The position numbers and the translations under genes are program-made. The notes under the pieces were generated by a model. That model was not told the origin of the DNA and searched no databases. It worked only from the letters and a program-made list of their open reading frames with translations. This document shows positions 1 through 64,000 of a DNA stretch of 64,000 bases, piece by piece. This DNA comes from an uncultured Eudoraea sp. Lineage in GTDB: Bacteria > Bacteroidota > Bacteroidia > Flavobacteriales > Flavobacteriaceae. Every line of letters begins with the position of its first letter. Within the stretch, counting starts at the first letter, position 1. The stretch covers positions 992,001 through 1,056,000 of the forward strand of contig NZ_CANLGX010000001.1 of the NCBI RefSeq assembly GCF_947490415.1, written 5' to 3'.

Positions 1-2901
1 GTTTGGAAAACAATTGATGGCGGCAGGAGTTGGGAGAATATTTCAGATGGGTTTTTTGGAGGCAGTGTAGGCGCGGTGGAAGTTGCGAAAAGTGATCCTA
101 ATGTTATTTATGTTGGCGGCGGTGAAAAAACTTTACGGGGGAATGTATCTTCTGGTTATGGTGTCTGGAAAACTGAGGACGCAGGTAAGACATGGAAGTC
201 AGTAGGCCTCAAAAACAGCAGACATGTACCGCGAATTCGAATACATCCGGATAACCCAGATATTTTGTATGCTGCGGTATTAGGAAATATATATAGACCA
301 ACTCAAGAACGTGGTATTTTTAAAAGTACAGACGGGGGCACTACATGGCGTAATACCCTTTTTGTAAATGAGCAGGCGGGTGCGGTTGACCTGGTTATGG
401 ATCCTAACAATCCTCGAATATTGTATGCATCGACCTGGAGAGCAAAAAGAACACCTTATAGCCTAAGCAGCGGTGGTGATGGTTCTGCTTTATGGAAAAG
501 TACAGATAGTGGAGAAACCTGGAGTGAAATTTCAAAAAATGAAGGGTTCCCAAAGGATACTTTGGGAATTATAGGTGTAACCGTCTCACCTAAAAACTCT
601 GAACGCGTTTGGGCCATTGTTGAACAAAAGGAAAAGGGAGGTCTTTATAGAAGTGAAGACGGAGGTAAAAAATGGACACAGGTTAATAGCGAAAGAAAGC
701 TAAGACAAAGGGCATGGTATTATACCCGTTTATATGCCGATACCGAGGATGAAGATGTAGTGTATGTTCTAAATGTACGTTACCATAAGTCAACAGATGG
801 CGGTAAGTCTTTTAATACTTTTAATGCTCCGCACGGGGATCACCACGATTTGTGGATAGCACCTGAAAATTCACAACGGATGATTATTGGAGATGATGGG
901 GGAGCTCAGATTTCGTATGATGGAGGTGAAACATGGAGTACGTATTACAATCAACCTACTGCACAGTTTTACAGGGTTACCACAGATAATAATTTTCCCT
1001 TTCGAATCTATGCAGCCCAACAGGACAATTCAACGGTCCGGATTAAACATCGCAGTGATGGTGGAAGTATCAGTGAAGATGATTGGGAAAGAACAGCGGG
1101 GGGTGAATCAGCGCACATTGCTGTAGATCCATTAAATAATGATATTGTCTATGGTGGAAGTTATGGAGGCTTTTTAACCAGGGTAAATCATAATACAGGT
1201 ACTATTCGCGGAGTGAATGTGTGGCCCGATAATCCAATGGGTTACGGAGCTGAAGGAATGAAATACCGTTTTCAATGGAATTTCCCTATTATTTTTAGCA
1301 AACTTAATCCGAAGAAATTATACACCTTTTCCAATCACGTACACATGAGTGAGAACGAGGGACAAAGCTGGAAACTATTGAGTGGGGATTTAACCAGAAA
1401 TGATCCGGATAAACTTCTGTCGAGCGGGGGACCAATTACACAGGACAATACCGGTGTTGAGTATTATTGCACCATTTTTGCGGCAAATGAAAGTCCATTG
1501 AAAGAAGGTCTGCTTTGGGTTGGGAGTGATGACGGCCTAATTCATGTGTCGCGCAACAGTGGTGAAAGCTGGGAAAATGTCACACCTTCGGGGATGCCCG
1601 AATGGAGTATGATAAACAGTATTGAGCCTTCTGCTTTTGATGAGGGCACGTGTTATGTTGCGGCTACTCGCTATAAGTTGGGCGACTTTGAACCGTACTT
1701 GTACAAAACCAATGATTTTGGAAAAACCTGGATAAAAATAACGAACGGTATAAATAAAGAACACTTTACACGAGTTCTTCGGGAAGACCCAAAAAGAAAG
1801 GGTCTTCTGTATGCGGGAACCGAAACCGGGATGTATATTAGCTTTAATGATGGGCAAAACTGGAAGGCTTTTCAGCTTAATTTACCCATAGTCCCTGTAA
1901 CGGATCTTACTATCAAGGATGACAATCTTATAGTAGCAACCCAGGGGCGCAGTTTGTGGATTATAGATGACCTTACGGTGCTGCATCAACTTGATGCGTC
2001 GAAAAAAAATGCCGCTATCATACTTTATAAACCTAAAGATGCATACAGGACCAAAGGGCGGGCTGCAAGTGAACCTTCAAAAACAGAAGGACAAAACCAT
2101 CCGGGGGGCGTAGTGACTCAGTTTTACTTAAATGACTGGGATAAGAAAGATAGCATTGCACTGACTTACATGTCTATGTCGGGCGATACTTTGGCTAATT
2201 TTAGCACGTATAGTTCTAAAAAAGATAAAAAGTTAGAAGTTAAAAATGAAGGCAATACCCATGTCTGGGATACTCGTGGCAAAGGAGCAGAAAAACTGGA
2301 GGGGATGATTTTATGGTCGGCAAACCTGGAGGGGGCAAAGGCAGTCCCCGGATCCTATAAAGTATATTTAAACAGAAATGGCACAAGTATATCAGAAACC
2401 TTTACTATTTTGCCAGATCCAAGAGCCGAAGTTACTGTAGCTGATATGCAAATGCAATACGATTTTGTCAGTGATATAAATGCAACAGTTGATAAAGCAC
2501 ATCAATCCATCAAGAAAATTCGCAAAATCACAGCCCAGTTGGATGCTTTTATGGAACAGTATAAAGGAAATTCCGCAACCGCCGATTTAGTGGAAAAAGC
2601 GAAGGAAATGAAGAAGGGTTTTGAGGAGATTGAAAAGGCCTTATACCAAACAAAAAACAGAAGCGGTCAGGATCCTTTGAATTTTCCAATTCGACTTACC
2701 AATAAACTGGCCCATTTGAATAGTTTGGTCTCCTTAGACGATTTTCCGCCAACCGAGCAGGATATTGCTGTAAAAAATGAATTAACCACAAAGATTAATA
2801 CACAACTTAGAGCTTTTGATGCAATGGTTGATAAGGAAATCAAAGAATTTAATAAAGCATTTAATGATTTAAACCTCAATTACCTCTTTATAGAAGAATA
2901 G
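1..2901 (+). CDS. Secreted Asp-box (BNR/VPS10-like) repeat protein, 5' end outside window
   Basis: The reading frame is open from base 1, so the start and any signal peptide lie outside the window; 966 residues are visible, ending at TAG. Repeated Asp-box motifs of the S/T-x-D-G-G-x-T/S-W kind (KSTDGGTTW, RSEDGGKKW, ISYDGGETW) recur through the first two thirds. This is the signature of beta-propeller proteins related to sortilin/VPS10 and sialidase folds, often annotated loosely as glycosyl hydrolase. The last 150 or so residues are Lys/Glu-rich and probably helical. The adjacent downstream gene is a full-length paralogue. No catalytic residues can be assigned, so an enzymatic activity is not supported; a structural or binding role outside the cytoplasm is the safer reading. 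Confidence 0.85.
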   Translation, partial: VWKTIDGGRSWENISDGFFGGSVGAVEVAKSDPNVIYVGGGEKTLRGNVSSGYGVWKTEDAGKTWKSVGLKNSRHVPRIRIHPDNPDILYAAVLGNIYRPTQERGIFKSTDGGTTWRNTLFVNEQAGAVDLVMDPNNPRILYASTWRAKRTPYSLSSGGDGSALWKSTDSGETWSEISKNEGFPKDTLGIIGVTVSPKNSERVWAIVEQKEKGGLYRSEDGGKKWTQVNSERKLRQRAWYYTRLYADTEDEDVVYVLNVRYHKSTDGGKSFNTFNAPHGDHHDLWIAPENSQRMIIGDDGGAQISYDGGETWSTYYNQPTAQFYRVTTDNNFPFRIYAAQQDNSTVRIKHRSDGGSISEDDWERTAGGESAHIAVDPLNNDIVYGGSYGGFLTRVNHNTGTIRGVNVWPDNPMGYGAEGMKYRFQWNFPIIFSKLNPKKLYTFSNHVHMSENEGQSWKLLSGDLTRNDPDKLLSSGGPITQDNTGVEYYCTIFAANESPLKEGLLWVGSDDGLIHVSRNSGESWENVTPSGMPEWSMINSIEPSAFDEGTCYVAATRYKLGDFEPYLYKTNDFGKTWIKITNGINKEHFTRVLREDPKRKGLLYAGTETGMYISFNDGQNWKAFQLNLPIVPVTDLTIKDDNLIVATQGRSLWIIDDLTVLHQLDASKKNAAIILYKPKDAYRTKGRAASEPSKTEGQNHPGGVVTQFYLNDWDKKDSIALTYMSMSGDTLANFSTYSSKKDKKLEVKNEGNTHVWDTRGKGAEKLEGMILWSANLEGAKAVPGSYKVYLNRNGTSISETFTILPDPRAEVTVADMQMQYDFVSDINATVDKAHQSIKKIRKITAQLDAFMEQYKGNSATADLVEKAKEMKKGFEEIEKALYQTKNRSGQDPLNFPIRLTNKLAHLNSLVSLDDFPPTEQDIAVKNELTTKINTQLRAFDAMVDKEIKEFNKAFNDLNLNYLFIEE

Positions 2902-2931
2902 TTTTTACACAATAGAACCCATACCATTATT

Positions 2932-5900
2932 ATGAAACAAATTTACATATTGCTAGTTTTTGTATTTGCAGTTAGTCTGAGCTTTGCTCAGGATGCGGAA
3001 ACTTATTTTAAACCACTTAAGTATCGAAATATAGGGCCATTTCGTGGAGGAAGATCTGTAACAGCGGTCGGAGTTATTGGAGATCCTTTAACTTATTATA
3101 TGGGTACTACAGGAGGGGGCCTTTGGAAAACTTCTGATGCTGGTCAACGTTGGGAAAATATATCTGATGGGTATTTTGAAACCGGTTCTGTAGGAGCAGT
3201 TGCCGTCTCGGCCTCTGACCCAAATGTTGTTTATTGCGGTATGGGTGAGCATGCACCCAGAGGAGTAATGACTTCTTATGGAGATGGCGTATATAAATCT
3301 ACTGATGCAGGAAAGACTTGGAAGAAGATTGGGTTGAGTAAAACCCAGCATATCTCGCGGATTGTAATTCACCCGAACAATCCAAATATTGTATATGTGG
3401 CCGCTCAGGGAGCACTTTATGCCCCTAATGAAGAACGCGGAATTTATAAATCTATTAATGGTGGAGAAAGTTGGGAGAAAGTGTTATTTGTAAATACACT
3501 TACCGGATGTTCGGAACTCTCAATGGATCCCAATACACCAGAGGTGCTTTACGCTGCAATGTGGCATCATCAAAGGAAGCCAAATATAGTTATTAGTGGA
3601 GGCCCGGGAAGTGGTTTATATAAATCTGTGGATGGAGGAGAAAATTGGATTGAAATACATGAAGGTCTGCCAGATGAAAAGGGTAAGATGGCTATAGCCG
3701 TAAGCCCCGCCAATTCTAATAAAGTATATGCATTAATTGAAAGTGATTCTGAGCAGGATAAGGGAGGATTGTTTGTGTCTGAGAATGCAGGAATTTCCTG
3801 GAGCATGGTAAGTGGTGATAACAGATTGGTGCAACGAGCCTGGTACTATATTGAAGTATTTCCAGATCCTAATGATGAAAATACGGTATATGTTATGAGT
3901 GCTTCTGCATTTCGATCTATTGACGGCGGAAAATCATGGGAATTAATAACGGGAACGCATGGTGATTACCATGATCTTTGGATCAATCCCAATAATTCAA
4001 AAAACATGGTTATAGCGGACGATGGCGGTGCCGCCATCACTTATAATAAAGGCAAAACATGGTCTACCCAGGATATAATGCCTACTGCTCAAATTTACCG
4101 TATAAATGCAGATAGGCTTTATCCGTACAACATCTATGGTGGGCAACAAGACAATACCTCCGTAAAAATTGCCAGCCTCTCATTAGGCCGAGAGGCAATT
4201 ACTGAACGCGATTGGACTTATGCTGCAGGTGGTGAAAGTGCTTTTCTGGCATTTGACCCTGATAATCCCAGGTATGTTATGGGGGGAAATTATTTAGGGA
4301 CTATCGAAATACTGGATATGGATACCAAGTCAGAAACAAAAATCATGGCAGCTCCCATCCAGTATTTAGGAAGAGCTGCCAGGGATATGAAATACCTATA
4401 TAACTGGAGTGCCCCAATAATAAAATCTCAACATGAACCCGACACTTTTTATCATTGTGCCCAATTGGTTTTGCGAACAAGGGATAAAGGCCTCAACTGG
4501 GAAGAAATTTCTCCGGACCTAACACGAAATATGGACGACAAACAAGGCAAAGGAGGAGGTCCTTATACCGTTGAAGCGGTAGGCGCTGAAAATTATGGCA
4601 CAATAGCTCATATTATTGAATCTCCCCATGAAAAGGGAGTGCTATGGACAGGAAGTGATGATGGCCTTGTTCATTTAACTAAGGATGGTGGGGATACCTG
4701 GGTAAACGTTACGCCTAAAGGGTTAAAAGAATGTTTGGTTAACGCTATTGACATTTCTCCACATGACCCGGCTACTGCTTACATTGCAACTACCCGATAT
4801 AAGTTTAATGATTACACACCTGCATTATACAAAACCACGGATTATGGTAAAAGCTGGACAAATATTAGTTCCGGAATACCTTACGGGTCATTTACCAGGG
4901 TGGTTCGAGAAGATGCTTCACGTAAAAACCTTCTCTATGCAGGCACCGAAAAGGGAGTCTATATTTCCTGGAATGGAGGAATCTCATGGGAGCCGTTTCA
5001 GCTTAATTTACCCATAGCGCCAATTACGGATCTCATGGTGCATCAAGGCGATTTGATTGTAGCTACTTCAGGAAGATCTTTTTGGATATTCGACGACCTC
5101 GGTGCACTTGCTCAATACAAAACAAAAAATGGAGATTTAAAAATAATGGAGCCTGAGGATGCATATAATGGTTCCTGGGACAGCCCTTTAAATAAAAATT
5201 CGGCTAGTTTTAAAGGGACAGACCCTTTTTCCGGAGTCAACCCTGCTAATGGGGTAGTACTTTATTATGAATTACCCAAAAGCACTGATTCTACCGAAAT
5301 TTCTCTGGAAATACACAATGACAAGGGAAACCTTATCCGAAAGTTTAGCTCCAAAAGGGATCTAAATTATAAAAAGCATAACGGCGGAGGGCCACCTCCT
5401 GCCCCGGTTCTTTCTAAGGAAGAGGGATTAAACAGATTTGTATGGGACATGCTTTATCCAATAATTCCAGGTATCCCCGATGTATATATTGAAGCTAACT
5501 TCCTGGGACATAAGGCACCACCGGGAACCTATACATTTAAATTACATCAGGGAGATAAAACAATAAGTACCACAGCTAAAATTCTTGAAACACCAGGTTT
5601 CGAAATTCAACAGGGCCAATATGCTGCTTACGATGCATTTATGACGGAATTGGAGCAAAATATTACCCAAATGCACCTGATGGTAAATACACTTTTTAGT
5701 GCTAAGATTCAACTTAAGGATATTATAAATGACCTTGAAGATGATACACTTAAGAAGGCTGGGATGGCTCTTTATAACAAATTGAATTCATGGGATGAGG
5801 AGATGATTCAACGCAAGTCCCAGGCATATGACGATGTGGAAAATTTTCCAAATAAATTTACCGCTGAGTATTTATTTTTGATAGACAAAACCAACAGTAC

Positions 5901-6063
5901 AATTCCAAGGGTTAATACTTCATCGAGGACTCGAAAAAATGAATTAGATAAAGAATGGGAGCTGTTAAAAATGCGTGGAAATGAATTTTTAGATAAAGAA
6001 CTACCGGATTTTAATAAAAAATTGTGGGAGGCTGGTATCGGGGCAATTAGATATAAGAAATAA
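2932..6063 (+). CDS. Secreted Asp-box (BNR/VPS10-like) repeat protein, full length
   Basis: 1043 residues with a clear N-terminal signal peptide ([20 protein letters not shown]), cleavage expected near residue 19. The mature protein starts with the family motif [11 protein letters not shown] and has many Asp-boxes ([35 protein letters not shown]), which predict two beta-propellers, followed by a helical C-terminal domain from about residue 880. It is paralogous throughout to the gene just upstream, 30 bases away, so the pair arose by tandem duplication and is probably cotranscribed. The substrate is unknown. The stop codon overlaps the start of hemJ by one base (TAATG), suggesting translational coupling. 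Confidence 0.88.
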
Positions 6064-6614
6064 TGGAGGAATACTATAATTATATAAAATCACTGCATCT
6101 AATATTTGTAGTAACATGGTTCGCCGGTTTATTTTATATACCCAGATTGTTCATTTATCATATTGAAGCAACTGATAAGCCTTCTCCGGATAAAGAAATA
6201 CTTTCTGATCAACTAAAACTAATGACAAAACGTTTGTGGTACATTATTACATGGCCTTCGGCTGTTTTGTGTACAATATTTGCTTTTTGGTTGTTATTCT
6301 TAATACCAGGGTGGTTAGAGCAACCATGGATGCATATTAAATTGTTGTTTGTGGTATTACTTATTGTTTATCATATGAAAACACATATGATATATCTTCA
6401 ATTACAGCGCGATGAAATAAAATACACTTCCAATTTTATGAGAATCTGGAACGAAGGCGCCACTGTGATTCTGTTTGCAGTTACCTTTTTAGTTATATTA
6501 AAGGGTACTTTCAACTGGATTTTTGGGGTATTGGGGCTGATTGTCCTTGGTATTCTTCTTATGCTTGGCATACGGTTGTACAAAAGGATTAGAGATAAGA
6601 ATCCCAATGCGTAA
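6063..6614 (+). CDS. hemJ: HemJ-type protoporphyrinogen IX oxidase (CopD-like membrane protein)
   Basis: 183 residues with about four or five membrane helices. The N-terminal segment YIKSLHLIFVVTWFAGLFYI, with His12 in the first helix and Arg28/His33 just after it, is the conserved core of the HemJ family (UPF0093). These enzymes oxidise protoporphyrinogen IX to protoporphyrin IX in haem synthesis and coordinate haem through the conserved first-helix histidine. Start ATG overlaps the stop of the preceding Asp-box protein gene by one base, an odd partner for a haem enzyme. A hairpin follows the stop directly. Confidence 0.85.
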   Translation: MEEYYNYIKSLHLIFVVTWFAGLFYIPRLFIYHIEATDKPSPDKEILSDQLKLMTKRLWYIITWPSAVLCTIFAFWLLFLIPGWLEQPWMHIKLLFVVLLIVYHMKTHMIYLQLQRDEIKYTSNFMRIWNEGATVILFAVTFLVILKGTFNWIFGVLGLIVLGILLMLGIRLYKRIRDKNPNA

Positions 6615-6636
6615 CCCCATTTAATTTGGGGTATTT
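6614..6636 (+). terminator. Hairpin after hemJ, probable intrinsic terminator
   Basis: ACCCCA (6614-6619) pairs with TGGGGT (6627-6632) around a 7-base loop and is followed by a short T-containing stretch (ATTTCG). It begins within the hemJ stop codon. The T-tract is weak, so termination may be partial. Confidence 0.5.
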
Positions 6637-6638
6637 CG

Positions 6639-6671
6639 TTGACTGCTTTGGCTTGATTATTGCTATCTTTA
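6639..6671 (+). promoter_or_regulatory. Promoter of the histidine kinase gene (Bacteroidota type)
   Basis: TTG at 6639-6641 and TATCTTTA at 6664-6671 (7 of the 8 positions of TAnnTTTG) are separated by 22 bases, within the spacing usual for the Bacteroidota primary sigma factor. Transcription would start near 6677. That excludes the TTG codon at 6660 as the start of the next gene and favours the TTG at 6690. Confidence 0.5.
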
Positions 6672-6689
6672 AACTCAAATCAGGACTCC

Positions 6690-8147
6690 TTGCTTAAAAA
6701 ATTATCCCTTAGATCCCGAATTTTTGTCACTATGATTTTACTGGTGCTTATAGCATCGGTATTAATAGCCGGAGTTACTATTTACCAATATAGGGAGCAA
6801 TCTAAAGATTATCACCAGGTCCGTTTGGAGCGGAAGGAAGCTCAGATTAAACAGAGTATCGCCTATACCTTACAGGAAACCACTTATCCGGTGACTACAG
6901 AAAATCTGGCACTGATATTTAAAGATGAAATTTATCGGATTGCTGATGTCCAAAACGTAAACTTTAATATTTATGATCTTAAGGGGAATTTAATCAAGAG
7001 TTCAAAACCCAGATTCAGAAATGATTCTATATCTCTTCACTTGGGATCGGAAATAATTAATATGTTATCAAATACCGTGGATAAGCGGTATGTACTCGAC
7101 GATACTGCTGCGGGGGATAAATATCAGGCTTCGTATACTTATATAACTGATGACAAATTTAAACCAATTGGTATATTAAATCTACCATATTTTCAGGATA
7201 ACTCCTTCAACGACATGGAACTCAAGGAATTCCTGATGCGTCTGGGTGTTGTCTATCTGTTTATGTTGCTTATTGCTATTATTTTGGCTTATTTCATTTC
7301 AAAATATATCACCCGTTCTTTACAAACTATTTCCGAAAAAATTACGCAGACTGACATCACCAAAAGAAATGAAAAAATCTTTATTGAAAATCCGGGGCAC
7401 GAAATAGGAAAACTTATTAATTCATATAATGAGATGATTGATGAACTGGAAATAAGCGCAGCCAAACTGGCACGGAGTGAAAGGGAACAGGCTTGGCGTG
7501 AGATGGCCAAGCAAGTAGCTCATGAAATAAAAAATCCGCTAACTCCTATGCGTTTAAGTGTTCAAAGTTTTGAAAGAAAATTTAATCCTGAGGATCCGGA
7601 TATACAAACCAAGGTAAAGGAATATTCCAAGACTCTGATTCAGCAAATAGATACAATGAGCAGCATTGCTTCTGCTTTTTCAAGCTTTGCGGAAATGCCC
7701 GCTCAACAGAATGAAAATTTGAATGTGGTAAAAATAGTTAAACTGGCATTAGACATTTTTAATGAAAAATACATACATTTTATGGCTGATGAAGAGGAAA
7801 TCATAGCCAAGTTAGACCGCACCCAATTGATACGTGTAATTACTAATTTGGTGAAGAATGCGATACAGGCAGTACCGGAAGTGGAATCACCAAGAATATT
7901 GGTTTCGGTAGTTTCTCATGGGGATAAAGTAAAAATATCAGTGGCGGACAACGGTATTGGAATTCAGGATGGCTTTAAAGATAAAGTGTTTGAACCCAAG
8001 TTTACAACTAAATCCAGTGGGATGGGCTTAGGCCTTGGCATGGTGAAGAATATTGTTGAAACCTATAACGGGAGTATTAATTTTACTTCACAACTTGGAA
8101 AAGGAACCGTATTCACTGTTATGTTTCCAAAAGGTGTAAAAAATTAA
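6690..8147 (+). CDS. NtrY-like membrane sensor histidine kinase
   Basis: 485 residues from the TTG at 6690; the frame stays open to a TTG at 6660, but the probable promoter overlaps that codon. Order of domains: membrane helix 1 (about 9-31), extracytoplasmic sensor region (about 32-180), membrane helix 2 (about 183-204), HAMP linker, HisKA with the motif AWREMAKQVAHEIKNPLTP (phospho-accepting His278), and HATPase with N-box N386-N390, DNGIG at 420 and GMGLGLG at about 444. The AWREMA-HEIKNPLTP form is typical of NtrY-type kinases. No response regulator gene is adjacent, so its partner is encoded elsewhere. It is followed after 14 bases by an enoyl-CoA hydratase gene, probably cotranscribed. 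Confidence 0.85.
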   Translation: MLKKLSLRSRIFVTMILLVLIASVLIAGVTIYQYREQSKDYHQVRLERKEAQIKQSIAYTLQETTYPVTTENLALIFKDEIYRIADVQNVNFNIYDLKGNLIKSSKPRFRNDSISLHLGSEIINMLSNTVDKRYVLDDTAAGDKYQASYTYITDDKFKPIGILNLPYFQDNSFNDMELKEFLMRLGVVYLFMLLIAIILAYFISKYITRSLQTISEKITQTDITKRNEKIFIENPGHEIGKLINSYNEMIDELEISAAKLARSEREQAWREMAKQVAHEIKNPLTPMRLSVQSFERKFNPEDPDIQTKVKEYSKTLIQQIDTMSSIASAFSSFAEMPAQQNENLNVVKIVKLALDIFNEKYIHFMADEEEIIAKLDRTQLIRVITNLVKNAIQAVPEVESPRILVSVVSHGDKVKISVADNGIGIQDGFKDKVFEPKFTTKSSGMGLGLGMVKNIVETYNGSINFTSQLGKGTVFTVMFPKGVKN

Positions 8148-8161
8148 TAAAATAACTATAG

Positions 8162-8944
8162 ATGAACTTTGAAAATATCCTGATAGAGCATAATAATAGC
8201 CTGGCAACAGTTATTATTAACAGACCAAAAAAATTAAATGCGTTAAACAGAGCAACAATTAAGGACTTAAGTAAGGCATTTAAGACTCTGGCCAAGGACA
8301 AAACAATACGAGCCATTATACTCACCGGGAATGGTGAAAAGGCCTTTGTAGCCGGAGCGGATATTTCAGAATTCGCAAACTATTCAGTAAAGGAAGGCAA
8401 AGATCTTGCAGCAAAAGGGCAACAGGCTCTTTTTAACCTTATAGAGAACTTATCTACTCCAGTCATTGCAGCTGTCAATGGTTTTGCGCTGGGCGGTGGA
8501 CTGGAATTAGCCATGGCTTGTCATTTCAGAATTGCCAGTAATAATGCCAAAATGGGCCTGCCTGAAGTTTCTCTTGGGGTGATTCCAGGTTATGGCGGAA
8601 CGCAACGCCTGCCCCAATTAATCGGAAAAGGAAGGGCGATGGAACTTATAATGTCGGCCGGAATGATTGACGCAGAAAAAGCCCTATCCTACGGTCTGGT
8701 AAATTATGTGGTTCCGCAAGAAGAACTTTTACCACTATGTCTTAAAATTGCAGGCAAAATAACGAATAACTCACCTGTTGCAATTTCTTATGCAATAAAA
8801 GCGGTAAATGCGGGTTTTAAGAATAATGCGAAAGGGTTTGAAACAGAGATAAATGCATTTGGAAGCTGTTTTGGCACAGCTGATTTTAGAGAAGGCACTA
8901 CTGCCTTTTTAGAAAAAAGAAAAGCAGAATTTCCCGGAACCTGA
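8162..8944 (+). CDS. Enoyl-CoA hydratase/isomerase (crotonase family)
   Basis: 260 residues, the usual crotonase length. The oxyanion-hole segment AFVAGADISEF (61-71) and NGFALGGGLELAMAC (106-120) are present, with the catalytic glutamate pair Glu115 (GGGLE) and Glu135 (GLPE) followed by IPGYGGTQRL. These residues match true enoyl-CoA hydratases, which add water to trans-2-enoyl-CoA in fatty acid or amino acid breakdown. The C-terminal EGTTAFLEKRKAEF is also typical. It is a stand-alone monofunctional gene here, with no thiolase or dehydrogenase beside it, so the exact acyl-CoA substrate cannot be read from context. Confidence 0.88.
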   Translation: MNFENILIEHNNSLATVIINRPKKLNALNRATIKDLSKAFKTLAKDKTIRAIILTGNGEKAFVAGADISEFANYSVKEGKDLAAKGQQALFNLIENLSTPVIAAVNGFALGGGLELAMACHFRIASNNAKMGLPEVSLGVIPGYGGTQRLPQLIGKGRAMELIMSAGMIDAEKALSYGLVNYVVPQEELLPLCLKIAGKITNNSPVAISYAIKAVNAGFKNNAKGFETEINAFGSCFGTADFREGTTAFLEKRKAEFPGT

Positions 8945-8968
8945 TACGCTTAAAATTCTTAATCTATC

Positions 8969-10519
8969 ATGAAAATTCGTTTTATATTATTTTTTGCGGT
9001 TTTTACTGCTGGCTTTACCCACGCGCAAAAAATGCCTATTTCCTATGATTTTGGAGAAAAATATGACGACCGATATAAGTATTCTAATTTAGTCTCTATT
9101 TCTGAGGATGGAACAGGCGGAACAGTTTTGGTTAGATCCTACTATACGGGAATGATCCTGAAACCTAAGGGTTATTTTATAGAGCATTATAATAAGGATC
9201 TTGAACTGATCTCAGAATATAATTATAAATTAAAAGGGCCTGATCTTATAGAAGGTTACTTAAGAAACGGACAATTATATTTGCTGTTTTTGGATTATAA
9301 TTGGGAAACTTTGTCATATGACTATATAGTTCACCGCAGTCCTATATCAAATTTCAATTTTACCGAAGAGAAGTTACTCTCAATTCAGTCAGATCAGGTA
9401 CAACAACCCTATGATCGCAACTATTACAACAGAAATTTTTCGTCTGGTTTTACCACAACGGCATTATTTAACGATGATAAAAGTGCATTTATAATTAGCA
9501 CACATTTTAAGAAGGGAAAGATTAATAAACACAATATATATTTATTTAATGCTTCGCTCAATAAGATATTCGAACAGGATTTTTCTAATGAAATAGAAGA
9601 TAAAAATTATGCTTTTGAAAATATAGTGGTCTCCCCCAATATGGAACGTGTATATATTATTGGCAAGGCTTATTTTAAGAAGAAAAGATTTACAGCCTTA
9701 GAACGTAAATTTCAGTATGAACTTATTATGCTGTCAAAACAAGGTGCCATTACACAAAACTTTGACGGCCCTGGTAAATTCTCTGAAGCTTTAAAGCCTA
9801 TTCTCCGAAACGGGAATCTTATTTGTGTTGGGTTTTATGCCGATCGTAAGGATAACAGGTATAATGGATTGGGTTATTTTAAATTAGATCCAATAACACT
9901 TGAAGTCCAAATAAGGAAATACAATCCTTTTTCAAATCAATTTATGACAGACAAGTTTGGAACGGAGGATGCTGAACAGGTAAAGAATCTGGTATTTAAA
10001 AATGTAAGCTTTACTCAGGATGACGAAATACTCTTTAATGCTGAGGAGTATTTTGTTACATCAAGTGTACAGGCAAATTCAAGCGGAGGCAGAATAAGGG
10101 TTGAACGTTTTCATCACAATGATATAGTGAGCGCAAAACTCAATTTAAAAGGTGAAATGCTTTGGGCCAGAAATATTAATAAATCGGAAGTAACACAGGG
10201 TGACGGCGCCTATGCATCTTATTGTTCCTATACTAAAAATGATAACACCTACTTTTTTATAAGTAGCTCAGCTGAAAATCCGCAATTACTCAATAATGAA
10301 CGTGTAATTTTTAAACAGGGCATGAGCAGGAATAGAAATGTTTTTGTCATTCAATTGGACAAACATGGTAAAATGAGTTATGAAAAAATCATTGATGATA
10401 AAGAAGCTCGCTTGCCGCTTATGGTTTCAAAACCTCTTGTGGACTTCAACGATAACGCGGTTTTGTTTTACGCTAAAAGAGGAACTAAAAAACAATTGGT
10501 GAATGTCTCTATCAATTAA
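8969..10519 (+). CDS. Secreted protein of unknown function
   Basis: 516 residues with an N-terminal signal peptide (MKIRFILFFAVFTAGFTHAQ). I do not recognise a family. The mature chain is rich in Tyr, Asn and alternating hydrophobic residues, with repeated short beta-strand-like segments (for example GEMLWARNINK, NRNVFVIQLDKHGKM), which suggests an all-beta, possibly propeller-like, extracytoplasmic protein. It lies 24 bases after the enoyl-CoA hydratase gene, on the same strand, and may be part of that transcript. No lipobox and no C-terminal sorting domain are visible. Confidence 0.7.
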   Translation: MKIRFILFFAVFTAGFTHAQKMPISYDFGEKYDDRYKYSNLVSISEDGTGGTVLVRSYYTGMILKPKGYFIEHYNKDLELISEYNYKLKGPDLIEGYLRNGQLYLLFLDYNWETLSYDYIVHRSPISNFNFTEEKLLSIQSDQVQQPYDRNYYNRNFSSGFTTTALFNDDKSAFIISTHFKKGKINKHNIYLFNASLNKIFEQDFSNEIEDKNYAFENIVVSPNMERVYIIGKAYFKKKRFTALERKFQYELIMLSKQGAITQNFDGPGKFSEALKPILRNGNLICVGFYADRKDNRYNGLGYFKLDPITLEVQIRKYNPFSNQFMTDKFGTEDAEQVKNLVFKNVSFTQDDEILFNAEEYFVTSSVQANSSGGRIRVERFHHNDIVSAKLNLKGEMLWARNINKSEVTQGDGAYASYCSYTKNDNTYFFISSSAENPQLLNNERVIFKQGMSRNRNVFVIQLDKHGKMSYEKIIDDKEARLPLMVSKPLVDFNDNAVLFYAKRGTKKQLVNVSIN

Positions 10520-10529
10520 ATTTATAAAA

Positions 10530-10560
10530 TTGTCTAAATAGGAATAATTCCATAATTTTG
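10530..10560 (+). promoter_or_regulatory. Promoter of the radical SAM gene (Bacteroidota type)
   Basis: TTG at 10530-10532 and a perfect TAnnTTTG element, TAATTTTG, at 10553-10560 are spaced by 20 bases. The predicted transcript start near 10566 leaves a leader of only about 10 bases before the TTG start codon at 10576, which supports that start. Confidence 0.65.
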
Positions 10561-10575
10561 GAATAAATCCATATA

Positions 10576-11652
10576 TTGAAAAAAGAAAATTTTATTAGGG
10601 GAAGAGGAGCACAGCAAAATACTCCAAACAAATTTCTTAAACACATACACGAAATACAGCAAGATTTTCTTGAGTTTTGCAGAAAGGAAGGCGAAGAGGC
10701 CGTACAAAGGAAAACACAATACTTACCTGTTTTCCCTAAAACAATCGTAAATAAAGTTACCAGTCCCGACGTCGGGATGGAATATTCGATGAATCCTTAT
10801 CAGGGCTGTGAACACGGGTGCATATATTGCTATGCCAGAAATACCCATGAATATTGGGGCTTAAGTGCGGGTTTAGATTTTGAACAAAAGATTTTAGTAA
10901 AGAAAGATGCTCCAAGGCTCCTTGAAGCTAAATTAAAAAGTGATAAATGGAAAGCTGCTACCATTGTGCTTTCGGGAAATACAGATTGTTACCAGCCCGC
11001 AGAGCAGGAATTTAAAATAACGAGAGCTTGCCTTGAGGTATTTTTGAGGTACCGCCATCCTGTAGGGATCATCACTAAGAATTCTTTGATTTTAAGGGAT
11101 ATGGACCTGTTAAAGGAATTAAATTATCACGGGTTGATTGGAGTAAATATCTCAATTACTTCGCTTTCAGAAAATACTCGAAGAATTTTAGAACCCAGAA
11201 CAACAACTATTAAAAAACGTCTTGAAACAATTGCCATTTTAGCTGAGAATAAAATCCCGGTTAATGCCATGCTGGCTCCAATTATTCCGGGCATAAACAG
11301 TCATGAAATTATAAATTTGGCAAAGGCGGCTGCTGACCATGGTGCGTCTTCTTTTGCTTATACTATAGTTAGATTGAATGGCGCCATTGGCCTTATTTTT
11401 ACAGATTGGATCAGGAAAGTCATGCCTGATAGGGCAGAAAAGGTATTGGGCCTTATAGCATCATGTCATGGGGGCACATTAAATGATAGTAGATTTGGTT
11501 TGCGAAGCAAGGGCGAAGGCCATATTGCATATCAAATACAAGAAATGGCCAAATTAGCTAAATTGAGATATTACAAAGGAAGATCATTTTCCAAGTTAAA
11601 CAGAGAATTACACGAACAATATAAACAGGGTCAATGGAGGCTATTCACCTAA
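10576..11652 (+). CDS. PA0069-family radical SAM protein (spore photoproduct lyase-like)
   Basis: 358 residues from a TTG start that sits just after a good promoter; no ATG lies in frame nearby. The radical SAM cluster motif is CEHGCIYC, with Cys78, Cys82 and Cys85 (CX3CX2C), and is preceded by MNPYQGCEHGC, typical of the PA0069/Rv2578c family that resembles DNA repair photolyases of the SplB type. The downstream motif LSGNTDCYQPAE fits SAM binding. The molecular function of this family is not established to my knowledge; a 4Fe-4S cluster and S-adenosylmethionine cleavage are expected from the motif. Confidence 0.85.
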   Translation: MKKENFIRGRGAQQNTPNKFLKHIHEIQQDFLEFCRKEGEEAVQRKTQYLPVFPKTIVNKVTSPDVGMEYSMNPYQGCEHGCIYCYARNTHEYWGLSAGLDFEQKILVKKDAPRLLEAKLKSDKWKAATIVLSGNTDCYQPAEQEFKITRACLEVFLRYRHPVGIITKNSLILRDMDLLKELNYHGLIGVNISITSLSENTRRILEPRTTTIKKRLETIAILAENKIPVNAMLAPIIPGINSHEIINLAKAAADHGASSFAYTIVRLNGAIGLIFTDWIRKVMPDRAEKVLGLIASCHGGTLNDSRFGLRSKGEGHIAYQIQEMAKLAKLRYYKGRSFSKLNRELHEQYKQGQWRLFT

Positions 11653-11701
11653 ACCTGGTTTTTGTTGTGTTTTTATTAAAGAAGATAAGAAAAATTACTT
11701 C

Positions 11702-13111
11702 TTAACTAAGTTCCCATCCCTTACGATAAGTCCCCTTTACCCATTCGTTGGCTTTTTCGTAATTAGTAACCCTCATATTCTCACCATCCCATAGTATTTT
11801 GCGTCTCCCCGGATATATAAATCCACGGCCATTTTCATTTGGTTCTTTATACTGAAAAGACTTGATAGCCAGGTTACCCATTAAAACAGCTTCTGTCAAA
11901 GGTCCTGAACGCTTAAAATCCGAGGAAGTCTCAGAGCCATTTAAACAAGCTTCCACCCAATTACTTTGATGCCCACCGGTATCCCCTGCTATTCTTTTCA
12001 AATAAGGTTCAGGTGCATTTATCTGTTGCATCCTCTCAGAAGGTAACAACCGGGCATTTCTGGAATATGTATCACAAACTAAAATTCCTTTGGATCCGTA
12101 AAACACTGTGCCTCCACCAGTATCTCCAATTTTTTCATCATCTTTTAATTCATCAGGCAGATCAGGCATTAAACCCCCATCATACCAGTTTAAGGCAATA
12201 TCACCATGTTCAGCCGTATTAAATTTAAGCCTAACCAAAGAAGAAGAAGGACAGGATTCACTATAATCCGCTTCAATAAAATCACCTACCCAATTAGTAG
12301 TACAGCTAGCTTCAGCCTCTGTAGGATATCCAAGGTCCAGCACTCCAAAAGGAGTTTCCATGATATGACAACCCATATCACCCAATGCTCCGGTTCCAAA
12401 ATCCCACCAGCCTCGCCATTTAAAAGGGAGATAGGAATCATTATAATCACGCATTGCCGCAGGACCCAACCATAAATCCCAATCGAGTCCTTGTGGAATT
12501 GGATCTATTTGGGTAGGTACCGGAACGCCCTGGGGCCAAACGGGCCTGTTCGTCCAGCAATCAACTCTTTCTATTTTGCCAATTACCCCGGATTTTATCC
12601 ATTCTTTCGCCTCCCGGCTTCCATCACTGGAAGCCCCCTGATTACCCATCTGAGTAACAATTCCATTTTCCCGGGCAACTTCTGTCATTAATCGGGCCTC
12701 CCTAATATTGTGGGTTAGTGGTTTTTCTACATAGGCATGTTTTTTTTCGCGCATAAAAGGCAAAGCAATAGTCGCGTGTGTATGATCTGGGGTAGCCACC
12801 ATAATGGCATCTATATCATTTAAATGGTTGTCAAATACCTTTCTGAAATCTTTGTAGCGTTTTGCTTCTGGATATTTATCGTAACTGCTTTTCGCTCTGC
12901 GATCGTCTACATCACATAAAGAAACATACTTTACCTTATTTGTCATATCAAGACCGTTCATAACCCCGGCACCACGGCCACCCACACCAAAGGCTGAGAC
13001 ATATAATGTATCACTGGGGGGCACATGACCTTTCCCTAAAACAAAGCTGGGGACAATTGAAAAAGCAGTAGAAGATGCTGCTACTTTTTTGACAAATATT
13101 CTTCTTTTCAT
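11702..13111 (-). CDS. Tat-exported Gfo/Idh/MocA-family oxidoreductase
   Basis: 469 residues. The N-terminus MKRRIFVKKVAASSTAFSIV is a twin-arginine-like leader, so the folded NAD(P)-containing enzyme is probably exported. A Rossmann fold follows (VSAFGVGGRGAG, about 38-50) with the family motif YVEKPLTHN and a histidine motif in the C-terminal domain (GALGDMGCHIMETP). The family acts on sugars and sugar-like alcohols; exported members are common in sugar-oxidising Bacteroidota. It stands alone, 17 kb from the sugar-oxidation locus at 29-45 kb, and converges with the radical SAM gene. Its substrate cannot be deduced; a role in the same 3-keto sugar chemistry is possible but is inference. Confidence 0.85.
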   Translation of the reverse strand: MKRRIFVKKVAASSTAFSIVPSFVLGKGHVPPSDTLYVSAFGVGGRGAGVMNGLDMTNKVKYVSLCDVDDRRAKSSYDKYPEAKRYKDFRKVFDNHLNDIDAIMVATPDHTHATIALPFMREKKHAYVEKPLTHNIREARLMTEVARENGIVTQMGNQGASSDGSREAKEWIKSGVIGKIERVDCWTNRPVWPQGVPVPTQIDPIPQGLDWDLWLGPAAMRDYNDSYLPFKWRGWWDFGTGALGDMGCHIMETPFGVLDLGYPTEAEASCTTNWVGDFIEADYSESCPSSSLVRLKFNTAEHGDIALNWYDGGLMPDLPDELKDDEKIGDTGGGTVFYGSKGILVCDTYSRNARLLPSERMQQINAPEPYLKRIAGDTGGHQSNWVEACLNGSETSSDFKRSGPLTEAVLMGNLAIKSFQYKEPNENGRGFIYPGRRKILWDGENMRVTNYEKANEWVKGTYRKGWELS

Positions 13112-13226
13112 AGTGGAGTATGATTTTAAAATAAGGACAGAATATACAAAAAAATAGGACGTATCCCTTTAAAGTGAATGTGTTTCGTTAATTCAGATAA
13201 AAGTATGTATTGAAATCAAAATTAGG

Positions 13227-13886
13227 TTATTTTATACCTTCCCATTCCTGATAGAATTGGTCGAGATAACTGAGCATAAATGCATGACGCTTTTCCGCCA
13301 GCTTTTTACCGGTAGACGTATTCATCTTTTCTTTTAAGAGCAGCAATTTTTCATAAAAGTGATTGATTGTAGGGGAATCAGACTTCTTATATTCTTCCTT
13401 GCTCATTGACCTATTTGGGGTAATTTTTGGATTATAAAGTTCCCTGTTTTTAAAACCACCATAGTTAAACGCCCGGGCTATACCTATGGCTCCAATGGCA
13501 TCTAACCTGTCTGCATCCTGTACTATCTGCAATTCAATAGAATTAAAAGGATTATCTGTATTGGAAAAGCTATTCTTAAATGATACAGATTCAATAATTT
13601 TAACAATGTGTTCCCTGCATAATTGATCCACATTGTGTTCTATCAAAAATTCAGAAGCTACCTTAGGACCCACAGTTTCGTCACCATCATGGAATTTGGC
13701 ATCCGCAATATCATGCAATAGTGCCGCCAGTTGAACTACAAATAGATTGGCGTTTTCTTTTTTAGCTATATGTACAGAATTGGCTAAAACCCTTTTTGTA
13801 TGAAACCAATCATGGCCTCCTTCAGCTCCTTTAAACCTTTGTTTGACAAATTTTTTTGTCTTTTTTAAAATGGCCTTCCGGTTCAT
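13227..13886 (-). CDS. HD-domain phosphohydrolase
   Basis: 219 residues, an HD superfamily protein of the YedJ type. Metal-binding residues are visible in order: His29 (HTKRV), the His58-Asp59 pair (LLHDIADAKFHDGDE) and a later Asp in VQDADRLDAIGA. The C-terminal part contains the family segment KLAEKRHAFMLSYL. It probably hydrolyses a phosphomonoester or nucleotide in the cytoplasm, but the substrate is not known. The start codon overlaps the stop of the upstream acyltransferase gene by one base (TAATG), so the two are very likely translationally coupled. Confidence 0.85.
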   Translation of the reverse strand: MNRKAILKKTKKFVKQRFKGAEGGHDWFHTKRVLANSVHIAKKENANLFVVQLAALLHDIADAKFHDGDETVGPKVASEFLIEHNVDQLCREHIVKIIESVSFKNSFSNTDNPFNSIELQIVQDADRLDAIGAIGIARAFNYGGFKNRELYNPKITPNRSMSKEEYKKSDSPTINHFYEKLLLLKEKMNTSTGKKLAEKRHAFMLSYLDQFYQEWEGIK

Positions 13887-14620
13887 TAAAATGAAGTTAC
13901 TCCGTTAGTTATCTCTTGTTCTACCTTATCAATTAATTCATCAGGATTTCCACTATTATTAACCGGCTGATGAATTTTAAAGGTTAAATGTGATCCAATC
14001 CCATATGGAAATTTACCATAACGAAGCATTTTCCATGAATTATTGATACTTATTGGAACAATTAATGCAGAGGGTGCTTGTTTCATAAGGATTTTTAAGC
14101 CCGTTCTTTGAAACTTTTTCGGATGTCCGTTCCGGCTTCTGGTTCCTTCAGGAAAAATAACCGCACTTCTGTTGTATTTTTCAATATACCGACCAAGTTT
14201 GGATATTTCCATCAGGGCCTGTTTGGCATCCTTTCTGTCAATAAGTACAGATCCGCCATGTCTAAGGTTATATGAAACGCTGGGGATGCCTTTCCCCAGT
14301 TCAATTTTGCTCACAAATTTGGGATGATGTGCGCGCATAAACCATATTATAGGAGGGATATCATTCATGCTTTGATGATTTGCAACTATAATAAGGGGCC
14401 TGTCTTTAGGTATTTTGTAGGGATTGGTAAAGGTATATCTGGTTCCCAGAACATGTGTGCATCTTATCAGTGCTAAATTGAGGATACTTACACTTTTTTT
14501 ATGGGCATTATAACCAAAAAGATTGAAGCAAACCCATTGAATGGGATGAAATATTACCAAGACTAATCCAAAAAAGATAAAATATATTACGGTAAGTGGA
14601 TAAGCCAATATTTTTTGCAT
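13886..14620 (-). CDS. PlsC-like 1-acyl-glycerol-3-phosphate acyltransferase
   Basis: 244 residues with an N-terminal membrane helix (about 5-30). The acyltransferase motif NHQSMND places the catalytic dyad at His82 and Asp87 (HX4D), and the glycerophosphate-binding motif FPEGTRSRNG follows 70 or so residues later. These are the defining motifs of the LPLAT/PlsC family, which makes phosphatidate for membrane lipids at the inner membrane. TATTTTTG on the minus strand at 14625-14632 matches TAnnTTTG but lies only 4 bases before the ATG; if used, the transcript would be almost leaderless. It is coupled to the HD hydrolase gene downstream. Confidence 0.88.
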   Translation of the reverse strand: MQKILAYPLTVIYFIFFGLVLVIFHPIQWVCFNLFGYNAHKKSVSILNLALIRCTHVLGTRYTFTNPYKIPKDRPLIIVANHQSMNDIPPIIWFMRAHHPKFVSKIELGKGIPSVSYNLRHGGSVLIDRKDAKQALMEISKLGRYIEKYNRSAVIFPEGTRSRNGHPKKFQRTGLKILMKQAPSALIVPISINNSWKMLRYGKFPYGIGSHLTFKIHQPVNNSGNPDELIDKVEQEITNGVTSF

Positions 14621-14631
14621 GACACAAAAAT

Positions 14632-14661
14632 AAAAAACCGCTTTTATAGAAGCGGTTTTTT
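14632..14661. terminator. Bidirectional intrinsic terminator
   Basis: AACCGCTT (14636-14643) pairs with AAGCGGTT (14650-14657) across a 6-base loop, with an A-run on the left and a T-run on the right, so it has a U-tract in both directions. On the minus strand it would end the bacilliredoxin transcript, whose stop lies about 108 bases away, and insulate the acyltransferase operon. Confidence 0.75.
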
Positions 14662-14768
14662 ACCATTTTTTATGTTATCTAATAAACATTTATTCTAAAT
14701 GAAGTCTTTGAACCTGAATGAAACCTACCATAAATTCCCGGGGATTTATAGAACTGGCACATCTAATG

Positions 14769-15185
14769 TTAGCAGAATTCCTCGTATGCTTGCATTAAGT
14801 TCTCTGAAATCAATTCTGCAGGTCTTCCTTCGATATGATGTCTTTCTATCATATGTACCAATTCCCCATTTTTAAACAAAGCCATACTTGGTGATGAGGG
14901 AGGAAATGGAATCATAAGATTTCTTGCCGCATCTACGGCTTCCGTATCTACACCCGCAAAAACAGTGATAAGATGGTCTGGTTTTTTGCCATTTCCCAGG
15001 CTTAATTTCGCAGCTGGTCTTGCATTCGCAGCAGCACAGCCACATACAGAATTAACAACTACCAAGGTAGTACCTTCCTGTTTTATGGACTTCTCAACTG
15101 CCTCTGCAGTATATAATTCTTCAAATCCGGCTGAAGCCAGGTCTGCTCTCATTGGTCTTACTAATTCTTCAGGATACATAAGCAT
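14769..15185 (-). CDS. BrxA/BrxB-family bacilliredoxin
   Basis: 138 residues, thioredoxin-like fold. The motif VVNSVCGCAAANARPA with Cys48-Gly-Cys50 is the signature of the YphP/YqiW family. These proteins are described as bacilliredoxins that remove bacillithiol from mixed disulfides on proteins. The length matches the family. A minus-strand TATCTTTG promoter element lies 20 bases upstream of the ATG. No bacillithiol synthesis gene is visible in the window. Confidence 0.87.
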   Translation of the reverse strand: MLMYPEELVRPMRADLASAGFEELYTAEAVEKSIKQEGTTLVVVNSVCGCAAANARPAAKLSLGNGKKPDHLITVFAGVDTEAVDAARNLMIPFPPSSPSMALFKNGELVHMIERHHIEGRPAELISENLMQAYEEFC

Positions 15186-15204
15186 TTTTTTATTAAATTA
15201 TTGG

Positions 15205-15212
15205 CAAAGATA
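15205..15212 (-). promoter_or_regulatory. -7 promoter element of the bacilliredoxin gene
   Basis: CAAAGATA on the plus strand reads TATCTTTG on the minus strand, a perfect TAnnTTTG match ending about 20 bases before the ATG. A TTG on the minus strand at 15235-15237 is 22 bases upstream, suitable as the -33 element. Confidence 0.6.
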
Positions 15213-15280
15213 GTGAAATTGTAATATCCTTAACCAAAAGCTTAACCATTCTTTAAGTAAGGGATTCATTCATATTATCC

Positions 15281-15288
15281 TATATTTG
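15281..15288 (+). promoter_or_regulatory. -7 promoter element of the TerB-DnaJ gene
   Basis: TATATTTG is a perfect TAnnTTTG match, 19 bases before the ATG at 15308. I see no clear TTG at -33. Confidence 0.5.
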
Positions 15289-15307
15289 CGCAAATTTTAC
15301 TACTGTT

Positions 15308-16039
15308 ATGATTAGGTGGTTCGCCGCAATTTTGGGTTATTTTCTTTTCCGTTTACCTGGAGCTATTTTGGGCTTTTTAGTTGGGAGTTTTATAGATAAT
15401 TTAAATAGCAGTTCCGGCGGAAGAACAGTCTTTAGTGATTTTACTAGACAGAAGGTGTCCCCGGCAGATTTTGAACTAAACCTCCTTTCGCTTTGTTCTA
15501 TTGTGATTAAAGCAGATGGACAAGTAAATCAGCGAGAATTAGACTATGTCAGACAATACTTTCTAAGCACATACGGAAAGGAAAAAGCGAATGCTATTTT
15601 TAGAACATTTAATGAGGTTATTAAAAATAGAGAGATATCTGCTCAACGCATTTGCACGTACCTGAATCAGCGAACGCGCTATGAAGTGCGGTTGCAATTA
15701 TTGCATTTTCTTTTTGGCATTGCACAGGCCGATGGAGCGGTGAGTAATCTAGAAATTGAAAAAATAAAGGAAATAGCCGGTTACCTGAGGGTGGGAAGCC
15801 ATGATTTTGAAAGTATTAAGGCAATGTTTATAAAGTCTGCAGACAATGCTTACAAGATATTGGAAATAGAAAAGGCGGTTTCAGATGATGAAGTTAAAAA
15901 AGCCTATCGGAAAATGGCCAAAAAGTATCACCCGGATAAGGTGATCACAGATAATGAGGCGATTAAAAAAGGAGCAGAGGAAAAGTTTAAGGAAGTTCAG
16001 AGAGCCTATGAACAGATACAAAAGGAAAGAGGAATTTAA
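15308..16039 (+). CDS. DjlA-like membrane co-chaperone (TerB domain plus J-domain)
   Basis: 243 residues. An N-terminal membrane helix (about 3-30, with GxxxG spacing), a TerB-like helical domain (about 55-165, [20 protein letters not shown]) and a C-terminal J-domain with the HPD tripeptide at about residue 207 (KKYHPDKV). This order matches DjlA, a membrane-anchored DnaJ protein that stimulates DnaK ATPase. The TerB-like region is thought to act in metal or stress sensing in this group. It is followed after 39 bases by a HupE-like membrane protein gene; no functional link is obvious. Confidence 0.85.
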
Positions 16040-16078
16040 TGAGATTTTGGAACTCTTTTATTTTTAAAAAGAATATTC

Positions 16079-16663
16079 ATGTATGATTTTTGGTTCTATT
16101 GCAAGCTTGGAATTCACCATGTCTTAGATTGGGGAGCTTATGATCATGTGTTATTTCTGACCGCCCTTACGGCTCCTTTTACATTTAAGCACTGGAAGAA
16201 AGTAATTGTATTAGCGACATTATTTACCATCGCTCATTGTCTTTCTTTACTGTTATCTGCCTATTCATTTGTTAAGGTTGACGTCCAGTTAGTTGAATTT
16301 TTAATTCCGTTAACCATATTGTTAACTGCATTGTTTAACATAGTGCGGACTATTGTGTTCCAGGCTAAAAGCAAAGGATACCTGCTTGAATTTGCCACTA
16401 CTTTTTTTGGCTTAATACATGGGTTTGGATTTTCTAATTACTTCAATATGTTAATGAGTGATGAAGATGAAAAGATAGGACCTCTGCTGGGTTTTGCCGG
16501 CGGAATAGAAATTTCGCAGGTCATTGTAATATTTTCAATATTAATACTGGCCTTTATAATGCAAAATAAGCTGGGTATGAAAAGGGTAGTATTCACGGTA
16601 TTATTTTCCTCGATTATAGTATTACTTACAATACCTATGCTGATAAATAGTTGGCTCTGGTAA
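16079..16663 (+). CDS. HupE/UreJ-family membrane protein
   Basis: 194 residues with about five or six membrane helices. Conserved histidines stand in the helix segments LGIHHVLDWGAYDH near the N-terminus, FTIAHCLSLLLS and FGLIHGFGFSNYF, the arrangement seen in HupE/UreJ proteins, which are proposed nickel or cobalt transporters. No hydrogenase, urease or cobalamin gene lies nearby, so the metal is not indicated by context. Flavobacteria often carry one stand-alone copy. Confidence 0.78.
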   Translation: MYDFWFYCKLGIHHVLDWGAYDHVLFLTALTAPFTFKHWKKVIVLATLFTIAHCLSLLLSAYSFVKVDVQLVEFLIPLTILLTALFNIVRTIVFQAKSKGYLLEFATTFFGLIHGFGFSNYFNMLMSDEDEKIGPLLGFAGGIEISQVIVIFSILILAFIMQNKLGMKRVVFTVLFSSIIVLLTIPMLINSWLW

Positions 16664-16763
16664 AAGAATTCATGTATTAAATCAACTTTGGTTTGGAGGA
16701 GAAATGTTTTAACAGATTAGATATACCAGACAACGGTTTTAATTAAAAATTAACCATATAAGG

Positions 16764-16794
16764 TTGTGGGACTTTCCCAAAGCAGGTATCTTAG
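16764..16794 (+). promoter_or_regulatory. Probable promoter of the dCMP deaminase gene
   Basis: TTG at 16764-16766 and TATCTTAG at 16787-16794 (7 of 8 positions of TAnnTTTG) have a 20-base spacer. The predicted transcript start near 16800 lies upstream of both candidate start codons (TTG 16834, GTG 16837). Confidence 0.45.
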
Positions 16795-16833
16795 TGCTTT
16801 ACCTGAATAAAATGGCGCATACAAAGATTCTGT

Positions 16834-17274
16834 TTGGTGAGACAAAGTAAACAGGAAAAATACGATAAAGCTTATTTAAGAATGGCTCATGAATGGGGTA
16901 AATTGTCCTATTGTAAACGCAAACAGGTGGGAGCTATTGTGGTTAAGAACAGGATGATTATCTCAGATGGGTATAATGGTACACCCACGGGATTTGAAAA
17001 TTTTTGTGAGGATGATGAGGGATATACCAAATGGTATGTTTTACATGCGGAAGCTAATGCTCTTTCCAAGGTAGCTGCTTCAACTCAGTCTTGTGAAGGT
17101 GCTACTTTGTATATAACGCTATCACCCTGTCGTGAATGCAGTAAGCTTATTCACCAATCTGGCATAAAACGTGTGGTATATCAAATTGAGTATAAAGATA
17201 ATTCGGGATTAGAATTTCTAAAAAGGGCGGGGGTGGAATTGCAGCACCTTCCTGTTATTGACGGTGCTGTTTAA
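16834..17274 (+). CDS. dCMP/cytidine deaminase family protein
   Basis: 146 residues from TTG at 16834; GTG at 16837 is an equally good start, and no in-frame ATG exists nearby. Zinc-binding motif HAE (His71-Ala-Glu73) and PCREC (Pro98-Cys99 to Cys102) are intact, as are KLSYCKRKQVGAIVVK and SDGYNGTPTG, which are typical of ComEB-like dCMP deaminases. The product would be dUMP for dTMP synthesis. It lies 16 bases before an S41 protease gene, with which it is probably cotranscribed. Confidence 0.85.
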   Translation: MVRQSKQEKYDKAYLRMAHEWGKLSYCKRKQVGAIVVKNRMIISDGYNGTPTGFENFCEDDEGYTKWYVLHAEANALSKVAASTQSCEGATLYITLSPCRECSKLIHQSGIKRVVYQIEYKDNSGLEFLKRAGVELQHLPVIDGAV

Positions 17275-17290
17275 ATTATAATTAGACTAA

Positions 17291-18913
17291 ATGAAGAAAC
17301 GTTATTATATATGGCCAACAATCATAGCCCTGGCTTTGTCGCTCGGAATCTTTGTGGGCGGGAAACTTCACTTTAATGATACTCCAGAGAAATTATTTAC
17401 AACAAATTCTAAAAAAGATAAGCTTAACAGACTTATAGATTATATTGATTATGAGTATGTTGATGACATTAATACGGATAGTATAGTAGATGTTACCGTA
17501 AATAATATTCTGGATAAATTGGATCCTCATTCCGTTTATATTCCCAAAAGTGAAATGACCCGGGTTGCTGAAAATATGAAAGGGGATTTTGTTGGCATAG
17601 GGATAAATTTTTATATGTATAGGGATACTATCACGGTAATACGAACTGTAGAAAAAGGGCCTAGTTTTCTTAAAGGGATTAAGGCAGGAGATCGAATACT
17701 GATGGCAGGAAGTGATACCCTTTATGGCAAGAGATTGCCAAGTGAAGTTATTGTAGATAGATTGAAAGGACAAAATGGTTCGTCAGTTCAACTTCAGGTT
17801 TATCGTAAATCTGAGGATAAACTATTTAAGGTAAATCTTAAGCGAGACCGCATACCAATAAAAAGCGTTCAGGCATATTATATGCTTACCCCTGATATAG
17901 GATATATTAAAATAAACAGATTTGCCGAATCTACCTATAAAGAATTCAACATGGCACTGCGGATATTGCAGCGTCAGGGGGCAAAAAAGCTAACTCTTGA
18001 TTTAAGGGATAATCCTGGAGGTTATCTGGGAATTGCAGAGCAGTTAGCTGACGAATTTTTGCAGGATGGTAAGTTAATTTTATATACTAAAAATAAAAAA
18101 GGGAAAATAGAAAAAACCTTTGCTACAAAAAAGGGTAATTTCGAAGATAAACCGGTCTATGTTCTAATAAACGAACGCTCCGCGTCCGCAAGTGAAATAA
18201 TAGCAGGAGCCCTGCAAGACAACGATATAGGAACAATAGTTGGACGCAGATCTTTTGGCAAAGGATTGGTTCAGCGAGAAATGGAACTGGGCGACGGCTC
18301 AGCCGTTCGCCTGACAGTATCGAGATATTACACACCTACAGGTCGTTCTATTCAAAAGACTTATAAAAATGGAAATAAGGACTATTATCAAAAATTTACA
18401 GATCGCTATCATAACGGAGAGCTGATTTCTGTTGATAGCATCAAAGTAGCAGATTCTTTGAAGTTCACCACTCCTAAGGGGAAGGTGGTTTACGGAGGGG
18501 GCGGCATAATTCCTGATGTTTTCGTGCCAATTGGCAGTAATGAAGAAGAAGCTGTTGAAAGTCTGGAAAGTCTTGGTTTTATGTCCAGGTTTATATTTGA
18601 GCATTTAGAAGAAGACAGAAATAGATATACCAATTATACCGAAGCAGAGTTTCTCCGGGATTTTAATGTGGATGACATAGTTTTTGAAAAATTCGTAGAC
18701 TACTCAATAGATCGAAATATTAAAATTAATTTTTATGATTTTGAAGAGAAGATAAAACTCTATTTGAAAGGTGCTTTGGCAGAGCAATTATTTTCCTCAA
18801 ACCTCAATGCAAAAATAAAGTCAACTTCAGACAGTATGCTACAAAAAGTTCTGGAATTGGATCTACCCACAATTCATCCAAAAGAAAAAAAGCAGATTGA
18901 ATTCAACAACTAA
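17291..18913 (+). CDS. S41-family C-terminal processing protease
   Basis: 540 residues with an N-terminal signal anchor (about 5-25). A PDZ domain occupies about 95-180 (VGIGINFY, GIKAGDRILMAG). The peptidase domain follows, with catalytic Ser299 in NERSASASEI and Lys324 in RSFGKGLVQ, 25 residues apart as in Tsp. DLRDNPGGY is also present. The C-terminal extension beyond residue 430 is typical of Bacteroidota homologues. It acts in the periplasm, cutting proteins near their C-termini. The stop codon overlaps that of the small convergent gene by four bases. Confidence 0.9.
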   Translation: MKKRYYIWPTIIALALSLGIFVGGKLHFNDTPEKLFTTNSKKDKLNRLIDYIDYEYVDDINTDSIVDVTVNNILDKLDPHSVYIPKSEMTRVAENMKGDFVGIGINFYMYRDTITVIRTVEKGPSFLKGIKAGDRILMAGSDTLYGKRLPSEVIVDRLKGQNGSSVQLQVYRKSEDKLFKVNLKRDRIPIKSVQAYYMLTPDIGYIKINRFAESTYKEFNMALRILQRQGAKKLTLDLRDNPGGYLGIAEQLADEFLQDGKLILYTKNKKGKIEKTFATKKGNFEDKPVYVLINERSASASEIIAGALQDNDIGTIVGRRSFGKGLVQREMELGDGSAVRLTVSRYYTPTGRSIQKTYKNGNKDYYQKFTDRYHNGELISVDSIKVADSLKFTTPKGKVVYGGGGIIPDVFVPIGSNEEEAVESLESLGFMSRFIFEHLEEDRNRYTNYTEAEFLRDFNVDDIVFEKFVDYSIDRNIKINFYDFEEKIKLYLKGALAEQLFSSNLNAKIKSTSDSMLQKVLELDLPTIHPKEKKQIEFNN

Positions 18914-19113
18914 TTATCCTCTATTTTTTTTTGAATTTTTTTGGAAGTCAGATATATTAACAGCAGTAAAATTGCGCATAGAGAGGCCACAATCCCAATT
19001 AAAGCAACAACACTATTTCCTTTCAGGGGCTCATCAAAATCAATAAGAGTAACATTGTAAGTAATAAGTACAAGCGCCAGGATTATAAGTACAATAGATA
19101 ATGTTTTATTCAT
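18910..19113 (-). CDS. Small two-helix membrane protein
   Basis: 67 residues with two predicted membrane helices (about 5-22 and 35-57) and a charged C-terminal tail (SKKIQKKIEDN). Unknown function. It is supported as real by its compact membrane-protein design and by the way its stop (TAG) interlocks with the stop of the S41 protease gene in the four bases CTAA. The MarC gene lies upstream on the same strand, 47 bases away, so cotranscription is likely. Confidence 0.6.
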   Translation of the reverse strand: MNKTLSIVLIILALVLITYNVTLIDFDEPLKGNSVVALIGIVASLCAILLLLIYLTSKKIQKKIEDN

Positions 19114-19160
19114 TTTAGTTGTTTCTAGTTTTTCACCCCGTTTCCTCTCAATAATCTATT

Positions 19161-19733
19161 CTAAAATAGTTGGTTAATATTTGAAGTAAATAACTTAACT
19201 GCTATAGCTAATAAGATTACTCCAAAAACTTTCCGAATTATATTAATCCCGTTCTTTCCAAGTATCCTTTCAATTGCCTTTGACGATTTTAGAACTATAT
19301 AAACAAAAATAATATTTATAATAATAGCCACAATAATGTTCTCTACATGAAATTCTGCCCTTAAAGAAAGGAGAGCGGTCATAGTACCTGCACCGGCAAT
19401 AAGAGGAAAGGCAATGGGAACTATAGAAGCACTTTCAGGCGCATCATCTTTATAAAGTGCTATCCCCAAAATCATTTCAATGGCTAAAAAAAACAAAACA
19501 AAGGCACCGGCCACCGCAAATGAATTTACATCTATCCCTATTAGCTTTAGAATTTCCTCGCCAATAAATAGAAAAGCTATCATAATACAAGCTGCTACAA
19601 TAGTGGCTTTCCCTGATTGTATATGACCCACTTTATTTCGAAGACTGATAATTATAGGGACGCTGCCTACTATATCTATTACGGCAAAAAGGATCATACT
19701 TGCCGAGGCTATTTCTCTTAAGTTAAAATTCAT
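19161..19733 (-). CDS. MarC-family integral membrane protein
   Basis: 190 residues with about six membrane helices. The N-terminal segment FAVIDIVGSVPIIISLRNKV and the central AFPLIAGAGTMTALLSL match the MarC/UPF0056 family. The family's function is unresolved; an early link to multiple antibiotic resistance was withdrawn. A minus-strand TAAATTTG element stands 26 bases before the ATG. Confidence 0.85.
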   Translation of the reverse strand: MNFNLREIASASMILFAVIDIVGSVPIIISLRNKVGHIQSGKATIVAACIMIAFLFIGEEILKLIGIDVNSFAVAGAFVLFFLAIEMILGIALYKDDAPESASIVPIAFPLIAGAGTMTALLSLRAEFHVENIIVAIIINIIFVYIVLKSSKAIERILGKNGINIIRKVFGVILLAIAVKLFTSNINQLF

Positions 19734-19758
19734 TGGACTATTGAATTAAATAAGCTGG

Positions 19759-19766
19759 CAAATTTA
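19759..19766 (-). promoter_or_regulatory. -7 promoter element of the marC-like gene
   Basis: CAAATTTA on the plus strand is TAAATTTG on the minus strand, a perfect TAnnTTTG match. No convincing TTG at -33 is visible. Confidence 0.45.
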
Positions 19767-19855
19767 CGCATACCAAAGGTTTTTAGATCACAGAAGTACA
19801 AATATTTTATATATGTAAATTTCAATAATTACCTTTACGATCTTAATTTTACAGG

Positions 19856-20425
19856 ATGTTTGAAATTGGTAAAGCCATAATCTCTGACGATATTTTGGAA
19901 AGGGAATTTGTATGTAATTTATCTGCATGCAAGGGCGCTTGTTGTATAGACGGAGAGGCGGGAGCTCCTTTGGAGGATAAAGAGACTGAAATTCTAGTGG
20001 ATATTTACGCGGATGTTAAGCCTTTCCTTAGGGCGGAAGGAGTTTCAGCTATAGAAGAGCAAGGTGCCTTTATAAAGGGCGCAGATGGTGAATGGGAAAC
20101 ACCATTGATTAATAAAGAAGAATGTGCATATGTAATTTATTCAGAAAGAGGGATTGCAAAATGTGGACTGGAAGAAGCTTATAATAATGGAGCGACAAAA
20201 TGGAAAAAACCCGTATCCTGTCATTTATATCCGGTAAGAATTACCGAATATGAGGAGCTTACAGCTGTGAATTATCATAGATGGGAAATTTGCGATCCGG
20301 CATGTTCTTTGGGAGAAGAATTGAAAATCCCCATTTATAAGTTTGTAAAAGAGGCACTCATTAGAAAATTTGGGAAAGAATGGTATCAGGAATTGGAAAA
20401 AATAGCGGTGGAGAACTCTAAATAG
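19856..20425 (+). CDS. DUF3109 cysteine-rich protein
   Basis: 189 residues. Eight or more cysteines occur in motifs CNLSACKGACC near the N-terminus, CAYVIY, AKCGLEEA, SCHLYPVR and CDPACSLG, the pattern of DUF3109, related to the YkgJ-type zinc or iron-binding proteins. Function unknown; cytoplasmic. It is a single gene divergent from marC. Its 3' end overlaps the convergent histidine kinase gene by eight bases. Confidence 0.85.
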   Translation: MFEIGKAIISDDILEREFVCNLSACKGACCIDGEAGAPLEDKETEILVDIYADVKPFLRAEGVSAIEEQGAFIKGADGEWETPLINKEECAYVIYSERGIAKCGLEEAYNNGATKWKKPVSCHLYPVRITEYEELTAVNYHRWEICDPACSLGEELKIPIYKFVKEALIRKFGKEWYQELEKIAVENSK

Positions 20426-22385
20426 TAGGAATATGTAATATTACCTTGGTGCCCGAGGCTGCACCCAGCGTATTAAAAAGGTCTACAATTTCTAACTTAA
20501 ATGTATTTTGATAATCTTTAGCAAAATTCTCCAATCGTTCTTTTGTAATATTGATTCCGACTGATTTTCTTTTTAAAATCTTGCTTTCCTTGAGTTTTTC
20601 TGCAACTTCTCTTCCCACGCCATTATCGGTTATAGAAATATCTATATAGCCGTTTTTCTTTCTGCTTACCTGTAATAAAATAGATTTGTCACCATCCTTT
20701 GAAGAAAGGCCATGCCATAATGCATTTTCCAAAAAAGGTTGAAGAATAAGAGAAGGGATTTTAACTATATGGGGATCAATACCTTCATCTACAATTATTT
20801 TAAACTGAATTTCATTGGAAAATCGGATATTTTCAATATTCATGTATAACTCTACGGTTTCTAACTCTTCAGCCAGAGGTATTTCCTTAAGAGAAGAGGC
20901 CTCAAGTATTTTACGCACCAGTTTCGAAAACTTATTTAGATAATGGACTGCGTTCTTTTTTTCATTGTTTATGATATAGAGCTTTATAGAATTTAGCGAA
21001 TTAAATAAAAAATGAGGATTCATCTGGCTGCGAAGCATAGTTTGCTCCAGCGTAAGCACCTTCTTATCGCTTTTGAGCTGGGCTTGTCTGTATAAAATAT
21101 ATAACATTAGCGTAAATAAGGCCAAGAATAAGGCACCGATCAATAGGGTGTTTTGATTTCTGCGCAGTTTTAAATTCATTATTTCATTCTCTTTGGCAAG
21201 TACTTCTATCTGACTGTTCTTTTTCTCTGCCTCAGAACGAGAAATTAAATCGGCTAAATATCGCTTATTACGATCATTTGAAATTATTTCCTCCACACTT
21301 GCCGCCTCTAAAAAGAATTCTTTAGATTTTTTGAAATCATCTTTATTTTCCCATAAATCGGCTAAGAAGGAGTATGCCTCTTCCATCTCACTAAGCAGGT
21401 TATATTTCTTAGCTATTTCCAGCCCTTTATTTAGATTGTGTTGAGCCTTCTCAAACTGATTATTTTGCATTTGTGCCCAGCCTATATTTATATAAATTGC
21501 GGAAATAATCTTCATGTCGCCCAAATCTTTAGATAGTTCAAGAATGGATTCAAAAATTTGAAGCGCTTCATTGTTTTTCCCCTGATGAACATATATATGT
21601 GCAATTCCGAGATTTGACATCACTTTGATTCTTTTTGATCCAACCTTTTCATTAAAGACCTTGGATTTTTCATAATTTTGGAGCGATTCTTCAAGCTTAC
21701 TCTCGGCTTCAAGGCATTCTGCAATTCCCATATAATTCATGGCAAGCCCGAGGGAATTGTCCAATTCGGCCTCTAGCGCTATTGATTTCTTGAAACTGGC
21801 AATAGCAAGATCGTATTGGCCTAGAGTTCTATAAATATGGCCAATACTGCTCAGAGATAAATTTAGGTTCCTTTTTATATTTTCATTAGGCTGTTCTATA
21901 GACTGAGCTAGATCTATTACCTTTTGGGCACAGTCTAAAGCTGAGGGGATAGCCTCTGTTTGCCGATAGACGGCACTTAACATAGTTAAACTATAAATTT
22001 GAAATTCTGTATTGTCATTTACCTCGGCGGCCTCTAAAGCCATTTGGTGTAGTTTAATGGCTTTGCTATATAGTGCATAATTCCGGTAAGATATGCCCAA
22101 TTGATTAAATGCATAGGACTTGCCTTCATGGTAGTTTTCTTTAGTTGAAGCATTAGCAAAATAACGCATCAAACTGGTATCTCGCTGTATTGGCTTAAGC
22201 ACAATGTCCAAATCATTGTAAGTCTCAGGGGCCTTGGATATAAGGCTTCCCGTTATTTCCTTGAAATTTTTGTCGCTCACCTGCGCATTCGCCTTATGCA
22301 AAAAGAGCATTGTAATAACCCAAAAAAGCAAGAAATAATTAGGTATAATAGAAGGACTTTGGGGGATTTTATAACTCTTTAGCAT
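20418..22385 (-). CDS. TPR-containing LytS-type sensor histidine kinase
   Basis: 655 residues. A hydrophobic segment near residues 16-34 may be a signal peptide, then about seven tetratricopeptide repeats (about 85-390), a coiled-coil stretch, one membrane helix (about 412-432, LLIGALFLALFTLMLYILY) and a His_kinase domain with the motif RSQMNPHFLFNSLNSI, followed by a HATPase with ITDNGVGREVAEKL. The periplasmic TPR sensor plus LytS kinase is a common Bacteroidota design. It lies 18 bases downstream of its LytTR response regulator gene, with which it forms a two-component system. The signal is unknown. Confidence 0.88.
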   Translation of the reverse strand: MLKSYKIPQSPSIIPNYFLLFWVITMLFLHKANAQVSDKNFKEITGSLISKAPETYNDLDIVLKPIQRDTSLMRYFANASTKENYHEGKSYAFNQLGISYRNYALYSKAIKLHQMALEAAEVNDNTEFQIYSLTMLSAVYRQTEAIPSALDCAQKVIDLAQSIEQPNENIKRNLNLSLSSIGHIYRTLGQYDLAIASFKKSIALEAELDNSLGLAMNYMGIAECLEAESKLEESLQNYEKSKVFNEKVGSKRIKVMSNLGIAHIYVHQGKNNEALQIFESILELSKDLGDMKIISAIYINIGWAQMQNNQFEKAQHNLNKGLEIAKKYNLLSEMEEAYSFLADLWENKDDFKKSKEFFLEAASVEEIISNDRNKRYLADLISRSEAEKKNSQIEVLAKENEIMNLKLRRNQNTLLIGALFLALFTLMLYILYRQAQLKSDKKVLTLEQTMLRSQMNPHFLFNSLNSIKLYIINNEKKNAVHYLNKFSKLVRKILEASSLKEIPLAEELETVELYMNIENIRFSNEIQFKIIVDEGIDPHIVKIPSLILQPFLENALWHGLSSKDGDKSILLQVSRKKNGYIDISITDNGVGREVAEKLKESKILKRKSVGINITKERLENFAKDYQNTFKLEIVDLFNTLGAASGTKVILHIPTI

Positions 22386-22403
22386 AGGTAATTTTCGAAT
22401 TGA

Positions 22404-23138
22404 TTATAACAAATCCAAAAAATCAGACTTTTTTTGACGGGATACAGGTATTTTATGATTGGATTGAAGCACCACATATCCGTCTGTTTTTAGAAACTCC
22501 TTAATTTTTGTAAGGTTAATTATATAAGAGTTGTGAATCCTGAAAAAGGAATCGCTTGGCAACAACTCATTAACTTCTTTTAATTTTTTGGTAAGAACAA
22601 TCTTGTGTCCATCTACAAGATAAATAGTACTGTAATTGCCGTCCGATTCGGCATATAGGATCTGTTCACTTTCCAGGAATACTAATTTCCCGTCCGTATT
22701 GAAAGTAATTTTTTTTTGCTTTTCGTTAGCATTAAAATTCAGCAGAATTTTTTCCAGTCTATCTGTAGTATAATTTTTTGCGTTAAACTTTTTAATTTTT
22801 ACAATAGTTTCTTTTAAGTCGTCCGTATCAATTGGTTTTAGAAGATAATCAATAGCCTCGTTCTTAAGTGCTTTTATCGCATATTGATTGTAGGCTGTTG
22901 TAATCACAACTGGAAAATCCTTATTGCTTAATTTTTTAATGAACTGAAACCCATCCATGGTAGGCATTTCAATATCCAAAAACAAGCAGTCCGGGGTGTT
23001 ATGGCTAAGATAACTTAAGGCTTCAAAAGGGTCCGTAAAAGAAGCAACTACATTTATTTCATCACTGAAATTAGTCAATTCCCATGAAAGACTTTGAAGT
23101 GCTTTTATCTCATCATCTACAATAACAGCTTGTAACAT
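22404..23138 (-). CDS. LytTR-family response regulator
   Basis: 244 residues. The receiver domain (1-120) has the acidic pair Asp8-Asp9, phospho-acceptor Asp55 (FLDIEMPTMDG) and Lys107. The LytTR DNA-binding domain follows (about 140-243, ESDGNYSTIYLVDGHKI and FFRIHNSYIIN). It is first in an operon with the TPR histidine kinase and would control genes through direct-repeat LytTR sites; no target can be identified from sequence. A perfect minus-strand -7 element lies 26 bases upstream. Confidence 0.9.
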   Translation of the reverse strand: MLQAVIVDDEIKALQSLSWELTNFSDEINVVASFTDPFEALSYLSHNTPDCLFLDIEMPTMDGFQFIKKLSNKDFPVVITTAYNQYAIKALKNEAIDYLLKPIDTDDLKETIVKIKKFNAKNYTTDRLEKILLNFNANEKQKKITFNTDGKLVFLESEQILYAESDGNYSTIYLVDGHKIVLTKKLKEVNELLPSDSFFRIHNSYIINLTKIKEFLKTDGYVVLQSNHKIPVSRQKKSDFLDLL

Positions 23139-23506
23139 TATCTTATTATATACTCGTAAGTTACAAAATTAGCAGTACTACTATTAAGACTTATTGAAAT
23201 TTGTATAGATAGATTAAATAGGTGTATGACTAGTGCTAAAACACTTAAAGTTTACATTAAAAAAAATATTCACCGATTGTGGTCTTCTTTTTTTAAGAAA
23301 AAAATAGATTGTTAGAATTATAACAGATTGATATTAAAAAGACTAAAAAATTTCATTCAAAAACAAAATTAGCAAGGCAATTCATACATAATTCCATACC
23401 AATTATACAAATGAACTGTGCAGATCATTAGTTACTCCATAATTTGGCTCTACTATAATTTGGAAGAAAGCGTACTGCTGAAGGCTTGTAAAATGCATGT
23501 CAAACA
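23139..23506. other. Divergent intergenic region, 368 bases
   Basis: Very AT-rich. It holds the minus-strand promoter of the two-component operon at its left end. Two copies of ATAATTTGG (23439-23447 and 23455-23463, 16 bases apart) stand before the small ORF at 23507; each is one base short of TAnnTTTG and could be its promoter. No gene or RNA is evident otherwise. Confidence 0.5.
23164..23171 (-). promoter_or_regulatory. -7 promoter element of the LytTR/kinase operon
   Basis: CAAAATTA on the plus strand is TAATTTTG on the minus strand, a perfect TAnnTTTG match 25 bases before the regulator ATG. Confidence 0.55.
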
Positions 23507-23680
23507 ATGAAAAAATGTGTTCTATTTTTTACCCTTTTAATCTTAGCATTATTGCTCGCAGTTTTGACGGATAATAAGGAACGCTTTGAGCTGTTAGATG
23601 AAGTAGTGTTTTCGGAGAATAACATTGATAGTCTTTTGGCGGAAGAACAGGGCCAAATAGAAGAATTATGTACAGAATAA
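23507..23680 (+). CDS. Small exported or membrane-anchored peptide, 57 residues
   Basis: ATG at 23507 opens a 57-residue frame ending with TAA at 23678-23680. The product has a positively charged start (MKK), one hydrophobic helix (about 4-20) and an acidic tail rich in Glu/Asp ending in EELCTE. It could be a signal-anchored microprotein or a secreted peptide. It lies 19 bases before the next gene on the same strand, so they may form a small operon. I do not recognise a family; coding status rests on composition and position only. Confidence 0.45.
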   Translation: MKKCVLFFTLLILALLLAVLTDNKERFELLDEVVFSENNIDSLLAEEQGQIEELCTE

Positions 23681-23699
23681 AAATATAAAATAAACTACC

Positions 23700-24248
23700 A
23701 TGCCACATCTCTTAATCAAATCCCTCAAGGTTGGTCTATGGGTTATTTTGTCCCTAATTTTCACCTCTAATAATTCAACGAAAATAAAGTCTGACAAGCT
23801 GGTCTTGGCAGCCGGCAGTTATATGCTAAATGTTGCCGGAGAAAGTGAGTTTCAGCTTCATGGGATAATTAATTTTGAAACTGCGATAAAGCGTTCTTCA
23901 AAAGGTAAGGAGTATACCATATTAAAATTAAACCTAAATGATGGTCAAGAGCTTCCCGGACATTCGCTGGGATTTTTTCTTTCTAAACAACACCAATCAT
24001 TAAAAATGGCAAGGGGTCGCCATAAAATCTCTGGGAATATTGAAGGATTTCTTGATTATTTTGACGGGGTTTTTGGGTTTGCCAATATAAATCAATTTGG
24101 GGAATCACCATTTTTTGCGAAAAATGGCGCAATTACTATCAACAACATTGATGATAAAATATTAAAAGGTGGTATAAATGTAGTTTTTGAAAATCCAAAT
24201 AAAGGCAGCTTTGAAATTAATGGTAATTTCATTGCCTTAAAAAAATAA
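23700..24248 (+). CDS. Hypothetical exported protein
   Basis: 182 residues with an N-terminal hydrophobic segment (about 8-24) that may be a signal peptide or anchor. The rest has alternating hydrophobic/polar residues (YTILKLNLNDGQ, GGINVVFENPNKGSFEING), suggesting a small all-beta fold, superficially like lipocalin or YceI-like domains but without a motif I can name. It follows the two-component genes divergently and the 57-residue frame directly. Function unknown. Confidence 0.6.
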   Translation: MPHLLIKSLKVGLWVILSLIFTSNNSTKIKSDKLVLAAGSYMLNVAGESEFQLHGIINFETAIKRSSKGKEYTILKLNLNDGQELPGHSLGFFLSKQHQSLKMARGRHKISGNIEGFLDYFDGVFGFANINQFGESPFFAKNGAITINNIDDKILKGGINVVFENPNKGSFEINGNFIALKK

Positions 24249-24886
24249 TGTTTGGAACTAATTATTTTATTGATATAAATTTGTTTATCAATATCAAGTT
24301 CATTGAAGAATAATAGCAGTTTTTATTTTTAAAGATCAAATAAAACTGTCAAACCATTATGTACGACTCTAAGGGGGTATGTCTTTATAGAAATACTACT
24401 GCTTTAATGCAGTCCCATAGGTGTAATTGCTAATTGGATAACCATACCAATCATGTTGGTCATGCAATTTGCTCGATTTTTAGGTTTCGGGGGAACTACC
24501 TAGATCAGCAGACCCAAACGGTAATTAACAGTTTAAACATCTATTGAGTCGTGCGGTTTGGCGGTATTTTTTTGTAGTTAGCTTACCAGCAAGGGATTAA
24601 ATCATTAATGTTTTAGTTTACTTATTTAATAAACCAAGAAGTATGTTTTATTATACTTTCTGGTTTAATATTTCACATCCAATAATCACATTTTTTTTAC
24701 AAAAATTTACTTTTCTGGAAACGTAGCAAACATCACTGGCGAGCCTAGATTTCAACATACGGTGTTAAAAACTTTGGGTAGTATTTTATAAAATCGCCTT
24801 TACAATTTGATAACATTTTTGAATCTTTGTTAGCCCAACACTTAGGAAATTCCACCCTACATTAACACTATTTAAAAAGAAAAAAA
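24249..24886 (+). other. Long structured intergenic region before nrdB
   Basis: 638 bases without a gene. It contains a run of four hairpin-capable inverted repeats at 24398-24573, ending in seven T's, and a separate imperfect 17-base dyad at 24628-24669. The last 80 bases before nrdB hold TTTG-containing stretches (for example AATCTTTG at 24822-24829) that may serve as the nrdB promoter. I found no clear NrdR-box pair and no known riboswitch motif. Confidence 0.4.
24398..24573 (+). ncRNA. Candidate structured RNA upstream of nrdB
   Basis: Hairpins in order: ACTGC/GCAGT (24398-24413, loop TTTAAT); AATTGC/GCAATT (24425-24469) enclosing ACCAA/TTGGT (24446-24460); TAGGT-TTC/GAA-ACCTA with a GGGG loop (24481-24502); CCAAAC/GTTTGG (24514-24561), followed five bases later by T7 (24567-24573). 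The T-run fixes the likely strand as plus. It could be a small RNA or a terminated leader. No family recognised and no clear promoter seen. Confidence 0.3.
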
Positions 24887-25873
24887 ATGACAGCAGCCTT
24901 TGAGCCAATTTTACAGGAAAACGAAGATCGATTTGTGATATTTCCCATACAACATCATGATTTATGGGAATGGTACAAAAAATGTGAGGCTTGTTTTTGG
25001 ACTGCTGAGGAAATAGATCTTCATGAAGACTTAACAGACTGGAATAATAAGCTTAGTGATGATGAGAAGTATTTCGTTAAGCATATCCTGGCATTTTTTG
25101 CAGCTTCAGATGGAATAGTAAATGAAAACCTTGCGGAGAATTTTGTAAACGAAGTTCAATATTCAGAAGCTAAATTCTTTTATGGCTTTCAGATTATGAT
25201 GGAAAACATTCATTCTGAAACCTATTCTTTATTAATAGATACCTATGTTAAAGATGAAAAGGAAAAGGGGATTTTGTTCAAAGCAATTGAAAATTTCCCG
25301 GCCATCAAGAAAAAGGCAGATTGGGCTTTAAAATGGATTGACTCCCCGAGTTTTGCAGAAAGGTTAATTGCTTTTGCAGCGGTTGAAGGCATCTTTTTTT
25401 CCGGGGCTTTTTGTTCGATATTTTGGTTAAAGAAGAGGGGGTTAATGCCGGGTCTTACATTTTCTAACGAACTAATATCAAGAGATGAGGGAATGCATTG
25501 TGATTATGCCGTACATCTCCACAATAAACACCTGGTTAATAAGGTTCCAAAAAAACGAATCACAGAAATACTTGTAGATGCCTTGAATATTGAACGGGAG
25601 TTTATTACTGAATCACTACCAGTTAGCCTAATTGGCATGAATGCAAAACTCATGACGCAGTATCTGGAATTTGTCACCGATAGATTATTGGTTGAATTGG
25701 AATGTGATAAGGTTTACAACGCTACAAATCCGTTTGATTTTATGGATATGATTTCTCTGCAGGGAAAAACCAATTTCTTTGAGAAACGTGTGTCCGAATA
25801 CCAAAAGGCAGGTGTCCTTAACAAAGACAAAGACGTAGATGCGCAAAAAATCAGTTTCGACGCAGATTTCTAA
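24887..25873 (+). CDS. nrdB: Class Ia ribonucleotide reductase, small (radical) subunit
   Basis: 328 residues. The diiron-binding ferritin-like core shows [12 protein letters not shown], with the Glu-x-x-His pair of the metal site, plus FWTAEEIDL near the N-terminus and [15 protein letters not shown] for the C-terminal Glu/His ligands. The C-terminal tail (QKISFDADF) would dock into NrdA. It generates the tyrosyl radical needed to reduce ribonucleotides to deoxyribonucleotides. nrdA follows 119 bases later, with a hairpin between them. Confidence 0.93.
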
Positions 25874-25894
25874 AGTATAGAATAACGTATTATA

Positions 25895-25916
25895 CCTTAT
25901 TTCTATAAGGGTTTTT
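25895..25916 (+). terminator. Terminator-like hairpin between nrdB and nrdA
   Basis: CCTTAT (25895-25900) pairs with ATAAGG (25905-25910), loop TTCT, followed by GTTTTT. It is short and AU-rich, so it may act as a partial terminator or RNA-end stabiliser that sets nrdB and nrdA at different levels. Confidence 0.4.
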
Positions 25917-25992
25917 AGTTCATTTAATTAGAGTATTTCGCTTATATAAGCTTTTCAATAACCAGTATAGCACTTAAAACAATTAGAACCAC

Positions 25993-28470
25993 ATGTATGT
26001 AGTAAAAAGAGATGGAAGAAAAGAGCCGATGATGTTCGATAAGATCACGGCCAGAGTACGCAAGCTTTGTTATGGTCTAAACGACCTGGTAGATCCTGTA
26101 AAAGTTGCCATGAGGGTAATTGAAGGTCTTTATGATGGTGTAACCACATCCGAGCTGGATAATCTGGCAGCTGAAATTGCAGCCACATTAACTACGGCAC
26201 ACCCGGATTATGCCAAATTGGCTGCGCGAATTTCTGTCTCTAACTTACATAAGAACACAAAAAAATCTTTTTATGAAACAATGAAGGATTTATATGAATA
26301 TGTAAATCCTAGAACCGGAAAAAAGGCCCCGTTATTATCTGATGAGGTCTTTAAGGTTATATCTGAAAATGCTGATGAGCTGGATTCTACTATAATTTAT
26401 AACAGGGATTTTGGGTATGATTATTTTGGCTTTAAAACCTTGGAACGCTCTTACCTCCTGAAATTAAATGGGAAAATAGCCGAAAGACCACAGCATATGT
26501 TAATGCGTGTGGCCGTGGGGATTCATCTTGATGATTTGGAATCGGCAATAGAGACTTATGAGCTCATGTCCAAGAAGTACTTTACACATGCTACTCCTAC
26601 ATTATTCAATTCAGGTACTCCTAAACCACAAATGTCTTCATGTTTCTTACTGGCTATGAAAGATGACAGCATAGATGGTATTTACGATACACTAAAGCAA
26701 ACCGCTAAAATTTCGCAGTCTGCAGGTGGTATAGGATTATCAATACACAATGTACGAGCAACAGGATCTTATATTGCCGGGACAAATGGCACATCCAATG
26801 GAATTGTACCCATGTTGCAAGTGTTTAACGATACGGCTCGTTACGTTGACCAGGGAGGTGGAAAGCGCAAGGGGAGTTTTGCAATATATGTTGAACCATG
26901 GCATGCAGATATTTTTGATTTTTTAGACCTTAAAAAGAATCACGGGAAAGAAGAAATGAGGGCAAGAGACCTTTTCTATGCTATGTGGATCCCCGATCTT
27001 TTTATGAAAAGAGTAGAAGCCGATGCGGAATGGACATTAATGTGTCCGAATGAATGCCCTGGCTTATTCACCCATCACAGTGAGGAATTTGAAACATTAT
27101 ACACTGGTTATGAAGCGGCAGGAAAAGGCAGAAAAACAATTAGGGCAAGGGAATTATGGGAAAAAATCCTGGAATCACAGATAGAGACAGGAACCCCTTA
27201 TATGCTGTATAAGGATGCAGCAAACAGGAAGAGCAATCAAAAGAATTTAGGTACAATCCGCTCTTCCAATTTGTGCACAGAAATATTGGAATACACTTCC
27301 CCTGATGAAGTTGCGGTTTGTAACCTGGCGTCTATTGCATTACCAATGTTTATAAAAAATGGAGAGTTTGACCATAAGGAACTCTTTAAAGTTACGAAAC
27401 GAGTCACCAAAAACCTCAATAGAGTAATTGATCGAAACTATTATCCGGTAGAAGAGGCCAGAAATTCAAATATGCGACACCGGCCTATAGGTTTAGGTGT
27501 ACAGGGATTAGCAGACGCTTTTATAATGTTACGATTACCTTTTACAAGTGATGAAGCCAAGCAACTCAATCAGGATATTTTTGAAACTCTTTACTATGCC
27601 GCCGTTACTGCTTCAATGGAACAGGCAATAGAAGAGGGAACTTATTCAACTTACGCCGGATCACCTATTTCTCAGGGTCAGTTTCAACACAATCTTTGGG
27701 GTATTCAGGATGAAGAATTATCCGGCAGATGGGATTGGGACAAATTGAGGAAGAAAATAGAAAAGCACGGTGTGCGCAATTCTCTTTTAGTTGCTCCAAT
27801 GCCTACTGCTTCTACTTCACAGATCTTAGGGAATAATGAGTGTTTTGAACCCTATACGTCTAATATTTATACTCGAAGAGTACTTTCGGGTGAATTTATT
27901 GTCGTTAATAAACATCTTTTAGAGGACCTTGTTAAACTGGGATTATGGAATGAAAATCTCAAACAGGACTTGATGCGTGCCAACGGTTCCATTCAACATA
28001 TTGATAATATTCCGGAGGATATTAAAGAGCTTTATAAAACCGTTTGGGAACTAAGTATGAAAGACATTATTGATATGTCCAGGCAACGTGGCTATTTCAT
28101 AGACCAAAGCCAATCCCTAAACCTCTTTATGGAGAATGCCAATTATGGAAAACTTACTTCTATGCATTTTTATGCATGGAAGAGTGGCCTTAAAACAGGA
28201 ATGTATTACCTGCGCACAAAGGCTGCGGTAGATGCTATTAAGTTTACTCTTGATAATACAAAGAAAAAAGAGATCCCAATTAGCGTAGCTGCAGAGGCGG
28301 AAGTTGCGGCTGCATCGCCAGAAGCCGCCGTGGCATTACCGGTTGAAACCACACCTGTTCAGCAACAGGAAACAGATGTAGAACCAATGTCAGCAGCTGA
28401 AATGAAAGAATTGATCGCCCGTTCCAAAGAAGGACTAGCAGATGATGATTGTCTGATGTGCGGTTCATGA
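25993..28470 (+). CDS. nrdA: Class Ia ribonucleotide reductase, large (catalytic) subunit
   Basis: 825 residues. An ATP-cone at the N-terminus (about 1-90) provides overall allosteric control. The barrel carries the active-site cysteines in [10 protein letters not shown], the radical site [11 protein letters not shown] and [10 protein letters not shown], plus the radical-transfer tyrosine pair in GMYYLRTKA. The C-terminal thiol pair Cys820/Cys823 (CLMCGS) passes electrons from thioredoxin or glutaredoxin. An Ala/Pro/Glu-rich linker (about 760-800) precedes this tail. It makes dNDPs from NDPs with NrdB. Confidence 0.94.
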
Positions 28471-29107
28471 ACGTAACCTATACTGAAATGCAATTGGCTG
28501 ACTATACTATATCGTTTCAGTTATAGTGTAATAGTGTTTATTGTTTAAAAGACACCTCGGGTAGGTCTAGCCCATTTCCAGGATCTATCAGCAGGTGTTT
28601 TTTATGTTTTAAATCTTCGGACTTAACGGGATCTACATAGGAAATAAAATTCCTTCTGAACTAAAGAATATAGAATAATCAGGATATCTATATGAAAAGT
28701 GCATAAGCGCCATATCAATAGATCTGAAACAATACTCTAGTTAATAAATAATAGTTGTTTTTTGGGGTAAGTCGCCCTTCTAAGCCTAAAGAATAATATC
28801 TTAATAGGGCTTTTGTTCTATTTTTTGAAAATAGGTCTCACAACGTTATACGAAATAATAATCATCGCTGTGTAAATCAATAAAAGAATAAAATAATTGT
28901 CCATTGCTCGGGATAAAATAAAACTTCCAACAATATAATATACGCATCAAATTCATATTCAGATTACCAAATTGTAAAAAAAACATATAAAAAATGTTAA
29001 AATCAACAATTTGACTCCCTAAAAACAAACAATTCGCATATTCATTTTAATAAAGAGACGTACTCCAGATATACAATTCATAGAAATAACAAAAAAAGCA
29101 GGAAAGA
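28471..29107. other. Long intergenic region between nrdA and the sugar-oxidation locus
   Basis: 637 bases, strongly AT-rich in its right half. It holds three hairpin-capable repeats: CTATACTGAAA/TTTCAGTTATAG (28478-28526), ACACCT/AGGTGT followed by T's (28552-28603), and GCCCTTCTAAG/CTTAATAGGGC followed by TTTT (28774-28814). A 60-codon open frame on the minus strand has AT-driven composition and no coding signs. No gene is supported. Confidence 0.5.
28552..28603 (+). terminator. Possible nrdA terminator
   Basis: ACACCT (28552-28557) pairs with AGGTGT (28593-28598), with A's before and T's after, around a long loop that includes an inner GGG/CCC stem. It is about 80 bases after the nrdA stop. 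The long loop makes it uncertain. Confidence 0.4.
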
Positions 29108-30028
29108 TTAAATAAAAGCATCCACCGTTTTATAGGCATTTATTACAGCTAGTTCACCTTCTTGATCTGGTCGGGAATTTCCGTGTTCCATCCCCATAAC
29201 CCCATTATACCCTTTTTCATGAATGAACTTAAAAACATTTTTATAATTTATTTCACCCGTGGTAGGTTCATTTCTACCAGGGTTATCCCCAATTTGAAAA
29301 TATGCAATTTCCTCCCAGCAGGCCTCAATATTCGGAATTAGGTTACCTTCCTGGATTTGTTGATGATAAATGTCAAAAAGTATTTTGCATGAAGGAGAAT
29401 TAACCGCCTTACAAATTTCATAGGCCTGAGAAGAACCTGTAAGAAATAATCCGGGATGGTTTCGGAAGTTTAGGGGTTCCAGTACCATAGTTAAATTATG
29501 TGGTTCTAATAAAGCACTGGCTTGTTTCAGGGATTCAATAACATGAGCGGTTTGGTATCCCATAGATAAGCCTAAGTCTAAATGTCCGGGCACAACAGTC
29601 ATCCATTTCGCGTTTACACGCTTGGCTACAATAATGGCTTTCTTCATATAGTCTAAAAACTCTTCCCGTTTCTCCGTTTCTCCGGATGCCAGATTTGGTT
29701 CAGTCCAATAGATTTTATGTGCTACAAAAACACCCATTTCAATGCTCCGGGCGGCCATGGTCTTTGCCATTTCTTCCTGTAAAGCAACGGAACGCTCCAT
29801 CATTCCATTGTCCTCAAAAGCAGTAAAGCCCTGGTCTGCCATGAAATTAAGTTGAGCTATTGGGTTTTCACCAGCACTATGTTTAAACATACCAAGGTGA
29901 GGTGCATATTTCAGATGAAAGGAATGCTTTAAAGGTGTTTTAGAAATAGAGCCCAAGGCAGAAAACCCAGTCAGGGACAGGGCGCTTGCACTGCAAGCTG
30001 ATTTTGTTATAAAACTTCTTCTTTTCAA
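29108..30028 (-). CDS. Hydroxypyruvate isomerase-like TIM-barrel protein, Tat leader
   Basis: 306 residues. The leader MKRRSFITKSACSASALSL is twin-arginine-like, predicting export. The barrel domain (about 45-300) has the xylose-isomerase-like AP-endonuclease-2 fold, with metal-ligand candidates in MVLEPLN, ILFDIYHQQI, FQIGDNPGR and GVMGMEHG. It resembles hydroxypyruvate isomerases in sequence, but relatives in sugar-oxidation loci are thought to act as epimerases or lyases on 3-keto sugars. It is last in an operon with a gluconate-dehydrogenase-subunit-3-like protein and a GMC dehydrogenase, 9 bases after the former. The specific reaction is inferred from context only. Confidence 0.85.
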   Translation of the reverse strand: MKRRSFITKSACSASALSLTGFSALGSISKTPLKHSFHLKYAPHLGMFKHSAGENPIAQLNFMADQGFTAFEDNGMMERSVALQEEMAKTMAARSIEMGVFVAHKIYWTEPNLASGETEKREEFLDYMKKAIIVAKRVNAKWMTVVPGHLDLGLSMGYQTAHVIESLKQASALLEPHNLTMVLEPLNFRNHPGLFLTGSSQAYEICKAVNSPSCKILFDIYHQQIQEGNLIPNIEACWEEIAYFQIGDNPGRNEPTTGEINYKNVFKFIHEKGYNGVMGMEHGNSRPDQEGELAVINAYKTVDAFI

Positions 30029-30037
30029 TTAAATTAA

Positions 30038-30685
30038 TTATAAGGACCAGTCTTTACCCCCTGTGAGTTCATTAAGATCACCACAACCGATATATTCTCC
30101 GGGAACCGGCAGGTATGCGAGCACTTCCTCTCCAACATATTCTGAAGTTTTGTATCCCCAAATTGTCATATCGCGGAGATTCTTTGCAAAGGAATAACTG
30201 ACTACCTCATCAGCCAACGCCTCATTTTCTCCTTTAGCAATTGCCGAAGTATTTTTAATAGTTAGTTCCGCATTCTTTATGTCATCTTCTTCGCTAACTT
30301 GCAGGGCAGCTGCTAAGACGGGTTCCAGGTCTTCAGAAGTTAAATCATCTGCTTTCTTTTTGCCGGAATCCTGTAAAGCCGTTTCAATGAATTGTTCAAA
30401 AGACACTTTGACCATGGCTTGCTGTCCATCTTCCATAACCTCGTTCGTAAAACGATCTATGAATACATGAACGTTCACTTCAGTGGCCGAAGGCGTATCT
30501 GTTTTAGGGAGGATAATATCTACTAGCTTGTAAATTATATTGCCCTCCTCTTTGGTAAAAAAATCAGGTTTCCAGTCAATTGTATTTACATCATTACATC
30601 CTTGAACAAGGCTTAATAATGTTGGGGTGGCTATAGTATATCCTAGGGCAAGCCCCATATTTTTTAACGCTACTCTTCTATCCAT
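30038..30685 (-). CDS. Gluconate 2-dehydrogenase subunit 3-like protein (small subunit of GMC dehydrogenase)
   Basis: 215 residues. The leader MDRRVALKNMGLALGYTIA is twin-arginine-like and a lipobox-like LVQGC ends near residue 30. The rest matches the gluconate 2-dehydrogenase subunit 3 family (EGNIIYKLVDIILPKTDTPS, VHVFIDRF, WGYKTSEYVGEEVLAY). In known FAD-dependent glucose and glucoside dehydrogenases such a small subunit carries the Tat signal and takes the catalytic subunit across the membrane. The GMC gene immediately upstream overlaps it by one base (TAATG), so the two are surely a complex. Confidence 0.88.
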   Translation of the reverse strand: MDRRVALKNMGLALGYTIATPTLLSLVQGCNDVNTIDWKPDFFTKEEGNIIYKLVDIILPKTDTPSATEVNVHVFIDRFTNEVMEDGQQAMVKVSFEQFIETALQDSGKKKADDLTSEDLEPVLAAALQVSEEDDIKNAELTIKNTSAIAKGENEALADEVVSYSFAKNLRDMTIWGYKTSEYVGEEVLAYLPVPGEYIGCGDLNELTGGKDWSL

Positions 30686-32403
30686 TATAATAATCCTTTT
30701 TTAAGTTGTTCAGCAGCATGGGCTGCAGCACGAGCCGTGAATGCCATATAGGTCAACGAGGGGTTTACGCAGGCTGCTGAGGTCATAAATGCCCCATCTG
30801 TCACATATACATTTTTGACTTCATGTACCTGATTGTATCCATTAAGGACAGAGGTTTTAGGATCTCTTCCCATCCGTGCAGTGCCCATTTCGTGAATGCC
30901 TAAACCAAGGGCTCCTGGCCTGTCATAAGCTTCAACGTCTCGGAGTCCGGATTTTTTCAGCATTTCATACGCCTGTTCTTTCATATCTTCCCGCATCTTC
31001 CACTCGTTTTCTTTAAACTCAGCATCAAATGTTACTGTTGGTAATCCCCAACCATCTAATTTGTCATAATCTAATGTCATCCGGTTATCTTCATAGGGCA
31101 ATACTTCACCAAAACCGCCCATCCCAAAGGTCCAGCCACCTGGTTTTAAGATAGCCTCTTTAAGGTCTTTTCCATGTGATAATTCAGAAACGGCATCTTC
31201 CCAATTACCCCTGCTGCCACTTCCCTGATATCCATATCCGCGTATAAACTCTTTCATATTAGTATCTCCGCCAATATTCCGGAAGCGCGGCACATAGATT
31301 CCATTAGGTTTTCTTCCCTTATAAAATTTGTCTTCATAACCGTCATATTTTCCCGCGGCGCCTACCCCCAGATGATGATCCATAATATTTCTGCCTAACT
31401 GATCTGAATCATTACCCATTCCGTTGGGGAACCGATCCGATTTTGATTGCATCAATATTGATGTAGAAGCTATAGCAGAGGCACAAAGGAATATCACCTT
31501 TGCTTTAAATTCAAAGGTTTCTTTGGTAACCCTGTCTATTACTTTTACTCCGGTTGCTTTTTTGGTATCGGGATCGTACATAACCTCATGAACAATAGAA
31601 TCGGGTCTCAGGGTCATATTTCCGGTGGCTTCTGCTGCCGGTAAGGTAGAGGAGTTACTGCTGAAATATGCGCCAAAAGGGCATCCCCGTATACATCTGT
31701 TTCTAAATTGACACCGGGTTCTCCCATCCCCGTCAAACTGTTTAGCACTGTTAATATGGGCCACTCGGCCAGCGGTGATAACGCGCCCCCCAAAATTATC
31801 GGCTACCTTTTCACGGACATGTTGTTCAATACAGTTTAGTTCCATCATAGGCTCAAACTCACTGTCTGGTAATTGTGGAAGCCCTAAACTTTCCCCTGTC
31901 ACCCCAATATAAGTTTCAACTTTGCTATACCAGGGTGCTATATCCTTATATCGGACCGGCCAGTCAACAGCTATGCCATCCATTTTATTGGCTTCAAAAT
32001 CCAGATCGCTCCAACGGTAGCTATGGCGCCCCCAAAGCAATGATCTCCCACCCACGTGGTAACCGCGCATCCAGTCGAATCGTTTTGTTTCATTATAGGG
32101 ATGTTCCAGGTCATTGACGAACCAAAAATTATGTTGTGCTCTTACGGTGTAGCCTGTACGCGCTTGTTTTGATTGTTTGGCTACTTCTTTCGGGGGCATT
32201 TCCCCATTATTAGGAAAGTCCCAGGTATCCATATTTGCCGTGGGATAATCTTCACGATGCTTTACCATTCGCCCTCGTTCCAGAACAAGTGTCTTTAATC
32301 CTTTCTCACACAATTCTTTTGCTGCCCAACCACCACTAATACCAGTACCTACAACAATCGCATCATACAAGTCCTGTTCTTCATTGTAATAAAATTTACC
32401 CAT
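30685..32403 (-). CDS. GMC-family FAD sugar dehydrogenase, catalytic subunit
   Basis: 572 residues. FAD-binding motif GTGISG (19-24) near the N-terminus; no signal peptide of its own. A cysteine motif CX5CX3C (Cys231, Cys237, Cys241, ending CPFGAY) matches the position where FAD-glucose dehydrogenases bind an Fe-S cluster. The C-terminal domain has the catalytic His504 (GIHEMGTARMG) and Asn547 (CVNPSLT). With the Tat-bearing small subunit downstream it should form a periplasmic glucose/glucoside dehydrogenase; a C3-oxidising glucoside 3-dehydrogenase is the best guess because of the neighbouring DUF1080 and isomerase genes. A cytochrome c partner is not encoded here. A perfect -7 element precedes it. 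Confidence 0.88.
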   Translation of the reverse strand: MGKFYYNEEQDLYDAIVVGTGISGGWAAKELCEKGLKTLVLERGRMVKHREDYPTANMDTWDFPNNGEMPPKEVAKQSKQARTGYTVRAQHNFWFVNDLEHPYNETKRFDWMRGYHVGGRSLLWGRHSYRWSDLDFEANKMDGIAVDWPVRYKDIAPWYSKVETYIGVTGESLGLPQLPDSEFEPMMELNCIEQHVREKVADNFGGRVITAGRVAHINSAKQFDGDGRTRCQFRNRCIRGCPFGAYFSSNSSTLPAAEATGNMTLRPDSIVHEVMYDPDTKKATGVKVIDRVTKETFEFKAKVIFLCASAIASTSILMQSKSDRFPNGMGNDSDQLGRNIMDHHLGVGAAGKYDGYEDKFYKGRKPNGIYVPRFRNIGGDTNMKEFIRGYGYQGSGSRGNWEDAVSELSHGKDLKEAILKPGGWTFGMGGFGEVLPYEDNRMTLDYDKLDGWGLPTVTFDAEFKENEWKMREDMKEQAYEMLKKSGLRDVEAYDRPGALGLGIHEMGTARMGRDPKTSVLNGYNQVHEVKNVYVTDGAFMTSAACVNPSLTYMAFTARAAAHAAEQLKKGLL

Positions 32404-32433
32404 GTAGTACTATTGTTTACTTGCTAAAAGTAT

Positions 32434-32441
32434 CAAATATA
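32434..32441 (-). promoter_or_regulatory. -7 promoter element of the GMC dehydrogenase operon
   Basis: CAAATATA on the plus strand reads TATATTTG on the minus strand, a perfect TAnnTTTG match 30 bases before the ATG. It drives the three-gene operon down to 29108. Confidence 0.5.
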
Positions 32442-32639
32442 AAATTAATTTTCTACATTTAAAGTCATATTAACTTATGGAGTCTTCATTAAAATGAAAT
32501 GTAAACTGAGAATATAAAAAAGCTTTATTTTATAAAGGTTGAATAACATTTTAAAGCCAATTCCAGTGATATTTCGAATGAGAAAATATAGTTACCTAAG
32601 GTTTTAAAAGTATACGAACTATTTTACAGAATCAGATTT

Positions 32640-33644
32640 ATGAAAAGAAGAAAATTCATTAGAAATAGCACCCAGGCAGGGATAGGTTTTTCTTTGCTTG
32701 GAATTTATTCCTGCAAGGACGAAAAGAAAGTTGTAAAAGAAGAAGAAAATGTTGAAAAAGATGCGCTTATGTCCATGGCCCCCTTTTTTAAATTATCCCT
32801 GGCACAATGGTCTATTCACAATATGATCAATAATGATGGTGTTGATCCTTATACCTTTGCTGAAAAAGCCAGGAATTGGGGATTTAAAGGACTGGAGTAT
32901 GTAAGTCAGCTATATAACAAAGAGTTGGAGCCCGCCAATTATTCAAAGGAAGCCATGCAATCTTTTGTAGATAAATCTAACGCCGAAGCTGAAAAACACG
33001 GATTAAAGAATGTCTTGATCATGATTGATGGACAAGGAGATCTGGCAATTTCCGATTCTAAAGAACGTAAAAAAGCAGTTGAAAATCACTATAAATGGGT
33101 TGATGCTGCCGCGTCTATGGGTTGTCACTCAATTAGAGTGAATCTTTCGGGGAGTTCCGATCCAATTGAATGGAAAGCCAATTCAATTGACGGCCTTTCC
33201 CAGCTTTCCACATATGCAAAAACGAAAAATATAAATATACTTGTGGAAAATCACGGAGGACTTTCATCGAATGCTGCTATGCTCTCTGATGTGATGACCC
33301 AGGTAAACATGTCAAATTGTGGCACCTTACCTGATTTTGGTAATTTCTGTATAAAAAGAAAAGATCCAAAAGATTATTCTGCAGGCTGCGCAGAGAATTA
33401 CGATATTTATAAAGGCGTAAAAGAACTCATGGTGCACGCCAAAGCAGTTAGTGCGAAATCACACAATTTTGATGCAAATGGAAATGAGACAGAAATAGAC
33501 TATGTTCATATGCTACAAATTGTTAAGGATGCGGGTTATACGGGCTATATTGGTGTTGAATACGAAGGAAGTGAATTATCTGAAGAAGAAGGGATTATAG
33601 CCACAAGAGACTTATTGCTCAAAGCATCTAAAGAAGTTACCTAA
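32640..33644 (+). CDS. Xylose-isomerase-like TIM-barrel protein, exported
   Basis: 334 residues. The N-terminus MKRRKFIRNSTQAGIGFSLL combines a twin-arginine-like motif with a Cys at residue 25 (LGIYSC), so it may be a Tat lipoprotein. The barrel has metal-ligand candidates in NILVENHGG, TLPDFGNF, MVHAKAVS and IGVEYEG, typical of the sugar phosphate isomerase/epimerase (AP-endonuclease-2) superfamily. It is the first gene of an operon with a DinB-like protein, a permease and a Gfo/Idh/MocA oxidoreductase, and is divergent from the GMC dehydrogenase operon. The substrate is probably an oxidised sugar; not proven by sequence. Confidence 0.82.
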   Translation: MKRRKFIRNSTQAGIGFSLLGIYSCKDEKKVVKEEENVEKDALMSMAPFFKLSLAQWSIHNMINNDGVDPYTFAEKARNWGFKGLEYVSQLYNKELEPANYSKEAMQSFVDKSNAEAEKHGLKNVLIMIDGQGDLAISDSKERKKAVENHYKWVDAAASMGCHSIRVNLSGSSDPIEWKANSIDGLSQLSTYAKTKNINILVENHGGLSSNAAMLSDVMTQVNMSNCGTLPDFGNFCIKRKDPKDYSAGCAENYDIYKGVKELMVHAKAVSAKSHNFDANGNETEIDYVHMLQIVKDAGYTGYIGVEYEGSELSEEEGIIATRDLLLKASKEVT

Positions 33645-33660
33645 CCACGCATCATGACCT

Positions 33661-34104
33661 ATGAAAGTTTTTTTTAATCAGCTCTTTGATTACAATTTTT
33701 ATTGCAATAAAAAGCTTATCGAGGAGTGCATTAAACTCGATAAGGTACCGGAGAAAAGTATATTGTTATTCAGCCATATCCTTAATGCCCACAATTTATG
33801 GAATGCAAGAATTCTTGGGAAACCTGCTGATTATAAAGTTTGGCAGATTCACCCTATTAAAAATTGGGGGGATATTCATTATGAAAACCAAAGAAGTTCT
33901 TTTGAAATAACCACGAATGCTACAGATTTTGAAATAAGGATAGACTTTGATAATGAAGAAGGAAGGCTTTTCACAAGTACTTTACAGGATATATTATTTC
34001 ATATTATAAACCATTCTACACATCACAGGTCCCAAATAGCTATGAATTTTAGGGAGAATGAACTGGAACCTCTTTCATTAGACTATATTTTTTATAAACG
34101 CTAG
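33661..34104 (+). CDS. DinB-family four-helix protein
   Basis: 147 residues. The DinB/YfiT fold is suggested by the His-containing helices LFSHILNAHNLWNARI and IINHSTHHRSQIAMNFRE, whose three histidines would form the metal site. Such proteins are thought to be metal-dependent thiol transferases or hydrolases. It sits between an isomerase and a permease gene, with 16 and 11 bases of spacing, so it is in the sugar operon even though no link is known. Cytoplasmic. Confidence 0.78.
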   Translation: MKVFFNQLFDYNFYCNKKLIEECIKLDKVPEKSILLFSHILNAHNLWNARILGKPADYKVWQIHPIKNWGDIHYENQRSSFEITTNATDFEIRIDFDNEEGRLFTSTLQDILFHIINHSTHHRSQIAMNFRENELEPLSLDYIFYKR

Positions 34105-34115
34105 CGGAAAAATTC

Positions 34116-35345
34116 ATGAATAAAAAGATTCAGGTTCAACTTTCAATAATGATGTTCTTGGAGTTTTTTATTTGGGGTAGCTGGTATGTTACTATGGGTA
34201 TTTATTTACCTAATAGTTTGGATGCAAGCGACCCTGAAATCGCCATGGCTTATTCTACACAATCCTGGGGAGCAATTATTGCTCCGTTTATTATCGGACT
34301 CATCGCAGACCGTTATTTTAATGCAGAAAGGATTTTGGGAGTATTACATCTTATTGGGGCAATTTTAATGGTGCAGTTGGCTTATGCAACAAGTTTTAAT
34401 GGATTTTACCCTTATATTTTAGGTTACATGATATTGTATATGCCAACCTTGGCACTGGTTAATTCGGTTTCCTTTAATCAGATGGATAACCCGGCAAAAC
34501 AGTTCTCCTTTGTTCGCGTTTTTGGAACCGCAGGTTGGATAGTCGCTGGTTTAGCTATTAGTTATTTCTTTCATTGGGATTCTATGGAAGGTTTAGCCAA
34601 AGGCTATCTTAGAAATACATTCCTAATGACTGCAGCAGCATCGGGCGTATTGGGAATTTTTAGTTTTACCCTGCCAAAAACACCTCCTTCAATAACAGGG
34701 AAAAGAAAAATAAGGATAGCAGATATTTTTGGATTTGAAGCCCTAAAACTTTTAAAGAACAGAAATTTTTTAGTGTTTTTTCTGGCTTCTGTATTTATCT
34801 GTATTCCTTTGGCCTTTTACTATCAGCATGCAGGACAATTCCTGGGAGAAATTGGGGTCTCAAACCCGGCAGGTAAAATGACTATAGGTCAGATATCAGA
34901 GATTCTATTTATGCTTCTTTTGCCTTTCTTTTTTAAGAGGTTTGGCTTTAAAAATACAATGATAGTTGCTATGTTGGCTTGGATGGTGCGTTATATCTGT
35001 TTTGCCTATGGAAGCGCCGGAGAATTTTCATTCCTTCTGCTTCTGGGAATTGCTTTACATGGCATTTGTTATGATTTCTTTTTTGTATCGGGCCAGATAT
35101 ATACGGATAGCAAAGCGGGACCAAAATACAAAAGTGCAGCCCAGGGATTGATTACCCTTGCTACTTATGGAGTTGGTATGTTAATGGGATTCTGGATTGC
35201 GGGAAGAATAACGGATTATTTTATTCTGGAAGAGGTCTCACATAATTGGGAAATGATCTGGATGTTTCCTGCGGCATTTGCACTTGGGGTTTCTGTATTG
35301 TTTGCGTTCTTATTTAAAAACGAGAGAATTGCCTATAAATCTTAG
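34116..35345 (+). CDS. NupG-like MFS transporter (nucleoside:H+ symporter family)
   Basis: 409 residues with twelve predicted membrane helices. The N-terminus (LSIMMFLEFFIWGSWYVTMG) and GLIADRYFNAERILG loop match the nucleoside:H+ symporter branch of the major facilitator superfamily. In Bacteroidota sugar-oxidation operons related permeases are frequent, so the substrate here may be a sugar or keto-sugar rather than a nucleoside; this is inference from neighbours (isomerase and Gfo/Idh/MocA genes). Confidence 0.82.
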   Translation: MNKKIQVQLSIMMFLEFFIWGSWYVTMGIYLPNSLDASDPEIAMAYSTQSWGAIIAPFIIGLIADRYFNAERILGVLHLIGAILMVQLAYATSFNGFYPYILGYMILYMPTLALVNSVSFNQMDNPAKQFSFVRVFGTAGWIVAGLAISYFFHWDSMEGLAKGYLRNTFLMTAAASGVLGIFSFTLPKTPPSITGKRKIRIADIFGFEALKLLKNRNFLVFFLASVFICIPLAFYYQHAGQFLGEIGVSNPAGKMTIGQISEILFMLLLPFFFKRFGFKNTMIVAMLAWMVRYICFAYGSAGEFSFLLLLGIALHGICYDFFFVSGQIYTDSKAGPKYKSAAQGLITLATYGVGMLMGFWIAGRITDYFILEEVSHNWEMIWMFPAAFALGVSVLFAFLFKNERIAYKS

Positions 35346-35359
35346 ATATTTTACATAAA

Positions 35360-35382
35360 TTGAACCGACCATATAGGTTCAA
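35360..35382. other. Inverted repeat between the permease and oxidoreductase genes
   Basis: TTGAACC (35360-35366) and GGTTCAA (35376-35382) form a perfect 7-base dyad with a 9-base centre. There is no T-tract, so it is more likely an RNA-processing hairpin or protein-binding site than a terminator. Confidence 0.35.
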
Positions 35383-35473
35383 ACAAGAGATTAAGAATCA
35401 TGAGAAAATGGCATATTTTGAAAAGATTTTAACGAAAAGGTGAATATTAGAATAATAAAAATGATAAAATAAA

Positions 35474-36610
35474 ATGGCAAAAAAAATTAGATTAGGAGTA
35501 ATAGGCGGAGGAGGAGATTCCCTCATTGGGGTATTGCACAGAGTAGCTTCGCATATAAATGATAATTACCAAATAGTGGGGGGAGTTTTTAATCCCGATT
35601 TTGAATTGAACATGGAATTTGCAAAAGAAATTGATGTTCCAACAAATAGGATTTATAAGGATTTTGACACCCTTATTGATGAAGAATTAAAGCTGCCTAA
35701 AGAAGAAAGAATGCAGGTATGTTCAGTTCTTACGCCAAATTTCCTGCATTTCCCTATGGCCAAGAAACTGTTGGACAATGGGTTTCACGTGATCTGCGAA
35801 AAACCAATGACGACTACTTTGGCAGAAGCAAAAATTTTACAGGAGGCTCATAAAAAGGCAGGGACTGTTTTTGCCGTAACGCATACATACACGGGCTACC
35901 CGATGGTTCGTCAAATGCGTGAGATGATCAAGGATGGGGCTTTAGGCAAGATTCATAAAGTAGACGCCAGATACTATCAGGGATGGATTAACACAATAAT
36001 CCATGACAAAGAAAAACGCTCCTCTGTATGGAGGCTGGATCCCAAAAAGGCAGGAATAAGTTCCTGTATGGGAGACATAGGGGTACATGCTTTTAATCTT
36101 ATAGAGTATACTACAGGGTTAAGAGTAAAATCTTTGTTGTGCGATTTCAATTACCTCTATGATGACAACCAAATGGATGTAGACGGTACTGTATTATTGC
36201 GCATGGGAGAACATATTAAAGGTGTCATAAGAGGCAGCCAGGTGGCCACAGGTGAAGAAAACGGATTGGCAATTAGAATTTATGGTGAGAAGGCTGCTTT
36301 TGTATGGGAACAGGAAAGGCCTAATTTTCTCTATATGTTGAGTGATACAGAACCAACTCAAATATATAAACCGGGGCATGGATATAATTCTAAGCTATCT
36401 CTTGATGGGACTAAATTACCGCCAGGACATCCCGAAGGGATTTTTGATTCCATGGCTAATATTTATTTAGGAGCTGCCAGGGCTATACGTGGAGAAGATT
36501 ATAATGACGGCGAATTCCCAACTATGTTAGACGGTGTTCGGGGACTTAATTTTATTGAAGCTACCGTGGAATCTAATAAGGAGGGTAATGTTTGGGTAGA
36601 TATGGAATAA
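35474..36610 (+). CDS. Gfo/Idh/MocA-family oxidoreductase (cytoplasmic)
   Basis: 378 residues without a signal peptide. Rossmann motif GVIGGGGDSLIG at about 8-19, the family lysine motif CEKPM (about residue 111), and DIGVHAFNLIEY with the active-site histidine. It is NAD(P)-dependent and likely oxidises or reduces a sugar carbonyl. Because it lacks an export signal, in contrast to the other Gfo/Idh/MocA protein at 11.7-13.1 kb, it would work on imported keto-sugars, for example by reducing a 3-keto group. It ends the plus-strand sugar operon and is followed by a strong terminator. Confidence 0.87.
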   Translation: MAKKIRLGVIGGGGDSLIGVLHRVASHINDNYQIVGGVFNPDFELNMEFAKEIDVPTNRIYKDFDTLIDEELKLPKEERMQVCSVLTPNFLHFPMAKKLLDNGFHVICEKPMTTTLAEAKILQEAHKKAGTVFAVTHTYTGYPMVRQMREMIKDGALGKIHKVDARYYQGWINTIIHDKEKRSSVWRLDPKKAGISSCMGDIGVHAFNLIEYTTGLRVKSLLCDFNYLYDDNQMDVDGTVLLRMGEHIKGVIRGSQVATGEENGLAIRIYGEKAAFVWEQERPNFLYMLSDTEPTQIYKPGHGYNSKLSLDGTKLPPGHPEGIFDSMANIYLGAARAIRGEDYNDGEFPTMLDGVRGLNFIEATVESNKEGNVWVDME

Positions 36611-36628
36611 TCATAACTACACTATAAA

Positions 36629-36661
36629 AAATAAAGAGTCGCTCAAAGCGGCTCTTTATTT
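36629..36661. terminator. Strong bidirectional intrinsic terminator
   Basis: A 15-base stem (36629-36643 with 36647-36661, one G-T wobble, loop CAA) flanked by A's and T's. It separates the convergent Gfo/Idh/MocA and beta-galactosidase genes and can serve both. Confidence 0.85.
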
Positions 36662-36678
36662 TAATATATTTTTTCCTT

Positions 36679-39903
<3,225 letters not shown>

Positions 39904-39958
39904 TTAAAAAATGGATTCTCCAAGATGAACAAACTTTTAAGAAGAAAGACATAGTTGT

Positions 39959-40423
39959 CTATCTTTCAAATACCTTTTCAAAATACTCACATACAATGAT
40001 CATACTTTCTCTTGGGACTCTTCCAAATGCTTCTAGTTCTCGGGTATACTGATCCCAGTGTTTCGTTTTCCAGTATGCTAGGGACAAATCCCCTTCACCT
40101 TCAATTTTAGAATAAGATTCCCTAATGCTAAAGAATGGTTTAAGACGCACAGCCACCGTTCTTAAAATACATTTGGCATCTCCTTTCCAATCTGTTAGTA
40201 CTGTAAAATCTCCAATCCTGGGAAGCGGTTCCTTTCTATATTGAAGTCCTAGTAAGGAATGAGAAGTGGCTCTTTTTTTTCCTGACAAGATTAAATTAAG
40301 CGTTTCTTTTACTTCTTTTTCATTTTCACCAATTTGTGTTACTTTGGGCTCATGTGAAAAAGCGTACTCAAGGTGATTATCTAAATAGTCTCCCCACAAA
40401 TTTCTAGCTGATGCATTTTTCAT
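39959..40423 (-). CDS. ASCH-domain protein
   Basis: 154 residues. The central part has the ASCH pattern: ILSGKKRATSHSLLG, PRIGDFTVLTDWKGDAKCIL and the conserved EGEGDLSLAYWKTKHW helix. ASCH domains have a PUA-like fold and are predicted RNA or nucleotide binders; some hydrolyse modified cytidines. It lies 18 bases after the second GMC dehydrogenase gene and 67 bases before the beta-galactosidase gene, all on the minus strand. Why it is in a sugar operon is unclear. Confidence 0.82.
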   Translation of the reverse strand: MKNASARNLWGDYLDNHLEYAFSHEPKVTQIGENEKEVKETLNLILSGKKRATSHSLLGLQYRKEPLPRIGDFTVLTDWKGDAKCILRTVAVRLKPFFSIRESYSKIEGEGDLSLAYWKTKHWDQYTRELEAFGRVPRESMIIVCEYFEKVFER

Positions 40424-40441
40424 ACAATATCCACTTTTGAT

Positions 40442-42145
40442 TTAGGAAAATTTTCCTGCATTAATCTCTTTAGCGGCATGATGGGCTGCTCTGGAGGTAA
40501 AAGCCATATAAGTAAGAGATGGATTAACACAGCTGGCAGATGTCATAAACGCGCCATCTGTCACATAAATATTAGGCACGTCATGAACCTGATTATTTTT
40601 GTTTAACACAGAAGTCCTGGAATCCCTTCCCATTCGTGCCCCACCCATTTCATGAATGCCAAGACCGGGTCCGGTAGTTCTGTCATAGGGTTTTATATCT
40701 TTGAATCCTGCAGCGGTAAACATTTCTGTAATCTGTTTGATAATATCTTCCCGCATTTTATATTCATTTTCTTTAAATTCAACATCAAAGTCTAATTGCG
40801 GTAGTCCCCATTGGTCTTTTTCGGTAGTACTCAGGGTAACTCTGTTGTCATGATAGGGGAGCATTTCACCAAATCCTGTAGCACCAATTTGCCAGCTTCC
40901 TGGTTTTAATACAGCCTCTTTTAAGTTTTTTCCATAACCGAGTTCTGCTACTGAAGCGGTCCAATCCTCTCTACTGGCCCCGCCCTGGTATCCGAAGCCC
41001 CTCAAGTATTCTTTCTTTGAAGTCTTTGCATTTAAATTTACAAATCGGGGGATGTAAAACCCATTAGGACGTCTTCCCTTATAATATTTATCAAGATGCC
41101 CTTCTACTCTTGCAGAAGCACCTAGTTGATAGTGATGGTCCATTATATTTCTACCCAATTGGTCATGATCATTACCTATACCATTGGGAAAACGTTCTGA
41201 TTTGGATTGCAGAAGGATTCCCACAGAGGCCATTGAGGAGGCACATAAGAATATCACCTTTGCTTCAAATTCAAAATTTTCATGAGTTTCTCTGTCTATA
41301 ACCCGGACTCCTGTGGCTTTTTTGGTATTATCGTCGTAAATAATTTCATGAACAATGGAATTTGGCCGCAATGTCATGTTTCCAGTTCGCTCTGCTGCGG
41401 GAAGTGTAGAAGAATTACTGCTGAAATATCCTCCGAAAGGACATCCGCGCCAACATCTGTTTCTATACTGACAAGGCGTTCTTCCTTCTATATTACCTTC
41501 TTTATCTGTAATATTTGCTACACGCCCTATAGTAAGTAATCGGCCATCATCGAACTTCTCAGATAATACATTTTTTAAGTCCTCTTCCGGGCACATAAGA
41601 TCCATCGGGGGATGAAATTTACCATCAGGCAGATGTCTTAAACCCAGTTTTTCTCCACTAACCCCTATATATTCTTCCACCTTATCATACCATGGAGCGA
41701 TATCCTTATAACGCACTGGCCAGTCTACCCCAATGTTTTCTTTTAGGTTGGCTTCGAAGTCAAGATCACTCCATCGGTAACTCTGACGGCCCCATGTTAA
41801 TGATCGTCCTCCTACATGGTAACCACGAATCCAGTCAAAACGTTTTGTCTCTACATAAGGGTGCTCCAAATCGTTCACAAAAAAATGCTTTACATCTTCT
41901 TTAGGCGCCCAATTTACCCTTCGTTGCTTGTGGTATTTTTTCTGGTCTTCTCTGGATAGTTCATTGTTGTTAGGAAGATCCCATGTATCCATATTCATTG
42001 TAGGATAATCTTCAATATGCTTTACCATAGGTCCTCGTTCGAGAACCAGGGTTTTCAGCCCATTTTCACATAATTCCTTGGCAGCCCATCCACCACTTAT
42101 TCCGGTGCCTACAACTATGGCGTCATATTTCTCCTTCTGATTCAT
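40442..42145 (-). CDS. GMC-family FAD sugar dehydrogenase, second copy
   Basis: 567 residues, paralogous along its length to the GMC protein at 30.7-32.4 kb. FAD motif GTGISG (13-18), cysteine motif CX5CX3C (Cys225, Cys231, Cys235, ending CPFGGY) and C-terminal GIHEMGGARMG with CVNPSLT are all conserved. It has no signal peptide and, unlike the first copy, no small subunit gene beside it. It may share the small subunit at 30.0 kb for export, or work in the cytoplasm. It is divergent from the isomerase-DUF1080 operon, which supports a role in 3-keto sugar formation. Confidence 0.87.
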   Translation of the reverse strand: MNQKEKYDAIVVGTGISGGWAAKELCENGLKTLVLERGPMVKHIEDYPTMNMDTWDLPNNNELSREDQKKYHKQRRVNWAPKEDVKHFFVNDLEHPYVETKRFDWIRGYHVGGRSLTWGRQSYRWSDLDFEANLKENIGVDWPVRYKDIAPWYDKVEEYIGVSGEKLGLRHLPDGKFHPPMDLMCPEEDLKNVLSEKFDDGRLLTIGRVANITDKEGNIEGRTPCQYRNRCWRGCPFGGYFSSNSSTLPAAERTGNMTLRPNSIVHEIIYDDNTKKATGVRVIDRETHENFEFEAKVIFLCASSMASVGILLQSKSERFPNGIGNDHDQLGRNIMDHHYQLGASARVEGHLDKYYKGRRPNGFYIPRFVNLNAKTSKKEYLRGFGYQGGASREDWTASVAELGYGKNLKEAVLKPGSWQIGATGFGEMLPYHDNRVTLSTTEKDQWGLPQLDFDVEFKENEYKMREDIIKQITEMFTAAGFKDIKPYDRTTGPGLGIHEMGGARMGRDSRTSVLNKNNQVHDVPNIYVTDGAFMTSASCVNPSLTYMAFTSRAAHHAAKEINAGKFS

Positions 42146-42187
42146 GCTGTATTGTTATTTTAATTCTGATGTAATTGCTATATTTAA

Positions 42188-42200
42188 CACTTCCCAAGTG
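42188..42200. promoter_or_regulatory. Small palindrome in the divergent promoter region
   Basis: CACTT and AAGTG are separated by CCC (42188-42200), between the second GMC gene and the isomerase-DUF1080 operon. It could be an operator shared by both directions. No second copy was found before the other divergent pair. Confidence 0.25.
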
Positions 42201-42295
42201 AAGAAATAAAAGTTGAATTTTTACCCATTAAATATAGGATTTAATTCTTAAAACGTAACAAAATACAAATTTGATTAACTAAGCAGAACCGTATC

Positions 42296-43348
42296 ATGAA
42301 AACAATTAAAGGACCCGCCGTTTTTTTAGCCCAATTCGTAGATAGTAAAGCCCCGTTTAATTCGCTTGATGGCATGTGCAAATGGGCATCTGACTTAGGG
42401 TATAAAGGGATTCAAATACCCACTTGGGAAAACTTTTTAATTGATTTGGACAAGGCAGCTGAAAGTCAGACCTATTGCGATGAATTAAAGGGGACCATTA
42501 ACTCGTACGGATTAGAGATCACTGAACTATCTACGCACTTGCAAGGGCAGCTGGTGGCTGTTAACCCGGCTTATGACCTTATGTTTGATAATTTTGCTCC
42601 TGATGCTGTAAAAAACAATCCGAAAGCGCGTACAGAATGGGCAATAGATGTTGTTAAAAAAGCCGCTACAGCAAGCAGAAGATTGGGAATAAGTGCTCAT
42701 GCCACATTTTCCGGAGCGTTATTATGGCACACATGGCATCCATGGCCTCAGAGGCCACCCGGATTGGTAGAAATGGGCTTTGAAGAACTGGCAAAAAGAT
42801 GGCTGCCAATATTGAATCATTATGATGAGGAAGGGGTTGATGTATGTTATGAAATTCATCCTGGAGAAGATCTCCACGACGGAGATACATTTGAGAGGTT
42901 CCTGAAGGCAACAGGAAATCATAAGCGGGTAAACATACTTTATGACCCCAGCCATTTTGTGTTACAACAATTAGATTACATTGCTTATATAGACCATTAT
43001 CATGAGTTTATTAAATCTTTTCATGTTAAGGATTCTGAATTTAACCCCACAGGCAAAAAAGGAGCTTTTGGCGGCTATAATGACTGGGGCGACCGTGCAG
43101 GCCGGTACCGTTCCCTTGGAGACGGACAGATCGATTTCAAAACTATTTTCTCAAAGTTAACCCAATACGGTTGTGATGTGTGGGCAGTGATGGAATGGGA
43201 ATGCTGTATTAAAAGCCCGGAACAAGGAGCCCGTGAAGGAGCTATCTTTATACAGGATCATATCATTGAAGCTACCGAAAAAACATTCGATGATTTTGCC
43301 GGAGGTACCATTGATAAAGAAATACTCAAAAAAATCCTGGGAATCTAA
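42296..43348 (+). CDS. Xylose-isomerase-like TIM-barrel protein (cytoplasmic)
   Basis: 350 residues without a leader. Metal-ligand motifs of the sugar isomerase/epimerase superfamily are clear: CYEIHPGED, ILYDPSHF, SFHVKDSEF and AVMEWECC. Larger and more typical than the other two barrels in this locus. It is followed after 11 bases by the first of two DUF1080 lipoprotein genes. In the Bacteroides 3-keto-glycoside pathway a protein of this superfamily acts as the lyase that eliminates the aglycone and a DUF1080 protein completes the step; the same pairing here suggests that role, by analogy. Confidence 0.87.
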   Translation: MKTIKGPAVFLAQFVDSKAPFNSLDGMCKWASDLGYKGIQIPTWENFLIDLDKAAESQTYCDELKGTINSYGLEITELSTHLQGQLVAVNPAYDLMFDNFAPDAVKNNPKARTEWAIDVVKKAATASRRLGISAHATFSGALLWHTWHPWPQRPPGLVEMGFEELAKRWLPILNHYDEEGVDVCYEIHPGEDLHDGDTFERFLKATGNHKRVNILYDPSHFVLQQLDYIAYIDHYHEFIKSFHVKDSEFNPTGKKGAFGGYNDWGDRAGRYRSLGDGQIDFKTIFSKLTQYGCDVWAVMEWECCIKSPEQGAREGAIFIQDHIIEATEKTFDDFAGGTIDKEILKKILGI

Positions 43349-43359
43349 ACAATACAACT

Positions 43360-44124
43360 ATGAGAAATATACTGAGTATTATGTTGTTTGCCGGCCTTTT
43401 AATTGGTTGTAAGGAAAAATCAAAGAATCAGGACGCGGAAAATACCGTCTCATCTAATATAGAATCCACGATGAACGCTGGTGAAGAAAACGAATGGACT
43501 GTCCTTTTTGACGGGACGTCCTTTGATGGATGGCATGTTTATCCTGGAAAGGAAGTGCCTGATGCATGGAAATTGGAAGATGGTGCTATGAGGTTACGCA
43601 CAGATGAAGCCAGAACAGATGGCAACAGGTTTAATCTGGTGACGGATAAAGAATATACAGATTTTGTACTATCGATAGAATGGATGGTTACAGAAGGAGC
43701 AAACAGTGGTATTATGTGGGGGGTTTTTGAAGATCCTAAACACTTGGAACCATATTATACAGGACCTGAAATTCAAGTTTTAGATAACATAAATCACCCC
43801 GATGCCAAAAACGGAACAACGCACCAGGCAGGCGCTCTTTACGATATGATTGCACCATCTGAGGATGTTGTTAAACCCATTGGAGAGTGGAATACTTATG
43901 AGATTACAATTAATCATAAGACCAATGAAGGGATTGTAGTACTCAATGGAACAAAAATCGTGGAGTTCCCGGTCACCGGGGAAGGATGGGATACCATGGT
44001 GGCTAATTCTAAATTTGCGGACTGGGAGGATTTTGGAAAATACCAAACGGGGAAGATCGCATTGCAGGATCATGGCGAAGTGATAAGTATAGGATATAGA
44101 AATATTAAGATAAAAGAACTGTAA
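43360..44124 (+). CDS. DUF1080 lipoprotein (3-keto-disaccharide hydrolase family)
   Basis: 254 residues. Lipoprotein leader with lipobox LLIGC (Cys17). The domain has the family start EWTVLFDGTSFDGWHVYPG and the motifs NSGIMWGV, GPEIQVLDN, GEWNTYEITIN and IALQDHGEVISIGYRNI. These mark DUF1080 (PF06439), a concanavalin-like fold now described as 3-keto-disaccharide hydrolase or hydratase. It would act on the outer or periplasmic face on 3-keto glycosides made by the GMC dehydrogenases. Two bases separate it from a second family member. Confidence 0.88.
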   Translation: MRNILSIMLFAGLLIGCKEKSKNQDAENTVSSNIESTMNAGEENEWTVLFDGTSFDGWHVYPGKEVPDAWKLEDGAMRLRTDEARTDGNRFNLVTDKEYTDFVLSIEWMVTEGANSGIMWGVFEDPKHLEPYYTGPEIQVLDNINHPDAKNGTTHQAGALYDMIAPSEDVVKPIGEWNTYEITINHKTNEGIVVLNGTKIVEFPVTGEGWDTMVANSKFADWEDFGKYQTGKIALQDHGEVISIGYRNIKIKEL

Positions 44125-44126
44125 CC

Positions 44127-44939
44127 ATGAATCGATACTATTTGCTATCAGTTATACTTTTGATAATAGGTTGTAAACAGGGATCTCAGGATACGCCCAT
44201 GCTTCATGAAGACACTTCTGATGAGGTAATAGTTTATAAGGAATACATGGGGGAAGAACCTACAGAACCTGAACAGACGGAATTCTATGAACCCGTTCCA
44301 CCCATAGTAAACCCAACAGGAAATAACGGTGCGCCAAGCGATGCTATTGTTCTTTTTGATGGCAGCGATTTTGAAAAATGGGAGATGGTAAATGATAGTT
44401 CTTCCGTGGTTTGGCATCTGAATGATGATGGTAGTATGACAGTAAAAGATTTAGCAGGTAATATACAGACCAAACAGAAATTTGGGGACGTACAGTTACA
44501 TATTGAATGGAGGTCTCCTGCGGAGGTGCAAAGGGATGGCCAGAATAGGGGAAATAGCGGAATATTTTTATCAGGTCTGTATGAAGTTCAGGTTTTAGAT
44601 AATATTGATAATGACACCTATGTAAATGGCCAGGTGGCTTCTATTTACAAACAGCACGTTCCGTTAGCGAAAGCTTCGGTGCCTACCGGAGAATGGAATA
44701 CCTATGATATTATTTATCACGCACCTGAGTTCAATTCAGAAGGGGGTAAAATAAAATCAGGTAATATAACCGTAATCCACAATGGAGTACTCGTACAAGA
44801 TCATGTGGAAATTAAAGGAACTACTCCTTATATAGGATGGCCGAAAAACCCACCTCATGGCAAAGGACCTTTGATGCTTCAGGATCATGGTGATAATAGC
44901 CGTGTTAGCTTTAGAAATATATGGATTAGGGAATTATAG
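44127..44939 (+). CDS. DUF1080 lipoprotein, second copy
   Basis: 270 residues. Lipoprotein leader with lipobox LIIGC (Cys16) followed by a Pro/Glu-rich spacer (about 30-60) not present in the first copy. The DUF1080 domain shows IVLFDGSDFEKWEMV, NSGIFLSGLYEVQVLDN, GEWNTYDIIYH and LMLQDHGDNSRVSFRNIWI. It is only distantly similar to the first copy outside these motifs, so the two probably differ in substrate (for instance alpha- versus beta-linked 3-keto glycosides); that split is inference. It ends the operon. Confidence 0.88.
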   Translation: MNRYYLLSVILLIIGCKQGSQDTPMLHEDTSDEVIVYKEYMGEEPTEPEQTEFYEPVPPIVNPTGNNGAPSDAIVLFDGSDFEKWEMVNDSSSVVWHLNDDGSMTVKDLAGNIQTKQKFGDVQLHIEWRSPAEVQRDGQNRGNSGIFLSGLYEVQVLDNIDNDTYVNGQVASIYKQHVPLAKASVPTGEWNTYDIIYHAPEFNSEGGKIKSGNITVIHNGVLVQDHVEIKGTTPYIGWPKNPPHGKGPLMLQDHGDNSRVSFRNIWIREL

Positions 44940-45007
44940 CAAAATTCCCCGGGGGTCAAAAATTCACTTTGAGATTTTAGTACCTTTACGAAAATTAAAG
45001 ACAATTT

Positions 45008-45865
45008 ATGATCCAATCCATGACAGGGTTCGGGAAGCATACGGTACAGCTTCCATCTAAAAAGATCACCATCGAATTAAAATCCCTAAACAGTAAAAGC
45101 CTGGATATCAATGCCCGTATGCCTTCGGCCTATCGGGAAAAAGAATTGCAGCTGAGAAAGACTATTGCAAGCTCGTTGATCAGAGGAAAAATAGATTTTG
45201 GTTTATATGTGGAAATGACCGGAAACGAAACTTCATCAGTAGTAAATGAGGGAGTGCTTAGACAATATATGGAACAGCTTAAGTCAATCGCAGATGGGGA
45301 AGACATAAGGCTAATGGAAATGGCACTAAGATTACCGGATGCTCTTAAAACCGATAGGGAGGATATTGATGAGTCTGAATTTAAGATCATACAGGATACC
45401 TTGGAGAATGCTTTAAAAGAGATAAATGATTTTCGAACCGAAGAAGGTGTAGTACTTGAAAAGGATTTTATAGAGAGAATATCTTCCATTAAGAACCTGT
45501 TAAAAAACGTCATTCTAATGGATCCGGATAGGTTGGCCACAATTCGCGAGCGATTAGAAAAGGCCGTAGCAGATTTAAAGGCCGAAGTTGACGCTAACCG
45601 ATTTGAACAGGAACTGATTTATTACCTGGAAAAATATGATATTACTGAAGAGAAAGTGCGATTGGATAACCATTTGGATTATTTTATTGAGACCATGAAA
45701 TCTGCCGACTCCAATGGTAAAAAACTGGGTTTTATCAGTCAGGAAATTGGACGAGAAATCAATACTATAGGATCTAAGGCCAATTATGCCCCGATGCAGC
45801 AGTTAGTTGTACAAATGAAGGACGAGTTGGAAAAAGTTAAGGAACAAATGCTCAATGTACTTTAA
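45008..45865 (+). CDS. yicC: YicC/YloC-family endoribonuclease
   Basis: 285 residues. The start MIQSMTGFGK, the segment LKSLNSKSLDINARMP and the C-terminal FISQEIGREINTIGSKA with METMKSAD-like helix are diagnostic of the YicC/YloC family, reported as endoribonucleases that cut small RNAs. The stop overlaps the gmk start by one base (TAATG). The yicC-gmk pairing is conserved in many bacteria. Confidence 0.92.
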   Translation: MIQSMTGFGKHTVQLPSKKITIELKSLNSKSLDINARMPSAYREKELQLRKTIASSLIRGKIDFGLYVEMTGNETSSVVNEGVLRQYMEQLKSIADGEDIRLMEMALRLPDALKTDREDIDESEFKIIQDTLENALKEINDFRTEEGVVLEKDFIERISSIKNLLKNVILMDPDRLATIRERLEKAVADLKAEVDANRFEQELIYYLEKYDITEEKVRLDNHLDYFIETMKSADSNGKKLGFISQEIGREINTIGSKANYAPMQQLVVQMKDELEKVKEQMLNVL

Positions 45866-46446
45866 TGAAAGGAGGTAAACTTATTATTTTTGCGGCTCCC
45901 TCGGGAAGCGGTAAAACAACAATAGTAGAACATTTATTGAAGCAGGAGGAGCTAAATCTGGCATTTTCGGTTTCCGCCACTTCAAGACCAAGAAGAGGGA
46001 AAGAAAAACATGGGGTAAATTATTATTTTATGTCAATTAATGAATTTAAGCGACATATAAAAAATGATGATTTTTTGGAATGGGAAGAAGTATACAGAGA
46101 TAATTTTTATGGGACTTTAAAAAGTGAAGTTGAGCGTTTGTGGTCAGAGGGAAAGAATGTAATATTTGACATTGATGTTGCAGGTGGCTTGCGGATCAAA
46201 AAAAAATATCCCAATAAGACGCTGGCAGTATTTGTAAAACCACCAAGTGTGGACGAACTAAAAATCAGACTAAAAAAGCGAAGTACTGAAAGTGATGATA
46301 AAATTAATATGCGTATTGCAAAAGCTTCTGTGGAATTGGCTACTGCTCCGCAATTTGATAAAGTAATTAAAAACTACGATTTGGATACCGCACTTGATGA
46401 GGCGCATGAGTTGGTTGCAAATTTTATTGGAGTGAAGAAAAAATAG
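45865..46446 (+). CDS. gmk: Guanylate kinase
   Basis: 193 residues. P-loop APSGSGKTT at 11-19, then SATSRPRRGKEKHGVNYYFM with the GMP-binding Arg/Tyr residues and IFDIDVAGGLRIKKKYP. It phosphorylates GMP to GDP with ATP. Length matches the family. It is translationally coupled to yicC and followed by nadD 81 bases later. Confidence 0.95.
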   Translation: MKGGKLIIFAAPSGSGKTTIVEHLLKQEELNLAFSVSATSRPRRGKEKHGVNYYFMSINEFKRHIKNDDFLEWEEVYRDNFYGTLKSEVERLWSEGKNVIFDIDVAGGLRIKKKYPNKTLAVFVKPPSVDELKIRLKKRSTESDDKINMRIAKASVELATAPQFDKVIKNYDLDTALDEAHELVANFIGVKKK

Positions 46447-46527
46447 CCCTAAAGCAGAGGGGCGTTATGAAGTCTGAGACAAATTCTATTGAAATATTAT
46501 AATGGGTATAGGATATAGCAATTCTTT

Positions 46528-47112
46528 ATGAAAAAAATTGGTCTATATTTCGGGACATTCAACCCTATTCATATCGGACATTTGGTAATTGCCAATTTTT
46601 TGGTAGAGTTTTCTGATTTGGATGAAGTGTGGTTCGTGATTACTCCGCAGAGTCCGTTTAAGGTAAAAAAGACGTTACTGGATAATACCCATCGCTATCA
46701 AATGGTGTTTGAAGCTGTCAAGGATTATCCCAAACTTAAGGCAAGCCAAATTGAATTTGATTTACCACAACCAAATTATACTATAAATACTTTGGTTCAT
46801 TTAGGAGAGAAGTATGGTAAAGACTACCAATTTTGCCTCATAATGGGCGAGGATAATCTGAAAGGATTCCATAAGTGGAAGAATTATGAGGTGATATTGG
46901 AAAATCATGACATCTATGTATATCCGCGAATTTCTAATGGTTCTTCGGATCACCAATTTAGGGGACATCCAAGAGTGCATTGGGTAAATGCTCCTATTAT
47001 GGAAATCTCATCCACTTTTATACGAAAACAGCATAAGCTGGGTAAAAATATCAGGGCAATGCTGCCTGATGCAGTCTGGAATTATTTAGATGAAATGAAT
47101 TTTTATAGATGA
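46528..47112 (+). CDS. nadD: Nicotinate-nucleotide adenylyltransferase
   Basis: 194 residues. The nucleotidyltransferase motif GTFNPIHIGH contains the HxGH signature (His15-His18), and ISSTFIRKQHKLGKNI near the C-terminus is the ISSTxIR motif. It makes deamido-NAD from nicotinate mononucleotide and ATP in NAD synthesis. Last gene of the yicC-gmk-nadD group. Confidence 0.95.
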   Translation: MKKIGLYFGTFNPIHIGHLVIANFLVEFSDLDEVWFVITPQSPFKVKKTLLDNTHRYQMVFEAVKDYPKLKASQIEFDLPQPNYTINTLVHLGEKYGKDYQFCLIMGEDNLKGFHKWKNYEVILENHDIYVYPRISNGSSDHQFRGHPRVHWVNAPIMEISSTFIRKQHKLGKNIRAMLPDAVWNYLDEMNFYR

Positions 47113-47117
47113 TAGTC

Positions 47118-47152
47118 AAAAAAAGGGCCTGGTATAAATTATACCAGGCCCT
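47118..47152 (-). terminator. Intrinsic terminator of the PepSY-like gene (minus strand)
   Basis: Perfect 12-base stem: AGGGCCTGGTAT (47124-47135) with ATACCAGGCCCT (47141-47152). The A-run at 47118-47124 gives a U-tract on the minus strand only, so it ends the gene at 47204-47710; the stem also lies just after nadD and may stabilise that transcript's end. Confidence 0.8.
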
Positions 47153-47203
47153 GCAAAGTAGCAACATCAGGGGTAAAATTTTGTCATCAATTAAGGACGG
47201 ATA

Positions 47204-47710
47204 TTAAAGAAATTCTCCGTTCTCGCTCATCATTACTCTCATTGTTTTATCCCCATTTACCAATTTAATCTTAAAGTTCTTTTTGGCGCCTTCTCTATCC
47301 TCATACCTTATTCGATATACATCCTTGACAATCTCCCAGCTTGGGAATCTGTCCTGTAATGCTTTACGTACTTCATCTGGTAATGGAACATCGTTGTATT
47401 TTTCAATGGTTCTTAAAATTTTACCATCGGGACCATAAGCAGCGACTAATTTGCCATCAGGAATCACAAATGAAACAGTATAATAGTCATAATTATCCTG
47501 ATAAAAATCCTTTGTTGTTACATCATAGGCTGCCGCTTTGCGTTCCAACATTTTAACAGGCACCGGAGCTTCTTTGTTATCTGTTGTACTTAAATACTTA
47601 TAATTTACAGCCTCAATAACAACTTCGGATAGTTCCTCTACTTTGATCTCTTGAGAATATGTCAGGCTGGCTATCCCAAAAGCCAATAAACCGATACAAA
47701 TTTTTTTCAT
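47204..47710 (-). CDS. PepSY-like secreted protein, copy 1
   Basis: 168 residues from the ATG at 47708-47710. A longer frame opens at 47779, but a perfect -7 element at 47761-47768 lies inside that extension and the signal peptide (MKKICIGLLAFGIASLTYSQ) begins only at 47710. After the signal come KVEELSEVVIEAVNYKYL and two PepSY-like/BLIP-like modules with YYTVSFVIPDGKLVAAY and IPSWE-like repeats. Its neighbour upstream encodes a close paralogue of identical length. Function unknown; periplasmic. Confidence 0.75.
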   Translation of the reverse strand: MKKICIGLLAFGIASLTYSQEIKVEELSEVVIEAVNYKYLSTTDNKEAPVPVKMLERKAAAYDVTTKDFYQDNYDYYTVSFVIPDGKLVAAYGPDGKILRTIEKYNDVPLPDEVRKALQDRFPSWEIVKDVYRIRYEDREGAKKNFKIKLVNGDKTMRVMMSENGEFL

Positions 47711-47760
47711 GGTATTACGTTTTAAAGTTAATATATAGCCTCTTTCTGGCGTTAATAGCA

Positions 47761-47768
47761 CAAAGATA
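47761..47768 (-). promoter_or_regulatory. -7 promoter element of PepSY-like copy 1
   Basis: CAAAGATA is TATCTTTG on the minus strand, a perfect TAnnTTTG match about 50 bases before the ATG at 47710. It decides the start codon of that gene. Confidence 0.55.
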
Positions 47769-47840
47769 TCTTCCTTCAAAGTTTCCTGAAATGATTTGGA
47801 TCAGTTGAGCTTCAGGCAAATAATCAAATTTTAAAAATTT

Positions 47841-47877
47841 AAAGGTTCTGCCGCTAGTCGTCGGACAGAACCTTTTT
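47841..47877 (-). terminator. Intrinsic terminator of PepSY-like copy 2
   Basis: AAAGGTTCTG (47841-47850) pairs with CAGAACCTTT (47866-47875), with an inner CCG/CGG. A/T-rich flanks give U-tracts in both directions. It separates the two paralogues, so each is its own transcript. Confidence 0.75.
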
Positions 47878-47937
47878 AATTTAGTCTTGAAGCTACCTGA
47901 CTATGGTAACTCCAATCGGATTAAGTTAAACTGCTTC

Positions 47938-48444
47938 CTAAAGAAATTCGCCATCTTCGTTCATCTTAACCTTCATTGTTCTTTCCCCATTCTGTAATTT
48001 GAGCTTATAATGTTTTTTGGCGCCCATTTTATCTGTATAAGTAACGCGATAAACATCGCTTACTACATCCCAGTTTGGGAAACGCTCTAACAATGCTTTA
48101 GTAACAGCGCTTGGTAATTTAATGTCTTTGAATTTTTCAATAGTTCTTAAAATCTTGCCGTCAGCATCATAAGCGGCTACTATTTTGCCGTCGGGAATAT
48201 AGAATTCCACGGTATAGTAGTCATAATCATCCTGATAATAGTCTTTAGTGGTTACGTCATAAGCGGCAACTTTACGTTGCAGCATTTGAACAGGAACTGC
48301 GGCCTCTTTATTATCTGTTTGATTTAGGTATTTGTAATTCACAGCTGTAACTACAACTTCAGATAGTTCTTCCACTTTGGTAATTTGTGAATATACCTGG
48401 CTAACCAGGCCAATAGCCAATAAACTAAGAATAAATTTTTTCAT
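47938..48444 (-). CDS. PepSY-like secreted protein, copy 2
   Basis: 168 residues with signal peptide MKKFILSLLAIGLVSQVYSQ. By eye about two thirds of residues match copy 1 without gaps (shared AAYDVTTKD, DGKILRTIEK, LPSAVTKAL versus LPDEVRKAL), so the pair is a recent tandem duplication. Families of this kind contain a PepSY-like or beta-lactamase-inhibitor-like fold. A small inverted repeat TTACGC/GCGTAA lies at 48473-48490, in the leader region. Function unknown. Confidence 0.78.
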   Translation of the reverse strand: MKKFILSLLAIGLVSQVYSQITKVEELSEVVVTAVNYKYLNQTDNKEAAVPVQMLQRKVAAYDVTTKDYYQDDYDYYTVEFYIPDGKIVAAYDADGKILRTIEKFKDIKLPSAVTKALLERFPNWDVVSDVYRVTYTDKMGAKKHYKLKLQNGERTMKVKMNEDGEFL

Positions 48445-48593
48445 AATTCCAGATTTTAGATGTTGATAAATTTTACGCTTTGTAGCGTAACTTAGGTTAA
48501 AAGTATAAAAAGAAATATTCTAACGAAATGATCTTGGTCAGTTCAAATAAGAGGGCCCAACAGGTTAGTAGGGCAGATATTATTCATTAAGCC

Positions 48594-48620
48594 ACCACTA
48601 ATCTGAACTTCTTTAGTGGT
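48594..48620. other. Perfect 8-base inverted repeat
   Basis: ACCACTAA (48594-48601) and TTAGTGGT (48613-48620), loop 11 bases, between two minus-strand genes. There is no U-tract on the minus strand, so its use as a terminator for the gene at 48690 is doubtful. Confidence 0.3.
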
Positions 48621-48689
48621 AATTTTAATATTTAGGCAGCCATTGTTAAAAGGGTATTTATTTTTTGATGAACGGATCAGGAATGCTTC

Positions 48690-49415
48690 TTAGTCTTTTA
48701 ACCCAGACGTTTTGGTAAGTGTATCCGTACCTAAATATTTGTCATCTTTATTGTAGTACCATGCCCTTATTTTTGGCATTTTAATCCCGTTAATTTCCTC
48801 CAGACCATTAAGAATTATGTATTCACCATCATTTTTTTCTTCATCGTGGTAAAACTGATAAACCTCTAGGGCATAAGTTGCGGGATCAAAATAAAAGTAC
48901 CAGGTATCGTTTCCTACAGCTTCATCATAGGTAACCTTAAGCACATCATAAATTTTGCCCTTAAATGTTTTCTGATATACTTTTCTATCTAACAAGGTTC
49001 CCGGATTTTTTAACTTCATTGGCAGCCCGTATAAATAGGTGTAATAGTTTCTCATGGTTTGGGTCCGGTCGCATGTTAATCGATGTTTCGCAATTTCATC
49101 CTCAGAAACTGTTTCAGAACCATTGAGCAGAAGTTTACAATTCCCCTTATTTATAATTTGCTCTGTAATTATGTTGTCTTTATTAGTAACTAACTTAAAA
49201 TATTGCTGAGGAAGATCAATGGTTATCTCACTTAACCTATCACTACTATTAGGAGTCTCCATGGTAATGAATAGTTGCCCTTTAAAATCCACCCAATTTC
49301 CTTGCGGATCGTGATAGGCTATCGCTTTGTTGAGCAATTGATTAGGTGAAAGGTCCTGCCCAAAAAGGATGGTAGTACTCCAAACGCAAAATAACAGTAA
49401 GAAAGCTTTTGTCAT
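48690..49415 (-). CDS. Secreted LolA-like protein (DUF6503-like)
   Basis: 241 residues with signal peptide MTKAFLLLFCVWSTTILFGQ. The mature part (SPNQLLNKAIAYHDPQGNW, GTLLDRKVYQKTFKGK, YDVLKVTYDEAVGNDTWYFY, YFDPATYALEVYQF) resembles flavobacterial proteins with a LolA/outer-membrane-lipoprotein-sorting fold, DUF6503 as far as I recall. Probably a periplasmic lipid or hydrophobic-ligand binder. It is divergent from the Na/Pi cotransporter gene with 101 bases between. Confidence 0.7.
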   Translation of the reverse strand: MTKAFLLLFCVWSTTILFGQDLSPNQLLNKAIAYHDPQGNWVDFKGQLFITMETPNSSDRLSEITIDLPQQYFKLVTNKDNIITEQIINKGNCKLLLNGSETVSEDEIAKHRLTCDRTQTMRNYYTYLYGLPMKLKNPGTLLDRKVYQKTFKGKIYDVLKVTYDEAVGNDTWYFYFDPATYALEVYQFYHDEEKNDGEYIILNGLEEINGIKMPKIRAWYYNKDDKYLGTDTLTKTSGLKD

Positions 49416-49516
49416 GATTTGATTATTTTCTTATTACAAGGAATTACAATATCTTAAATTTACTTAGAATTAGCTATTTGTTTACTTAAATTTAAAAAAT
49501 AGACTAAAGTAGATAC

Positions 49517-51304
49517 ATGGAATACGGCTTTACAGATATTTTACAATTGATCGGCTCCCTGGGGTTATTTCTCTTTGGGATGAAAGTAATGAGCGATGCC
49601 TTGTTAAGGCTGGCAGGGAATAAAATGCGGTCTATTCTTGCAACCATGACTTCTAACCGGTTTTTAGGTATAGCAACCGGCTTTCTTATTACATCTGTAA
49701 TACAATCTTCCTCTGCAACAACACTTATGGTGGTAAGCTTTTCAAATGCATCTTTACTAACCTTGCCTGAAGCCATAAGTGTAATCATGGGTGCTAATAT
49801 AGGTACTACCATTACCGCATGGCTGATTACGCTTTTGGGATTTAAGGTGAGTATGAGCTCTATAGCCCTCCCTTTGGTTGGCTTTGGCTTTATATTTACG
49901 TTTTCAGAGAAAGAGAATACAAAAAATTGGGGAGGATTTATCATAGGATTTGCAATTCTGTTTATAGGATTACAATTTTTAAAAGATGCTATGCCCAATA
50001 TTGATGATAATCCGCAAATTCTTGAATTTCTCAAGCAGTACACTAATGCCGGGTTTTGGTCTGTGCTTCTTTTTTTATTAATTGGCACAATTCTCACCCT
50101 GATCATTCAGTCTTCCAGTGCTACTATGGCACTGACCTTAATAATGACAGCACAGGGCTGGATTCCATTTGAGTTAGCTGCCGCTATGGTATTGGGAGAG
50201 AATATTGGCACCACTATTACGGCCAATATTGCGGCCATTGTGGCCAATTTCCAGGCAAAAAGGACAGCAAGAGCCCATCTTATTTTTAATATTTTGGGTG
50301 TAATCTGGATGCTGGCTTTGTTTTATCCATTTTTAAGGATGATAAGTTGGACAGTGCAGGAATTGGGGTCTCCATCTCCTTTTGTAAGTGCCGCAGCTAT
50401 ACCAGTCGCTATTTCATTATTCCACACGGTTTTTAATATCCTGAATACATTCATTTTGGTTTGGTTTATTAAGCCCATCTCCCGATTAGTTGAAAAAATA
50501 GTACCTGAAGTTGTAGCCCCGGATATGGCAATAGAAGTACCCAAATATTTAGACAAGGAAATGTTAAAGTATCCGGAAACCGCAATTGCTTCCATAATAA
50601 AAGAAACCAAATATTTATATAAAAATGCCATTTTTGAAATTGTGGCTCATGCATTAAATATTCACCGGGAAGATATCATATCAGATATTAAACCGAAAAC
50701 TGTAGTCAAAAAATCGACAAAGGATTTTAAAACGGATGTTCGGGCATTGTATTTAAGAAAAGTAAAAACTATTTATGGGGAAATCATAAAGTTTGCAGTA
50801 CAAGCGCAAAGTAACCTTAAGTTAAATGATGACCAAAACAATCAAATAATGGAACTAAAAGTGGCTAATAGGAAAATGGTTGAAATAATTCGCAATGTCC
50901 TTGATTTGGGAAATAATGTTTCGAAATATTTAGCTTCTGATAATAAATATATTAAAAATGCCTATGATAAGTTTAGACAAAAAATAGTTAAGGTATTACG
51001 GGTTATTTATTTGTTCCGTACTGAAAAGGAAAAAGAACAACATCATCAAAAACTCATGTTACTAAGGCAACAAGCTAAGGAGAGTATACATAAGAGCAAT
51101 CTGGAAATTGACCGTTTAATTAGAAAAGACTTAATAACAACCGATATGGCTTCTTCTCTTGTGAATGACACTGACAACCTTAACAGTCTAATAAAAGAAC
51201 TTATCGACGTTGCCGACATACTTTATGGCCGTTCTAGCACAACTTTTGATGAAACAAAGGCTATGGATAAAAACGAGAAGGACATCTTAGTGCCAGCAAA
51301 GTAA
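49517..51304 (+). CDS. Na/Pi cotransporter with C-terminal PhoU-like domain (NptA family)
   Basis: 595 residues. The two inverted halves of the Na_Pi_cotrans family each carry the QSSSAT motif (SVIQSSSATTLMVVSF at about 57-72 and LIIQSSSATMALTL at about 195-208), each followed by GANIGTT/GENIGTT. Eight or more membrane helices end near 315; the rest (about 340-590) is a helical PhoU-like domain. It imports phosphate with sodium at the inner membrane. I see no convincing tandem 8-base repeat before it, unlike the neighbouring phosphate genes. Confidence 0.9.
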   Translation: MEYGFTDILQLIGSLGLFLFGMKVMSDALLRLAGNKMRSILATMTSNRFLGIATGFLITSVIQSSSATTLMVVSFSNASLLTLPEAISVIMGANIGTTITAWLITLLGFKVSMSSIALPLVGFGFIFTFSEKENTKNWGGFIIGFAILFIGLQFLKDAMPNIDDNPQILEFLKQYTNAGFWSVLLFLLIGTILTLIIQSSSATMALTLIMTAQGWIPFELAAAMVLGENIGTTITANIAAIVANFQAKRTARAHLIFNILGVIWMLALFYPFLRMISWTVQELGSPSPFVSAAAIPVAISLFHTVFNILNTFILVWFIKPISRLVEKIVPEVVAPDMAIEVPKYLDKEMLKYPETAIASIIKETKYLYKNAIFEIVAHALNIHREDIISDIKPKTVVKKSTKDFKTDVRALYLRKVKTIYGEIIKFAVQAQSNLKLNDDQNNQIMELKVANRKMVEIIRNVLDLGNNVSKYLASDNKYIKNAYDKFRQKIVKVLRVIYLFRTEKEKEQHHQKLMLLRQQAKESIHKSNLEIDRLIRKDLITTDMASSLVNDTDNLNSLIKELIDVADILYGRSSTTFDETKAMDKNEKDILVPAK

Positions 51305-51369
51305 AATCTACCTTAAACCAGACCTCAAGGGACTAAAATTAGGTGTGTACTTTGCTATTAAAAGTGATG

Positions 51370-53661
51370 CTAATCTGTTGTTCTTGCAAGATCAACACTG
51401 CGATCGTGCATATCATAATATAGTTCCAGTAAATTAATAGTCGCCGTCATCAAATCCTTCGTTTCTAACAGAAGTGAAAAATATAAGGTCGTGTTTTTTG
51501 GACTAGATTCTTCCGAACGGGTTCTTTGTACTTGTTTTTCAACTTTAAGAGAAACCATTTTAAATAATTCTTCCTTTTGTTGTAAAATCCTTCCAATTTC
51601 TTCAAAAGAACGATTATCAAACGCCTGTTTGGAACGGCCAAGAAGGGATTCCATTTCTTGATTTATTTCGGTAAGTTCTTTAACCTGATTATACTTTAAT
51701 TTTTTGTGATTATTGTTGACATGCTTATGGGTAATTTTTGTAATGTATTCAAGAGATTGTGCAATATCCGTTAAATAGCCCAAAATATTTATATAAAAAT
51801 TACTTGCCTCTATACTACTATCATCAAGATTTTTAATAAAGTAAAATAAATTGTCTCTTAAATCATCTATTTCATCCGATAATTTTACAACATTTTTCTT
51901 ATTCTTTTTAAGTGTATCCAGGTCTTGCTTCGCCAAACCGTCTATACTATTTCTATACAGTTTACTACTCCTTTTAAGTACTTTAGAAATATTATGAGCA
52001 CTTTCTTCTATTACACCCTGTATGGAAGTACTTTCTGATCTAATTAACATATCCTCGGCACGTATAGCCTTGGCTTTCCGGTTATAGGAAATGTAATTTC
52101 TTGCCAACAATAAAATAGCAACAAATAGCAATACCGCAATTGCAGCTCCTTTCCCGAAACTAATAATAGCTAAAATAATACCTGCAGCAAGGAATGCAAC
52201 AATTGCAGTTGCAAACCAACCACCAATCACATTCAATACACCGGCCACCCTATAAACGGCACTTTCGCTGCCCCAGGCACGATCAGCCAGTGAAGTTCCC
52301 ATAGCAACCATAAACGTAACATAGGTTGTAGATAAAGGTAATTTATAAGAGGTTGCAATTGAAATCAGTATACCAGCTACCATAAGATTTACAGCAGCTC
52401 TAACCATATCAAAAGCTGCATATTCATGTATTTTTCCTTTGGCCAGGGCAAGTGTAGGTTTTTTAAATTGCCTGTTAATTCTTTCAAGTAGGGAATTTGG
52501 CAATACCGTTTCAGTATATCTGGATGCTAAAATTGAAAGCCTTACTAAACCTCTAGACAAGTTATTTGGTTTAAAACGTTCTTTAGCATCTCCCTCTCTT
52601 GCCAAATTAATCTCAGTATCTGCTACATATCGCGCTTTTTTTGAAAACCATAATGTGGCTACCATAACCATACCTGAAATGAACAGTAATATTGTTGGTG
52701 TAGGCACTTTTGTGGCCAATACATCCATACTAAATTCTGTGGCGGCCACACCAGAAACTGTCCACGCCTCATAAGACTGATATGCTGCAATAGGGACACC
52801 AATAAAGTTTACAAGATCATTTCCTGCAAAGGCCAGAGCCAAGGCAAACGTACCTACCCCAATAATCAATTTATATATATTAGTTTTAGTAAGTTTTACC
52901 AATATATATGACAATAAAGACCAGAATACAAAACTGACCAGAACAATGGGTAATACCTGATTTTCCAAAAAGGTGCTAATGTTTACCCCTCCAATTAAAT
53001 CGTAACTTTCACCGGCATAAGGAGTTCCTTTAATGCCCTTCATAAATATAAAATAGGTGATTGCAGATAATGCCACACCACCAAAAAGAGCACCTACCCA
53101 CTTCGATTTTTTTTCAAAATCATATGACAATAAAATACGGGATATCCATTGTACAATAGCTCCTATTGAAAATGCTACCACTACAGACAGTAAAATTCCC
53201 ATGATTATCTGAAACGCCTTTGAAGTGTTTATATAATTCACTACTTCTGAGAAACTCCCACCATCGGCACCAATTTTAATTAAAGACATGGCTACTGCAG
53301 CACCCAATAATTCAAACACAATAGATACCGTTGTAGATGTGGGCATCCCAAGAGTATTAAAGAAATCCAATAACAGGATATCCGTAATCATTACGGCCAT
53401 GAAAATGAACATAATCTCATCAAAGTAAAATTCTCCCGGGTTGAAGATCCCTTTTCTGGCAACTTCCATCATCCCACTGGAAAAAATTGCCCCACAGGCA
53501 ATACCCAAACTGGCCACTATCATAATTGTTCTAAAAGATATTGCTTTAGAACCAACAGCAGAATTTAAAAAATTTACTGCGTCATTACTTACGCCTACTA
53601 CCAAATCTGCAATGGCAAGAGTAGCCAGTGCTATTAGCATTATAAAATAAATATTATCCAT
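51370..53661 (-). CDS. PiT-family phosphate transporter with C-terminal PhoU-like domain
   Basis: 763 residues, longer than a plain PiT protein. The PiT signature repeats are GVSNDAVNFLNSAVG near residue 23 and AFAGNDLVNFIGVPIAAYQ near 285. About ten membrane helices extend to about residue 525; the remainder (about 540-755) is a charged helical region like PhoU/DUF47. It is convergent with the Na/Pi cotransporter gene and lies 73 bases downstream of the porin gene on the same strand, probably one transcript from the porin's promoter. Confidence 0.9.
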   Translation of the reverse strand: MDNIYFIMLIALATLAIADLVVGVSNDAVNFLNSAVGSKAISFRTIMIVASLGIACGAIFSSGMMEVARKGIFNPGEFYFDEIMFIFMAVMITDILLLDFFNTLGMPTSTTVSIVFELLGAAVAMSLIKIGADGGSFSEVVNYINTSKAFQIIMGILLSVVVAFSIGAIVQWISRILLSYDFEKKSKWVGALFGGVALSAITYFIFMKGIKGTPYAGESYDLIGGVNISTFLENQVLPIVLVSFVFWSLLSYILVKLTKTNIYKLIIGVGTFALALAFAGNDLVNFIGVPIAAYQSYEAWTVSGVAATEFSMDVLATKVPTPTILLFISGMVMVATLWFSKKARYVADTEINLAREGDAKERFKPNNLSRGLVRLSILASRYTETVLPNSLLERINRQFKKPTLALAKGKIHEYAAFDMVRAAVNLMVAGILISIATSYKLPLSTTYVTFMVAMGTSLADRAWGSESAVYRVAGVLNVIGGWFATAIVAFLAAGIILAIISFGKGAAIAVLLFVAILLLARNYISYNRKAKAIRAEDMLIRSESTSIQGVIEESAHNISKVLKRSSKLYRNSIDGLAKQDLDTLKKNKKNVVKLSDEIDDLRDNLFYFIKNLDDSSIEASNFYINILGYLTDIAQSLEYITKITHKHVNNNHKKLKYNQVKELTEINQEMESLLGRSKQAFDNRSFEEIGRILQQKEELFKMVSLKVEKQVQRTRSEESSPKNTTLYFSLLLETKDLMTATINLLELYYDMHDRSVDLARTTD

Positions 53662-53734
53662 TATACAAAGAGGATTAATTTGTAAATATCTAAAGTATGC
53701 ATTTTTAATATATTACCTAAAGGTTATTTTTATG

Positions 53735-54943
53735 TCAAAAATGGAGATCCATTTGTAATCTGTATAGTAAAACGTCTGTTTCTCCCAGAATATCTAAAAA
53801 ACTGACATCCGTTTGTACTTTCAATTTATGACCTACTATAAATTTAGAAACACCAAATGTATATTGATCTGATTTGTTGTTACCTGTAATTTCCAGATCG
53901 GGGGTTACATTAGAATATCTTACAGCCAAAGCCCAATTACTTTTAAATACATACCCGGTTGCAAGGTTTAAACCAGTACCAACCCTAACAATATCTCCAG
54001 TCTCGGTGCCATCAGAATTTTTAGCTACAGGGTCATCGGCAGTCCTGTTTGCATATTCGCCCATAAACGAGAAACCTCTGTATTTGAACATGGCATCCAC
54101 AAAAAGTGTTTCTATTGTAGTTTCATAAAGACCTACATCATTGAACATATAATCACCCAGGTTACTTCGGGTTCTTACCGCATTAGAATTAATATCATAA
54201 GTAGCTGACAACATTAATTTAGGCTTTTCTTCCCTTTCAAGATCACTGCCAAAGTAATCACCTTTATTTTTGAATTTCCCAAAAGGCAAAAGTTCCAGAC
54301 GTCCGGTATATTGATGGCCCCCTAAATTTCCAAGAACCACATTCCTCCCTTCTCCCTGCGAAAATGCAATTTTCTCTCTTACCAAGAATTTATCTGTAAG
54401 ATTAAAATGATGTCTTAATTGTAACCCGATATCGCGATCTATATTATAGGCAGCGTTTAATATGGAACGATCCACTAATTGCATATTTCCAGAAGAAATA
54501 ACCCGCTCAATATTGCCAGGTAATTTTGTCTGCCCTGCCCATAAAACAAAATTTCCATAGAAATTCCACATGATTACAGCATCCATTATCATTCTCGGGG
54601 AATTTCGTGTAAACTCGGATTGCCCTGCCTGATCTCTGTTAGACAACCCTAATTCAATTTTATATTTCAGTCTGGGAGAAAGTACAAATCCATCGAATTT
54701 AAGACGAGCCCGACGAACAAGCATATTAGAAGCGGGATCTACTAAACCACCATCTGGTTCTTTTTCCCATGCAGCCGTGCCTAATAATTGCATACGCGCA
54801 GCAATCTTCATGCTCCAGGTGCTATCCTTTCCCATCAAATTAAATATTCCTTTGCCAAAGACTCCTGGTGAATTGGTTTCCTGTGAAATTACAGAAGAAA
54901 AAAAAGTTAAAATAAATGCCAGTGTTAGAAGCTTAGCCTTCAT
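53735..54943 (-). CDS. Phosphate-selective porin (OprO/OprP family)
   Basis: 402 residues with signal peptide (about 1-20, ending SSVISQ) and a beta-barrel of the OprO/OprP type: MQLLGTAAWE, RRARLKFDGFVLSPRLKYKI, SNRDQAGQSEF and the C-terminal strand ending in Phe (LLYRLQMDLHF). It would admit phosphate or polyphosphate through the outer membrane and works with the PiT transporter encoded just downstream. A PhoB-box-like array precedes it. Confidence 0.88.
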   Translation of the reverse strand: MKAKLLTLAFILTFFSSVISQETNSPGVFGKGIFNLMGKDSTWSMKIAARMQLLGTAAWEKEPDGGLVDPASNMLVRRARLKFDGFVLSPRLKYKIELGLSNRDQAGQSEFTRNSPRMIMDAVIMWNFYGNFVLWAGQTKLPGNIERVISSGNMQLVDRSILNAAYNIDRDIGLQLRHHFNLTDKFLVREKIAFSQGEGRNVVLGNLGGHQYTGRLELLPFGKFKNKGDYFGSDLEREEKPKLMLSATYDINSNAVRTRSNLGDYMFNDVGLYETTIETLFVDAMFKYRGFSFMGEYANRTADDPVAKNSDGTETGDIVRVGTGLNLATGYVFKSNWALAVRYSNVTPDLEITGNNKSDQYTFGVSKFIVGHKLKVQTDVSFLDILGETDVLLYRLQMDLHF

Positions 54944-54966
54944 GAGTTATTAGTTTTTGTCTGAGA

Positions 54967-55011
54967 CAAAGAACCAACATAGTTGTTAATACAACGTTAA
55001 CGCAACATTAA
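54967..55011 (-). promoter_or_regulatory. PhoB-box-like array and -7 element of the porin-PiT operon
   Basis: Read on the minus strand: TTAATGTT (55011-55004), TTAACGTT (55000-54993) and TTAACAAC (54989-54982), each 8 bases with 3-base spacers, an exact 11-base period. Seven bases later comes GTTCTTTG (54974-54967), a TAnnTTTG-like -7 element; the ATG is 23 bases further. Direct repeats on one DNA face are how PhoB/OmpR-type regulators bind. Confidence 0.65.
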
Positions 55012-55020
55012 TTTATAGAA

Positions 55021-55048
55021 CAAAAAAACTGCCTTGGCCAAAGGCAGT
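55021..55048 (-). terminator. Orphan minus-strand intrinsic terminator
   Basis: ACTGCCTT (55028-55035) pairs with AAGGCAGT (55041-55048), loop GGCCA; the A-run at 55022-55028 is a U-tract on the minus strand. No minus-strand gene lies directly upstream of it, so it either insulates the porin promoter from antisense transcription or ends an unannotated small RNA. Confidence 0.65.
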
Positions 55049-55236
55049 CATTAGAATTCATAAATGATAGTCGACAAAAACTAATATTCAATATGAAATT
55101 GCTAATAGTTGTGTTTAAACACAGCAACAAATCTCAAGAAAAGTTATGATGTATATGTAATGTAAAGATTAAATAATCATTAAAGTCAATTGAAAATGAA
55201 AGTATGTAAAATACTATAAATCATTACTTATCGTTT

Positions 55237-55294
55237 TTAATGTAAAATTAACGTTATGTAAAAGTTCATTTAAGGTTAAAAATATTTAACTTTA
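55237..55294 (+). promoter_or_regulatory. PhoB-box-like array and -7 element of the MORN-repeat gene
   Basis: Four 8-base half-sites at an exact 11-base period: TTAATGTA (55237), TTAACGTT (55248), TAAAAGTT (55259) and TTAAGGTT (55270). A TAACTTTA element (7 of 8 positions of TAnnTTTG) follows at 55287-55294, nine bases after the last half-site. The array points in the direction of the gene. Confidence 0.6.
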
Positions 55295-55325
55295 TACAAT
55301 TAATGAATTACAAAATAAACTGAAT

Positions 55326-55685
55326 ATGAAGAAAGCAGTCATATTAATAGTGTTGACTTTTGTCACAGTATTAGCCTATGGACAGGAAAACAAAGTACAG
55401 AAACTAAATAAAGAGACCAACTTAATAGAAGTTACGGACTATCATGATAATGGTATGATTAGCCAGGAAGGGACTTTTAATTTAAAAGGGCAATTACATG
55501 GTGAGTGGATTAGTTATGATGCTTTAGGAAATAAAATATCTCAGGGCAGTTATGAAAATGGATATAAGTCTGGCAAATGGTTTTTTTGGTCTAATAATAC
55601 AATGAAGGAGGTTGAATACAGTAAAAATGAAATTGCCAGTATTAACGGAGTAAAAAATTCCTCAAGGGTAGCCGACAATCATTAA
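55326..55685 (+). CDS. Secreted MORN-repeat (YwqK-like) protein
   Basis: 119 residues with signal peptide MKKAVILIVLTFVTVLAYGQ. The mature part has two or three MORN-variant repeats (YHDNGMISQEGTFNLKGQLHG, shortened here: GMISQEGTF, GNKISQGSYENGYKSGKW, MKEVEYSKNEI), the YwqK-like type. Such proteins are usually called antitoxin-like without evidence. No toxin gene is adjacent. The promoter array suggests it is a phosphate-starvation gene. A strong bidirectional terminator follows. Confidence 0.75.
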   Translation: MKKAVILIVLTFVTVLAYGQENKVQKLNKETNLIEVTDYHDNGMISQEGTFNLKGQLHGEWISYDALGNKISQGSYENGYKSGKWFFWSNNTMKEVEYSKNEIASINGVKNSSRVADNH

Positions 55686-55707
55686 TATTTTATGGTATTA
55701 ATCATAG

Positions 55708-55741
55708 ATAAAACATCCCGCCGATCGGCGGGATGTTTTAT
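55708..55741. terminator. Long perfect-palindrome bidirectional terminator
   Basis: Bases 55708-55741 form a perfect 34-base palindrome with a GC-rich centre (ATCCCGCCGA/TCGGCGGGAT) and A/T flanks. It separates the convergent MORN-repeat gene and the free-standing regulatory-like module. Confidence 0.85.
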
Positions 55742-55766
55742 TTTACAATACATTTCAATTTTTTTA

Positions 55767-56162
55767 TCAAGGACTTTTTTCAGAATTGGCAGCAATGTAT
55801 ACAGGCTCTTCTGATACGCTCTGCATACGGGCAATATCCTGAAGGCTTATTTTTTTGGCTTCGAGTTCATTATTGACCTGCGTAATCTTATTTTCCTCGA
55901 TTGATATTGGTATTTCTAAAGTCTCATATCCCAAATAACTGACTAATAAGGTGTAATTCCCGGGATCAATACCGGCTATTTCAAAATTTCCATGAAAATT
56001 AGTCTGGACACTTATAGGTGTATTTTTGATTTGTACATGGGCAAATAGCATGGGTTCGTTATTCATCTCTTTGTCGAGGATTGTACCCATAACAGAGCCC
56101 TGTTCCTGTGAAAACAAGAGTGCTGTAAACAATAAGGAAAAGACCAAAACTAAATATTTCAT
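55767..56162 (-). CDS. Free-standing secreted carboxypeptidase-regulatory-like module
   Basis: 131 residues from the ATG at 56160-56162; an earlier in-frame ATG at 56198 lies inside the promoter array and is rejected. Signal peptide MKYLVLVFSLLFTALLFSQ, then one CarboxypepD_reg-like domain (VMGTILDKEMNNEPMLFA, YTLLVSYLGYETLEIP) and a short tail. The domain is strikingly similar to the N-terminal extension of the TonB receptor at 57.6-60.5 kb (shared NNEP, IKNT, GNYTL/GEYTL, LGYETLEIP). It has no barrel, so it is not a truncated receptor in frame: its stop is natural and followed by a terminator. Likely periplasmic partner or decoy for the receptor. Confidence 0.72.
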   Translation of the reverse strand: MKYLVLVFSLLFTALLFSQEQGSVMGTILDKEMNNEPMLFAHVQIKNTPISVQTNFHGNFEIAGIDPGNYTLLVSYLGYETLEIPISIEENKITQVNNELEAKKISLQDIARMQSVSEEPVYIAANSEKSP

Positions 56163-56181
56163 TGACTTAATTTTTCTACTG

Positions 56182-56248
56182 CAAAAGAAAGACGTCAATG
56201 TAAAGCTAAGGTTACTTCTATATTAAAGTTTGGTAACAAAAAGGTTAT
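56182..56248 (-). promoter_or_regulatory. PhoB-box-like array and -7 element of the free-standing module gene
   Basis: Minus-strand half-sites at an exact 11-base period: ATAACCTT (56248), GTTACCAA (56237), TTAATATA (56226), GTAACCTT (56215) and TTTACATT (56204-56197). Seven bases later is TTCTTTTG (56189-56182). The ATG follows 19 bases further. Confidence 0.65.
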
Positions 56249-56369
56249 CAAAATTTAGGATAGCAGAAAAAATATTGAGAGAAACAGATCAATAGTAAGT
56301 TATATTCGTGGATCATCAAGACCACAAATTATTGCATTTTTTAAAAATGATCCCCAGTACTTTAAATAT

Positions 56370-56396
56370 AAAAAGCTCGGCATTGCCGAGCTTTTT
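56370..56396 (-). terminator. Terminator of the TonB receptor-lipoprotein operon
   Basis: AAAAAGCTCGGC (56370-56381) pairs with GCCGAGCTTTTT (56385-56396), loop ATT. A/T flanks allow use in both directions; it lies 26 bases after the lipoprotein stop on the minus strand. Confidence 0.8.
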
Positions 56397-56421
56397 AATC
56401 GAGTATATACTATTTTATAAA

Positions 56422-57612
56422 TTAATTGACCCCTACAGTCCAACCTGTTCCCCAGGCAGAAACATCTGTTCCGGTACCATTACCATCACCTGAAATAAAG
56501 TCTGCCTCTGTAAATGTATATCCGGTATCATTTTTTAGCTTGGTAGTGACATTGTTAAAAGTAACATCAACAACACCAAGATTACCATCTAAGACCCCCT
56601 GGCCTGTTGGATTACTTCCTGTATCACCATCAAGATCAAAACCTTCATCAAAATCATTAAGTACTATATTGGTGAAAATTCCCTGGGTACCCGCCCTAAG
56701 ACGTATAGCTTCACTGGCATCGTTAGCACCAACTACTGTTACATTAAATACATTTGGAGCGGAAAAATACCCACCGTCGTTGCTAAAGTCTGTATTATAG
56801 CCATCACATTCAAAGGCTTTATCATGTGACACACCGTGCTGTACATAAACATCTGTTAGTGTTCCGGTATAACCTTCAGTCCAGTCAATAGAATCATCTT
56901 CTGCATTGACAATAACTATATGACTCGCATTTACGGTTCCACCGAAAAACTCTATGCCGTCGTCAGATCCTTCATAAATCTCAACATAGTCTATGGTAGT
57001 GCCATTTCCAACCGCATATAAAGACAAGCCATTTAGTTCCGCATTTCCGTCAATAGCTCCACCGGCATATTCAATTCTTAGATATTGAATGTTACCAGAA
57101 TTATCTGTTGGAGTATTCCCCCCATAAGATAAACCTCCTACCTCTGAAGTTGCAGTATCTTCTGAACCATCTGCAGTAGAATTTATAGGTGCCTTCCCAC
57201 AAATAACAAGTCCACCCCAATCCCCGGAAGAAGGGCTGCCGGCGTTAGAGGTCATTATTATTGGGTTACTGGCTGTGCCTAACGCATTTATTTGAGCACC
57301 TTGTTGTATAGCTATATAGGCATTTACCCCAACTGGCTGTGCTTTAATAGTAATACCGGCAGGGATAGTCAAAGTAGTTCCATCTGCCATTAGAACCGGT
57401 CCGGTTATAACATAGTTAATTTCGGAATCCAGCACAAGATTTTCTGTATAGACACCACTCAAATTAACCGTGTTATCTCCAGGATCTGTGCCACCACCTG
57501 ATATGTTATTAATAACACTGTTATCATTTATAACAATATCCGGGGTATTGTCCTTCTCGCATGCAAATATTAATGCGGCGGTTATACCTAATACTAAAAA
57601 TTTGTTTTTCAT
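56422..57612 (-). CDS. Parallel beta-helix lipoprotein paired with a TonB receptor
   Basis: 396 residues. Lipobox ALIFAC (Cys18). After a Gly/Asp/Asn-rich linker (about 35-50) the chain has many short repeats of the kind INYVITGPVLMADGTTLTIPAG, here cut to ITGPVLMADGTTLTIPAG, NALGTASNPIIM and DDGIEFFGGTVNASHIVIVNAEDDSIDW, predicting a right-handed beta-helix with metal-binding Asp-rich turns. It is not SusD-like. It lies 20 bases after the TonB receptor gene in the same operon and should be its surface-exposed partner. Ligand unknown; the phosphate-type promoter suggests a phosphorus-containing substrate. Confidence 0.78.
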   Translation of the reverse strand: MKNKFLVLGITAALIFACEKDNTPDIVINDNSVINNISGGGTDPGDNTVNLSGVYTENLVLDSEINYVITGPVLMADGTTLTIPAGITIKAQPVGVNAYIAIQQGAQINALGTASNPIIMTSNAGSPSSGDWGGLVICGKAPINSTADGSEDTATSEVGGLSYGGNTPTDNSGNIQYLRIEYAGGAIDGNAELNGLSLYAVGNGTTIDYVEIYEGSDDGIEFFGGTVNASHIVIVNAEDDSIDWTEGYTGTLTDVYVQHGVSHDKAFECDGYNTDFSNDGGYFSAPNVFNVTVVGANDASEAIRLRAGTQGIFTNIVLNDFDEGFDLDGDTGSNPTGQGVLDGNLGVVDVTFNNVTTKLKNDTGYTFTEADFISGDGNGTGTDVSAWGTGWTVGVN

Positions 57613-57632
57613 TGTTTTAAGATTAAATAGAA

Positions 57633-60458
57633 TTAAAATTTATATTTGAGGGTTAGCCCAATGTTAACCCCAAGAGTATACTCTCTTATTATAACATCAC
57701 CTATCCCCGTATTTTCTCTGATTAAAGAAACTTCAGGATCCAGGAGATTCATTGCGGTAAGATTAGCTTCAAAGTGTTCGCCAATTTCGTTTTTCCAAAC
57801 AAAATTTAATGTAGGGACTGATTTTTCTACAATATTGCCCAAACTTCCGGCCCCTAAGGAAAAGATCCTATCGGAAAAATAAGAAAACACTACGGTGGCT
57901 TTAGGTTTATAATTACCAAACACCGGGCTAAAATTAAGATCGGTATTTATAATAAACGGAGACGCTCCTTCCAACTCATCAGAATCCCTGTCAAAAGTGG
58001 TTCCAAAGGTATTTTCGGATCCTGCCGGAATGTCTTTTAAATCTTGCTTGGTACTTGTATAAGCGGCATTGAGGCCAAAAGACAATACAGGGATATCATC
58101 GGTGTTAGAGATCAGATTTTTGCGAAATTCAAGTTCTACGCCGTAAATGTTTGCCTGATCTCCGGTCCTGAAATAGCGTTGCGTGCCTGTTGCGTCTGCT
58201 GCAACAACCCTGTTTACGGGATTTTTAATGGTTTTTGAGAAAGCTGCTAACGAGATAATTTCATCCCGCTCTAAAAACCACTCGTATTTTAAGTCAAAAT
58301 TGTATACATCCGAATAGGTTGGCCCCTGCCCATTCAATCCACCTAATAGATCCGGATTACCGCCTATTCTCTGAGTTACAGATTCGTAAACAAATGGAGC
58401 AACTTCTTTAAATTCCGGAAAAGATGCGGTTTTACTGAAGGCAAATCGCAAATTGGAATCATCATTTAAGGCATAACGGACATTCAAACTGGGTAAATAG
58501 ATGTTTTCATAAACATTTCGAAAACCAGGGTCATCCGGCCTGATGTTTATTACATCATATTCCACATTTTGTGAAAAAGATTCAACTCTGAAACCTGGGA
58601 CCAAGGACCATTTTTCACCCAGGTTTAATTCTGCTGAGGCGTATACTCCATGAATATCAAGATTTCCGGTATAGGTATTCTCTGGTAATCCCGGCCTGTT
58701 TTTATTACCTATTTTATCGTTAATAGGGTTGAGAACAATTAAATCATATAACCCTGATCCTTCAGGGATATTTATGTTTGAAACATTAAAAATAGAGTTA
58801 AAATTATTGACATCGGTTACAGGTGTATTGTCCCGGTCCACTATTTCATAGCCATATCTTATACTGCTAAACCTACGTTCTTTGGTTCTGCCGTTATATC
58901 CAAAATTTAATTTTACTTTCTCAGATAGTTTATACCCCAGATTAAGGTAACTATTTAGCTCATCATCTTTTATGCTTTGAAAGAACCTCTGATTGTCAAA
59001 AGGGATATTTGTGTAAAAAACAGGGTTTGTATTGTTGTCGCCATCTAAGGCGAATTGATAATTTTCAAGAGTGATTCGTTTTCTATCGGGTTCATCTGAA
59101 AATACATTGTTATATCCTATACCCCAGCCCAGCGTAATTTTATCATCAAAATTGTGAATACCGGTAAGTTGATTTACAAAAATCATGTCCTGATTAAACT
59201 GGGCATTCATAACGTAAAACCCCTCATCGGTATTTAATATTGCATCCCTGTTTGTGCCAAGACCATTTATTCCGTAGTAACCAACTGCATCAACAGAATT
59301 ATTGATAAATAATGAACTTAATTTAACAACATGATTAGTATTTATTCTATAACCAATGTTCGCCAATGCGGTAGTTGTGGTATTATAGGAATATTCCCGA
59401 ACATTAGGGAAGTCGGTTTTAAGAACATTGGTATAATCACGTGCAGGACCTTCCAATAATTCATAACCATTTTTAAAAGAAGTTGCTCCAAAAAGGCTCA
59501 ATCGGGACTCTTTTCCAAAAGAAAAGGAATAACCTCCTTCAATTGCTCCGGAAATATTTATTGGATCCCATGCGGCTTGTGGATCTACCCCATGGGCCAG
59601 GACTATGGCGAATGGGTCATTGCTATAACGATTATAGAATCCGTAATTGCTGGGCCCTTCACTCCGGACAAAATTTTCACCGGCTACATTTGAATTTAAA
59701 CCACTACCCAATGAAACTTCTAAATAACCATTGCCGGTGTAATCTTTAGAATCTATATTAACGTTCCCTGCTGCAAAATCTCCATAAAATGCGGAGCCAT
59801 AAGCTTTGCTAACTGATACATTCTCTATAATACTTGACCCAAAGATATCAAGATCAATATTCTTTTTATTAACGTCATTAGAAGGTAATGAAAGCCCGTT
59901 CATAGTGGTGTTTTGGTATCTGTCACCAAGACCTCTTACATAAACATTACTGGATCCTTGCTGCTTGGATATCCCTGAAATTTGAGATACGGCTGCCGCG
60001 GCATTATCAATTCCCTTAAGTTTCAGCGCTTCTGCACTTATGGCCTCCTGAATGACAAGCGCCCTTTTTTGTTCGAGCAACAATGCTATTTCTGAATCTT
60101 TACTAGTTGATACGGTAATTACTACCTCATCCAATGAAACACTACCTGCCCCAAGTGCCGTATTAATCTGAGTTACTTTCCCGCTCTCTACAACCACATT
60201 AGGAATTTCCAGCGTTTCATAACCTAAAAAGCTAAAAATCAATGTATACTCACCGGGTGGCACCCCTGTAATTTCATACAGGCCATCGAAGTCTGAAGTG
60301 GTTCCTTTAGATGTATTTTTTATAAGAACATTGGCAAACGCAAGAGGCTCATTATTTACCTCTTTATCTGTAAGCTTACCTATTATACTTCCAGCTTCCT
60401 GGGAATGACCTATAAAGTGGGTAAAAATAAGTAGTGCAATAAAAACTTGTTTCATCAA
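57633..60458 (-). CDS. TonB-dependent receptor with N-terminal regulatory-like domain
   Basis: 941 residues: signal peptide (about 1-19), carboxypeptidase-regulatory-like domain (about 22-110, LGYETLEIP), a TonB-box-like segment VSLDEVVITV, plug (about 130-260, with VYVRGLGDRYQNTTMNG) and a 22-strand barrel ending in an aromatic C-terminus (LTLKYKF). It takes up a large or scarce substrate across the outer membrane with energy from TonB. The substrate is not shown by sequence; the neighbouring phosphate genes and its PhoB-box-like promoter point to a phosphorus source. The beta-helix lipoprotein gene follows in the operon. Confidence 0.9.
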   Translation of the reverse strand: MMKQVFIALLIFTHFIGHSQEAGSIIGKLTDKEVNNEPLAFANVLIKNTSKGTTSDFDGLYEITGVPPGEYTLIFSFLGYETLEIPNVVVESGKVTQINTALGAGSVSLDEVVITVSTSKDSEIALLLEQKRALVIQEAISAEALKLKGIDNAAAAVSQISGISKQQGSSNVYVRGLGDRYQNTTMNGLSLPSNDVNKKNIDLDIFGSSIIENVSVSKAYGSAFYGDFAAGNVNIDSKDYTGNGYLEVSLGSGLNSNVAGENFVRSEGPSNYGFYNRYSNDPFAIVLAHGVDPQAAWDPINISGAIEGGYSFSFGKESRLSLFGATSFKNGYELLEGPARDYTNVLKTDFPNVREYSYNTTTTALANIGYRINTNHVVKLSSLFINNSVDAVGYYGINGLGTNRDAILNTDEGFYVMNAQFNQDMIFVNQLTGIHNFDDKITLGWGIGYNNVFSDEPDRKRITLENYQFALDGDNNTNPVFYTNIPFDNQRFFQSIKDDELNSYLNLGYKLSEKVKLNFGYNGRTKERRFSSIRYGYEIVDRDNTPVTDVNNFNSIFNVSNINIPEGSGLYDLIVLNPINDKIGNKNRPGLPENTYTGNLDIHGVYASAELNLGEKWSLVPGFRVESFSQNVEYDVINIRPDDPGFRNVYENIYLPSLNVRYALNDDSNLRFAFSKTASFPEFKEVAPFVYESVTQRIGGNPDLLGGLNGQGPTYSDVYNFDLKYEWFLERDEIISLAAFSKTIKNPVNRVVAADATGTQRYFRTGDQANIYGVELEFRKNLISNTDDIPVLSFGLNAAYTSTKQDLKDIPAGSENTFGTTFDRDSDELEGASPFIINTDLNFSPVFGNYKPKATVVFSYFSDRIFSLGAGSLGNIVEKSVPTLNFVWKNEIGEHFEANLTAMNLLDPEVSLIRENTGIGDVIIREYTLGVNIGLTLKYKF

Positions 60459-60479
60459 TTTGATTTACGTTTTCAGCCG

Positions 60480-60576
60480 CAAAGAACGCTATGAGTTGTA
60501 AAAGTCCTGTTACCTGCAGGTTAAACATTTATTTTATTAAGGTTACCATAAGGTTAGCAGATTAAGGAAACGTTAA
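60480..60576 (-). promoter_or_regulatory. Multi-site PhoB-box-like array and -7 element of the TonB receptor operon
   Basis: Minus-strand half-sites nearest the gene: TTAACCTG (60524), GTAACAGG (60513) and TTTACAAC (60502-60495) at an 11-base period, then seven bases, then GTTCTTTG (60487-60480). Further upstream, in phase with these, GTAACCTT (60546) and CTAACCTT (60557); then another pair TTAATCTG (60565) and TTAACGTT (60576), also 11 apart. The architecture near the -7 matches the porin promoter exactly. Confidence 0.65.
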
Positions 60577-60674
60577 GGTGTATTGTTCCTGTTTATTAAT
60601 TCACTGAAAAATGGATTATTTAAGTATTTATTCACCTTTAAAAAAATGTATCTTGCCAGCTTAATCTTAGACAT

Positions 60675-62018
60675 ATGAACTGGGAACAACTCCTTTCTTT
60701 AAGACGATTCGGGGACACACATAAAAGACTTCGAAATGAGCAAAACGAGACCCGCTTAGGATTTGAAGTTGATTATGACAGGGTCATCTTTTCGGCGGCT
60801 TTCAGGAGTCTGCAAGACAAAACTCAGGTAATTCCGCTTTCTAAAACGGATTTCGTTCATACCCGTTTAACCCATAGCCTGGAAGTTTCTGTGGTTGGGC
60901 GCAGCCTGGGAAGGATTGCTGGTGAAAAGCTACTAAAAAAGCACCCATTTTTAAAAGAAACCCATGGGTATAAATTTGGAGATTTCGGCGCCATAGTAGC
61001 TGCAGCCGCTCTGGCCCATGATATAGGCAATCCACCATTTGGTCATAGCGGAGAAAAGGCGATTGGGGAGTTCTTTAAACACAGGGAAGGTAAAAAATAC
61101 CAATCGGTTTTATCTCAAAAAGAGTATCAGGACATTATTGATTTTGAAGGCAATGCAAATGGGTTTAAGTTACTTACAGAATCACGCGAGGGAGTATCAG
61201 GCGGACTCCGGCTAAGCTATGCCACGTTGGGAGCCTTTATGAAATATCCGAAGGAATCTCTTCCGAAGAAGCCAACAACTCATATAGCTGCTAAAAAATT
61301 TGGATTTTTCCAGTCAGAAAAGGAATTCTTTAAAGAAGTAGCTGAAGAATTGGGTCTTATCTGCACAAGTGCAGGGGAGGATATAGCCTATTCAAGGCAC
61401 CCTCTGACTTATTTGGTGGAAGCAGCTGATGATATCTGTTATACTATTATTGATTTTGAAGATGGAATAAACCTGGGATTGATCTCAGAAGAATACGCTT
61501 TGGAGTACTTGATTAAACTGGTTAAAGACACCATAAATACAAAAAAGTACAATTCATTAACTATTATGGCCGACAGGCTCAGCTATCTAAGGGCATTAGC
61601 AATTAATACGCTCATTACGGATGCGGTATCAGTTTTTCTTGAAAATGAAGAAGCGATCATAAAAGGTGAATTTGAGGTCTCACTTCTGGATCGTAGCCGC
61701 TATAAGGCCCAAATTGAGGACATTATTCAATTAAGTGTTAACAAAATATATCGCTCTGCGGGAGTTATAGAAAAGGAAATTGCCGGATATAAGATTATCT
61801 CTGATATTTTGGAAGTTTATACAAAGGCCCTGGTTGGTCAAAAAGAAGGTAAGCCCACGAACTATGATAAGCTTTTAATAGAAACCTTGCCGCATGCCTA
61901 TAGAAATACAGAAGGTTCAACGTATTCTGTTTTGTTAAATTCCTGTTGTTTTGTAGCTAGTCTATCAGACAGTGCAGCTGTTCATATACATAACAAAATA
62001 AGCGGAAAACAACTTTAA
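60675..62018 (+). CDS. dgt: dNTP triphosphohydrolase (dGTPase)
   Basis: 447 residues. The HD-domain metal site is complete: His67 (FVHTRLTHSLEVS), His115-Asp116 (AALAHDIGNPPFGHSGE) and an Asp in VEAADDICYTIIDFED near residue 255. FRSLQDKTQV near the N-terminus is the family's nucleotide-binding segment. It cleaves dGTP and perhaps other dNTPs to the nucleoside plus triphosphate, and so opposes ribonucleotide reductase. Its stop overlaps the convergent DUF3078 gene stop by four bases (TTAA). Confidence 0.92.
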   Translation: MNWEQLLSLRRFGDTHKRLRNEQNETRLGFEVDYDRVIFSAAFRSLQDKTQVIPLSKTDFVHTRLTHSLEVSVVGRSLGRIAGEKLLKKHPFLKETHGYKFGDFGAIVAAAALAHDIGNPPFGHSGEKAIGEFFKHREGKKYQSVLSQKEYQDIIDFEGNANGFKLLTESREGVSGGLRLSYATLGAFMKYPKESLPKKPTTHIAAKKFGFFQSEKEFFKEVAEELGLICTSAGEDIAYSRHPLTYLVEAADDICYTIIDFEDGINLGLISEEYALEYLIKLVKDTINTKKYNSLTIMADRLSYLRALAINTLITDAVSVFLENEEAIIKGEFEVSLLDRSRYKAQIEDIIQLSVNKIYRSAGVIEKEIAGYKIISDILEVYTKALVGQKEGKPTNYDKLLIETLPHAYRNTEGSTYSVLLNSCCFVASLSDSAAVHIHNKISGKQL

Positions 62019-63112
62019 AAACTATATGCTAAGCCAATTGCCAAAACCTGTCTGAATTGGATTTTGGGAACCCCGGGATCAATTACATTACCAGTGTCAG
62101 AGATTACCTGGTCAAAACGAATATCATCATCATAAATAACCTGGGTGCCTAAATTGGCCTCAAATAAGTCATTCACCTTAAATGTAAAATTCAATTCCCA
62201 GTCTACATCTATATTACCAAAACGCCTTATATAATCCGTAAAAAGACTTAGACGATGATTCATATTTATATTGGTTGCTATCTCTTTCTCCCAGGTATTC
62301 GTAACCAGGACCCCGAACTCAATAAATTTTTTTTCGCCTTTTTTAATGATATTTCCAGCTGTATCATATTCCGCTCTTTTAACTCCAAAGGCACCTTGGT
62401 TTGCCAGTGTTTGATCAAGAACAAAAGTTGCTTTTACCGTTGTTGGAGATAAATAGAGGTTAAAGTTTTTTCCTTCAGGAACAAAGGAAGGACCCCCACC
62501 AAAGAATAGATATCCGGGAGCCATAAATGTGGAGATGGGATTGTCTCTATCCGGATACTTAAAACCATCAGTAAATTGTGTATTAAATTTAGTATTAATT
62601 GAATAGTACCATTTGCTCAAAGTATCCCGGCGATAGCCAAGACTAGAAGCAAGCCTTATTACATCCTCTGTTTTTCTGGGTTCTCTATCTTCCTGAACGT
62701 TTATACCGTACCTAAGGATTGCTTCATTATCCCAGGTAAAGTTTCTGAATTTGTAATTTCTTGCAAATTTCAAGTTTACTATGGCAGAAATAGAATTTTC
62801 ACCCCCGGCGTTCCAATTAACAAAGGCTACCTCACTTATATTTAATCCCAATTTATTTTCCTTTGACCAAAAGGAAGGGATTACGAAGGGTTTATATGGT
62901 TCACTCAGCACTTTAGTGTCATTGAATGAAATAACAGGATTGATAAAGCGAATTCCTCTGGGGACTGCTTTTATTTTGTATTGTGTGGCCCGGATAACAA
63001 TAGTATCAATTTTTGTAGTATCAACAGCTGTGCCCGAAGGAATAGTATCCTGCAGGTATGCATAGGAAGAGGATAATACCAACAATCCGAATAAAATTAA
63101 TCTTCTTGTCAT
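62015..63112 (-). CDS. DUF3078 secreted protein
   Basis: 365 residues with signal peptide (about 1-18, RRLILFGLLVLSSSYAYL). The mature chain after about residue 80 matches DUF3078 (WSKENKLGLNISEVAFVNWNAGG shortened: LGLNISEVAFVNWNAGG; NYKFRNFTWDNEAILRYG; GYLFFGGGPSF), a Bacteroidota family of probable outer-membrane beta-barrels; it ends in an aromatic residue (LAYSF). Function unknown. It starts 1 base after the dxs stop, so the two are cotranscribed and probably coupled. Confidence 0.82.
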   Translation of the reverse strand: MTRRLILFGLLVLSSSYAYLQDTIPSGTAVDTTKIDTIVIRATQYKIKAVPRGIRFINPVISFNDTKVLSEPYKPFVIPSFWSKENKLGLNISEVAFVNWNAGGENSISAIVNLKFARNYKFRNFTWDNEAILRYGINVQEDREPRKTEDVIRLASSLGYRRDTLSKWYYSINTKFNTQFTDGFKYPDRDNPISTFMAPGYLFFGGGPSFVPEGKNFNLYLSPTTVKATFVLDQTLANQGAFGVKRAEYDTAGNIIKKGEKKFIEFGVLVTNTWEKEIATNINMNHRLSLFTDYIRRFGNIDVDWELNFTFKVNDLFEANLGTQVIYDDDIRFDQVISDTGNVIDPGVPKIQFRQVLAIGLAYSF

Positions 63113-63113
63113 A

Positions 63114-64000
63114 CTATAACTCCAATAATTCTAAAAGAAGTTTTTTAATGGATTGGTCATCAAGATGTGCCATTTTGTGCAATTCTTCTACTGTTCCATG
63201 TTCAATGAAAACATCATCTATTCCGCATATTGAAATAGGAATAGGGTTATTTAAATCGTTTGCAAATTCCAAAATGGCACTTCCAAAGCCCCCAATTTTG
63301 CAACCATCTTCTACGGTGATTATCTGCTCATAGGTATCAAAAATAAAGCGTAACATTTTCTCATCCAAAGGCTTGGCAAAACGCATATCATAATGGCCTA
63401 TTTTTCCTGGCATATTCAGGTCTTTAATAAGCATGGAGATAGTGTTCCCAAGGTGGCCTAAAGATAGTACAGCAATTTTATTTCCTCGGGTCAATTCTTC
63501 AGCGACACCAATTTCCATTTTTTGGAAAGGTTGTTTCCAATTAGTGGTAGTAGCACGCCCTCTGGGGTAGCGAATTGCAATTGGCTGTGAAAGGCTATCT
63601 TGAATGGTATACATAATATTGCGGAGCTCCGCCTCGTTCAGGGGTGAAAAGATAATGAGATTTGGGATACACCGTAAATAGGCTATATCATAAATTCCGT
63701 GATGTGTGGCACCATCTTGTCCGACTATTCCCGATCTGTCCAGAATGAAGGCCACCGGAAGATTCTGTAAAGCAACATCATGAATTACCTGATCGTAAGC
63801 CCTTTGTAAAAAGGTAGAATAAATAGCGCAAAAAGGCAGTAATCCTTCAGCAGCCATTCCTGCAGCCATAGTAACCGCATGTTGCTCTGCGATACCAACA
63901 TCAAAAGCCCTTTCCGGAATTTGCTCCATCATAAACTTTAAGGAACTTCCGGTAGGCATGGCAGGAGTAATGCCAATAATCTTATCATTTTTTAATGCAA
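63114..64000 (-). CDS. dxs: 1-deoxy-D-xylulose-5-phosphate synthase, C-terminal part
   Basis: The frame runs off the right edge; about 295 residues are visible, corresponding to the pyrimidine-binding and C-terminal transketolase domains. TPAMPTGSSLKFMMEQIPER, GIAEQHAVTMAAGMA (with the catalytic Glu), DRSGIVGQDGATHHG and the C-terminal GGFGSAILEFAND are typical. It condenses pyruvate with glyceraldehyde 3-phosphate in isoprenoid (MEP) and thiamine/pyridoxal synthesis. The N-terminal thiamine-diphosphate domain lies outside the window. Confidence 0.93.
   Translation of the reverse strand, partial: ALKNDKIIGITPAMPTGSSLKFMMEQIPERAFDVGIAEQHAVTMAAGMAAEGLLPFCAIYSTFLQRAYDQVIHDVALQNLPVAFILDRSGIVGQDGATHHGIYDIAYLRCIPNLIIFSPLNEAELRNIMYTIQDSLSQPIAIRYPRGRATTTNWKQPFQKMEIGVAEELTRGNKIAVLSLGHLGNTISMLIKDLNMPGKIGHYDMRFAKPLDEKMLRFIFDTYEQIITVEDGCKIGGFGSAILEFANDLNNPIPISICGIDDVFIEHGTVEELHKMAHLDDQSIKKLLLELLEL

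Follow-up and report, generated by a model that had tools for sequence, protein, structure and literature searches.

Transcription activation and small-RNA regulation are poorly mapped in Bacteroidota because members of this phylum use unusual promoter elements and mostly lack Hfq. A phosphate-uptake gene cluster from a marine flavobacterium raises the question of how such genes are controlled: a first-pass annotation described tandem half-sites at an 11-base period before four of them and proposed a flavobacterial Pho regulon. We analyzed the cluster within a window of 64,000 bases (the whole stretch of DNA under analysis), within the genome from which it comes, and across related genomes.

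The features discussed below are collected in Table 1. By eye, the N-terminal start of the CarboxypepD_reg-like module resembles a signal peptide. Pfam and NCBIfam searches of the lipoprotein-like gene gave no match, and searches of the window's own genome found no PstS, PhoX or Hfq.

Table 1. Genes, promoter arrays and candidate RNA elements of the phosphate locus, with positions in the window.
Feature	Positions	Strand	Details
Na/phosphate cotransporter gene	49517..51304	+	PF02690, E 4.4e-59
PiT-type phosphate transporter gene	51370..53661	-	PF01384, E 4e-30
Array in porin-PiT gap, before PiT	53709..53738	-	score 16.0; 9.0 bits with relatives-only porin model
Phosphate-selective porin O/P family gene	53735..54943	-	PF07396, E 1.9e-8
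Porin leader GACAAAAACTAATA, predicted antisense target	54948..54961	-	14-base perfect complement of small RNA
Porin promoter array (3 half-sites, 11-base period) and -7 element	54967..55012	-	TTTG 54970-54967
Candidate small RNA gene, ~100 nt	55022..55127	-	fold z -3.03; putative start
Predicted intrinsic terminator of small RNA	55022..55048	-	hairpin 55048-55028, T run
Antisense segment TATTAGTTTTTGTC of small RNA (loop)	55073..55086	-	complement of porin leader
Putative small-RNA promoter, Pho-type	55128..55183	-	TTTG 55131-55128; array 55183-55154, score 13.5, p 0.010
Array upstream of MORN gene	55237..55279	both readable	minus 20.2, plus 16.9
MORN-repeat protein gene	55326..55685	+	PF07661, E 7e-7, slightly below cut-off
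Free-standing CarboxypepD_reg-like module gene	55767..56162	-	PF13715, E 6.4e-20
Module promoter array and -7 element	56182..56248	-	TTTG 56185-56182
Lipoprotein-like gene, behind TonB receptor	56422..57612	-	adjoins TonB receptor gene in many relatives
TonB-dependent receptor gene	57633..60452	-	PF00593, PF07715, PF13715
TonB-receptor promoter array blocks and -7 element	60480..60576	-	TTTG 60483-60480; scores 11.5-13.6

The tandem half-sites were confirmed. Reading the minus strand directly, and taking distances between the T of TAA and the leading T of TTTG, we found TTAATGTT, TTAACGTT and TTAACAAC at 40, 29 and 18 bases before TTTG in the porin promoter. The module promoter has ATAACCTT, GTTACCAA, TTAATATA, GTAACCTT and TTTACATT at 62, 51, 40, 29 and 18 (minus strand). 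Its slots recur in the minus-strand TonB promoter, with GTAACCTT at 62, a vacancy at 51, and TTAACCTG, GTAACAGG and TTTACAAC at 40, 29 and 18; additional half-sites lie farther upstream, the outermost out of register. In all three promoters the last half-site stands exactly 7 bases before an 8-base -7 element, as the first-pass annotation had stated. All four arrays that it listed are real, but the one before the MORN gene is stronger when read on the minus strand, in the direction that leads away from MORN, and two more had been missed, before PiT and before an unannotated candidate RNA gene. The PiT array overlaps the final 4 bases of the porin gene. The putative promoter of this RNA gene has half-sites 51, 40 and, in weak form, 29 bases before TTTG; at 18 it has only degenerate sequence and no half-site. 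By eye, the MORN array does not fit the register that places TTTG at 18, and the window's Na/phosphate cotransporter promoter has no array (p 0.66).

Positions 53601-60700 of the window hold seven three-half-site, period-11 arrays scoring at least 13.5 (at six places, the MORN array being counted on both strands), versus five in 400,000 bases from 20 other stretches of the same genome and two in the 52,300 remaining bases of the window. At a score of at least 20 the locus keeps three and both controls have none, and at 13.5 or above no other period between 8 and 14 yields more than one array in the locus. When the genome was searched with a model built solely from relatives' porin promoters (150 of 3708 candidates scored), the porin promoter ranked first (38.3 bits, E 5e-9), the module promoter third (16.2 bits, E 0.046) and the TonB promoter 16th, the low rank of the last reflecting a vacant slot and the weakness of its nearest half-sites. 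Four of the 20 matches listed fall in the phosphate locus; the others listed sit near unrelated genes or within open reading frames.

We scanned promoters at orthologous loci of relatives, leaving out those with fewer than 120 bases of upstream DNA and counting p ≤ 0.02 as a pass. All 21 module promoters passed, as did 29 of the 32 MORN-upstream regions in the minus reading (these regions span 250 bases and may contain the small RNA's array too). By comparison, arrays preceded 2 of 43 control genes (DUF3078, 0/16; DUF6503, 2/27), so the arrays are not equally common before unrelated genes, the outcome that would have counted against the first-pass annotation. Pass rates were 11/27 for scored Na/phosphate cotransporter loci and 13/34 for TonB regions. 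Period 11 was outstanding among periods 8-14 in the module, MORN and Na/phosphate regions; the lipoprotein regions peaked at period 12 (5.3, versus 3.1 at period 11). Array direction is not always clear, since some sites reach a score in the reverse orientation as well (porin, 17/48; module, 4/21). Two sets in the scan are not independent of the matrix: the 48 porin promoters, 21 of which trained it, and the dgt-antisense set (30/48 passing), in which the gene beyond dgt is a TonB, lipoprotein, module or porin gene depending on the locus and some of the porins contributed to training.

A further test used 20 porin promoters of other genera, some of which may share a species or genus with training loci: 19 of the 20 passed at p ≤ 0.02, and 18 have TTTG at 18 after the T of the last half-site. 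This set omits L138 (which repeats the site of L034), L140 (no porin) and L141 (cut short); in L135 the array falls outside the 110 bases scored. We considered, and rejected, the idea that the array on the MORN side is devoted solely to minus-strand transcription toward the porin. In a marine clade MORN stands behind PiT and the array is retained in the same reading, for which reason it most likely serves MORN itself. An apparent end of another gene lies on the far side of the array in that clade.

We also examined the pstS and phoX promoters for which enrichment had been proposed. Six of 15 pstS promoters of relatives carry arrays, the other nine not reaching p ≤ 0.02, versus 0/13 promoters of weak solute-binding relatives taken as a comparison set (28 of 30 solute-binding loci sampled). 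Among PhoX and PhoX-like promoters 1 of 11 scored passed and 10 did not (13 of 17 loci sampled, 2 without a start); the starts were set roughly and could not be set well, which makes this comparison uninformative. Arrays are thus commoner before phosphate-uptake genes, pstS included, than before others. Judged by its direct repeats (at least two) at an 11-base period and its fixed spacing to the equivalent of a -10 element, the array is probably a flavobacterial Pho box built of TTAACATT-type 8-mers.

The candidate RNA gene lies between MORN and the porin, directly upstream of the latter. Its predicted parts are a 5′ hairpin, a stem closing the antisense loop, and a terminator hairpin followed by a T run; with its putative promoter and intrinsic terminator, it would form a transcription unit of its own. 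Among relatives, the terminator has double changes in 8/8 pairs and the 5′ hairpin has them too. The six sequences folded gave z values of -2.23 to -4.75. For covariation, a covariance model was built on 18 sequences with the structure named from the folds, and the remaining sequences were aligned by the model. It replaced a first alignment in which RNAalifold found weak structure because some terminators were shifted by one base. In the resulting alignment of 46 distinct sequences, 19 of 22 pairs covary, above all 500 shuffles and all slides; 94.2% of cells are paired (79.2% when shuffled), and 143 cells hold double changes (35.5 shuffled; at most 35 in slid versions), all figures from an alignment fitted to the structure and shuffles that leave relatedness in. 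In 33 of 42 loci, the putative small-RNA promoter has TTTG or TTTA 40 bases on from the second half-site, a pattern that L016, L024, L032 and L129 do not fit.

Matches to the small RNA occur in 36 of 119 genomes. Of the 41 matches, 36, spread over 34 genomes, have a porin immediately downstream on the same strand; examined by locus, the porin is downstream in 29/30. The five elsewhere comprise one in G023, one in G056, a second match in each of G035 and G049, and an echo on the reverse strand of G009. Taking both counts to cover the same 119 genomes, a match was obtained in 35 of the 54 genomes that have a porin relative and in 1 of the 65 that do not. The RNA search used the stricter filters, which lose weak matches. 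Of the 19 porin genomes without a match, G021 has the small RNA on reading, and G041 and G069 do not. Rfam 15 gave no match over 55022-55127 at the gathering score, and the sole match listed at E ≤ 5 was RNAI (25.3 bits versus 47, E 0.19). This interval thus looks like an undescribed RNA gene of about 100 nt that is kept across many related genera.

The complementary porin leader ends 4 bases before the porin ATG. In the whole genome its first 13 letters occur exactly only in the leader and in the RNA gene, though a reversed control word also occurs twice. The duplex core is paired in 49 of the 50 compared (L024, with an extra A in its leader, was left out), and 5 of its 6 one-sided changes keep a G-U pair. 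For the duplex flank, 0 of 2000 shuffles were as good. In L034, L036 and L066 the RNA matches the leader of the same locus over 12-16 bases, versus about 8-9 for consensus leaders; complementarity to the start region of the predicted target therefore covaries. Searched by pattern, the antisense seed was found in 26 of 45 loci (the window and 44 relatives' loci with a porin start) and not in 19 of those 44, the marine clade foremost. Free duplex energy over the whole RNA was rejected as a measure, as it gave long gapped duplexes and placed the own leader first in 3/26; longest perfect runs and the count of core and flank were used instead.

Alongside features established from the sequence itself (the arrays with their register and conservation, the RNA structure with its covariation, and the covarying antisense match), we propose a mechanism in which a PhoB-type response regulator would bind the 8-mer repeats head to tail under phosphate shortage and recruit RNA polymerase to the -7 element (TTTG), placed at a fixed distance from the last repeat. 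The arrays would control the porin and PiT genes as one operon, the module, the TonB receptor together with the lipoprotein behind it, and MORN; a promoter of the same type would drive the small RNA. The RNA's loop would pair with the leader beside the start codon – probably the extreme 5′ end of the porin message – and block translation. As PhoB would activate the porin message and, at the same time, the RNA that represses it, without a need for Hfq, the result would be an incoherent feed-forward loop capping the porin. We consider it probable that Pho-box arrays, PhoB control and a small RNA limiting porin translation belong together in this way, and we infer that the RNA is transcribed and that it represses rather than activates.

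The complementary segments could alternatively act in cis: standing about 125 bases apart on one strand, they would form an intramolecular duplex in upstream transcripts that read through the terminator, so that the porin would be translated only from its own Pho promoter. This is unlikely, as the covarying terminator and a second Pho-type promoter lie between the segments, and the RNA has a predicted promoter of its own in the same register and a 5′ hairpin with double changes.

The genome containing the window (G000) encodes a PhoB-like regulator and a kinase at G000:C1:323327. The regulator scores 215.8 bits against the PhoB model (cut-off 296.2) and 212.4 against the Bacteroides PhoB model (cut-off 270), the neighbouring kinase is nearest to PnpS and PhoR, below cut-off, and the regulator's own promoter was examined and has no array. 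The arrays could be bound by another OmpR-family regulator (such as the RprY-like protein at G000:C3:619039) or by a pair of regulators, answering to some other envelope or nutrient signal: 11-base repeats are common throughout that family, two genome matches span nearly the entire PhoB model, and the PhoB candidate falls under the curated cut-offs. We nevertheless rate this as quite improbable given that the locus consists of phosphate-uptake genes, that relatives' pstS promoters carry arrays, and that the TonB receptor and lipoprotein neighbouring phoBR in F. johnsoniae are strongly raised on phosphate depletion (PMC8115612). We infer that PhoB is the binder, and likewise the direction of phosphate control.

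There is a similarly small chance that the RNA raises porin output, by protecting the 5′ end or opening the start region, or that it has other targets. The duplex would include what is probably the 5′ end of the message and could protect it, and the comparison for further targets covered exact 13-mer matches genome-wide and start regions within the window. Against activation, the A-rich leader ends beside the ATG, and a duplex there would be expected to block initiation. A repressor that loops the promoter region by using the two inverted GACAAAAACTAAT copies as operators in the DNA is very unlikely. The copies are close together and are the only two exact ones in the genome, but one lies in the covarying RNA fold, and departures in the core either are compensated by double changes (L034, L036, L066) or retain G-U pairing (5/50), which is relevant to RNA but not to a protein site. 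A chance origin of the repeats in AT-rich intergenic DNA can practically be dismissed, for although TTAA-rich words are common in the locus and other periods also yield several arrays at a loose score of at least 10 (four at period 9), the enrichment, period, register and conservation controls contradict it.

Under the favoured reading, of Pho-box control with a porin-limiting RNA, the fixed-register box would make the phosphate regulon predictable across marine flavobacteria, and the candidate RNA would offer a concrete, testable example of porin control that works without Hfq and is linked to nutrient stress, for which compensatory variants already exist in nature. Cyanobacterial Pho boxes (SphR sites) consist of three or more tandem repeats, each of 8 bases around a TTAA core, CTTAACCT (PMC1906773). 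The repeats described here, nTAACnTT or TTAACATT, also have 3-base linkers; they differ in belonging to another phylum, in the Bacteroidota-type TTTG -7 element 18 bases on, and in having ACATT, not ACCT, in the relatives' consensus. The first-pass proposal of a flavobacterial Pho regulon is supported, but its "own consensus" is a matter of degree, since TTAACATT is close to CTTAACCT. Escherichia coli PhoB boxes likewise have 8-base direct repeats, separated by 3-base linkers and set at a constant distance upstream of the promoter element (PMC1906773); there, however, the element is a -10, the sigma-70 counterpart of TTTG, and the repeats are of the CTGTCAT type (PMC4415409), unlike those here.

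In the same phylum as our host, the PhoB of Bacteroides fragilis has been shown to bind the pstC promoter in vitro, and it drives expression of pst and of a phosphate permease; the main text of that report gives no binding-site consensus ("consensus" and "binding site" have 0 occurrences; PMC3547664). The F. johnsoniae phoBR operon lists an OprP porin, a TonB receptor and a lipoprotein, the latter two being those strongly raised on Pi depletion, and its OprP row reads -1.3, 0.24533; the main text contains no instance of "promoter", "motif" or "pho box" (PMC8115612). If that species has the candidate RNA, it could bear on why OprP reads as not raised there beside its strongly raised neighbours (PMC8115612). 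Unlike that operon, our locus has phoBR outside it, and the likeness of porin, receptor and lipoprotein is one of description.

MicF, MicC and OmrA are enterobacterial small RNAs that pair with the start region of porin messages, act with Hfq and are encoded away from their targets. The candidate RNA would resemble them in targeting the start of a message that encodes an outer-membrane porin; unlike them, in a genome without an Hfq match, it lies directly upstream of its target on the same strand, with a promoter type common to both. On balance, we lean towards regarding it as a new, widely kept Flavobacteriaceae RNA family – Hfq-independent, sharing a Pho-box promoter with the target porin just downstream, pairing with the whole short leader, and with porin and repressor rising together at low phosphate – accompanied by the first defined Pho-box consensus in fixed register to a Bacteroidota -7 element.

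The window (C1:992001-1056000 of a 3.89 Mb genome) carries a phosphate locus that encodes a Na/Pi cotransporter, a PiT transporter, an OprO/P-type porin, a MORN protein, a free-standing CarboxypepD_reg module, a lipoprotein-like protein (for which a family search returned no match), and a TonB receptor. By PiT gene, the nearest named records are Eudoraea and other Flavobacteriaceae (75 loci), and many of these keep, whole or in part, the gene order dgt – TonB – lipoprotein – module – MORN – porin – PiT – Na/Pi. In a marine clade (loci L055, L057, L063, L076, and similar) the MORN gene sits behind PiT and its array is kept in reverse reading – by eye, facing the apparent end of a ribonucleotide reductase gene. 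The genome encodes a PhoBR-like pair, yet a PF12849 search for PstS gave 0 matches (13 of 14 control genomes positive) and PhoX had no match either (2 of 14 controls positive). Another OprP-like porin, distantly related at 31% identity, is encoded at C4:71575-72627. In four other genomes – G016 (C12), G040 (C22), G041 (C1), and G046 (C127) – the porin is directly 5′ of pstS on the same strand.

The first-pass annotation proposed Pho-box-like arrays of ~8-base half-sites (nTAAcnTT) at four promoters of this locus, and we confirmed half-sites 18, 29, and 40 bases before the TTTG of the -7 element at the porin, module, and TonB promoters. Scoring three half-sites at period 11 with a matrix from relatives (threshold at least 13.5) identified seven arrays at six places within 53601-60700, the MORN array being counted on both strands, compared with two in the other 52,300 window bases and five in 20 stretches elsewhere in the genome that total 400,000 bases. 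A 47-column model trained on 21 porin promoters taken from relatives, with the window excluded, gave its best score genome-wide to the porin promoter of the window (38.3 bits, E 5e-9), with the window's module promoter in third place (E 0.046). Four of the 20 matches listed fall in the phosphate locus (a non-exhaustive list, with 150 of 3708 candidates scored); the remainder are weak, often within ORFs, or beside unrelated genes. The second-ranked match (C9:77540-77584, 16.3 bits) is upstream of an apparent ECF sigma factor/anti-sigma protein ORF pair.

The arrays are conserved and specific. Across periods 8-14, mean scores of relatives' regions peaked at period 11 for the module (18.7 vs at most 1.3 at other periods), MORN in minus reading (19.1 vs at most 5.4), Na/Pi (8.5 vs at most 0.5), and TonB (4.8 vs at most 2.1); lipoprotein regions peaked at period 12 (5.3), with 3.1 at period 11. 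Tested singly by approximately dinucleotide-preserving shuffling (p<=0.02), arrays were detected at 21/21 module promoters, 29/32 MORN regions in minus and 16/32 in plus reading, 11/27 Na/Pi promoters, 13/34 TonB promoters (TonB is not the first gene in the marine clade), and 3/21 lipoprotein regions. DNA upstream of dgt, reading away from it, passed in 30/48 cases, a set that partly overlaps the training set. Among the genes upstream of which the first-pass annotation had looked for enrichment, porin promoters in loci of other genera, none of them a training locus, passed in 19/20 cases (with TTTG at 18 in 18/20), relatives' pstS promoters in 6/15 (period-11 mean 7.6 vs at most 1.9), PiT promoters in 20/81, and PhoX and PhoX-like promoters in 1/11. 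Promoters of weak solute-binding relatives never passed (0/13). The earlier proposal also hinged on such arrays not being equally common before unrelated genes, and they were not: control promoters passed in 0/16 (DUF3078) and 2/27 (DUF6503) cases, and in 1/16 and 3/27 on the other strand.

Inspection of the DNA upstream of the porin showed that the porin leader recurs in inverted form ~125 bases further upstream, with a terminator behind it. The window and 25 of the 44 loci from relatives have this arrangement; the remaining 19, most of them from the marine clade, gave no pattern match. We predict that the inverted copy belongs to an unannotated small RNA gene, over which no Rfam family attains its gathering score.

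Features predicted in the window in addition to the annotated genes and the first-pass arrays
Feature	Position	Strand	Remarks
Small RNA gene (predicted, unannotated)	55022-55127	-	Antisense to the porin leader
Array in the porin-PiT gap	53709-53738	-	11-base period, score 16.0; missing from the first-pass list

The fold of the RNA comprises a 5′ hairpin, a stem that encloses a small hairpin bearing the antisense loop, and the terminator (z -3.03; -2.23 to -4.75 over six folded sequences). A covariance model built from 18 sequences, the window's among them, gave matches in 36 of 119 genomes, counting this one, every match falling within the same family. Matches occurred in 35 of the 54 genomes with a porin relative vs 1 of the 65 without, and a porin lay downstream in 29 of 30 loci returned. 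Of 41 matches, 36 (34 genomes) are directly 5′ of a porin that shares their strand. The remaining five comprise those in G023 and G056, a weak second match each in G035 and G049, and, in G009, an echo of the RNA itself on the reverse strand. Those at G023:C1:707498-707585 and in G056 (L140) lack a recognised porin alongside, and may be either real relatives with another target or neighbors of a porin too distant for the search. A weak match (35.2 bits) also lies just 5′ of a porin relative in a Lutibacter record (L041:34-140), and in G046 the RNA precedes the porin that adjoins pstS. Among 46 distinct sequences, 94.2% of cells were paired, and both-sided changes affected 19 of 22 pairs and 143 cells (35.5 in shuffles, at most 35 in slid versions), in an alignment fitted to the structure and with shuffling that leaves relatedness in place; the 18 training sequences alone varied on both sides at only two pairs.

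Complementarity between small RNA and porin leader is perfect over 11-19 bases in 26 loci. Of 50 RNA-leader pairs, 41 show the consensus core in RNA and leader alike, five retain a G-U pair, three (the near-identical L034 and L036, and L066) carry matching changes on both sides, and one (L127) is broken by an apparent inserted base in the leader. For the three changed RNAs the match spans 12-16 bases with their own leaders vs about 8-9 with consensus leaders, and flank pairing was better with the own leader (4.06 of 6) than with shuffled ones (3.58; 0/2000 as good). The porin gave the longest match among the window's 54 ORF starts (14 bases; next 10). The 13-mer GACAAAAACTAAT occurs exactly in the genome only in the small RNA gene and porin leader, a count that by itself says little, since the reversed control word was also found twice. 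Hfq had no match in the genome (5 of 14 controls positive). Because the TTTG of the Bacteroidota -7 element precedes the transcription start by a few bases, the message probably opens with the leader as its first ~20 bases, which the small RNA would cover nearly to the ATG.

The main rival explanation is a read-through version, in which a transcript from upstream would mask the porin leader that it carries itself. As for a separate small RNA, an array (roughly TTAATAATTA-cTTAATATT-TTAC) lies 5′ of the gene. Such arrays passed p<=0.02 in 39/46 small-RNA promoters (period-11 mean 13.9 vs at most 2.0), with TTTG or TTTA 40 bases past the second half-site in 33/42, giving the porin's register of 51/40/29/18. 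Since the half-sites often lack the C and the last is degenerate in the window, a fair guess from sequence is that the RNA would be induced more weakly or later than the porin. Pho-type promoters that share one register would drive both the porin and an RNA able to block its translation. We infer that together they would form an incoherent feed-forward loop, allowing fast porin synthesis on first shortage and later a cap.

The best PhoB candidate is a 228-amino acid OmpR-type regulator followed by a 353-amino acid kinase (C1:323327). The regulator's best NCBIfam matches are PhoB (215.8 bits, cut-off 296.2) and Bacteroides PhoB (212.4 bits, cut-off 270), and for the kinase the closest models are PnpS and PhoR. 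As all these fall below cut-off, PhoB is only the likely, predicted binder of the arrays.

The literature searched, which took in few subscription papers and no bioRxiv preprints, yielded neither a flavobacterial Pho-box consensus nor a small RNA of this kind. A lipid remodelling study predicts Pho boxes at plcP gene clusters of marine bacteria (PMC4796936), and Bacteroides fragilis PhoB binds the pstC promoter (PMC3547664, whose main text contains neither ‘consensus’ nor ‘binding site’). For Flavobacterium johnsoniae, the main text of PMC8115612 contains none of ‘promoter’, ‘motif’, or ‘pho box’; the paper lists an OprP porin, a TonB receptor, and a lipoprotein alongside phoBR. Taking the figures as log2 change on Pi depletion, its rows give 8.02 for the receptor, 9.91 for the lipoprotein, and -1.3 (with 0.24533) for OprP.
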